Positions 1-64,000 of a DNA stretch of 64,000 nt are shown one piece after another (position 1 is the first letter of the stretch; each line of letters opens with the position of its first letter). The position numbers and the translations under genes were made by a program. Source of the DNA: Lutjanus erythropterus (lineage: Eukaryota; Chordata; Actinopteri; Lutjaniformes; Lutjanidae); assembly GCA_020091685.1 (NCBI GenBank), contig CM034610.1, positions 30,531,134 to 30,595,133 on the forward strand, written 5' to 3'. The notes beneath the pieces were generated by a model, which saw nothing but the letters and a program-made list of their open reading frames with translations, did not search any database and had not been told where the DNA came from.

Positions 1-691
1 AATTAATGTTGAATCCATAATTGCATCAGTACTAAATGAATTGGGTGACTATCCAGTTGTGTAGTAGAGAGACATTTTGGTCTGTTAATAGTCATATCAA
101 TATATGAGCTGTCGTTACTCAAGGCCCTCACTGAAACCCCATGATGCACTACTGCTAACACCCCATAGAAATCAAAAATGAACGGACAAATTCCAGACCT
201 AGAATAGATCTGATGATGCCAGGACAGCAAAACATAACATTAGCTTGTACTTGTACATGTAGCATGTTAGAGCCACTGACATGACTTTACACTCTTAGTA
301 TTTTCAAAATGCATAATGTTGCATCTAATGGTTCAAATAAAAGTCACACTTTCTGAGGACACAGGGACAACATGCGATCAGTAGTTCTATGTTTGACCAA
401 ATGGTCCTTGTAGCTGCAGGACGGCTGAGTCTGAGAGGGATCAGCAGCACAACCAATCCTTTGTAGGGAGCCATTTGATTCAATACAACATACTAATAAG
501 TGGATACATATACAGTTTATCTTCTTTTGTGCTCACTTGTCTACCTCTCACTGTAACATTTTAAAGGACCAGTGTGTAGGATTTAGTGCAACCAACTGTA
601 GGAGAAACTACTGTGGCCATGAAACACACTGCACCTTTAAATACAAGCATGTTGTTGTGCTTGTTTACATTCTCCTCTGTGATTTTCTTAC

Positions 692-779
692 ATGAGACTT
701 GGCCCAGAAGATGAAAACCTCGGCCACCATGCGGAACAGCTCCTCAGCCTCTGGGTTGGACTCTTTCAGCCATCTGGCC
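692..779 (-). CDS. ryr2: ryr2 exon w62, last exon in the window
   Basis: Encodes [20 protein letters not shown] and VFIFWAKSH. Phase 0 end, donor GTAAGA. The next conserved block (NFKREEQNF) is not found in 1-691, which is intron with no recognisable element; the gene continues off the left edge. Confidence 0.94.
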
Positions 780-3700
780 CTGTTGGTCAATGAAGGCAGG
801 TTAGTGCACCTTTAACCATAACAAAGTACTCCATGTAGCAGTCAGGCCTTCCTCAAAATAATGCAAGCATGCAGCTTAGTGTCAGTAATACAGAGAAATG
901 TAGCTTATGTGTACAGTATATCAAACTGTGTACTTCATTTGATGGTGATGTAGGTCACAGCATAAGTATAATGGAGAAGTGTTGGAACCATCCAATCAGA
1001 GCACTGTACCTGTTGTAGTCTACGAATCGTATGAGCAGAGGGTAGAAGGCGTACAGGTCTCTGACCAGTATAGTGAACTGGTCCATGATGAGAAGCTCCG
1101 TCTCTGACATCTCCCCCCTGCCCTCCGCCTTGCTGTGTTCCTCATCCATCAGCACAACTGCTGCTTTCTGCATGACACAGGAACAGATCGCCTTGTGTTT
1201 AGACTGTATGTGTATGTATTACATGAGTCCACCAATATTCTGATGAGCTACATAATAATCTGTAATACATGATGAACAAAGCAGACTCACTTTTTTGAGT
1301 TTCTCCATCAGAGGCAGGAAGTGAGTCTTGAGCAGCTGGGCTTTGGCCTTGCTGATGATTGGCTGAGAGAAGACTGAAACAGAGATTTAGCTTCAAAGTT
1401 TAGTCTGTGTTCATGGTGTTCAGTTTGATGCAGTGACAGTGTGTGTGTTTCTGTGTTGTGAGTGTGCCAAGGTGACTGATAGATGGTCTCTATAATTTAA
1501 AACTTTTCAAAACCTTTTAATGCTACCTGGAATTATTTAAAACCCTCTTCCCATGTTTAAGTGTCTAGAAAACAGTTTTTGAAATTGGTCCAGTTTTGAG
1601 GAGAGCACTGCAACCAGCAGCCATAAACAAGTTACAGTGAAATCTTTGTGTTTCAATAGTGAACCATCAGTGTGTCCACTAAAAGGCTTTGTTTTTGCCA
1701 CTGACAGGCTCAGATAAAATAAAAGATCCCTACAAAGATAGAGCTTTTTTGTTAGAGTAAGATACGTTTTGTTTCACCAGAAAGGGCTGATTTATTGCTC
1801 TCTCCAAACACACCAAACTCCATTTACAAAAACAGTAATTTCATCATCGTCATCTTTATCTTTATCTACTAACTTGACAGAAGCAAAATAAAATTCACCA
1901 AATCTATCAAGCAAGAGGGAGATCAAACATAAAACAAACAGTGGAGAGAAATGGCATGACAGCTAGGAAATTCTAACTGAATTAAAGATTTATCATTTCA
2001 ACCAAACTTCAACAGTTTCTGTGTGTTTACCAGCTAGTCTCTTCATCCAGGCCCCTTCATCGATCCCCAGGTTGTTGTAGATGATCTTGAGGATGTTTCC
2101 TAACAGAGTGTTCATGTGTTCAGAGGTCACAGATGTGCAGCAGCTGTCAGCTTTGTCCGGGTTGCTCTCTGGTCCGTGTTCCCACCAGTGAGACATGTAG
2201 CTGCACAGCATCGGCAACACCACCTGCAGAGACAGGACAAATAAAGAGGACATGTTAAACTGTCATCAGATAATCCTGACATGATGCTTTGTAAAGCGTC
2301 TCACTGACAGTCTGACAAAAAAAAAAAACAGATTTTTTTGAGCATTATTTGGGTTCAGCTAACACAGGATTAACATCTTGAATTCCCATTAGGGGGCAGT
2401 CAGCAGTGCAGCGCTGCAGTGATGCAGTTTGGAAGTTCTGGTCAAGAGACATTGGATTTCCTCAAATATGATGGATTTATTTTTTTTTTTTCAATTTTTA
2501 AAAACTTTTTATTTCCTTTTAACGGGCACAATCATATAGCCCAGACACATGCTCAAAGACACAACAAGGTCATAAATGTCTTTAGGAAGCAGTCTGTTAG
2601 TTTCAGGATCGCCTCGATGTCCATACATAGTTCCAGTAAGAAGGAATGAATAATAATTTTTGTCCATGAGCCCAGACAAAATGGATACATACACAAGAAG
2701 AAAAGAATAACATGTTTGCTCATGCTTATATTAGGACAGGAAAATGAAAAACATAAAAATTAAAAGAAAAAAGTGAAGAAAAAAAAAACAAAATAACATA
2801 AAAAATATAATAAAGAAAATAGTGATAACACAATGAAAAAAAGAAAATATGAAAAAGAAACCCACAAGTTGTTACACTTTCTCTTAGCTCATCAATCAAT
2901 CAACAAAAAATGAGATTATCTTGTTAAAAATAGACCTGTTCTTAACTGTAACCTTGCAGTTATGTTTCCATGTAATAAACATCCTTCACACTCTGCTCTG
3001 TGTTTGCAGCCTCAGCCAGGAGACTGAGATCATCTTCTCAGTATTATAACTAAGACCCTCAGTAGTAATATCTGGTTGTTTATGGTAATATCCCCAGTAT
3101 AAAGTAAGATGGTTTAAAGGGCAATTCTATATATAATCTTTTTTTTTCTTTTTCTGTTTTGACAATATTCTAGCAGTTTTGGCCAGTCACAGAAGATGTG
3201 TGTAGCGTCTCCTTCTAGGCCACAGCCTCTCCAGCACTGAACAGAGGTGCCACTGGATTTTGTTGTGACAAGAGGAGGCCTGAAAAAAAACTCTTCCTGT
3301 CTTTCCAGTCAAATTCCTTCCAGGTGGGGCAATTTATTTTATATACCTCTATACACGCTCCAAGTTTTGATCGGAAATTGCAGTGTTCATCTCCAGTTCC
3401 CATTTTCCTTCAAATCCAAGCTGTTATCCATCAGTTCTTCTTGTCATATCGTGTACGTATGTGACATGATCTTCTTTTAATAGTCCGTTTAATTGTTAAT
3501 ATAAAGAAATGTTCTTTGTCCCATTCTTGTGCTTGTCTAAGTAGTATTGTAACTGTAAATATTTAAAGAAATCAGGGGCTGGAAGGTTGTATTTGTGCTG
3601 AAGTTGTTAAAAGAATATCACGACTCCTCCCTCAAATAACTGCTCAAACATGATCAAACCTTTTTCTTCCCACTTTTGAACCCTGCCTCTAATTTAGATG

Positions 3701-6700
3701 GCAGAATGTCAGTATCGTATGCAATTTAAACTGTTCCAGATTTAGACAACAGGAGTCTTAACTTCTTTCTAACATTTGACCATATTTTTAAAGTGGTTTT
3801 TACCTGCTGATTATAACATGGATGATTTTGAGAAGAAACCAGAGCACCCTGAGGAAAAGAAACCCACATGGATATGGATACAACAGTAAGTAAGGTTAAG
3901 GTTGTAGCCCACCTCCATGACATGAGGCATCTGGGTGTATCTCATGCCAGACTCTGCCAGCTCCATGATCTCCTCCAAAGACTTCTCTAAGTTTGGGATG
4001 AGAGGACAAACCTCTCCGACCTGCCCTGGAAGACCGAGAGCTGAGAGGAGGAGACAGAAATGACCTTAAACACCAAAGAGAAATACAAACACGAATTCAT
4101 AACTTAATAAGTAGACAGATGTATATATGCTAATACTGTTAAGTTTGTATTGCAGTCAGAATGTGGAAGCTAGTTAGCCTAGCTGGGTCGACTTTGTGAT
4201 GTAAAATGAACAGACTGTTGAAACTAACACAAACAGTCCTGTAACCTCGGCTCTCTGAATGTCACTCTCAGAGTAATATACTGAGCACTGAGCTGCATAA
4301 AGACGAGACATATTTCTCAGAGGACACTTGTACATCTTGGTGTAATTCCGCCCCCTCATGTATGTGAGATGAAGCACACAGAACAGCTTTACACTGAAAT
4401 AACCTCCACACTGAGCCAGTAGAGTCCAGTACCTGCTCTGTCTTTGGCTCCTTTACTGTTGTAGATGGAGAAGCTGTTGAACTTGTTGATGTGACGCTCG
4501 AGGAAAGCAACAGGGAAGGCTGCTGCGAAGGCAGCTAGACACTTTCCTAATGCTGGACGCTGTCTGGAGACAGAGAGGAGGAGGACAGATGAGAGGAAGA
4601 GAGCAGACGAGACAAATTATTATTATTGTCATTATTAGTCATTCATTTCATTTTTTCAAATGACACAATAACTCAATGTCAGACAGGTTTGTTTGGAAAC
4701 ATCTTTGGTAAGTAACTCTGTGTGCATCTACTAGATATATCATCCCAGTGTGTGGACATCATAAAAAAAACAGTGTAAACTATGCTGATTTTGAGTTGCA
4801 TTCAATGTTCTCTGCAAATTGAAATGCTCTGCATACATGCTAACCTTCATTAGGAGGAACTTCTAATACGAAAACAAACTGAAAAAAGACTGAAAAAAAC
4901 ATCCAAACCCAAACAGATCAACACTTACTTATTTCTAGGTCTTTTATTTTGTTTGTCTTTTTTTCTATTTTGTTGTTTCTCTCTAGTCTTCTTTTTGTTG
5001 TTTTACTTTTATTTATGTTTTCTTTTCCTCGCTGCCACCTGTTACCTTTCTGTGTCCTTTAATATTTTGGTATTGTTAGTATATTTGTACTGTATGTGTG
5101 TATAGGCATTAATTGGTGAATAAAGTGAAAGAAAAAAAATCTTCATTAGAAAGAAACAAAATTCTATAACAAGTTTCCTGCACCTTAAACACATGTGTAC
5201 TGTTGGCTTTACTGTACCTCTCTACATAGATGCTCTTGTTGGTTCCCAGAAAGTAAAGGCTGTTGAGGATTCTGTAGCAGGAAACCTGGACATCATCCAC
5301 TGCAAGAAGAGGCAAACAAAAAGCTGTTTTTCAGGCATCAAAAACACACATTTCAAAGTCAGAAATGTTGGAAACTTGGCAAACATGTTTCAGTGAAGTT
5401 TCTGTTATACTTTATCAGATTCAACAGACTTTTACATTCTGAACTTGTTTCACTGAAAATGACCTTTTGTTTTTTTTTTAATAACATTTGCTTATATTTC
5501 AAGCCCACAACATCAAAAACACACATTTCCATGAAAAAAAGTTGGAAACTTGACATTCTTGAAGGCAAAGTTTCATTCTGGTTTCTGCTGTAGTTGTTAA
5601 GGTTGAACAGAACATCAAAAACAAACATTTCCAAGTCAGAAATGTTGGAAACATGATCTTCTTAAAGGCAAACATGTTTTTCATTGAAGTTTCTGTTGTA
5701 CTTTTTCAGATTTCATCATGAGTTTCAATGACTTTTAACCTGTTTGGTTATGGTAGAGGAATGCTCAGTGTAAATGACCAAATATTAAGTTTTACATCCT
5801 AGTGACACAGAAATCTATTTCATGTTAGAAATCTGACGTTATCCTTGAAGTAGAAAACATTACCTGCTAGGATTTCACCTTAATCATACATAATATGGAC
5901 AACACAAGTCAATACGCACATATGAGGTCTTCTCCAAACATGTTCTGTCCGATGTGTTCAAACAGGGAGGAGAGGACGGGCAGCAGGGCGAACGTGGTGT
6001 AGTTGATGATCTGGGTGACACCGCGCGGCTGCTCTCTGCTGTGGGTGAACTGACCCAGCTTCAGGTTCTCCTGCGTCTTCTCCAGATCTTCTGCCGCGCT
6101 GTCGAAGTACGACCGCAGCGCTGCCTTCACTGACTCCAGACCAGTCTTCATCACTGTCCTGATTCATGGGCAGAGTACGGTTTTACATTATTATCTTTAC
6201 AAGACAGACTTCTTCCAACCAACTGTATTTTAATAGACATGCAAGAAGGCACACATTCTAGTGTTTTAATCACTGCTAAGAAAAACAAATTAAAGAAATG
6301 GCACAGTCTTGAGTAATTAAGAAAGAAAACAAAGACAGGGGAACAGTGAACTACATTACAGCACTGATCAAATGTCAGCAACTGCATCTCATGGCCTTCA
6401 TCATCAAATGGAGTTAGGTGAGTTGTCTTGTGTGGCCTAAGCATGAAGCAGGAACTTGTACACAGAGTAGAACGTGTTGTTAGCGAGGAGGAGGACGGGG
6501 AGAGGAGCAGCAGTAGATCAGATGACAACAGTGTGTTGCTATTGATTAACTCAGCTCCATCTCTGGAAAACTCCTCATCAAACGTGCCCATTTGGATTTT
6601 GAAATGTGTTGAGGAGTAGACATGAATATTTTTCCTGAAAATGAAACATTTTCTATTCTGGGAACAGAAATACACCATCCCAGTGTGTGTGGTTCCAAAT

Positions 6701-9700
6701 CTAACAGCTTCAGTGGATTATCTGGTGGTATTAACAATTATTGAGAACGTTGTTTCAACATTAATCAACATTATAATGAACATGATAAAAACTGAGCACA
6801 GTGCATGCAGCTTGACCTTTGCTGCAGCAAATGAAATGTCAAGTTTATTATCTGTGATCTGTCACTGTCTGACTGAACATCTCATGGAAGTGATATTTTA
6901 CAATTCATAACATTTTAAACTAACAAAATTCATTTAAACAAGTCATTTCAGGGTTTCAAAGTCATGATATTGAGCTGCGACAACATTCATTTCTGTTCAC
7001 GTTCAGGAGCTCACACTGTGTGTGCTTGAGTGTTCAATATAGTTGGCTTAATAAAGTTAATATCATTTCAACTTAAAAAACCAAACTCTAAAAAAGCTCT
7101 CACTTGGTGTGAGGCTTCAGATGGATTCTTTGGGAGATTTTGGTCCTCTTTCTTCACTTAAGGACACTTTTTGCCACAGCTGACTGCTGAACGCAAATCC
7201 ATCATATGCTGCATGTCTGCCAGTATTACCCGTATTATACTACCCATAATTGATTTGGATAAATTATAGGGCTGTCAGTTTAACGCGTTAATTAGATTAA
7301 TTAATTATGCTGCAAATTAACGCGCTATAAAAATTAACGCAATTAATCATGGGTGGAAAGTCAATGCGCAAGCATTTTAAATTTGGCCCATTGAGTTCGG
7401 CACGCGTGTGATCCGCGGACCACATGTGAGCATCATAGTTTTACTGTCACTGTTACTTTTGTATAAGTTATAATACCAGAAATCTCAATGCAGAGTTGCA
7501 GTGAAAAGAGGACAAATGCGTCTGTATGCAGCGCATCTCTGTGAAGAGCGACTAATTTAAAAGTCGTCACATCACCTTGATTGAAATCCAGACTGTAACT
7601 TTTTTCACTGATGTAACTCTGCTATCACAAAGAAACAGATCATAAAACTGTGATGTTCATTGAAACTTTGGTGATATCAGCTGTCTTAACTTCTACACAG
7701 CTCCTCTCTGCTCACCGGTGCAGCTCTGTCTCACCCCGTCTGTGACAGAGTGTGTCTGCTGATTGATCGTGACTTCTAACCAATCAGATGTGCTGCTGTA
7801 GGCGGGACATTGAGTCAGACTACAGAGCGTAGTTGTATATTATACTGTACAGTGTATAATGATCTAATATATGTATAGTATATACATAGTACAGCACTGT
7901 ATACGTTTGAAGTTTTTAATATATTACCATTATCATTACTATTATCATTATTATTACATCACATAACTATGGTGATAATTACAGACAGACAAAGATCAAA
8001 GACAAGTGCATTTTTAAAATAATTTAACTCTAATCCCACCACTTTTTTCTTTTTTGCTGATCCAAAAAATGATCCGATCCGTGACTCAAGCCCGTGATAC
8101 GATTTTTGATCCGTTGCACCCCTAAGAGCGAGGCAAGCTTACTTGGACCTTTGAACGGCAAGTTTATTTATAAAAAGAACAAAGACGGGACTATTAACAA
8201 GAACGCAGTGATTTGTACCTTGTGTATTCAATTGATTAGTCATGCACTACAATTTTGTAATGTCCTAGAATTCAAATTCTTTATTTGGGGACCTTTAGCA
8301 GATATGAGATTAAAATGCGATTAATTAGATTAATTAATTACAAATCCTGTAATTAATTAGATTAATTTTTTTAATCGCCTGACAGCACTAATAAATTATG
8401 AATCAAATGTTCTAGAAGCGTCACCTTGAATTTTGTCTGAGATTCCAAATGTCGCAGCAAACCTCAGTCCAGCACATCCCTCTGGTGCAGCACAATTTAC
8501 AACTTCATTGTTGAATATTTTGAAGTATTTCCACACAAAGCTGGTGTCAGACATGGTGTTGTGTGTCTCATTCAGCCACAAGTTACTGCACTAACTGCAT
8601 TAATGATCAGACGTGTTTGAATTCATTCAATTCATGCTTTGTGCTTGTTAGCTAATTAATTAAAGCACCCAGCCAGTGACAAGTAAGAGCAACAAAACAC
8701 ACACTATCCTGCATGAAAATTAAATCTGAAGAATAATGAAGCTCATGCTAGGTCCTTCAGTCTATGGCAATTTTACAACTGCTTTGCCTCGAGACTGAAG
8801 AGTCGCTGCACCTCAAACTTCGTGTTGGCATGAAACCCAATTCCCCTCCGTAGATGGCGCCTATGGATAAGTATTAGCTAGTTAGATTGGTAGAGTAGGA
8901 AGGAAGTTTACTCTAAAACTGCTGTTGAGACATTTCTGCGGAGAGGGAAATCTTTTTCCGATACCTCTTTTTCATGTCCCTGGACTCCAGGATGACAGAT
9001 ACAAACAAAAACAAAGTGCTGTGTAGCACAATGTCATTTAAATTCCAGCAAACCACTCAGTAGTGTTGACATGCAACCTGCAACAAGAAAGAAGTGGCGG
9101 GGGCGATGTCGTAATTCATTCACCTTCAGTGGGTCGTCTCCTTAAGAGCACTGCCAGCATTCACCATGACACATGACACATGACACATCATCCCTGGTGT
9201 GATGTGACACACACACACATGTATCACAGTTGATGTCTTTCTTTCCTTACCTGGCATCAAGGCTCTGTCCCAGTATCTGCAGACAGTTGACTATGGACGT
9301 GGCATTGTTACCTGGAAAGCAGACAGGATTATGTAAGAGAAAATCCTCTGTGTGCAGAGATCTGTCAGGAATATGACGAATCAGCACTACAGCACACAAA
9401 AACAACAAAACAACAGCCCTCTTCAAATCAATAGGAGCCGTCTGTCTGGGAAAACAAACCTAAAGAATCACATCTGTCATGTGATTTAATAAATAAAAGC
9501 AGATCATCATATTCAAAGAAAAAAGATGTTCCTTTAAAAACATTCATATACATAAACGGGGACATTTCAGGCTGATTAATCCCAGACCTTTTACACTGTC
9601 AGCAGTACTGGAACCAACAATCCTGGCAGCCTAATAAATAATAAACATCTTTAACTGGCCTAAATGTGTCTGTTTCCTGTTGAATCAGGTTTTAATCCGC

Positions 9701-10832
9701 AGAGCTGGAACATCTTTTTACTTTGAGCAGAATGATGTGATGGAACGTTCTCACAGTCTGGATCTGATTCAACAAGTTGCAATACACACACCACACAACA
9801 CACACAGCAGCTGAGCAGAGGATACACACCCACAATATAATGCATGCATGCACACACACCCATGCACACTGAGGATGCTGTTGAACTTTTTCATGTCCAA
9901 CCTCTCTACCTGTGTCTCTGTCTCACACAAACGCATTATTACTCATTCTAGAGAGTTCATGTCATACCAAAAAAAAACACTTGAACAATTATTAATATCA
10001 ACACTCTCATTCCTTTTTTTGAAAATGTACTCTTTAGTGATTTATATGTATGAAACATATGTAATTTATTAAATGTTTTGGTTTGCTTCAATTTCTAAAA
10101 CAGCCTTGTCCCAGACAAGAATTCACAACTTCAAACTATTTTAAAAAATGTCTTAAAAGTCTTCAAAATGTAAAACTAACAATACCTGCTGATAACATGG
10201 GTATAAAATGTGCTCCTATAATCATCTTTGTTTTACAACAGATTTTTTAATGAAAGTGTTGGCCCATTAAAATTGTGTCCGAGATTTTCCAAAAACTGAT
10301 TTAATCAGGCATAAAAAAGGGTTAGCTACAAGGACCCCTGTCTCACTTCCTGGTTTAAAAAATGGTGGGAATACTGCTCAAACACTGGTTAACTTTATTA
10401 TATTTTTTTAACAAATTCATTAAAAAGCAAGTTGTGCAAGTGGGTCATAATTGGGTCCAAGCAGTTGCAAATTTTCACATTTTTAGAGCAGAAGAGCAGA
10501 TGCTGATAAATTGAAAGATTAAAATGATGAGAGAATCTTGGCTCTTTGCCTTTTTTGAGATAAATGCTAAAGAATAATGTTACAAAATCACCTTGAGTTC
10601 AATAAGTGCCATTATTCCTGCCTTAGCATTAAGCTTCTGACTTAAAATCCTAACTTGGCCTAAACAGAATGTGGATTATAGCACACTAAGCATGAAAGGG
10701 ATACAGGTATGTGAGTGTGTGTGCGTGTGCGTGTGCGTGTGTGTGTGTGCGTGTGTGTGTGTGTACGTGTGTGTGTGTGTGTGCGCGTGTGTGTGTGTGT
10801 GTGTGTGAATATATATATTTATAATATATATA

Positions 10833-10870
<38 letters not shown>

Positions 10871-12761
10871 CATATAATATAGCAGTTGGGATTAAAACAC
10901 TATATGAGTACAGCCTTTTATGTTAGCAAACATTTGGCTTTTAAAACTTTCAGTATTAATCATTTTCAAACATTCACTCTTCTGTTAGCTCTGTTTTTGG
11001 TCTTTACTATTCCTGATAGGGATGTTCCTGACAACTAATTTCCCTACTGATTAAACACATATTTTAATTTAGACTAGTCGACTACTCTAACAGTAAGAAA
11101 GCACTCAGAAAGCAGTTAAAATTGAGCACAATTTATTAATTGATAATTAATGATAGTATTTCTGGTGCCGACTGGCAAAGGTGGTGATGTTTAATCATAC
11201 AGACGACTAATCACACGCATCCCTAATTCCAGAGGGCAACAGCTGTCTTTTTAGCTGCTAAATGCTCTACTATGTTCACCAGCTAGTCTCTAACTGTGCT
11301 GCTGGACTGGTAGTGTAAAGGAGGTTTAATTGATTTTTCTGACTGATTGTGATGTGAGCAGTGAGACTGAACCAAAACAGTCAGGTTGGGGGCTGTTAAC
11401 GAAATATGAGATGAAATAACCATTATTATTAAGCTCAATAGAGCTGCAGACTTAGTGATTATAGCTGATCATCATATAGATCAGTTCCCATCATTTCCTC
11501 TCAGGGCCATCAAGATTATCATGTCTTAATGTGTCAACATATTCATTTTTATATTTCTAATAGGATCAGGATCAGCTCAGCGTGTTTCATTTGTGTCACC
11601 ATGAGATTGTAAAATAAAGTTCTCTCAGGGACATGTGTGGTGTTGGCAGGACTCCTGGTTCGGCACAGGATGAAACCATTCACACTGAGAACGACAGCAG
11701 AGAGGGACAGAGGTGGAAGCATTAGGCATGAACGTCCTTACAAATAAGGATATCCTATATCTGACAAGAACTCCCAGTTTGCAGAAAGACTGAAAGGATT
11801 CAATGAGAGGAGAGAGAAGGGAGGTAGAGAGGAAGCAGAGAAAGAGATAATCACATGAGAAAGAAGAGAGAGGACACAGAAACAGCGGTCTCCAACAGAC
11901 TCCCAACGTCTTATTCAACATTTAAACAAGAGTTTGTGGTGTATCCTGCAATACTGCCACTGTTTTATCTGCCCGTTGTCGTATCATTTGTCACCTCACC
12001 TGGTCACCATCTCCTTCTCCTTGTTGGAGGCGTAGCCACCACTGCTGATTGGATGGATGGCTGTGGACAGGAAGTACAGCCTGTGGTTTTTAAAGTACTG
12101 ATCCACCAATGGCAGCACGACCTGAGGTTAAATAACACAGATACTCAATGTTATTGCCTCCAGTAACTGTCTGCCTTTAAAACAGGAAAAAACTGTGTCA
12201 TAGAAGTCTTTGAAGCTTAGCTTCCAACATTTCAGAATCATTTGAAGGTGTGACTCAGGACAATCTACACGTATGACCACTTCAATTAGAATTGTGTGTA
12301 CATACATTGTGTACATACACATACTTTTTTTAACTCTAACGGTCTCCTTTTCTCCTGGTTTGTCCTGAGCAACATCATGATCATTTATTATACTGTTGTT
12401 TGTGTCTTTGTCTATTACAGTACAGTATTGTTATTACTAACTGTTTTTCTACTGTTTTACTTATTTCTGATGTTGTGAAGTTTATGTATAATTTTAATTT
12501 GTGAAGTTTGATATGTAACATCAACCTGCTGTGGGACTACAGATGGAAATGCTCATTAACATGTACTGTACCTATTTTAATAAAATAAATGGAATTAAAT
12601 GAAATTCCATACACAGAATATGTTCAATTTCACCACCAGTGAGTCAAATGAAAATACCAACATTACAACATTACAGTACATTAAAAGTTATGATAGAAAA
12701 GAGTCAAATATAAAATAACAAGTGCAAATTCAAAATAGCTGTGAGCAGCTACTGTGGTGAA

Positions 12762-12810
<49 letters not shown>

Positions 12811-15375
12811 CACTTGACCTCTGGCTAAAGGTCCACTGAGCCACCAATCACCAGTCACCAAAGGGTGCGTGGGTAAATGCAGGGAGTGAAACATGAACTC
12901 TCTGCATACAAAATGCTGCAGGATGGGACCCCATGGTCTCTGCTGAGGACTCATCCTCTGTCACGTGAAGCACCTCCACCAACTGAGCTACTGGATAATA
13001 TTATTTCTGTATTACACACTGTTCCAGTTCAGTTGGTGCTTCAGGACATGCCAAGCCATATTTCAAGATTGTATTTCAACTTTATTAGGCGATGTTTTCC
13101 TCAAACATTAAATAAAAACACTCAAAGGTCAAAGCAAACATACTAAAATAGCCAACTGACTTCTGAATGAAATAAAATGAGTTCTGACCTTTCCAAGAAC
13201 AATCTGCTGCTCATGAGAATCTTCTCTCCTTGGTCTCGTTCCACATCTGAACAACAGGCAGAAGAAGACAACAAGATCAGGACAGATTTACATTCTGACA
13301 TTTATCTGACGTCTGCACACTGCCTCAGGAGGTTTGATCTTATTCACTAAAACATGTCTGCAGGTCAGTTTGTAGTGCAGAGTATTCAGTATTCAGATAA
13401 TACTGACAGAACCCTCTGTGTTCTTCAGTTTTAAACTAAACAGATGGAAAATTTCTTTTCTAAAACCATTTTCACACTGGACTCGTACCTGGTGGCTACA
13501 CGTGTGATTTAGGAATTTATTTCACATGTTTCTTCATTCATGTCTGTGGATTTAAGGAGCCTATTCACAGGAGCCTATACATGTAATAACATGCTTCTCA
13601 TCGCTGGTGTGTAGGTTAACACACAAAATAACTGGGGTGAATGTTTGGACCTTCTGCAAACTCCATTTATAAACACATTTCACACAAAGTTTTGTTTTGT
13701 TCAATAATTTCAGGGATTCACCAGTGTTTTCTCCTTTTTGTTCTTCTCTTAGGTTTATTAATTTTATGAGTGAGAGCAATCTGACCTACATAACAGAAAA
13801 ACCTTTTCACAGTTCACTAATTGTACAACACATAATTATTAATCTATCTAATATAATATAATATAATATAATATAATATAATATAATATAATATAATATA
13901 ATATAATATAATATAATATAGATTTTTTATTTCACTAGGAGGATGCACTTTAACTGTTAACATAGTTTACAAGACATCCCACAACTACAAATTTGACTTT
14001 TATCTATTTTATATCATCTTTTGTTTGATAGTTTAGGGTTTTGAAATCAGTCATTTCAAAGACTGGGTTGTGACCCACAGTGGAGTCACAGGAGATTATT
14101 TAGTGGTCAAATAAAATAAAGACTATGGAAGAAATTCTGCAAATTTAAGATTTATATCTGCAGTATGGCTTTTATAAAACATTTAAAATGTATTTAACAT
14201 GTGTAAATGTTTTCAATAACATGATATGTTAATAAGGTCAAACAGGTAAGATAAGGTGATATGGAGGAGAAGTAAAATGGTCAAAATTCTCTTTTATACA
14301 TAAAAGAACTCTTCACAAGATTTATTGATAAGGCCTGTTGTGAATCAGGTCGTGAAGGGTTGTCATTTTTAAAAATTGGGTCCCAGAGAAAAGTTTGGGA
14401 ACCACTGTTTTAACCTATTAGTTGGACAAAACAATTAGTTTAGAAAACATCTAGAAGCCATGACAGACAAGATAAAAACAGAACTAACTTTATGATTTAA
14501 AAATAATACTGTTGGTTAAATATTTTAAATAAAAGTATAAAACAAATAGAAAACTTTTCCTTTAAGCTTTGATCAATTGGTAAAAATAACAAAGTTTATT
14601 TTCCTTTCCAACAACCATTTGCTAAATAATAACAGGACTAAATAAATTAATTCTTTGTCTTAATTTTCAACTCCTTTATTATTTCACTTCAATAACTTTT
14701 CAAATCTGTGCTGACACAGCATTTCAAAATGTGGTGTTCAATATCTTTTATCATGGTGTCTCATATGGCACAACACCTGTCCTTATATAGTGTTTAGGGG
14801 CGTTACCTATGCTAATAACAAATGATTGACCACGCCCATCCAGTTTTGCTCAAGCAGGATTCATCATTCAACTCTTGACTGAAAACAAATTTAGGTGGTT
14901 AAGAATGTTTGGTACATCTGGAGCTGACATCACTTGTTTTTGAGAAAACTTAAGCATGTTGCTGCATGAGGCTCAGTGTGTTTGTGCTGCTGTCTTACAA
15001 AACCCTGCACCACCTTTCAGAGGATGCTCCTTGCTTCAGGAACTCAGTGCAGTCGAGCACAAACTGGCTGTTATAACAATTTACATGACCTTAGCAGCAT
15101 GAGTATTTTGATTATAAAGCACCATCCTGTCTGCACCAGCCTCATAAATCTGTCTCAGAGCTCAGTTACACACAGAACTTGGCATGCAAAGCATTATATT
15201 ACTATATTACTACTCAAACCTGTCACATGTTTATTATTCAGTGAATATTGTCTCACCAAACTCCATCATGTGTTGGTGTGCCTGGTCTCGTGTGATGAGC
15301 TGCTGGAGGAAGGTGTAAGCAAAGCGTTTCTCTATAGCTGGAGTGTCCAGCTCCTGCGACACCTCTGCAAACAAC

Positions 15376-15434
<59 letters not shown>

Positions 15435-18400
15435 CTTAAAGGATTTGGATTTGGTGGACTACAATCATTTCTCATATTACCCATAATCACATGGTTCTCA
15501 AAGAGCCAAAAATCCACTCAGAAAATTCAAAACCAGTGTCTCTTTCCAAAAATCACAACCTGGTTACTTAAGATAAATAGCACTACTAAGCCAAGACACA
15601 AGTATGTATATATATTTTGATTTTGCAGTGAACTGCCCCTTTAACCTATCAAACTCATATATTATTCAAATATTCTTCAGAGTAAAATGTAAAGGCTGCT
15701 GTGTGTCCTACCTGGACACAGTATAACCGTTGATCTGGAGGAACTTGAGGATGTCTTGTGCTTTCTCTGTCTTTGGATTTCTCTTTGGCAGTCAGTGTAT
15801 CGTAGGAACCAGCAGAGGATGGTTCCCTCCACCTGAGACAACAACAACACAACTGAGATAACAGGTCAGGCTGACACACAGAGGACACTCACTGGTTTGA
15901 GCAGTGGTTTCAACTGATGGAACCACACAAATATGAATATTTAGCTGACTGAATTAGTGTCCTTGCCATCAGCTCAGAGGAAATGAGTCTTCATTGGTTC
16001 TCTTACTGACTTATGTCACAGTTTAATTTGGGATGGAACAGTTTTATTATCTTATCATGATTTTGAAAAAAAGTGAAGCATTGTGTTATATCTACCTTTG
16101 GCTTCCAGCTCCATTTTCTTTTTCCTGGCCCAGATATTATGATAATTCTCTGCAAGCAGCTCTGCCATAGCCTGGACAAACACAGTGTTACACAAACACT
16201 ATGTGACTCTGTTACACTGCACGTATCAGTTCATCTACAGCCACGACAGCTTATAGTCTTAATACTGGTGTCAATGCACTTCCCAGTAACACTTTATATT
16301 AAGGTTCCTGTGATAATCTTATTAACATTATTATGTGCTAATATGACTATTTAAGTGTTTATTATAAGATACCAAGATGTGTGTAAGCAATTAAAAGGAA
16401 CTTGTTAACAGTATCAGGAAAAATGTATGAGATTTATAATGAGGTACTGTAGTATTGGAGAGATGCCCTGGTGTATAAATCTTGTTCCTCAAATGAAAGA
16501 AAATGTTTGTTTGGTGCAGACCCCAACAAATATCACATCATTATGATTTTAATAGTTTTTCTTTTTCTTTTCAGTAAACATGAAAATTGTGAAGTAAAAC
16601 TGATCATTCCCACTAGTCATACTGCATATCACAGTATCAGTCAAAATAATTTTAATATGACTTTTTATGCAGCCTCATTATTAACTCACGCTTATTACAA
16701 AGACCTTAATATAAAGCATTACCCTGACATATATATAGTTTTATTCTTTTTTGTATATAGTAACCTACCTGCATGTCTCTGGACAGTGTAACGTTACTCA
16801 TGTCAATGGGTCTGGGACTGAAAGCTGGAGCTCCTTCAAAAGACAGCTGTAGAACACAGGATATAAATACAGATGTACTGATGTCACTTTTCAAATGAAT
16901 TCCCTCTATAGAAAAAAAATGTAGATTAAATTTGTGGGTGCATATGCGTGTCTATGTGTCAGTGCTCTGGTGTGTTTGTGTGTACCTGGCTGGCCTGTGA
17001 TATCCTCCTGGACTTGTTGTGGAGGCTGGCGGGGTCGCCCTCTCTGATCCTGTCGATGCTCCAGCCCCACGACAGCATGGTCTTCAGAGACTCTCTGACC
17101 GGCCAGCAGTACGCTTCCTTATCCTGTAAGATCACCAGCAAACTTTAGCCAGCAATAAACTACACAACACTGTAACACATTGACATATAAGTCAGTCAGG
17201 GTGTGCAAGAGACAGTATTTACTGCCTCCAAATGGGTTTCCTCTCTTTTTAAAAGATCAGGACCTTTTTACAGCCATCTGTTAATCAGTAGAATAGTGTC
17301 AAACTATTGTGAAGAATGTCTATCATGTCACCCGTGTCATTGTGCATGAGACAAACTAAATGAGGAAAAACTGCCAACTCCTAAAGTTAAAAACTCCATT
17401 GGGAAGATTTCAACATTTTAAAGTGGGCATGTCATAATCCATAATGGATGTAGCATGCTGTTGCAAGGTACCGAACAAATGTGCCTTAAAGTTGAAGATT
17501 GATTAATGGGTGGATGTCTTGATAATACTGGTTGCAACTGGTTGTTTCAGGCCTACATCAGCACACGTCATGTTTTGTTCTAAATGAGTGGATTTTGATA
17601 TGAGGACATAGAGACATGGGACGCCTTGGCTGAGTCGTCAGCAGTGGCTGTGGGTTTGATTCCAGCCTACAGACCTTTTCTGCATATCTTCCCCTCCACA
17701 CAAAACAAAACAAAACAAAACAAAACAGTGGCATTATGTCAAGAAACTGGCATTTAAAGGCTTAAAAAAATGGAAAATAATATTAATGTATAGTATTTTT
17801 TATAGCTGTTTTAGGAGGGGGCATTGCACAAAAAATTAAAATGCATGAAAGTCAGTGTTGTTGCTAATAATCTAGAATCATCCCATAAACTGAGCCTGAC
17901 CCAAAGCTGGTGCTCATAGGACCTAATACACAAATTCTGCAGCCATAAATTCTGATCTGGCTCATATTTGATGACACTGTGCAGTAACACAGCTGAACGC
18001 AACACTCAGATACCTGCTGAAGTTAAATCTCTGTATTTGACATTTTTGCAGATCCTGCAGCAACATGAAGGCAGACAGACAGATACACACACACCTTCTC
18101 AGAGAGGCCTTTGTATGGTTTCAGTAAAGTGTGGCTCTTGGAGATTTCACACATCTGTTCCCCAAATGACCAGCCGTTGGAGAACTAGAGAACATAAAGA
18201 AAAGATATTTCAAGATGTACACATTTTCTTCATATTTATAGAACTTGGGTTGGGTTAAAAATCTATTCTGATACAGTTAATCCAAGAATCACAATGTTAA
18301 AATAACGTGACTTGATTACATTCTGTTACTTTTGGAAGCTAATGTTAGCTTTTGGTCTGTGAATCTTAATGTTAGTGGTCGGTCTTACCTATAAATGTTT

Positions 18401-21400
18401 CTTTAAATTAGATGCTGAGAAAAGATAATGGTGAAATTTTTACCTGGTCAAAGCATTTTTAAGGGGATAATAAATTGGCAACTGTCAGATTAGATGTTTT
18501 CACTGAGGCCAGAGTGATGCTGAGACTCATGAAGAGTTGTAATGTTTGTGCACTGCATGTGGCAGCATAGTCTTTATTATAAAATGTATTTTAAAATTGT
18601 AATCCTGCTCATAATCCCCATTTTCCTAAATGTAACTGTAATCTATAATCCTGTTAGATGCAATCTGTTACTCCCTGAGCCTGTACAGAACTACTGATAC
18701 ATGGTTAAAACAAACAGGACTACCACAATTCAAATGTGTGACGTGTCGCCTCCTTACCTTTTCTATACACCACTTCTCATGGATGTGTTCTGCATATCTG
18801 GTTATGAAGTAGTCCAGTTTCTCAGGGACAGTCACACTGATGAAGACAGAAAAGAAACAAAAACACATTCAGATATCTGAGGTCAGCTGCTCTGAACTGC
18901 AGTCAAAGTCAAAGCAACAATCCTCTGAATTCTTTTTCATAACAGTGAATGATTTGATCTCTTTTTTTGGGGTGACAAATTTCCTATCATTGCAACTTTA
19001 AGGATCTGGATTTGCACCAAAAACAACTTCAACAAATAAACATGATGACAAAAACCTTTTTGACAAAGAGGAAATAAACGTGTTGCATACTTGGCGGTGT
19101 CAGCAGGCTGTGGAGTGAAGTTCCCCTCTGAGTCCATGGACGACTGTTTCTCCATCATGGCCATGTAGTTGGACTCCATGTAGTCTGGAGGAAGAGCTCC
19201 GGCCACAGCACTGAGGCACGGTAACGCCAGCTTAAACAGCTCCTGGTCATACCGCTGCATCACAAGAACACACCCACAGCACACTGCTTCATACATCATT
19301 AGACATCGCTGTTAAGATTCTACTGCAGGTTTAACCCTTTCTGGTTCTGATGACTTTAAGACTTCAATATGATGCACCGCCCAGACTACTTCATTCTGTT
19401 TATCACCTAATTCATTTCATTTTCATCTAATGTCCTACTGAAAAGAAGACCTAAACTTGGTGCTGACCTTGCGTGACAGAGCATCAAATATTCCCCAGAA
19501 CAGTTTCCTGGAGAGATGAAGCTCCTCATCTGATGCGGCTCCAAAGTTGCCCCAGCCTCCAGCCAGGCAGTAATATTTCCAGCATCGCTCATAGTGATTG
19601 GTCAACAGCTGGGGGGGAGTCAAGAGGACACTCATCAACCATCTGCTGGATGCAAGAAGCATTTTGCCGATGGCACTCGTCCATGATTAACATTTTTTTT
19701 TTCAAATCTGAAAACAGAGATGCTGAAGCAGAGGAAGTGCACTTGTAGGAAAAGATCGTGTCATTAAAATGAATATTTTTTTATGTGCTCAATCAAAGTT
19801 CAGAGAATTTTGTCTGGCTCTGTGTGAGTATTGTCTGAGGTAATATGACAGTATACATGTGTATATTGCATATGGTAGTGTAAAAAGAATGTTCTTATCA
19901 CTATTAGTGCTAAGGTATGGTCCCTGACTGTAGATTGATTTGAAAAGCGCTTCAGAGTTCTCACCTTCAGAGGCATCTTGGTGTGTTCATTAAGCAGAGG
20001 AACATCAAACACCAGCCTCCTCAGCAGGTGCTGCATCATGGAAGGCCTCAGCTTACTGCACAGGATGACAATGACAATGATGTCAAAATTATAATTCCCT
20101 GCAATACTGCAAATCATATCACAATGGCAAAATCAGTCTAAATAATTGCAATTAGATGATTTTTCAGAATCGCTAAGCCCTAATTTATATCTCACTATTT
20201 ATTTATTTATTTATTTATTCTCTCTTTTTCTATCATTTTCATTATATGTGAAATCCTCCACTAGACCAAAGGAGCTTGAGGGGTTAACAGCCAAGCTTCC
20301 CAGGACAGAAACTGAAACTCCACATTAATTCCTGACAGTTGTTTTCTGTGCTGCCTCCAAATTCCCGTGAACAGTCATTAACCTGCACTTCCACTCCAAT
20401 TAACACGGCTGCTTACTGATGAAAATCCCAATTTTCATGCAGTGGCTGTTGAGAGTGAGGCACACTTGCAATGAGAAGAAAAAGTGGTGATGCTCACAAA
20501 ATATAGTTAAAGTGACTCAACTTCAGATGTTAGTGTGGCTGAAGTCCATGGATGTTTTAGTAAGTGAGTTTCAAATTAAAGTTTAAATAAAATGAGCTGA
20601 TACTGACAGAGCTATAACCAGAAATCAGTTTAAATCCAGTAAATGTCTTATCATTTGATTTTACTTCATTAACTCTGTTCACAAACCAAATCTACCACTT
20701 TCCTACCAGCTCCAATAATTTACACTGTAGGATTGTGATGACTCTCACACATACAGTACATGTGTCTTGTTTTATTTCCAGTCTTACCCACAAACAGCCA
20801 GCAGACACTCCTCGATGGCGTCCCTCTGGGCCTTGGTGAGGCAGCAGCCTTTGGACAGGCGGTAGACCGTGTGCAGCAGGGAGTCAATGAGTGAAGCGAA
20901 CGGCTCTGTCCCCGCAAACAGTGGAGCGCATTTGGTGAGGAGAGGCAACACGGCCGTACACAGATACCTGTTGAGGGCCAGTGCCATGTCTGTGGCACTG
21001 AGAGCAACCTGATGCAGAGACAGAGAGAGGAAGAGAGGACAGGTGGAGAAAAGACTGGATCTGAGTGTGTGATCAGGCTTGGTCTGGAAAAAAATGTGCA
21101 TTCAAAGAGTCAGAGAGTCACAGTCAGTTTTTGCGCCATTTGCAGTAGGTACTACACGGGCAACGGGGTGGAAGAGCCCATAAAACACATGACCACGGCA
21201 AATACAGACAATAAATAACAGTACAAAATAAAACAGAGGATAATAGGGGAAAGAATGCATGGGTACATCCAACAATCAACCCAACTCAAAAGAGAAAACA
21301 GAAAGAGAGAACGCAAAGATAGCTTTTAAAGTGTGTTATAAAGGGCATATACATGTGACGCCCAAAAGGCAGATTATGCAAGTAAAAGCAGCAAAAACCA

Positions 21401-22007
21401 AGGCTTAGAAGTTGAAGTGCATGGCATTTAACATGCAACTTTGAGAAATTACTGAAGGACAATGAAGAAGCAGCAGACACACTTACTGTGTCCAGAGAGG
21501 CAGCAGCTCTCAGGTCCGGTAAGAAGCCGACCTCCAGCAGGTGTAACAGGAAGTTCTGGTCTTCTATACCATAGACTCTGTCCAGAAACAGGACCATGGC
21601 TGCTTTATGGTCCGGACAGAAACCAGCTGACATGTCTGGTTCCACCACCCCCCCATCTACCCATCCACATAACAACACACACAGACGAAGATCAGATTAA
21701 AGTCCAGATTTAACCATCAATCAAGTCAGTGCATTTTATTTGTGTTTGTACATGTTGATCTTTTATGCCACACTTGACCGTTTCAGATCAGGACGTACTG
21801 ATTGATGCATGTCAGTGTCAGGTGTGGTGGGCTGTGGAGGGGTGGCTCACCTTTAGCCAGGCTGGGCATGGAGAACGGGATGCTGATGACTCCCACAAGG
21901 TCTTCAATAGGAATCAGAGACCTCAGAATGGCCCTGATACGGATCGCTTCACCTTTACCAGCATGGATCAGCTGATACAAAATGGTTTAGGGTTAATGTG
22001 AGTCTCT

Positions 22008-22039
<32 letters not shown>

Positions 22040-25000
22040 TGTGTACAGTGTGTTGTCACTCACATGCATCTCTGGAGCGCAGCGGCCCAGCAGGTCAATG
22101 AGAGCAGCATAGAAGGTCATGATGGCATTTCCCATGTGGATGGTGTCATCTTCCTCTTCCTCCATGTCACTGCTGAACACACACACACAAACACAATAAC
22201 ATGTCACCAGTGTGAACTGACCTAGAAGTACTGTCTCAGTACACAGTGGAAGGGAGGTATGGTACTGCATCTCAACAGGCGCAATTAACACCTGGCTGAG
22301 ATGCAAGTAACGCCTGGTTGAGCTGCGAATAACGCTGGGTTGAGATGCAATTAACACCCAGTTGAGATGCAGCTAACGCCTGGTTGAGACACAAATTACA
22401 CATTGTTGAGATGCAATTAATGCCTGGTTGAGATGCAAATAACACTTGGCTGGGATGCAAATGTCACCAGGTTGAGACACAATAAACACCTAGTTGAGAT
22501 GCAACTAATGCTTGGTTGAGATGCAAATAACTCCTGTTAAGATGGAATTAACACCTAGTTGAGATGCAAATTAAGACCTGGTTGAGATGCAAATAAGGCC
22601 TGATTAAGACGTGACTAACACCTGGTTGAAATGAAAACAAAGCTTGATTAAGACACAACTGACACCTGGTTTAGATGCAAATAACGCCTGGTTGAGGTGC
22701 AATTAATGCCTTGTTGAAATACAATAAACACCTGGTTGATTTACAAATTATGTCTCATTGAGTTGCAATTAACACCTTTTTGAGATACAAATAATGCCTG
22801 GTTGAGATGCCAACAACATCTGTTTGAGACACAACAAACATTTTGTTGAGACTCCAATTACACCTCGCTGAGACACAATGAGCTTCTCAATGAGAGACAA
22901 TTAAGGCCTGGTTGGCATAAGATGCCTCTGTGAGGTGTAACACCTTGTCTTTTCACAGCTCATTCACATGTTTTCATAGTGTGCTTCTTGAATGGCATCC
23001 TACATTTCTGGGACATTTCTGGTCCATTTGGCCTTCCATGCTGTAAAGAGTGTTAGTGCCTCCTTATTTCTTCTTACATGAGACCATCTTTTGAATGAAG
23101 GGACACTTGTGTTACCAACATGATCAGCATGAGGGGTCATGTGATGACCTAACCTGTACGGCAAAACTTGTACTATATAAAAGGCAGGTTGCTGTCCCAT
23201 AATTCCTAACTCAAGCAACTAATGACTACGAGTGTGACTGTTCCTGTACAGCTGATTTCTATCTAGTCAGTCAATAAACTGATCCGGGATTGATAATACC
23301 TGTGAATTATGATGCCAGGTAATATAGGTCAATAACAAGAAAAAGTGGAACAGTGTCAAATTTGATCATTTCATACTGTAACAGCAAATGAATGAGACGT
23401 GTCTTACAGTGTCTTGCTGCTCTCAGATGTAGGAGAGGGACCGTCTCTGGAGAGATCCTGAGAGATCTTAATGGCTTCCTCCATCGCTGCCAACAACCCA
23501 TCACCACCTTCACCCCGGAGGGCGGGGCCAAAACATTCTGGTCGGCGAATCAGAAGCCTGACCACAACGTTGGCATTCTCCTCCACACTTTCACCTGGTG
23601 GCCAAAGATATATTCCATCACACTGCTGATTGAAAATAACAGATGTGACCTGCAACACAATCGACCATTTGTGAATTGAAAGGGTTTAAATTTTCACCGT
23701 TGCAGAAGACAGCGAAGCGCAAGAAGTCGAGGTAGCGTTCACCCTCCACAGGGTTCCAGCCGATGTCTGGGTAACCTTTACGCACCAGCATCACACAGCT
23801 CTGCAGCCCACAGCCGGCCAGGTACTGCACCACCTGCAGGCACACAAAGACACAAGGAAAATGTGTTAATATCACATCGTTTCACCAAGAAATTGAGTTA
23901 AATTGAATAAGGCTTTCACTTTTATACTTATCTGTTCAATTAAGTAACCACTGAGTTTCTGATAAATTCTGACATACTTTTGTGCACGAATGTGTGTTTG
24001 TCAATCTCACCTTCTCCAGGTCCGGTTCTCTTAAAGCCAGCGCCAGTTCATTATTATCCATGACTGATGCTGCAGCCACATCCAGAGGAGTGGAGCCTCG
24101 CATGGAAGGAGACGCTGAGGAGAGAAGATACAAGTAAGAGGATTAGAGTCTATTATCAATAAAACCACAGAGGTGTATCTGCTCCTGGATACAGCACCAC
24201 TCAAACAGTCAGTGTCGTCTGTGAGCAATAAGAGATGAAGCTGTACAAACTAATTAAGTTTCACAAAGTACCCAAACTCTCATCAGTAAACAGCACACAG
24301 CTTCTTCCTGTGCACACATGAGCATTTAAACTACAACACTGGTGAGCAGGAAAGAGTGAGCAGAGGATCTACTTTTTCAAAAACACAGTATGAGGAAATC
24401 TGGTTGTTAGAAATCATTTAATTAATTTGACAAAGAGGTCTTAAAGAACTCAGGGACTCAATCCCAAACTGGCGCCTGTCCCCTTGCACTATCCACTCCC
24501 CCTAAGCTTGCTTGTTCACATGGAGGTTCGGCATATTAAGGGCCGTCCCAAACCAATTAGGGAAGAGTGTAAACCCTTACAGGGATGGTTCACCCAAAAA
24601 TGAAAATTCAGTCATTATCTGCTCACCCTCATGCTGATTACAGGTCAGGGAGTTTCACAGGAAAACAGTGTTGCAAAATCTTCCAAACAATGGAAGTGAA
24701 TGGTGACCAGTTTTCAAATGTAAAAAAAAAAAAAAAAAAAAAAAAACATAAAATGCCTCCATACTGCTCATCCGGTGTAATCCAAGTCTCCTAAAGCCCT
24801 GCCATGCCAAACATGCTACAAAAATGTTATTTACACCATGTTTTTAGCCTGAATCTTCACTGTAGATCTTTAGCTTGGAGTCACGTTCACATGCACACTG
24901 TCTGAACTGGACATGTGTGGTGTGACGGTGTTTAAACAGCATGTCAGGAATTTAGGAGACTTGGATTACAGCAGACGAGCAGTATGGAGGCATTTTATGT

Positions 25001-28000
25001 TTTTATTCTGTTGTTTTTTTTTATGTTTGAAAACTGGTCACCATCGACTTCCATTGTTTGAGAGATTCTGCAACACTGTTTTCCTGTGAAACTCCAGCAC
25101 CATTTGTGAACCAACAACCCGATAGCATGAGGCATGAGGATGGATAGATAATGACTGAATTTTTATTTTTGGTTAAACTATGCCTTTAAACAGTGACTCT
25201 ACATTGGAGCAGGCTTACGATGGTCCTAACAGGAAGTGCACGTGCATCAGGAGAACAGAGGACAAAAACAGAGTTCTGTCTTAAGTAGTATTTTAGATGA
25301 AGCACTCACTCTTCTGTTTCTCTAATGCTGAATTTACAGTCTCAAACAAAATCACAGACTGTGCTAAAGTTGGTAAAAGATAAATCAAAAAAGAGGAGAA
25401 TATCACTTTGTCTCTAAGGTCACTTGAGTTCTAGCAAACCCACAAATGCCTATATGTACGCTTAACCTATAAAAATATAGTAAAATACATCAAATTTACT
25501 CCATATCTGCTCATGTGTCTATCCATTGCTATGGTTACAGCTGCCTCCTTCTTCTGGGAGAGTGTAAAGGGCATCCCATAATTCCACTGCCCTTTTATAC
25601 CATCCCCCTTCATTAGAAGTGCCCTCCACAGCTACGAGTCTGACTTGATTTGGAGTGACACTCGATATTGAAGTGGTAGCAGGTAGGGACTGGTTTGGGA
25701 TTGACTCAAGGAGTCATTTGATTAGTACAAAAACAAACCAAGAACGAAGCAGCAGATACAGTGTGAGTCACAGTCACTCACCGAGGCCCACACTGCTGTT
25801 CTCCAGCAGGTAGCTGAGATGGTCAAACATGGCTTTCTGGTTCTGACGGCTGATTCGACAGAAGTAACACAGGAATCGACAGCAGTTGGCCACCATTTTA
25901 GGAAAGGTGATTTCCTACAAAAACACAGACATCAAGTTCAGGGTTGTCACAAAAAAATCATGTACTTATTGTCTTCTAATTGTAAATGCTATATTGTCCA
26001 TTAAGCTTTATTATCACTATTAAAGGTAAACTATGCAGAATTTTCCTAAAAAGAAAAAGCAGACTCCAATAAACACACTATAAACATCACTTATGACCCA
26101 CTAGAGGTGTGTGCTGGTGTCTCTATCTGCAGAGACACTGTCCTCTGCCTGCATCTTCTTATTTTACTGTATTTGGGATATTTCTGGGCATCAACCTTTT
26201 CTCATTATTTTGATTCGAACTTTTTTTTTCCTTCATAACTAAGAGTGTAATATTAAATTTCATGCCAGAAGTCAGTGTTACCATTGACCTCTTGGTAGGG
26301 GCAACTGTTACAGTCATTGGGGCAGTTGCAACACTGAAAAAATAAGTCATAATAACCCAGTGTATCGCAAACAAAAACACACCTCAAAGTAATCACATTA
26401 CTCCTGTATTATCTAATAATGTAACTTCATTGTAAATGCTGTATTGTCCATTAAGTTTTATTAGCAGTATTTGTTTAAAGGTATACAATACAGATTTTTT
26501 CCTACAAAGAAGCATGTATTTACTCATATGAACACAGTCCCTCTAAAACATCACTTATAATCCACTAGAAGTGTGTGCTGGTGTCTGAATCTGCACAGAC
26601 CCATTTTCTTACTTTGCTGTGTTAGGGATATTTCTGGGCATCACCTTTTGGTCAGTGGTGTGTGGCCCATAGCCAATAACAGCACTCAGGGTGTGAGGTT
26701 GAGACTATAAAAATGTAGCGAGCTGCTCACACTCTTCATTCAGTTTCTAACTTGTTTGAAACAAAGCCAAACCAAGTCAAAACCAGCCTGTCTGGAGAAC
26801 ATGTGACATCCATCCATCTCTATTTTGACAATACTAAATGACAGTACCAAAATGTTAACCAAACCTGCACCAAACATAAGAGAGACACACTTTTGACATT
26901 TTACCCCTTTTTGACTGAGGCTGGTTCGGAGCCAGAGCCTAATTTTGAACCAGTTCTTTGTGTTTCGACAGCCAGCAAACTGGCTCTCAGCCCTGAAAAC
27001 TGGTTCCAGAGTGGCACCAAGAGTTGCTGGGCCAAGAGAGTAAGAACCGCCACATCACAAGCTCGGGGTGGGATTGTCATGAACAACCAAAAAGAAATGT
27101 GCACCATTATGGCAGAGAGTTTGAGACAGGTTAACAGCTGTGAATATGTCTGTGAATATTCTCAGTCATCCAGGTCATGGTATGCATATCAAGGTTTGTA
27201 GTAGGCAGCTGCAAAGTCCGCAAGTTTTCTGGAAGAACTGAAGAAGCTTCTTGGATGAGAGGCAAAACGTCTTCAAGAACTCTTTCAAGTCCAGCTGCCT
27301 ACTACAAACCTTGATGCGAAGCTGTGAATATGTCACTTTATTTTATTTTAGTTTAATTTAATTTAAATGGACAATGCAATTTAACATAGTTCCAATACAG
27401 AGTATGAACTGATGTGTTGCACAGAGAGTTTGGGCTTTTATACTTAGGTCTAAAGTGTTATTATTAATCATTATTATTAAGTTTTAATGTGCGGAGTTTG
27501 CATGTTCTCCTGGAGTCCGCATGGGTTCTCTCCGGGTTCTCCGGCTTCCTCCCATAGTCCAAAGACGTGCATTCTAGGTTAATTGGTGACTCTAAATTGC
27601 CCATCGGTGTGAATGTGAGTGTGAGCGGTTGTCTGTCTCTACGTGTTAGTCCTGCAATGAACTGGCGACTTGTCCAGGGTGAACCCCGCCTCTCGCCCAA
27701 TGTCAGCTGGGATAGACTCCAGCCCCCGCGACCCGTCAAGGTTAAGCCGTTATGGACGATGAATGAATGAATGAAAGTTTTAACGTTTCTTTGGGCAAAA
27801 GAGTAACCATGAGATTCCCCATATGTGGTCAGTTTATCCAAATAATGTGTTTGGAAAGTTTGCTGTGACGTGTTTTGGAGATTGAGGGGCTGCAGATCAG
27901 AGTCACATCATATTTGGTTGCCCACCAGATTCTGTGACCTGCATCGTTTGAGGAAGTGCTCAGATCCTTTACTATAGTAGGCAGCAGTAGTAGTTAGAAA

Positions 28001-31000
28001 ATAGTTAGAAGCTGTTGTGCTTCTTTTTCTTCCTTTTTTATTGCAAGTGGCAAACAGTGTTACGGCACATTACAGCCACCCATTGTGTCAGAGTGTGAAG
28101 TGCTTGAAGTTAGTGTTGCTAGGAAACCAGAGGCGTGTACAGTTACATAATGACCGAGCTCTATAGCCTGTGGAAAAACAAGGCTGTGAACTGGCACTGG
28201 GTTCTTGTTGTACAGTACTGAAGCCTGTTTTCCGTCTCTGCAGGTTATACTTCATACTTCATACCTTGGAGTCTCCTCCACTGAGTACGTTGACCATGAC
28301 CTCCATGACAGTTTCATGCATCCCCAGAGCTCTCATCAGGTTGGGATGCTGGTAGAACACCTTGTTGTTCATGATGTCACTGCAGAGACAGACTTTGATT
28401 CAAACTGACAACAGACTAGACTTCAGTCGACTGGGTCTTTGAGAGGAGAATAAAGCTCCTACTGTAAGTCTTTTTGCAGGGTTATTTTACACCAATAAAA
28501 AAGAAAGGAGAATTCATGTCATGCATTTAGTACATACAGTATATAGGAAATATATATTAACATATTCATGAACATATTGAAATTATTTTTCAGACTGGTC
28601 GGTGAAGAAATTTGTCAAGTTTCCTAGTGGCATGATAAAGTGAAATTCACTGTCAAGCAGACAGAGGACAGAGGATCACAGGAAATGAGAATGAGCATTA
28701 AGATGATGTGTTCTCACCCCAGCCCTCTGATCATCAGCTTCTCCTCCTCTCTCCCCATACGGACACTGAGCAGAGATCTGATCTGACCCAGAGCTGCCAG
28801 CAGGTTGATGGTGTCCTCAATGGATACTGAGTTTATGGTGTAGGTCTTAGGAAGAGCCCGCACCTGGACACAGAGACAGATTCAGATCTGTGGAAACCTA
28901 CCGCTCAAGTCCATATGTTTACTTCAGTGTCTGAGGCTTTATATCACTGTGAGGCTGATGACACACTGAGAGGTCTGTTATCAGTTACCATATGTGACAG
29001 AGACAACATCATAGTGCAGAAGGGGAATTCAGTAATCATTTACATTGTTCCTTTAAAGTCAGAGTCAACAGTGTTGTCGAATGCACAACTTTGCAAGCTA
29101 ACAGTGACTTCACACTGGAAGAAGATGAACTAAAACAAAGTTAACCTAAAGATACTTTAGAAAAACTAGTATAAACTACTTTGTAAACAATATCAAATTC
29201 AGCAACCTTGCTGGTGGATTTGTGGACACCGCTGCTGCAGACCACACACATTTTGGAGTTGTCAAAAAATTGAGATATGCTGGGATATGGTTTGTGATGT
29301 TATGAAATAGGCTCTATGAAATACCCAGGAGTTGTACAGTACTAAACCTTGGTAATCTGGTAGAGAAAAAAAGAGTACTAAAGGAAGATAAGTACTTGGT
29401 TAAGGTTTTAATGACCAAAATGCACTTGACACACATCAGTTGAGGCTTCTATGACACACTGCAAGCTTCAGATTTAAAATTACACCACAGAACCAGGATC
29501 ATTTTAGGAGAAGGTAACTATTTATATGCATCTATTTATTAGAGTATTATTATTGTTAATAATAGTTTATTTCTTAAAAAAAAACATTCCCAGTATGATA
29601 TCATCTGCTTTTTTATTAACTCTACTATAAACTTAGAAACCTCTAACCAAGCTGTCTTAAATAATTAACATGAATAAAAGATACAGAAATAATTTGCATT
29701 ACTTTCACCACAGTTCCTCCTATCTCTGTTAAAAGGAAAACACACACAAACCAACCTGTCCTCCGATGCCGTCGTACTGGCGGTGCAGCAGGACAAACAT
29801 GGCTCTGACCAGCTCTGGATCCTCAATAACTGACTCCTGAGCCCAGCGGACCATCGTATCTGAAATCAGCTGCTGTAACGTACCTACACAGACACACAGA
29901 GGGAGAGGGCGCGTTTCAGTGTGTCAGTGTTCTCCGTTTTTTTTGTTTTATAAACTGCTAATACTAAACTCATAAAGTAAAACATGTTGGAAATAAATGT
30001 GCCACAAAGCTGCAGGTGTGAGAAGTAACACATAAGTGCAAATGACTTTTTTGTGAAAGACAGAGGCCCATTTCATACAGCCAGCACAGGGTGGAAAAGG
30101 TCTGTTATTCTGCCTCATGGTTCTGTTCAAAATATACAATATACAAATATACTCCTCTCAAACAAACAGATACTGTGATAGCATCAGTTATATCAGAATT
30201 GCAGAGTATTTCTTCATTGAAAGAAGGGCAAAGAATTGAAATTAGTCTGTGTTAGACATGATAGACAGATGGTTCATCCAAGCACCTGTCAAGTGTTTTT
30301 TGAAAGTGCCTGCCCTTTTCCAAACAGTTTCTAAGGTCGACTTCCCAGATGGTTCTGTGTTACAAATTATGTGGCGTGTCAGGTTACCAGGCTCATGAAA
30401 CTGTCAAAGTAGGCAGTGCTAATAAAAATACAAATCAGTGGTGCCTGTTTCTCACCTCAAATGTTTTCAGAAACAATGATGTATATCATATTGTGAAAGC
30501 AAGCAAACATGTTCACTGCTGTTTGTGTTATATTACAAGTTTATTCCACATATTTGTCAGCTGTTTTAACCTGGGAGACTGCATTCTGCACTAAGCAGAC
30601 ACACACAGACTGGAGGAGAGAAATCCTCCCCACAGATCATCACACAAGGTGATGTCTTAAACTTTATCCAGGAACACAAAAATCCTTATATTACAAATCT
30701 ATGAGATTATCACCTGTGTGTGTGCGAGATTATAAATGAGCAGAATCAGCTGGTGACTGCTGTGCTGCTTTGTTATCTCACGCCTCTTTTGTCTCTGCAG
30801 TGCCAGCTCGCTGTGAGGACACTGGGGTGGTTTTATGCCGGTACTGCTTGGTCAGTGTAAAAACACAAAGCCAGCTTAAAGACAAGTCCTTGTGCAGGAT
30901 TTCTGTGTAAAAAGGCTTCTGTGGAGCTGACCGCCTTCCTCATAAACTTCACTGTGATTGTCTTCATGTCACCATCCAGCTAGGCTAGCTAACTGGCTAA

Positions 31001-33254
31001 CCTTGCTATTTAAAAACATCTATGTGATTATCAAAATAATCAAAAATACTAACTTAACACTAATAGAGACCACATACAAAGCAAACAATAACATATTAAC
31101 AACATGTACAAATCAAACTGTAAAATGTTAAGTATTGTAATAACTTTGGGATGAAAAAGCACTTGGATGACCACAGATGTATAATGCAGATTAGACACTA
31201 GAAGGTAAGTGATGGGCGGTCTGTAAAGTAGATACATGTCACACTACATTGTGCAAGTGGAGAATTGTGTCCAGAGACATTTTGGTTTGTATGCACTGAT
31301 AACACCATTTGGAAATTGAAAATGAACTGAGAGGTTCCAGTCTAATACACCAGGCTACGCAGTAGAAGTAAGAATTTTAAAGACAAAAGAAGCCCTAACA
31401 AATGTTCCATAGTCCTTGACTTTATTTGTTCAGCATAAAGCCTCATAATCCCTTTACCAGCGGGGAACTTGTTAAATCCACAGCTGAATAACAAAAGCTA
31501 TCACAGTGCTGCTAGCTGGACTCTTTAATGTTTATAACCAAGGAGTCTGGGGGAATGTATGACAAGATCCTAACAACAGGAAAAGAATCAAAGACTTAAC
31601 ATGTCAAACTTGTCCTGTGGGTAATACCAGATGAAAGGTTGTTGGGTCATTTGTTTTAAATATTCATCCATCGAGAATTTGAATTTACCCTCCACATTCC
31701 ATTTGTGTGTGATGTGAGTATTTTCTTAAAACCAAAATATATAAATTCATGGTAACAAATGTATCCAATGCTGTCTGTCTGTCTCTCTCTCTCTGTGTGT
31801 GTGTGTGTGTATGAGCTGGTCCAGAGGACTCACTGGGTTGCCTGTCCTTTTTCTCCTTCGGCAGGTTGGCCATCTTCTTCTTCAGGTATGCCACCTTCTC
31901 CACCAACGACATGAGTCTTCCTCTGATGGTGAAGTCACTGTCACCGTCTATCCCTCTCTCTTCGTCCAACTCTATACCTGACAAAAGGACAACTCAGTGG
32001 ACGTTGCATACTACATGTTGGATATTGTAGTTAATTTGCACATTTGGTTGATTGCGTAGGTAAAGCTGAATGGTACTGTACCACAGTGTCTCATCAGGTC
32101 CTCATGGAAGTCCAGCAGCTGTTCTCTGATGTAGTCAGGACAGGGACACTCCTGCTTCTCATCCTTAAAATTCAGCAGCATGTTGATCTGGAGAAACACA
32201 TGTGTGTGAGTCCTTGTCATCACATACTTTTATGTGCTACTTCTACTTAAAGGAGCAATATGTTGCCATTGCACAAGCAAAAAATAGTAGAGCGAGATAG
32301 TGTGTTAGGGCCATAGACTGTATTTTAAATAGGTTTCAATCCAGTTCAATATACGATCTATGGTTGAAGCGGGTTGTTTCCTCCACCTCCTCCTCTCCAG
32401 CCACAGCAGAGGCAGGCAGGCTTCAAGAGAACTGCAGGAGCGCAGGAAGCACGCAATCTCGTAAAACTGACAATAATAAGAGAAAACAGGTCCTCCACTG
32501 TAGGCTGATCAACTCTTTATAACTGTCACTTGTCTGCCAATGTAAAGTTCAGCCTGTTCTCCTGAAAACAAAAGCCCACAGTTCTGAAATAGCACACTCT
32601 GGATGATGAGGATGAGTTAGACAGCTGCCTGTCTCACTGCCTGCCAAACCTACCATTTACATTTTACTCAGTTTAACAGTTAAATACATCTACACCTTCT
32701 GTGAGATTATTAATGATTTCTTACAACTCATAGACAGACACTTACTCATTCGGCAAAAATTCTGCATTAATTTGAACTCTGATTAATGTAAAACAGACAT
32801 AAAGAATAGTTATTCCTGTCCAGAGTAGAAATTCCAAAGAGGACACTGTAGCTGAGACATGTCAACGTTTTCTTGATCCCTGATGACACATCATGTTCAC
32901 TGTATGATTTCTTACAGTAAATATATCATAGATGTCTCCTTTTTTCTTCTACACTGCATTGGTATTCCTGTGTTCTGTTCTGCTCTGTCTTCCAGCCCAG
33001 CCTGTCTCTTCTTCAGTGGTGTTCCTACCTGCTCCTGAGGAGGAGATCTGAACTCTTTGGTCTTCTTAGCAGTAAGGGCTGCAGACATGTTGAGCGCCAG
33101 CATCACCTCGTTGTAGCGGAACCGCTGGTTTTCTTGGAGACAGGCCACAAAGTCATCGGAGAAGGCCACGACCGCCTCGATACGGTGACGCACCTGGCAG
33201 TCGCACAGGTACTGCAGCACATGGCACATCTACACACACACACACGCACGCACG

Positions 33255-33298
<44 letters not shown>

Positions 33299-36200
33299 GA
33301 TAAGACATACAATCACACCTAATGTTGAGTCAGTGACTGACTGACTGTTATTGGAGGCTCCTTTGTGACTTTTCAATGTACTGTTAAAGAATTGCTGAAA
33401 CTTAAATGGGCAGAAAAATAGTGAATCTGCAGTTTCTGTTAATTGCTCTTTTATCATTGGTGTGTTTTAGAACAGGTGGAGTGTTTCATCAAACCAAGAA
33501 AAGGTCTTAAAAAGGTCTCACTGGGTGTCTGTTTTTATGCAATTTGGCTTATTCAGGGCTCTGCAACTTTTACTGTCAAAAGAGACATTTTTGGCTGAAA
33601 AAGAAAATATGAAATCTGTCTGAAGCTACAACTATTTGCCTCAGAGACTTTCTTTTTAGATTTGACATCCATTGCTAGGCAAGGAAGACTTAAGACTAGC
33701 CACCAGCAAACTTTAGAGTCGTGGACATAGGCTATGATGCACATTTTAGTTGAAGAAATATTATCTTTTTTTTTCATTAAGTGTACAGGCAGCACATTTT
33801 TACAACTGGAGAATGTAAGAATCACTTTCAGCCTACAATGATACTTGAATTAATATGTAAAAAAAAAAAAAAAGCTGCAGGTTGCAGACCCCTGAGCTAA
33901 TTAGTGTTGCCAACATGCTAATTGGCTTTAAAGATAAGAATATTTATCATAAAAACCTTTACATGTAACTGATTTTTCATCAGAATACTTTAAACATGCT
34001 TATTCCAAGTGAGGAAGTTTGTGAGCAGTGTTTGTGACTTCTTCTAAGTGAAAGTAAAAGGCAGAGATATTAATTTGTTTCCTGCACATGTTGTACTGTT
34101 GCAGCTCTTAGGGAGGATGTGTCATGTCAGACAGCTTGTCTGCAGATACTAGAACTAAAAGTGCTGCGTATATAGTTCAGCGTCTGAGACACAGAGCTTG
34201 TTTTGTCACTCATGAGGTTGCTGAAATGATTTGGTGTATAAGACACACACAGCCACTAACAAACTTTTCATCACTGGGTTGAACTTGGTGATGCTGTGTA
34301 CTTACATGAGTTATTTTGGTGATCATGATGGTTGATTTTATAGTATTTATTAACTGATTTTATAACAACCACACCATCCTAGCACCTGGATGTTTGAGAA
34401 ACATCAGAAGTAAATGATTGCAATGTGATGTTTTCCGTAACTTGAAATGCTTTGCACAGTTCATCGCATGTATAATTATATATAGATTTGGAAGACACTC
34501 TATATTGAGTTTTCTATAACTTTAAGAACAGCTTTGTAATGTTTTTTTTGTTTTTTCCTCACATGACCTGACAAAGGCCTCTGCATGATGACATGGCTAC
34601 ATGTCTGATATAAATCTAAATGTATTTCTCTCTTGTTTTAATGACTTAAGAACAGGTGAAAAAACTTTTACTATATTTAGTGTCAGTTAGCATTAAAATA
34701 CATTTTTGGCCAAAAAAAAGCCATGACAGTAATATTCCATAACTTTATGTATATATATGTGGAGGAAAACATGAATACTTTTAGTCTTTCTTTAGAACAC
34801 GAGGTAGTGGTCCAGTTCAGCCACTTGTGGCCAAAATGATCTGTTTTCCTGTTTCTGTGCAAAAAAAACTACTTTTTTCACCTTTCAGAACACTTTTTTT
34901 CACCTGTTTTAAAGTCATAGTCAACACAGGAAGGAAAACAATTTAGATCAGATATTATTTTAAAAAAATACTATAAATGCTATGCTTTAAATCACTATCA
35001 CTGATGTGATGTGGTAAAACATAGAGGGTTTACTGAGTCACCTGGAGTTTTACAGGCTCTGGTAGCTTCATCTGTAACAGCCCTTCTTTAGGCATGTTCC
35101 TCCCTCCATCTTCTCCTCTGCCGTCACTCTCCAACTCCTTCAACACCTCCAGCTCCTTGTGCGTGTCCTCGTGTCCTTCTCGTCTTTCACAGAACACAGA
35201 TGGTTCAATCAGTCTGAGGATGTTCTTCAGGTCTCCGTTTTGGAAAACTCCCATGATCAGCATGGTGTAGAAGAGCTTGATGAGGGGGACGAAGAGAAAC
35301 TCAGTGCTGCCCCCTATTGGATCTCGTACATGCATGCTGCCCTCCCGCACTGCCTCTGTGAGCATCTCGATGGTTTTAACTTTCAGTATATCTAAGGGGA
35401 ACTCAGGGCTGTACTGGAAACAGTCTCCTGATCCTGATCCGTTGTTGCCGTTGTTACGATATGTTGGTCCGCTCCCGCAGACAAAACTCGGGGATGAGAA
35501 GTGCATCCTGGGTCTCAGGGAGGTGCTGAGGCCGATGCCTGGCAGGCCGTGTTTCTTCTTCTCGTCTGGAAACAGGGTGATGCTCTTGGTCTCGTCTGTC
35601 ATGGGAACAATGTACTCATTGTTCATCATGAGGCGAGCCGTGGCGTAGCTGCTCAGGTGGATGTCGATGAGGAGGTCGTAGTAGCCGGCACGGAGCAAAC
35701 CTGCGGGTGACAGACAGAAAGATAGTGTACCATATTACTATATTTTTTAGGTCTGGGACTTTACACAGATCTCCAGATTCAATACAATCATGATACTTGG
35801 TTGCTGATTCAATAAGTATTGCAATTCTTAAGGACTGTGATTCTACAAGAATTGCATTTCAATGTTATGATTTATTGACATTTTTGTTTGCTTTTTTAAC
35901 CTCAGACAATGGGAAAAAGTTGAATCATATCCTACATGATTGCATATCATGATTCATGTTTCCAAAAACAATTTACATCATGTCAGTCACTCCTTAAATT
36001 TTATTACAGAAACATAAATACAATAAGAAAAAAATAACATTCTTCAAATATGGAATTGAATCTGGATATAAAACTGGTGAATAAATGTTCAATAGAATAA
36101 ATAAAATATATACACTTCAATGAAGTAAAGTGCTACAGCTGTTCCTGCTCATCAAGTGGTGAACAATAAATAAAATATAAAATAGAAATATATATTCTGT

Positions 36201-37706
36201 CTTCTCCTGGCATGCAATGTCTCCTACAAGTAGCAGCTGTATTTTGACTTTGAGTTTTTAAAGTCTGAGCAGATGTCTTGTTTCATGTTAAGCATGTGAA
36301 GTAAAATAAATCTGTCTGATCTAAGACAATATTACCACCATTGCAATGGTACTTTCTGCTAGTGCGTCAATGGGAATTCCTATTATGTGTTAACATTGCT
36401 AACAGACCAAACGCCAGTAATTTTTATATATAAAAATCGATTCAGGAATTTAAAAATCATAAAAAAAGAAGACTCACAATACTTCACTGTTTTTTGTCTC
36501 AAATGACTGGAGAATTTATTTACCTCAACTGCAGATGGCAACAGGCCTTTATTTGAAGTAGGCTTGTATTAGAGGCAGGCCTTTATTTCTAATTCCCTCT
36601 GTTTGATATGTATTTGGTCATACTGTATTTTAGTAGAAAGCCTAATTTTGATCCACTCCTATTTGCCCTGTTAAAGTGTTAAGTTAATACACACTCAACA
36701 CTTCCTGTACTGCTTAAAATGAAAAGAGCTCTAACGTTTCAGTGGTATTTTTAAAGATGTATGTCTTCAGTAGGAAGCAGTGGGCTTGGAGCCAAAAAGT
36801 CAGAAACTCAGAAAGCATAGAGAGATAGAATAACTCATTGTTGGCTTGGGTCTTTTCGTGGCACTTATTAATGATAAGAAAAATATTAAATAATTCAAGC
36901 CTTATCCTTAAAGTCATTTTTTAAAGACAGGCTCACACTACTGCCACTCCACTCCACTTACTTCTCAGGAATCTATTATGTGTGTGTTACCTGGCATGTA
37001 CTTATTCTCTATAGCCTGCAGGAGCTGGGATTCGTCGACGTGGGAGCAGAGGGCGTGTGCCACCCGGTTGTTTCCCAGAGCACAGATTGCAGAGTACAGT
37101 CTGAGGGTATGGTAGTGAAACTTTAATAAGTCCCTCTGCTCTGACAGCTCCAGGATATCCACCGACCTACACAACACACACAGAGACTCTGCATGAGAAA
37201 TGAGACAGCACGAGAGGGAAAAGGTGTGCGTGTTTGTGTGATTCTAACTTAGGCTACTTTTGGGGATGCATTTCAGACGCAAGACCACTTAATTGGAGAA
37301 TGTCCAAACAGGGACAAAAGCCAAGTGGGAAAAGGCTGATTTTTGGGTTTTAAGGGTAGAGAAGAATTTAATGTCTGCAACATGTTCCAAAAAAGGGACA
37401 GGATCATATTTGCCACTGTGATACTCTGTATTGCATACCCCCAATTTGTTGTGACCACATGAACTGTCCATGCAGCAACTTCAGATGCCAAACTACTGTG
37501 CATGTATGGAACGCATGCGTTCTCCAGAAACTTGTATAAACAGAACATGGTGTCTATAAAAGTCCAGGTACACGTCCATTTGGGAGTATAATCCAGCTCT
37601 TAGTACTAAACAAGCAGTGGTTATTAGACAGGATCAGGGTAAGTCTCGAGGAAATGAATGACCTGAGTTAGGGTTAGTCAAATAGTCATTATGGGAAGGG
37701 TTAGGG

Positions 37707-37741
<35 letters not shown>

Positions 37742-40700
37742 GCTGTGGGTGCTCTACCTGTTCTCCTCAGGTATGTGCAGAGACATGAACTGCAGAGGTT
37801 CGTTGCACTGGACCAGCCAGCCGTGTCTGTCATTCACTCTGGATGCTGACACCTGAGCGAAAAGTACAAGTAAGAAGAACTGAAGACAGAAGCTGGCCCT
37901 GCAGTTACACGCTTTATACTTCTTCTCATTGTCCATTTTGTTCTATGCACTGCACAATTAGTGATTTGATCATTGTGCCAATAAACCAGCAACATTTCTG
38001 TGCTGTCAGCCAAAACAAAGCAACAGAATAAACTTTGTATTAATAAGTACTTGTTGTTACCTTGAGGAAGTGGTTTGGAGCACGACTCCATAATACAGGA
38101 GTGAGGAACTGGACATGCAGCCTTGGAGGACACTGAGGAACTGGGTTCTTCCTCTCACTCTTAAACAGACCAGCTGACAGAGGCATCACATTCTGAAAGG
38201 AGACAGACATGTAGATTATCATACTGAGCTGGACAGACCAAAGAGGACACTGTGGACATATTCACACTCATTTTTATGTAAATCAAGTGTTGGTTTTCAT
38301 ATTAGCCTCTTTAGGTATGAGACACAATTTCATCCCAAACTGACACGAGAGAGTGCAGGGTGGATTAGCCCACTGTTTAAGAACTGCTCTGTTTTAATTC
38401 TGACTACTTTTGTCAGTGTAGACAGAGCAGGTTTGCTGCTCTCCTTCTCTTTGTTCGTTCTGTTGACTGCAAGCTCCCTCTTCTGGCACAGAGTGTCACT
38501 AAACAGACCTCAGACCAGAAGGATGTCACAAATCCTGAGGAGGAAATTCTAACGGGAGGGTTTAAAAAACTTCACAAACAAACCAAGGAATTTAATATGT
38601 GAACAAAAAGCTATTTTTCTTCACATATGTGTTCAAATCTCCAACTGTGTGGAAAGCTTTTATTATGAAGCACCAACAGGAAATGCAGGGCTACTCATCA
38701 CTCATCAAGTTAGACATCAAAAACAATACTACACTCACTTTATTATGATGATAAAGTTGAATGTGTGTCCTTCTCACCTTAATACGCCCCAGTTCAAACT
38801 GGAAGACATTGGGGCTGGTGGCTTTGGCAAAGACTGCTGGGAACAGCTTCGTACTGGGCTCCACCTGGAGAGAGGAGAGAGTGCTCAGCTAATTACTTCT
38901 GTCCAAGCGAAATAACTTTTTTGTAGCCATGATTTTTGAATGCTCTGTTACTATTGTCTTTTGTAACTGAAAGGAAGAAAAATAAATTTAGAAACGCTCC
39001 TTTAGGATCTATGCCTCTGAGTGGGCGGGTCAATGTACATCATTAACTGGAAGCTGAACAGTTAGGAGCAGAAAGAGATGATGTAAACAAACTCACTGTA
39101 GAAAGTGTAACTTACTAAGCCAAGAAAAGACAGGATGTTGAAGAGTAAAGACCACAACAGTTAACTGCACATGTCAACATCACTCAGGTTAGACGCTGCC
39201 ATCTGAAGCTGTTCAATGTGCAACAGCTGATGAGCCAAGTTGCTTTGTGGCCGTATACTTTTGGTAAATGTTCTCCTGATTTATGTTTGTTTGGTCACAT
39301 GTTCAGCAAGACAAGGTGCACAGCAAGACGTGTTCATGTTTGTACAAACGGTTGCTACAACTTCAAATTCAAGCATTTTTCAGGCATTTTCAAGGTGCAG
39401 TTTCAAGGTTTTCCAGCACCTTACAGCTGTGATAAATGACATAATTACCTACATATAAATGTTCTAAATGTTTAAATCAGATGTTATTGTGCTATAAACA
39501 ACCTAAATTATGTTTCATGACAGAAATCTATAGATGGGGAAATGAATTAAAGGAAAACACAACAAAGTTTTGTGTTTCAAAATGTGACACCTGTCTGTAA
39601 GTAGACTTGGCATCCTATTAGAGCTGCAACAATTAATCGATTATTAATCTGTTTGAGTAATGTTTTAAGAAAAAGGTCAAAATTCTCTGATTTCAGCTTC
39701 TTAATGGAATAACTTCTGGTTTCTTTACTCCTCTCTGACAGTACACTGAATGGGTTGTGGACAAAACAAGATATTTGAGGATGTCACCTTGGACTCTGGG
39801 AAACACTGATCAACATTTTTCACAATTTTCTGACATTTTATGGATCAAACAACTAATCAAAACCATTAGTTACAGCCCTACATCCTATATAACCTGACTG
39901 ACCCAACATAAAACAATCACACAAACAGTTACGGGACACCTAACGTCAATTTCAGTAAAATTCTTTTCTTTTTCTTTATTTTTTATTTTCAAACCAGCTC
40001 TCACTGAAACAGCCTCCCAGCATGTCTGACTTACTTAATTTCTTTATTTAAGAAGCAAACTACTGGGTCAGTCAGACAGCAAATATCTGTGAGAGTAATG
40101 CAATTACAATTTCAAGACTTTCAAGACTAAAGCACTTCATCCAAAATCCAAGCACTTTTCAAACCTTAAAAACACTACATTCAAATTCAAGGAGATATCA
40201 GCTTGAAATATAATGCAGGTTGTTCAAAGTCTGTGTCACAGCCAAACATCTGAGAATGAATCATGTCACTATCAGCCAATGACAGAAGGGTGAAGGACAG
40301 AGCTAACTAGCTGACAGCCACAGTTAGCAGCAGTTAGAGGTCACTCTGGTGATATGTGACATATTTGTAGAGAGTATGAATTCAACAGGTTGCTAATTCT
40401 TGCACCTTTAACATGTATTGTAGAATGTGGTTTTAATATAGCTGCTGCCAGACTGTGGCAGTGAGAGGGATTGACGTTATAAGACAAAAAACATAAGAGA
40501 AAAGGAAAAACAAGGCAGGAAGGAGGTATATTTTGGTACAGGAAGTAAAATGAGTAGAAGTTTCCTTCAGATGACATAAAGTGTCAATTAGGCAGACAAT
40601 ATAAGCAGGAACTGAAGAAAAGGACCATTCAGACACCTGTAACACTATATCAGATATGTACCTGGTAGTATGTGCTGAGCTCTTTTCCGTTGGCTGTGAA

Positions 40701-43700
40701 GGTCAACAGTCCGTTTGTCGTGTCGACCAGACAGCCGATCTCTAAACCGTTGTTGTTCCTCCCCTGACCAGGACTGCTGCTCTCTCCAGCCCACACCATG
40801 TAACAGTTACTGCGCTTTATACTGGAGAACACACACACACACACACACACACACCATGTAACAATTAGTTTTTTCTCATAGTCGTCTTTTCTTTGTCTTA
40901 TGAGAAATAAATGGGATTCTTATTTTGAGCTCACTGAAGTCTCATCTGTTTCTCCTAACCCTCCCTTAGGAGAAAAATGAGCAAAACAAAAGATCTTTGC
41001 TGAGCTCAGAGGTGTCTCAGAGGTTTGGAGTATTTAGCAACAAGACAAATTAATTTGACAAATTTAACATCTCATTTAAGACAACTGAGTTCTCTTTTAG
41101 ATCTCTCTGTTATCTCAAAAGCTTATTATTTAAGACAAATTTAAGATCAGCGCAGTGAGACAAAAAAAGAACATTTTAAGATCTTCAATTGGGCTCAAAT
41201 TAGTCTCAGACTATTTCTCAGGAGCCAAATTTAAGAAGTATGAGAAAACAGTCAAAGTATCACATTGGTCTTAAACTGAGCTCATTTAAGTCTAGGAGAA
41301 ACAGGCTGGACAAAGACTTTTCCTTTCCTCTGGGATCCCTGCTCAACATAAAATCATTCAAATAATAACCTCTCATGAACTTTGCCCTTCTCGTCTCCCA
41401 GAGTGACGGTGACAGTTCGGACATTGTGCAGCTCGAAGCTCGGGTCGTACTGATGGAAGTCAGATGTTACCCAGCCCACCCAGACACTGCTGGGCTCCTG
41501 ACCAGGGAAGATCCGCACAGAGTAGTAGTGCTGCACAGGGAGAGGGGACATCAAGTCAAGTTTAACTGCACTTCTTGTTTCTTTCATGAAGGGCTTCACA
41601 GCAGAAAATCAATACATGGAATCCAAAACACTTGGGTGAACACTTCCATCAGGTGCAGGGGATACACATTATTTGCTAAAAACCAGAGACCTGAGTTAAA
41701 AAGTCAAACTTTCAGTATTAGTGCCAGGCATAAGAAAAAACTGCAAAGACAAAAAGTGAGAATAAAGTTGAAATGGTGAGAAAAAAAGTTGAAATCCGAT
41801 TTCGACATACAAAACAACCCAAACAAAAAAAAAGAGACAACCTCATCATTTCATCTTTAGTTTTGACATTTCATCTTTATTCATGACATTTTATCTTTCT
41901 TCTCAACACTTCAGCTTTGTTTTCGACATTTTAACTTTATTCTCGGCATTTCATCTTTATTCTTGACATTTGATTCCACCTCTGTAAGTTTGACTTTAAT
42001 CTCCATAGTTTATCTTTATTTTGAAAATGCAAAAAAACTCTTCCCTACTTTTATGTATTTATTATATTAATAATTTATTAATTTCAGAAGAATGTTCAGT
42101 ATCTTTAGCCTTTCTTGCTCCCTTGTGGCGGGTAACATGTATGTTGCATGTGTATTTAGTGGTTTTGTATGTGTGCTGTCTTACAGTGGAGGCTTGCATG
42201 AGGAACTCGTATTCATCTCTGTCATCAGCCATCACCTCCTCTGACAGACGGGCAGATGATGGACAGCTGTTGTCTGGCTTGTTTCTCTTCAACATGAACC
42301 TGGTAGATCACATGGTTGGTTTAAGCTTTATACACTTTAAAAGCAGTCACCAAACACAACGACAGAAGGATAAAAACTTGCAGCCTTTTTTTGCTGTTGA
42401 ATCTTCTCTGTTGATGAGAGGAAATGGAAGGTTTACCGTTGCTTGAGCTTGGAGGGCTTCTCCTGGTTGTAATCTTTGTGGTTGTTGAATTCGTCTCTCT
42501 CAGGTCCACTGGGACCATTGTGACCATGAGAAGACTTCATCAGGACCTCAAAGTCTGACACAGTTTCAAAGTCCTCCAACTCCTGCAGAGGCAGACAGTG
42601 AACACACCACACATATTCTCAATGATAATGATAATGTGTTGAACTTTCCTTAGTGAGCTCTATAAACAATGTAAAATGTGTGTATGTGTTAAGCACATGT
42701 TGTGTTTGTGTTGCTGTTACCCTCTTTGGTGAGAAGAGGCTCTCTGTAGGTGAGGATCTGGAGAAGGAATCTGAACACTCTATGGGCATGCTCAGTCTGT
42801 AGAAGGTGATGTCAGTGTAACTGTTCTGTGAGCCAAATGACCTCTGGGTGACCCTCAGGCACGGACACGACTCCACTGTCCCATCTATCCTCGTCACCTG
42901 AAGAAGGAGGGGAAATAAAATAACATCAGTTTTGTCTGTACTGTCACTTTAATGGGTTCTAATCCAGAAGTGATGACTTTAGACTCGACTTGACAAAATA
43001 AAAAAAGACTGGACTTGGACTTTAACACCAATGACTCAATCATTTCCTGAATCCACTAGGGATAACAGTACTCATTCTCAGCAAGTCAACCCAGATCCTT
43101 TTTGTTTGAACCAGTCCAGCAGCATCCAGTCAAGTTGCAGGACAGAACCATGAAGAAATCATCATATGTTACTGAGTCTCAGTTGGATAAAATGATACCA
43201 AAGATCACCCTGTTCACATAGAAGAACTATGAGGCGGCCAACATTATCATGAATTGCAGTATGCAAAATATGCGGCTCAAAATTTACAGGCAGAGACGCA
43301 GAAACTTTGTTCAACATTTGAAGTTGCACAAAGATGAGTAATAGTACGAATATGAATACAGTGAGCTGACATTTACTTACCAGCTAAGTGACTTTGAAAA
43401 TCAATGAGGCTGAAAACTCAGTATTACATTATGACTTGTTTAGGACTAGAAACTCATGACTTGTCAGTCTTGACTTGGTAGCTGACTTACAAATTGAGCA
43501 GTCTTGGGAAGTAATAGATTACATACAACAGGATTAAATAATTAGGATACAATAAAGGTAACTGTAGTCCATTACAGTTGCAGAAAAAAGACAATCAGAT
43601 TACAGTTACATTTAGTAAAAACTGAGAGTGAAACCAGCTCCTCTTACAGTCAGTTCATTATCATATCTTCTGGTGAAACAATGCTTCTCTGGGGGGAAAT

Positions 43701-46700
43701 TCAACACTATTTTCTCTTTAAATTAGACAAGAGGACCAACATCACAGTACACAGACAGTTCTGCTTTCAGCTGTGAAAATACTGTCATCACCCAAGAAGT
43801 CAACATCTAATTTAAAGAAACATTTACAGAAAATTCTAACCACTAATGTTAGCTACAGAGACCAACCGCTAGCATTAGCTTCACAGAACAACTGCCAACG
43901 TTAGCAATGCAGAAAGCCAAATGTAGCTAGCTAACCTGTCCACATTACTACTTCTACTAGTTCGAGTTTTATGTGTGCATATCATATATAACAAGGTACA
44001 TTTAAATGTCCATAATTACAGCTACTAATCTAAACATGCATTCACACAGAACAGACGAAGCAATTGTTTGACAAAACAATTAATAAACCTAATGAACAAT
44101 GAAATAAAACATAATAGGTTAAACAATTTCCCTGTATTTGTACTGAGGTAACCAATCAACTTACATTATTTTAATATTGTGATACTTGGATTAGGTTACT
44201 GATTACATGTTTTTTTTTAACAGGTAATCAGTAATTGTATCAGATTTTTTTTATGGGGATGTCACACAGCAAAGGGCTGCAGATGGGAGTCAAACTGGTG
44301 GCCGCTGCAGAGGACTGATAGATTCAGTACATGGGGTGCATGCTCAACCAGTTGAGCCAGAGAGGTACACCGGAATACATTTTTAAAGTAACCCTCTCAA
44401 ACTACTTGCAACTTGTCTGTTAGAATTCCATACATGAAGTTAATTCATCAGTTTTGTGGGGAAAAAACATAAATGCCAAGACATCATTTAAAAATGTGTG
44501 TGAATGGAAACATTTCAGTCCAGATATCTGCAAAACCCCACTGAAAGTTCAACTAAAACTCTACAGCAGCTACAGATTCTATACAGCCCTGAACGTGTCC
44601 TGCAGGTGAGTCCCCTCACCTCTATGTGCTGGTGGTTGGGGGGGACGGGGACAAACTGAGGCAGCCTCTTGCTGAGCCACATGGTGACGTCGCGGTTCAT
44701 GTTGACAGCGAATGGCTCGTAACCTTCCTGCAGGCCGCAGATGGTGAAGTACTTCAGAGTGCTGACGTCTTTACCAAAGTTCATCCTCCCCACCTGACAC
44801 ACACCCAGACTGCACACGGGGATAAAACCTGGAGACAGACGGACAGAAGACATCAAATCCTAAGATGAAGCTCCCTGTAACAATACACATAGAGGAACCA
44901 CTGAATGGATCGTTTGCAACTCAAAGAAAATGAAACTGCCGAACAAATCCATGTTACACAGCTGACTGCAGGCTGAGCCAATGTTCCTTCAACTTTAAGA
45001 AAAGATCAGAATGTAACCAGACTTCAACATTAAAGGCTAACTTTGGAATTTTTCAACCTTGACCCTATCTTCTCATATTTTTGTGTCTAAACAACTAATG
45101 GGGACAAAAACTGGTCCAGTATAGAGTGAGGCCTCTGCAGCCATCAGCTTTGAAATGGCCTGCAATGTAGTCCTTAGAGATAACTCTATACCATCAGATT
45201 ATGTCCAGTAAAAGTGCTTGTTTTGCCACAGTCGGGCTCAAACTGTAAATTTAAGTGTCTGGCAACATTATGGAAAGGATCCAAACAGAGATAGACCTTT
45301 TTGTTAAAGAGTACAACCCTTTGTGTTTAACCAGATGCAGCTGATTTATTGCTCTCATTTTATCATCAGCACCGTTATCTTCATTGAAACTCAACAGGAA
45401 CAAAAATAAAAATCATCTAAACCATCTTGCTTTGTCTTTCCACTGTTCCAACAATCACCAACCCTGTTTGTTTAGTTGAAATAAACCGTTAATTCACTGC
45501 CTTAGATGTGAAAATATTCTGGCTGTACAAGCTGTTTCTCCCCACTGCTTCTCTGTTATCCATCCTCCCTCTCACTCCTCTCCCAGCATTTTCACATCGA
45601 ACTCTGTGAATCAAAGGAGCAACATGTAGCCATTGCATGTGCAAATATGAGTACAGCAGTCCAGATAGCAAGTTGGAGTCACAGACTGTATATTGAATAG
45701 GTTGTACATACAATATATGGTTGAGGTGAGTTGTTTCCCTCTGCCCTTCCTACCCAGACACGGACTCCGTAGGAGCGCAAGATGCATGCAACATTGTAAA
45801 CTGAAAATAACAAGCGACGACGAGTCCTCCACTGTAAGTTGATCAACTGTTCATAACTGTCAATTGTCTGATAATGTAAAGTTATCCTGAAAACAAAAGC
45901 TCACTGCTCTGAAATAACACACTCTGGACGATGAGTGAAGTGGCTGCCTGTCTCACTGCTGCCAAACTCCATTAACTTTTTGCTCAGTTTAACAGTAATA
46001 AACATCTACGCCTTCTACAAGATTAGAAACAATTTCTTACGACACTTATTCATTCGGCCACAATTCTGCATTAATTTGAACTCTGATTAATGTGAAACAG
46101 ACATACAAAACAATTATTATGGACTGGAATTTAAATTGAAAGTGTTTAACTTGACATATTTCCTTTCTTTATGATTTATTACAGTAAATATATTACAGAT
46201 TTCTCTTTTAAGGGTTTATTATTTTGACTAAACCAGAGCTGATAATTGTTGGAACTGTGATTGTGGAAAGATGAGCCAAGCCAAGTCTGTGGTGAGTTTT
46301 ATTTTGTTTCTGTCAAGGTTAACTGAAGAAGGCGCCAATGTTAAAATTACAGTTTTGCAAAGGGAGTCTGGTTTATTTGGTGAGAGTAATAAATTGGCTG
46401 TTTCTGGTTGAATAAAAAGGATCTTACTCTTTAAGAAAAAAGTCTCCTTGTCTACAGCTGGCATGACTCTTGTTTCAAAGGGTTTACAAAATAACAAGGA
46501 GGACTCAGACTGTTCCTCACTATGATTAGGATCTTTTGTAAGATTTACTTTGTAGCCATGTCGCCAGTCAAGGCTACAAAGTAAAAAAAAATTAGTGTTG
46601 AGTATGTGTATGCGTGTGTCGTCAGCACTGACCTCCACCAACTTCAAAGTCCTTGAAGGCCAGCTCAGATCCAGAGTCATCCAGCAGCACTTCTCCATTC

Positions 46701-49700
46701 AGTGTGAACATCATGGTGTGCTCGTTCAGATCTACCATGCAGCCAACCACGTCCCCCGTCTGCCAGGCACGCCCAAAGTGCTCATTACCCTGGTGCCAGC
46801 GTTGGACCTAGGAATAAAAGAATCACATATATGACCTTAGCAATAATTAAAAAAACTTGAAACTGAACATATGGAATGTGTAGAGCAATGAACTATCCGA
46901 CCACCTTAAAGCCGTCAAAGACAAAGGCCTGGTCATCAGATCCAAGCTCCAGGTCTGGGAGGCATCCTGGCCTGGCCCAGCCCACCCTCATCTCTCCTGC
47001 TGTTAACACCTGTAGAAGAAGCAGGTGCGAGGCTATATTTAGAATATTTTCACCACTTTACCTTGCTGTCAGACAGACTTTTCTGACAGGAAACCACTGT
47101 TATGTAAACCAAATGTCACTCTGTCCAAAGCAACCAGACTCCTTTGGCGAAAACAGTAATTTTACCTTGCAGAACACGGGAGTTGCTGGTCTACCGCTGC
47201 CTCCATCTGTCAGTTAATTTGTGTTATTTTGTGACTTTGGTGAATCCAAACTAGCTTTTTAAAACACAGAAGCACACACAACGCACACACCAACACAAAC
47301 TAAGCAATCAAGGCAGCGGTAGACCAACAACTCCCATGTTCTGTGAGTTAAATTACTGTTTTTGCCAATGGAGTCTGGCTGCTTTGAAGAGAGTGATATC
47401 TGGCTTATATAATGGCTACTGAAAATACTCTCAATATAGCACACACTTAAAGGAGAATTCATCCTGCAGAGCTCCTGCAGAGCTCCTGCAGAGCTCCTGC
47501 AGAGCTCCTGCAGCCTGTCTGTTTCTGTTGTGTCTGGGATGGGGGGAGCAGGGGAACAACTCCCTTCAGCCATATATTGTATATATATTAAACAGGATTA
47601 AGGCTCCTACTCACTCTTTGGACTGCAGTACTTATTTTTGCACATGCAAAGGCTACATATTGCTCCTTTAATTGAAAATATATCTAGCTGCTGACCCTTT
47701 CTACAGCAGTACAACAGCAGCACAGCATCCTGCTGCTTCTTCAGATTGGGGGCTATCTGCTGTCAGTAATACACTGACAGGTACCTCATACAAGTCCACT
47801 TAAAAAAAAACTGAAATAATCCCTTTATTATTTTAACATGTAGTTATTTTTCCTGTAAAATAAGACCTGACATTAAGCTGAAAAATCTACCAACTTTCAT
47901 GTCTGTTCTTACCTCCAGCTCAAAGTACCACTTCCCTGCATTAACACAGTAGGTTTTCTCTGCTCTGAAAATGCGGAACCTCTCAGTAGACATGTTGCTG
48001 AGGTCAGATTGAGCTGCTGGATGAGAGCGAGGGAGGCAGGGAGGAAGAGGGGGAGAGGAAGAAATCTAATGAGTAACTCATGAATACATTATCATTTTTA
48101 TCATCTTTTGTATAATGTCATTTTTCTGCCCACAAAAATGACTGCATAAACCTTAAAATATTCCTAAAAATGAAATGTTATTGAAGTGATAGAATGAATG
48201 GAGTGTACCATGGTCCTGGTCAGGAGCTTCCAGGTTATATCCATATCCCAGCAGCGTCCTGACAGCCTCTCTCAGACTGTCTTTGTTGGACTTCTTTGTC
48301 CTCTCATCCAACAGGATGTAGGGGACCAGACGAGGGTTTCTACGGTTCTTCACATCCTGAGAGCAGACAGAGGACAGCAGAAGAAAAAGGAAATGACTTG
48401 AGAAATGCAGTGCAGGGTGGGAGAAGTCAGACAGCAGTGCTTGTCCCTCCCTCATCACCATCACTGAGGCGCCCTTGAGCAAGACAAGGCTTTCAGCTCC
48501 AGTCTCTTTTTTGTGTATAGTGATAAGGAGTGCTTCTAGGCAGACAACTGGGTGAACTGGATGAAGTGTTCTATCTCTAGAGTTCTACATGAGTCACTTG
48601 GAGAACTGAGGAGGAAAACTGAGCAACCTACACTCTCCCAGTTAAAGATGCAGCCGTCATTGATTTGCCTTTCTTCTATTGCGACTGCTCCTCTTCCTCT
48701 TCATTAGACTCATATTTCACCCATTCTTAACAACTGTGACAAATCATGTCCAATCAAAAAAAAACTTGTTCAAATTATAAATACCAACACTCTATTTTCA
48801 ATTTTCTGATGATAATTTATAATACTGGCAAATTTCACATTGTTGTCTAAAGAATCAATATAATATGTTGTGATGAAACTGGTGATTTACATGCCTTATT
48901 CTATATTCTAATCACAAATTACAATTCTATATTCTAATTCTGAGCTATAAATTTAAATTCTAATTCTATTATGAACTCTAGCGTCTAACTCTGGATACTC
49001 ATCATGACTATGCCGTGAAATGAAAAAAAAAATCTTTAGTTTGCTTTAATTTTTTCAACGTTTAAAGCTGCTCTGTGCCAGAAAACAATTAACAATTAAC
49101 AATTTAAAAATGTGTTAAAAGCCTTCAAAATCTAACACGAATAATACCTACTGATAACACAGCTACAAAAATGTGCTATCATAGTCATCTTTGTTTAAAA
49201 TACATTTTTTCATGTTGTTCTTTTAAAGTTGTGTCCCAGATTTCCTTCAGCTTTGTCAGATTATTATTATTATTATTTTTAACAAAAACACAATTTAATC
49301 AGGCATAAAAAAGGTTTAGCTATTACATTATACCAGCACATATGGGAACTTCATTGAGACATCAGGCCACTCCTCTTTTTGGAGGATAGAAACTAGGGAT
49401 CCCATAGGCAATAATGCAATTTTATGTGTTTTTGAATTACAATTTTGAGTTTTTTTGAGTTTGTTATAGTTCTAAATCAAAATTCAAATTCAGAATTCTA
49501 ACTCTAAATTCTAAATTCCAACTCTAAATCCAATTTTATTTGCTAACTCTAAATCCAAAATTAAAATTCTAAATTCTACCTCTTCATTCTAGCTTCTACG
49601 TCGGAATTCTTCATTTAAATTCAAATTCTGCATTCTAAATTCTAACTCTAAATTCTCTGGACCTTTGGACCTTTTCTTTTTTCTACGTAGCTAAAATTGT

Positions 49701-49829
49701 TGCATAAAAAACACATTAAGAGAACTCTGGGCAACTTAAAAAAAAAAAAACTACTCACTACGACTATGCTGTAAAATGAAAAGACATAACATTTTATCAA
49801 CTCGGTAAGATGTCAACTCTGTCAGAAAC

Positions 49830-49879
<50 letters not shown>

Positions 49880-52521
49880 ATAGATAATTATTGACAGCGA
49901 TGACCAGAGTTTACAGTTTTACACATTACACATGATGAGACACTTTTGGTTTCATTCAGGACATACTTTATTGTTTGTTGACAGTTTGTTTGCTAATTTG
50001 AATGGACACACTGAAGTTGAATGACATTTGGTGATTGGTTTGGTTTGACTTTAATCAATTCATGTTGTAGCTCTGTTCTCTTTCCTGAATCCTGGCCGAG
50101 TTCCCCGCTGGCCAAATGATATGGCACCAGTTAAAATGGCCTCTATATTGTGACAAGCAGGAAGTGGGAAAGACCAAGTGTACGTGCCAAAGGGGAAATG
50201 TGCCATTTGAATACTAGTTAAATGTATTTATTTGAGGACCTTCAGGTAGTTTGGATACTGAATACTTTCTTCTTTTGAATTCACTGTGTGAGCTTAATTT
50301 GCAGTCTAGAGTTAATGGTTTGTTCCTGCCCTTCAGTGTGTCTGTGAAGGATCGTCTCTGTCGACATAAACCTTCCTTTTGACTCTTGTTAGGTCACTTG
50401 TGTTAAGTTCAATCCTCAGGTGCTTTTTGTATAGCTGACCTAAACTTTTCATGCTTCCGTGCTTTTTATCACCTGTGTCCTTGAGCCTACCTGCCTGATC
50501 CCTGACACTGATGCAACAGCAGGTAAGCAGTGTTTTAAAGTTGGAGCAGGTTGAGGTGGAGCTGATTTGAACTGCTTTATGTATTGCTGAGTAGTAGAGT
50601 TGCATAAGCATTTGTTTTCTACAACTCTGTGTTACATTAACGCACATTTTTTGAACTACATCTTCTTCAGATACTGTCTTGCACATTTCAAATATTCTTA
50701 GACTGTACACTGAGAACTTTTGCTCAAAAATACTTTGAACACTGCTGCACAGAACTGTACAGCCTTACATATTGTACATATTTTTATATTTCTTTTTATG
50801 CTTCTTGACATGCATTTTTATACACCAAAATCACCAAGTCAAATTCCTTGTATGTGTAAACCTGATTCTCAATAAAAGGTACAATGTTAGCATAACATAG
50901 AAGCAATAAGTAAAGTATAAGTACCTAAAATGGTGAAGGTTTATATGCTTGGTTGTTAATGTCCACCACACTCAGTTATAATACATTTTGAACAATCAGA
51001 TCTTTCAGGTACATTATGAATGAACAGACACAACAACACAGACATACAGAGGACAGCTAAGGACTGAAGGACAGTGGCAAAACAGCCGCTCCCACAAGAT
51101 CTGCGTTGTGTCCCACAGGACCCACAAGATCCCGGGCTCAATGCAGGCCCAAAGGCTGGGTCGGGACCCACAGGTGGGTCACAGGAGATTGTATTTGGGT
51201 CAACGAATAAGTAAAAATCTATGGAAGAAATTCAGCAAATTTAAGATTTAAAAGGAAGGAAAAAGGAAAAAATAAAGCCTGTTAATTCTGCCAAAATGCA
51301 CTTATCGTGCCACATTTATGAAGCAGGCTAGAATGTCCTATATTTTTTTCCTGGTGAGAGGAAATAAAATAATAAAATGGCCAGTTAACTTAGCATAAAT
51401 AAATGCATTTCTCATTTATTAAGTATTTAAAATGTGTATGACTTCAGTAAAATGCATCAAGACAATACAAGGTGATGCACAAATGGCAACAAAAATGTTT
51501 ATTCATGCACAAAATAACTCTTCCCAAGATTTATTAGTAGGGCCTCAATTGGGTTCTGATGGTTTGTCATTTTTAAAAAGTGGTTCCCCAGAAAAAAAAA
51601 GTCTCAGGAACACTGTTCTAATGCATACCTGTTATTGTAATAACATAATGAAATTACATTCTTTTTCTCTGCATTTAAACATAACAATTGGTGACACCAT
51701 GGTGGCGCCAATGGACATGCTTGGATTCAGTCTAGTCTACAGTCATGTGGGAGGACTTCTTCACAATCCAGCGGTTATTTTGAGACATCGTCATCACTGA
51801 TTCACTCATAAACAAAATAAGTGTTACAATTTTCACAATGGAAAAATCCTGCATCAAAGTTTGTGTTGGGTCCTGCAGGACCTGTGGATGCTGAACCCAC
51901 TGCAGTTCTCTTGACCAGTCAGCAAATCACACAGGTCACTCAACAACTGACAGACACAAACGAAACACTAAGACATCTCTTCGTCAACATATAAACACGC
52001 ACGCACACACGCTAAATAGTGGCCTGTATTTAGCAGTGTGTGTCACAGCCTCCTACCTGTTGGATGCCATAGGTCCAGCCCTGGCGGATGCGGTCTCTTG
52101 CCCAGACATTGTGTGCGTTCTCAGCCAGTTTGTCCACCATGGCTTCCTGGGTGGAGGTCAGTTTGATGTGACTCAGGTCCAGAGGAGCAGGTTTATAACC
52201 ACTGGACAACTCATAGCTGCACAGATAGAGTCGAATCACTGGATCGTTAGCTAGCCAGCTGCTAAACAACCTGCATGTGCTGAAGAGCCTCTGCTGCTCT
52301 GATCAGCTACAGTATGACTTTTTATTTGTTTATCTGAATTGTCCTACTGTCCTCATCACTGTCTCATCACATCATTTAAGTATCATCCTGCACCCAGAGT
52401 GAGTTGTGGCATTATTTAGCTGTTAGGTGACTTACGTTGGTGACAACTTCATGCTCTTGACTTTCTCTACAGCGTGTTCATCTGCAAGGCCAACATGACA
52501 ACCCAAGGCCAGAAGGGTTCT

Positions 52522-52570
<49 letters not shown>

Positions 52571-55500
52571 TCAAACATGTAATTTAGTGTTCAGATGTCT
52601 GATAATGACCCAAACATCACCCATAATTCTACTGATTACACAGAAACTCACTTAGTGAGTCAACAGAAAGTACAGTATGAACAGGTCCTGAGTGTGTCAG
52701 CGGGGCTTAATGGTGTCATAGATGAATATTTGATCTAAATGTCAGATCTCATGCTGCTCACTGCACTGATGCATTACTTGAGAGTCTCCAGGGACATCTG
52801 TAAGTTGTAGCTGCGTTCCTGTTCAGGAAGCTTGGAGAACTCCACCAGACAGGGGTGCTGCCGCTTGTTATCGTCTCGCACCTGAAACACACACACACAC
52901 ACAAAAAAAAACAAAAAACATAAAGGTTAGGATGGTAAGGGAGCCTGTTGTTTGGCACCATTTGATCTCAGGACACCAGGAACCAGAGGACACCTGGACG
53001 CATGTAGACATATTGGAGTTACATCAATCATCAAATTTTCTCTAATGGCGCCTACAAATATATATATTAGTATATTAAAATATGTATTTAACTGTTAACT
53101 GAAGTTACTGCTGGTTGAGACAAACAGCCCGTCCTCTCTGAAGACAGTGAATGACTTCAGCATGAGAGGACAGGATGAAGATAATGACTGATGTCTCTGT
53201 TCTTCATTCTTTATAAACTTCACTCAGTGTTCTGATGTCAGAATATGATCTTTTTTAAACACAGGAAAGTGTGTGTGTGATATTTAGTTTATAAAGTGAC
53301 TTTGCTGTTGCAAACAGTTTTTTACAGTTTCTGCTCTAATTGTGTTAATTATAGAATATAATTAATTCACACAGATTGCACACAGATTAAATCTGTTCAG
53401 AAAGGTACTTTGGCCTAAATGGTCTATTATTCTTATTTGTTTTAGGGCGATATTTTTTAAATAGCCAAATTAGTTTGATTGGTTACTGCACAGTAATTTG
53501 TAATTTGGTTATTGTGAACCTGCCATAAAAAAAAAAAACTGTGAGATAGATACATTTGTTCGGTGCCTTTTTTGGGGCATCATCTTCACATTTATGCACG
53601 TATTGTCAAAAAAAAAGACTGGAAGCATGAATAAATGCTTCAGGTCGCAGTTGCACCAGTGAGACAGCTGAGACAGTGAGCCTGCACAGAGCTGCAGACA
53701 TGGGATGGATGACTGAAACATCTTTTTACTGCAAGTGTTGAAATATAGGAGCATCTACAGGGATTCTGCTATGAAACAATATTAGTCTCTCCCATTTTAC
53801 AAAACCTACTCATACTTCTCTGGTTATTTTGTATGGTGGTGTGTAAAGTGGTGTGTAATTTATTACTTCCAAGTGAAAGAAACTAGCAATTGCAATATAT
53901 TCTTTTGTTGACGGTAACTTGCCCAACACTGGCCACAGAGATGTGTCAAAGCTCTGCCAACTGAGCACTCAGCCACTGTGGTAATTCCAAAAGGACAGAG
54001 AGATAAAGCTTCTGTTATCAAATGTGCAAAACACCATTAACACCTTACTGATCAGATCTCTCTATAGCTCTTTTCAGACATAGAATACAGAACATTTCAG
54101 GCTTCATCAAGCTGTTAAATGGTGCTTTTTTGTCCTCAAACACGAGGCCAACATGTTAAATTGCCCATAAATTGATGTAAAGTGGAGCATGTGTGAAAGA
54201 GGCTCATATTCAGCCCTGTGCTGTTTGTCTGATACTCACTGCACCGTAGGTCCAGCCCAGTTCGATCTTGTTCATCACCCACAGCTCATGGATGTTTTCT
54301 GCCAGCTTCTCCCTGATCCTCTCCAAGTGAGGCGGCAGCACAATCTGCAAACAAACACAGACACAACTGATTTAAATGGCTTCAGATACGAGTCCTCTGT
54401 GCTTCAGTCTGGCTCTGCTCTCTTTGTTGTGATCACACAGAAAGAGTCATGAACATTGGCATGAAATAAAACGCTGGGTTCCTTCACCTTTTCCAAAGTC
54501 CAATTCAAGCATTTTCAAGAATTTTCAAGGTACATTTTCACACTTACAGCTGTAGTAAATTACATATTATTCACAATGATTAGTTCACTTCTTCATCACA
54601 TTAAATCAGAAGTGCTGTAAAGAACTAAAATTATCTTTTGTGATAAGAATTTTACAGAAAGGAAGTTTCATGTTTCAAAATGTGCCACTGTCTGTGAGCA
54701 GACATCCTATACAATGTGTCTGAGCAGATGTCTGACTTATTTCTTTAGATGTCTGTGAGACAAAGGTGGTGAAGGCTGGAGACAGTGGACACTTAAGTAA
54801 CAAAATCATGATTTGACAGACGGAAGTGTCCACAGTGATTTAGATTTAATACAAAGATAATAAAACAAAGACAGTGACAAATGGCACTGTTTATTCTGGC
54901 ACAGGAATCAACATAAAAACAAATATTGTGCAATATTTTCCAGATTCCACATTTTACTCTTGTGGCTCTATTTCTTGATAAAACAAAAGCTCACAGAGCA
55001 CGATGCAAAAGTGAGGACAAGAATGATGAAAAGATCTTTCCAATGTGACCAGGCGACAGTTAAGTAGATGCAGAAAATGCAGAATTCTGACGAAAAAAAA
55101 AGCCTTTGCATGTTTGTTCATATTTAAACAAAGGTGGTAGCCAGTGATACAGAGGTGGCCCACCTTTGAGTCAGACAGGCAGGGAAAACACTGTATTTTA
55201 ATGTAGAAGTAATGCAATTTAAATTTGAAAATTCAAGTGTTTTCAAGGATTTCCAGCACCTCTTCAAACCTTGACAACATTCACCGGGAAAAGTGGCATG
55301 GAAACAGATTTTGGAGGCTCTTTTGGAATAAAAATGGAATAAAGTTTCATAGTTATGAAAGGATAAAAAAAAAATATTTCACAGTTTCATAGAGATCTTT
55401 TTTCATTATGTTTTTTTTTTAATCTAATGTATAACACTTCTGGTCTCTTTCAATGACCCCTCCTCTGTGCTGCTACCACTGCTGCCAGATATGTGATCAT

Positions 55501-58500
55501 TTCTTTGTACCATAATTGTACAATGTACGATCAGTAATTACAAAAACATTTTGACATTTCCATAAAACAGCAACAAAACTCAGCTTGAGAGCAACGAGTC
55601 ACATCAGCATCGGTAGAGCAGTGACACAGCCTGGGGCTTTTATTTTGACGGGTAAGAGCAGAATGAGTGGTGTGGTGAGCTGTGGCTGATTCTGTGTAAA
55701 GTCATACTCTGTCTTGCCATTCAGTGTAGCATCCTGGCTGCTTCACAGGTTGTTTCCGTATGTACAATCATTTTTGTTAAAATGCGATAAGTACGATATC
55801 TCTGTATTTTACATCTGGCAACACTGGCTGCTGATAATAACCTGACAGTGGTGTGTACCTGACTGGTGTCCACAGGTGTGGGGGTGAACGCAGCCTGGCT
55901 CAGGGTGATGGTGGGTCCTAGCAGGTCTCTGGCTGCAGTCTGATCCTGACTGGGCTCCAGCTTCAGCTTCTCTCTGGGCAGCACCGCCTCATAGCAGGGA
56001 GCGTAACCTGGAGGAGGGAGGAACTTAAACTCCCCATGACGACCACCGAGGAGGAAACGCACCCTGCAGTGTGACAGTGGACAGGAGGAGGAGTCAGGGA
56101 GGAAAGATTATGGTTCAGCATGGAGAAATGTCTTTATTTACATTCTTTTGGCAATATATAAAGAAAATAATAAAACAATAAGAATGGGCTTAATTTTTCA
56201 AAATAAGAACCCCAGAAAGTAACAATATCTTAATAGAAAGCTCAGGATGAGGCATGGCTTTTCAATTTGAAGCTCTTACAATGACTGTCAACTACAGATG
56301 GGCTTAGTTTTTCAAAATAAAACCCCAGAAAGTAAAGGTCTCTTGACAAAGAGCGTAGGATGAGGCTTGTTTTTCAATTTGAAGCTCCCATCAACTGGAG
56401 ATGAGCTTACATTTCAAAATAAAAGCCCCAGAGAGTAACAATATCTTAGCAGGATGCTCATGATGAGACTTGTTTTTATAAATAAAAGCTCCCAATGGTC
56501 ACTATAAGTTAACAGAATACTTGGCATGGATCTATTTCTTTCAGTTTATTTGTTTATTTGTAAGGGACAAGTAAAAAAGAACGCTGACAGTTGCATAAGC
56601 AGTGTCCGACGTGCTGCACATGTGTTTATAGCCAAAGCTAAACCAACACCAGTCCCTTGACGGGCACTGATCATCCAAGTAATTGTTAGAATTACATGTT
56701 GCAGTGTAAAACTTTTATAAAATAAAATAAAATAAAATAAAACCCCAAACAGTAACTGTATTTTAACTGGAAGCTCAGTATGACAAGGCTGTTTCAAAAT
56801 AAAATCCCTCAAAATTAACTGCATCCTAACAGGTAGGTAGACAAAATGATCAGCTCTTTAAGGACAATGCTGTTATAATTCTCATTTTTTGTAACTTTTA
56901 TATTTCTACATACAGACACACATACAACGTTCACACTGACACACACTGTAACAGCTGGTCACAGATGCTGCAGCCAATAGCCTCTAGCTCTCACACACAT
57001 TTTCTTAGAAAATGGGTAACATCTAGGTATTCCTGCAATCTTATTTTTAACCAGTTGTTGAATAAAGATTCTGAAACAGCATAAGACAGACACTTACTCT
57101 TAATTCTACAAATGATGCACAGTGCATATTCAATTTTATATGAAATGTGATGTCATTCTACTGTAGGTGGAGAATAATAACATCCTGTGTATTTTAGTAA
57201 GAAATAAGTTCATTCATTTTCCATCTGCTCAGTCAGTAAAAGAGCTTGTGGATGATTATTACAACATAGCGTAACTTGCACTACAAAAATATAAAAGAAA
57301 TCTACTTTTTTGTGTCACTGTAGGTGACTCTGTTGTTCAGCACCACCTTTTTGAAACTTTATGGTTAATGTTTGTTATAGTCAGACAAAATACGGTCAAG
57401 CTTCCTCTGACATGAGGGCTACAGACAGTAAGTGAGTGTTTATTTTGTGAGGCACTGACTTGACTCCGGCAGAGAAACTGGCCACAGGGAAGAAGAGGCC
57501 GTCAGAGTTGAAGTTTTCAAACATGCCCTGAACGGGCTGGCCATTGATCCTGAAGGAGATGCTGGGCACGCTGAGGTCCAGGCAGCAGCTCACCACGTCC
57601 TCCGCTCTCAGAAGGTGCTGGTTGGGTGAGTTAACAGTTCGCGCGATGCAGCCTGCACAAAGAGGAAACTGTTTGAATCTGGTTTAAGTTTAACATCTGG
57701 AACAATCTGTTTGAGGGCAATTTCTGTTTCATTCACATGCAATTGCTTTTCATGGTCGGTTGTCTTATTATTTCAAAATATGAAAATAGCCTGTCATAAC
57801 TTTGTGCTAGGCAGAAAGAAGTACAAAGATTGTTTAGCTGGTTATTATATAAAAGTAAAAGTACCAGCCATACACACACACACACACAGCTCACCTGACC
57901 AGAGGTGGAGTCCATCAAAGCCGTAGGAGTAGAGGTCATCACCCACTCCGTTGCCTCCCCACCCTTCCCCCCCACTGGGGTAGGGCGCGTAGCCGTTGGT
58001 GTTGGCCCAGCCCACCCTGAGGTGAGTGGCCTCTGCTGTGACGAACGGCAGCGCCTGATCCACGATCAGCTCGTAGTACCACTTCCTGTACTGGGCAGAG
58101 CCGTCGCTGACCCCCAGGAAGATGTTGGGACGCATGCTGAGGAGAGGAGAGACGGTCAGTGATCCATCTGAACTGAGAAGTCTGAACTTTACCTGCTACT
58201 GGGCAAACAATGACAATTTCTGTACGTTCTGAACGCCAGAAAAGTATTTGCTGTTGATAGTTGACAGTGTTTCAGTTAAATGTTTTTAAGAAACATTTAT
58301 TTTGCAACTCTAGATTTTGCTGGGTAGAAAAAAATAAGATGCACTTTTGTAATAAAATACTTTAAGAGCTTGTATTTGAGTTTTTGAAATACTTAAAAAA
58401 CATTATTTAATATATTATTTTACTGTCAAATAGAGAAAGTGACACTGATTAGCAAAGGTAGACGTAACAAATTACAACTACTAATGTTATTGTTATTAGA

Positions 58501-58591
58501 TCTTATTTAAGTATGCATTACACTATGTAATCTGCTTAGCTACTTACTCAGAATTCATGCATTTGTTTCAGCTACATTTTGTGTGTGTGTA

Positions 58592-58667
<76 letters not shown>

Positions 58668-58809
58668 CCTGCTTACGTGGTTGATCAGGCGGGTCTGCAG
58701 TAACAGATCTCTTCCTGGCAGCAGGTTGTCACAGATCAGGTGCTGGTTGGAGCGCACCGCCACACCATGACACACACACAGTGAACACAACACATCTAGA
58801 ACCTGGATG

Positions 58810-58881
<72 letters not shown>

Positions 58882-61800
58882 CAAGTCACACACCAGAGAA
58901 TATATCAGTGTTGTGGAGATAGCATTATTACAGTATAAACAAATGTATACAAACACTTAACAGCACCCAGACTGAGCTGCAGGACTCCCGATCGACTGAT
59001 TTGATTGGTGGAGCTGCAGCTCTGTGTGTTTTCTCTGTCTTGAGAATGGTTTGTTGTCAGTGTCTCTGCTCAGTAAAGAAAATGTGCCTAAATGTTTAAA
59101 TCAGTGCTGCTGGCAGGATTCAGCTGCCTCAGGTTCTACCAACAGATTCCTGGAAACCTTCTCACAGCACACAAATAAACATGTGGACACAACTTTAAAA
59201 CACATTTCAAGGTGTATAATAGAAGTTTGTACGTGTGGTATTTTTATATATATATATAAGTATATATATATAGTTAATCTTTAAAAAAATATTAACTATA
59301 TTCTATTACAGTTACAGATAAACAATATAAACAGATACACTTAGTAAAAATGTGGATTATTAGTAGGATTACAATTTCAAAGTAAAGAACAATATCCTAT
59401 CATGCACAGTGACACACAGCTGTCAATTCATTATCATGACCTCCAGTGAAAAAATGCTTTCACTAGCAACATTTATTTGTCTTGTGCACAACAAAGGAAG
59501 GAACATCTGGGAAAAAAAAACATTAAACACTTTCAAATCTATTATTAGTCAACTGAATATGCATATATTTTGATAATTGATTATTGTTTTGAGTCATTTT
59601 TAAAGGAAAATAGTCCAAATTCTCTGATTTCAGTTTCTTAAATGTGAATATTTTCTGGTTTCTTCTCTCTGACAGTAAACTGAATATCTTTGAGTTGTGG
59701 ACAAAACAAGACATATGAGGACGTCATCTTGGACTTTGATCAACACTTTTAAAAATTTTCTGACATTTTATGGACCAAACAACTAATAGATTAATTGTGA
59801 AAATAACTGACCAACGAATCAATAATGAAAATAATCATTAGTTGCACCTCTAAAAACACTATCTTAGGCTAAACAATTTCACCATATTTTATACTGAGGT
59901 AATGCAAAAGTAACAGAAAGCAATCAAGTTACATTACTTTAATACTGTGATACTTGGATTTTGGTAATTAGTAACTGTACTGATATCCATCTTTAAAGTA
60001 ACCATCCCAGCCCTGTGTATAAGAATACCTTGTGGTTGCGTCCATGCTTGTCCAGCAGAGAGATGATGGATTTGATGTGTCCCTCTTTGATTATGTTCAG
60101 GGCCTCGGGACTTTCCACCAGCACACAGTGAAGCACCTCCAGGATACCTGGAAATACAACATAAGTATAGTGAGAATGACTACATACAGTAAGTATTCAA
60201 ACCAGGGACTGTAATCACAACTCATCCTGAGGCTAGGAGGAGCTCCTGACTGTCTGAGATGGAACAAACTCCCAACAATAAGGGGCGTGTCAGTCCTAAC
60301 TTAAGGACACTTCAGTTTTTGATTTATTCATTAATTTTAAAGCTAAAAGAAGCTCCTCTGTCTGACAGGAAGTCCAGAGGAGTCACTGAGTCACTGCGAC
60401 CTGCTCACAGTCAGTCAGCTGTGCACCTCAGTGTGTCGGCATTCTGGAAAAACATCATGATTGATTTTAGAAGGGACAGTTCACTCCAAAATCAAAAATA
60501 CATGATTTTCCACGGCCTGTAAAACTATTCAACCATTGACAGAGGTTTGGAGCTATCAGCCGTACAGATGTTGCCTTCTCTCCAGTATAATGGGACTAAA
60601 TGGCACTCAGCTTGTGTTGCTCTGCAAAGCACCAAAAAATACATCTGAAAAATGGAACATTTTGTCAACTTTGTAAGACGTCTACATTTAATAAAAAATG
60701 TTCTCACTAGGAAGTTGACCTCTTACATGGTTTAGTTGCCAAGAGTTTGATCATTATATATATATATATAGTATATAGTATATTTTCCAGCATAATTGAA
60801 TAATAAAAACCAAAACACCCTCAAAATATGTTTTTTTTCCTAATTCTCAAGAATGAGTGAATCTCCTCAAGGCATTCCTAAGATATCGCATCCACAATAA
60901 CGGAGCATAAGTACAGATGTATTGACGTATGTGTGGACAGACAACCCAAAAACATCAATTTGTCATCGTATATAGAATAGACCTTTTCACTGCAGCTGTT
61001 TTCACATGAAATACAGAGAGGCAGACAGAGGCAGTACTAATCACAGTAACACTAAACACAACTGAACCTTCATTAAAGTCATACACCTGATCTTTAGTCA
61101 CTATTTCAGGACAAATATCTGGTGCTTATAAAATAGTATATATTTGTGAATGCAATCTGTCTGTCTAATTTAATGTCATGTAAATGTTCACTTTTATCGA
61201 AATGCCAAGCATAGTATAAGATTTCTTTTTGAATTTTCTTTCCTCTTTCCTTTTTCTTTAATTTAAGTTTTAGTTTTGAAGTTTTTCCGAAGGCATCAAC
61301 TCTCAATTTAAGCATGTTATAATGCCTACAGCTGCATTTGAGATTTAATTCTAAGAGACTACAGGAGCCCCTGCCCCACCCTCCTCCACGCAGATCAGTC
61401 ATGTCAGGAAGGAAACCCTTGATTTGTGAAACTCTCTCAAGATCTTTTACTAAGTAAAATTATATAAGTATAAGCAGGAACATTTACTTAAACTCTTAAA
61501 AATAAAAGTACTCAGTGCAGAATACTACATATAAAATAAGGAGAGGAGAAGAATAACTAAAGTTTATTATATGTAACTTTAGTTTTTATAAATAATTGTG
61601 AGAGGGGTGCCCTTTTTTTCACTTAAGCGTCTGTCCTCATAATGTCTGTGCTGTTATCAATCAACTCATCAAGACAGATTTGCTTTGGATTTATTTTCTG
61701 CACTTTTTAAATATTCAAAATAATTACCAACAAAAGCCCAGAGGGCTGTACAACGAAATGAGATTAATGTGTTAGTGGTGTATGTTGAGTTGAGTTTTCA

Positions 61801-63284: not shown

Positions 63285-63539
63285 CTGCAGACACACACAC
63301 ACCGCTGGTTTTACTGGTTTATTCAGGTCATTATAATCAAATAAAGTGGATCACAGATTGTGACAGTGTGTAGGAGCAGGTTTTAACTGTTAACACACTG
63401 TGAAAGTCCAGCTGCAGTTTAGTTCAGTGACTCTTACAATGTAGAACTGTCACAGTACAGGGGAGCTCCTGTGGTTGATGTTTTCATCTCATCTACCATC
63501 TAAATGTACAAAGGTTTTAACATAAGGGTTTTGAAGTGA

Positions 63540-64000
63540 CATATGTTGCCATCCAGACAACGTCTTTTTCAGAGACGTCCCTGCTTATTTCAGCAAGAAA
63601 ATGTCAAGACACATTGTGGACGTGTTCCAACAGCGTGTCTTCATAGTAAAAGAGTTCAGGTACTAGACTGAGCTGCCTGCAGTCCAGACCTGTCTCTCAT
63701 TGAAAATGTGTGGTGCATTATGAAGTACAAAATACAACAACAGAGACCCCGGACTGTTGAGCAGCTGAAGTCGTATATCAAGAAAGAATGAGAAAGAATT
63801 TCACTTTAAAGCTTCAACAATTAGTGTCCTCAGTTCACAAACACTGACTGAGTGTTGTTAAAAGAAGAGATGGTGTATCACAGTGGTAAACATGATCCTG
63901 TCACAACTTTTTTTCAACATGTTGCAGGCATCAAATTCAGAATGAGTGTATTTTTACAAAAAACAATAAAGTTTATCAGCATAAACATTAAATATCATGT
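63540..64000 (+). mobile_element. Decayed mariner/Tc1-like transposase 3' portion
   Basis: Translation of the plus strand gives a degraded DDE transposase C-terminus. The readable block CSPDLSLIENVW starts at 63678, matching the SPDLSPIENVW motif that carries catalytic acidic residues, and TVEQLKSYIKKE follows. Surrounding frames are broken by stops and indels, so it is inactive. An AATAAAG follows near the right edge, where the element continues off-window. It lies antisense to ryr2 in the intron before w1. Confidence 0.8.

Follow-up and report, generated by a model that had tools for sequence, protein, structure and literature searches.

The window, that is, the whole 64-kb stretch of DNA that was analysed, carries on its minus strand a ryanodine receptor gene whose identity is that of a percomorph-fish ryr2. 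Among PDB entries, RyR2 chains scored best against 108 residues joined from clean exons (up to 230.7 bits, compared with 175.6 for RyR3 and 173.2 for RyR1), and fish RyR2 headed a protein search with the joined exons (1,969 matches among 2,326 scored candidates, of which the top 120 were listed). Among the matches listed, all fish proteins bearing a RyR name are named RyR2, and the protein encoded in the window resembles RyR2 more closely than it does RyR1 or RyR3. Outside the damaged zone described below, it is identical to RyR2 of Larimichthys crocea (P0006) at 98.33% of aligned sites (2,467/2,509) and to that of Sparus aurata (P0001) at 97.78% (2,637/2,697), values that, judged on protein sequence, point to a percomorph fish as the source.

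To place the exons, the whole minus strand was aligned with residues 471-3420 of the sea bream (S. aurata) protein by dynamic programming in which introns and frameshifts were allowed, and expected exon lengths were derived from the splice phases of this alignment. An earlier run used a mammalian RyR2 as reference, the part of which that covers the zone is identical to residues 2864-3046 of PDB 8uxc_A; the frameshifts fall in the same exons with both references. Exons are called by w-numbers, the alignment's x-number being the w-number plus one (x50 is w49, x52 is w51, x54 is w53, and x55 is w54). The coordinates of the exons and repeats concerned are collected in Table 1.

Table 1. Exons, premature stop and simple repeats in and next to the damaged zone (positions in the window; b, bases)
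Feature	Position	Strand	Length and remarks
ryr2 exon w54 (x55)	9251-9311	-	first-codon frameshift call at 9310-9311
ryr2 exon w53	11742-11789	-	48 b (50 expected); frameshift call at 11787-11788
ryr2 exon w52	12000-12121	-	122 b (122 expected), full length, no indel; one private residue
AC array (third array)	12761-12807	.	95% matches, 0% indels; omitted from event-free sum
ryr2 exon w51	13189-13246	-	58 b (65 expected); five frameshifted codons
TAATA array, perfect	13849-13920	.	14.4 copies, 100% matches, 0% indels
ryr2 exon w50	15257-15375	-	108 b from near CAG acceptor (116 expected), or 119 b, open, from TAG acceptor
AC array, perfect	15378-15431	.	27 copies, 100% matches, 0% indels; adjoins w50
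ryr2 exon w49	15712-15832	-	121 b (124 expected); frameshift calls with fish and mammalian references
Premature TGA	15792-15794	-	in frame after first w49 deletion; stop in tblastn stretch 15833-15711

Missing bases in exons w49 to w53

In the sea bream alignment, exons w49-w53 are together 20 bases short of the 477 expected, and all called changes of length are losses, with no insertion among them. Reading the DNA of these exons, we count about 13 deletion events. In w49, one base is missing near 15805 and two near 15768, the frame being lost between the two places and regained after the second; the 38 residues that align with sea bream are all identical to it. In w51, the frameshifted codons are short by 1, 2, 1, 2, and 1 bases, and the residues aligned between the breaks match sea bream at 16/16 positions. 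In w53, a T run near 11787 is one base short, and a G is missing at the donor junction. Exon w50 depends on where it is taken to begin: from the near CAG acceptor it is 8 bases short, as 5 + 3, and its frame is broken only with that acceptor; from a TAG acceptor 11 bases upstream it stays open, with residues that do not fit those of relatives at two places. The sea bream alignment took the TAG acceptor and gave w50 no frameshift call. The frame is therefore broken without any assumption about acceptors in three exons (w49, w51, and w53), and in w50 only if the near acceptor is used.

These results bear out most of the first-pass annotation, which had reported a deletion-only cluster in w49, w50, w51, and w53 with a premature TGA and a clean w52 between them. 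Its net losses of 3, about 8, 4, and 2 bases stand for w49, w50 (with the near acceptor), and w53; for w51 the figure is 7, not 4. Its placing of the clear losses in short homopolymers applies to most of the single-base ones, but not to the two-base losses or to the 5-base loss in w50.

The rest of the gene is clean. The remaining 56 exons (x2-x49 and x55-x62; 8,180 bases) have a single frameshift call, in the first codon of w54, which echoes the base lost from the w53 donor. A further call (690-691) falls in the terminal exon, which is truncated and in which the alignment path overruns the donor at the window edge; this call and the short stretches x1 and x64 are edge effects. The earlier claim that the exons outside 11.7-15.8 kb are intact thus holds, and the losses are limited to one patch of a gene that is clean elsewhere. 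Such clustering of all loss in five adjacent exons out of 61 greatly exceeds what chance would give. Differences of one or two whole codons from sea bream, in exons x18, x27, and x38, are taken for ordinary variation. The largest ryr2 exon found (35042-35700, 659 bases) has two codons fewer than its sea bream counterpart, and several of its residues towards the 3' end differ.

Inside the zone, too, some sequence is free of events. Together with the two perfect arrays (126 bases), which were chosen by the analyst, w52 (122 bases) makes up 248 event-free bases, for which P is ∼0.001 if the rate is held constant at 13 events per 477 bases; for w52 alone, P is 0.036 at that rate. Both w52 and the perfect arrays argue against evenly noisy sequence. 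The error rate across the patch is not even, nor would it need to be if the error were patchy or context-dependent.

Substitutions and homopolymer runs in the zone

We scored as private any aligned in-frame residue that none of the 120 fish RyR2 proteins listed has in its column; this set includes many isoforms of the same species (e.g. Hemibagrus wyckioides) and hence fewer independent witnesses than its size suggests. Frameshifted and split codons were left out of the count, and 13 residues at the two w50 lesions had been set apart beforehand. Against these proteins, 1 of 133 residues is private in the zone, compared with 2 of 2,697 in the rest of the gene; although the former is higher as a rate, a single residue carries no weight, and we see no clear substitution load in the zone as it aligns. 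The residue in question is a Tyr (codon 12032-12034, in w52) where 120/120 listed proteins have His. Exon w53 also has a His-to-Tyr change, which is not private, Tyr being found in 1/120 listed proteins; either Tyr could be real or a base error. Among the 13 residues set apart at the w50 lesions, three are private.

The comparison with ryr2 of related fish, which had been proposed as a check, finds the relatives intact. Exons w49-w54 span 159 residues in 101 of the 120 listed proteins; the remaining 19 have between 141 and 166, which is taken to reflect gene-model or alignment differences. Unlike the protein here, RyR2 of L. crocea and S. aurata lacks no residues over w49-w53.

The zone thus combines disabling mutations of the kind that define pseudogenes (frameshifts and the TGA) with indels that have no matching substitution load, and relaxed constraint on residues, as in neutral decay, is not seen. 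A stretch that has decayed long enough for about 13 indels should also have many amino acid changes. The want of a clear substitution load despite those indels therefore speaks against neutral decay.

Homopolymer runs were counted in noncoding DNA, after exons and repeat arrays had been masked, in the zone (11742-15832) and elsewhere in the window. A/T runs of at least 6 are scarce in the zone (3/1,444, compared with 141/20,951 elsewhere; 9.7 expected; one-sided Fisher p = 0.015). With the edges widened after the fact to 11000-16060, 3 were found and 12.8 expected (p = 0.0016). The shortage extends to A/T runs of at least 5 (15 compared with 24.6 expected; p = 0.029) and not to those of at least 4 (80 compared with 67.1 expected); G/C runs of at least 3 are not significantly short (25 compared with 28.7 expected; p = 0.29). 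Off the zone, 15 of 518 sliding stretches have equally few long A/T runs, with the minimum near 19.8 kb, where the exons are clean. Sliding stretches within 19801-24600 are even poorer in such runs than the damaged zone, yet their exons are clean, and run counts alone therefore do not mark damaged sequence.

In simulations, homopolymer-biased deletion at 4.2% left means of 4.8 A/T runs of at least 6 and 26.7 G/C runs of at least 3, compared with 9.7 and 32.1 without deletion and 10.3 and 33.8 with uniform deletion. The chance of 3 or fewer A/T runs of at least 6 was 0.33 under homopolymer-biased deletion, 0.026 without deletion, and 0.011 under uniform deletion. Uniform random deletion was rejected as a model because it did not lower the number of long A/T runs (10.3 compared with 9.7); a homopolymer bias is therefore needed for the intron counts. 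Overall, we lean towards a homopolymer-biased loss in the introns of the zone, to which these counts point without proving it.

Origin of the lost bases

The deletion-only losses, the near-perfect match to fish RyR2 between them, the lack of a clear substitution load, and the scarcity of long A/T runs in the introns lead us to read the zone as a local consensus or gap-fill error in an ordinary, intact percomorph ryr2, a reading that is probable at ∼93% on the sequence and the protein comparisons. The same observations support the earlier proposal of an assembly error of the long-read gap-filling type. The faulty patch would measure ∼4.1 to 6.8 kb, covering at least 11742-15806 and at most 9312-16095. 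Most likely a small number of noisy long reads served to close or assemble it, and the consensus would have dropped bases, mainly in short homopolymers, and been left unpolished. Both the origin of the loss in sequencing or consensus calling and the use of long reads are what we infer from the pattern. The 5-base loss in w50, which is not in a homopolymer, stands against this explanation.

Published accounts of sequencing error agree with such an origin in part. In the available portion of one study, nanopore homopolymer errors are mainly deletions, and raw nanopore reads of bacterial data have mismatches at 1.2-2.2%, insertions at 1.1-2.4%, and deletions at 1.6-2.7% (PMC8486125). Because mismatches and insertions are nearly as common there as deletions, a deletion-only loss of 4% would need either a consensus step that drops bases, which is probably what acted here, or another platform. 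Indel errors of long-read assemblies, as the accessible text of the Kastor (PMC12007338) and Polypolish (PMC8812927) papers describes them, are alike in that small indels, with homopolymers prominent, bring frameshifts and premature stops into conserved genes; the text concerns small or bacterial genomes, whereas here 4% of the coding bases are affected in one patch of a fish gene. According to excerpts of the TGS-GapCloser paper, long-read gap fills left uncorrected may cause frameshifts (PMC7476103), and filling of that type with error-prone reads would likewise leave a local patch of errors. Unlike in a plain gap fill, one exon and two arrays are clean inside the patch, and the gap here is putative. 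In the literature searched (not by species), the portions available held nothing on this ryr2 locus.

Exon w50 might by itself be real as written, an altered but open exon that begins at the upstream TAG acceptor. From that acceptor the frame is open and the phases fit (2 to 1). However, three of the 13 residues at the two misfit places are private, a start at the near acceptor with lost bases agrees with the residues of the fish proteins, and both adjacent exons are damaged, so that we hold w50 as written to be very unlikely.

Also very unlikely is a real loss of function, in which one ryr2 copy, for example a paralog after duplication, is decaying by deletions. The frame is indeed broken as given, the TGA is there, and w52 has Tyr at an otherwise invariant His. 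Frameshifts and a premature stop are what a pseudogene arising by neutral decay would share with the zone; unlike such a pseudogene, the zone has no clear load of substitutions, deletions only, and damage in five exons only, in a gene that is strongly conserved elsewhere. Deletions without insertions, confined to a few exons, are not what neutral decay gives, and here about 13 of them, with no insertion, lie within five exons of 61. Zebrafish has two ryr2 genes, ryr2a of the nervous system and ryr2b of the heart; however, in the part of that report at hand, two copies were visible among teleosts, as of 2011, in zebrafish only (PMC3262159). The lesion in one ryr2 paralog that the first-pass annotation had offered as its alternative is accordingly unlikely.

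Least probable is a real and recent clustered event, a single mutational episode that struck many sites on one haplotype of a living gene. It would account for many deletions without a substitution load, but an error process explains the scattered deletions and the clean exon with less, and no mutational process known to us would scatter about 13 small deletions, without any insertion, around a clean exon. That an essential cardiac calcium-channel gene should have undergone a recent deletion-only event, with almost no substitutions and the middle exon spared, is extremely improbable. RNA editing and programmed frameshifting were set aside because about 13 separate sites would be required.

An assembly error in ryr2 is of little biological interest, and as an artefact the patch matters only locally: automatic annotation of the assembly would probably cut ryr2 short, skip it, or flag it, and ryr2 loss could be reported by a naive scan. 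A cheap general test for telling assembly indels from gene decay is to ask whether missing bases come with a load of private residues, judged against many relatives.

The zone also holds one copy of a diverged interspersed repeat (14057-14154 and 14293-14413), the other copy of which lies at 51150-51250 and 51502-51621; no other repeat of any size is common to the zone and the remainder of the window. The two blocks are 81 and 73% identical, with several gaps in the zone copy, and were too diverged to serve as a deletion counter; a third match, of 27 bases, was unused. No tRNA (ARAGORN, bacterial code) or Rfam match (gathering thresholds) was found anywhere in the window; by eye, 12821-13000 has a tRNA-derived, SINE-like look.
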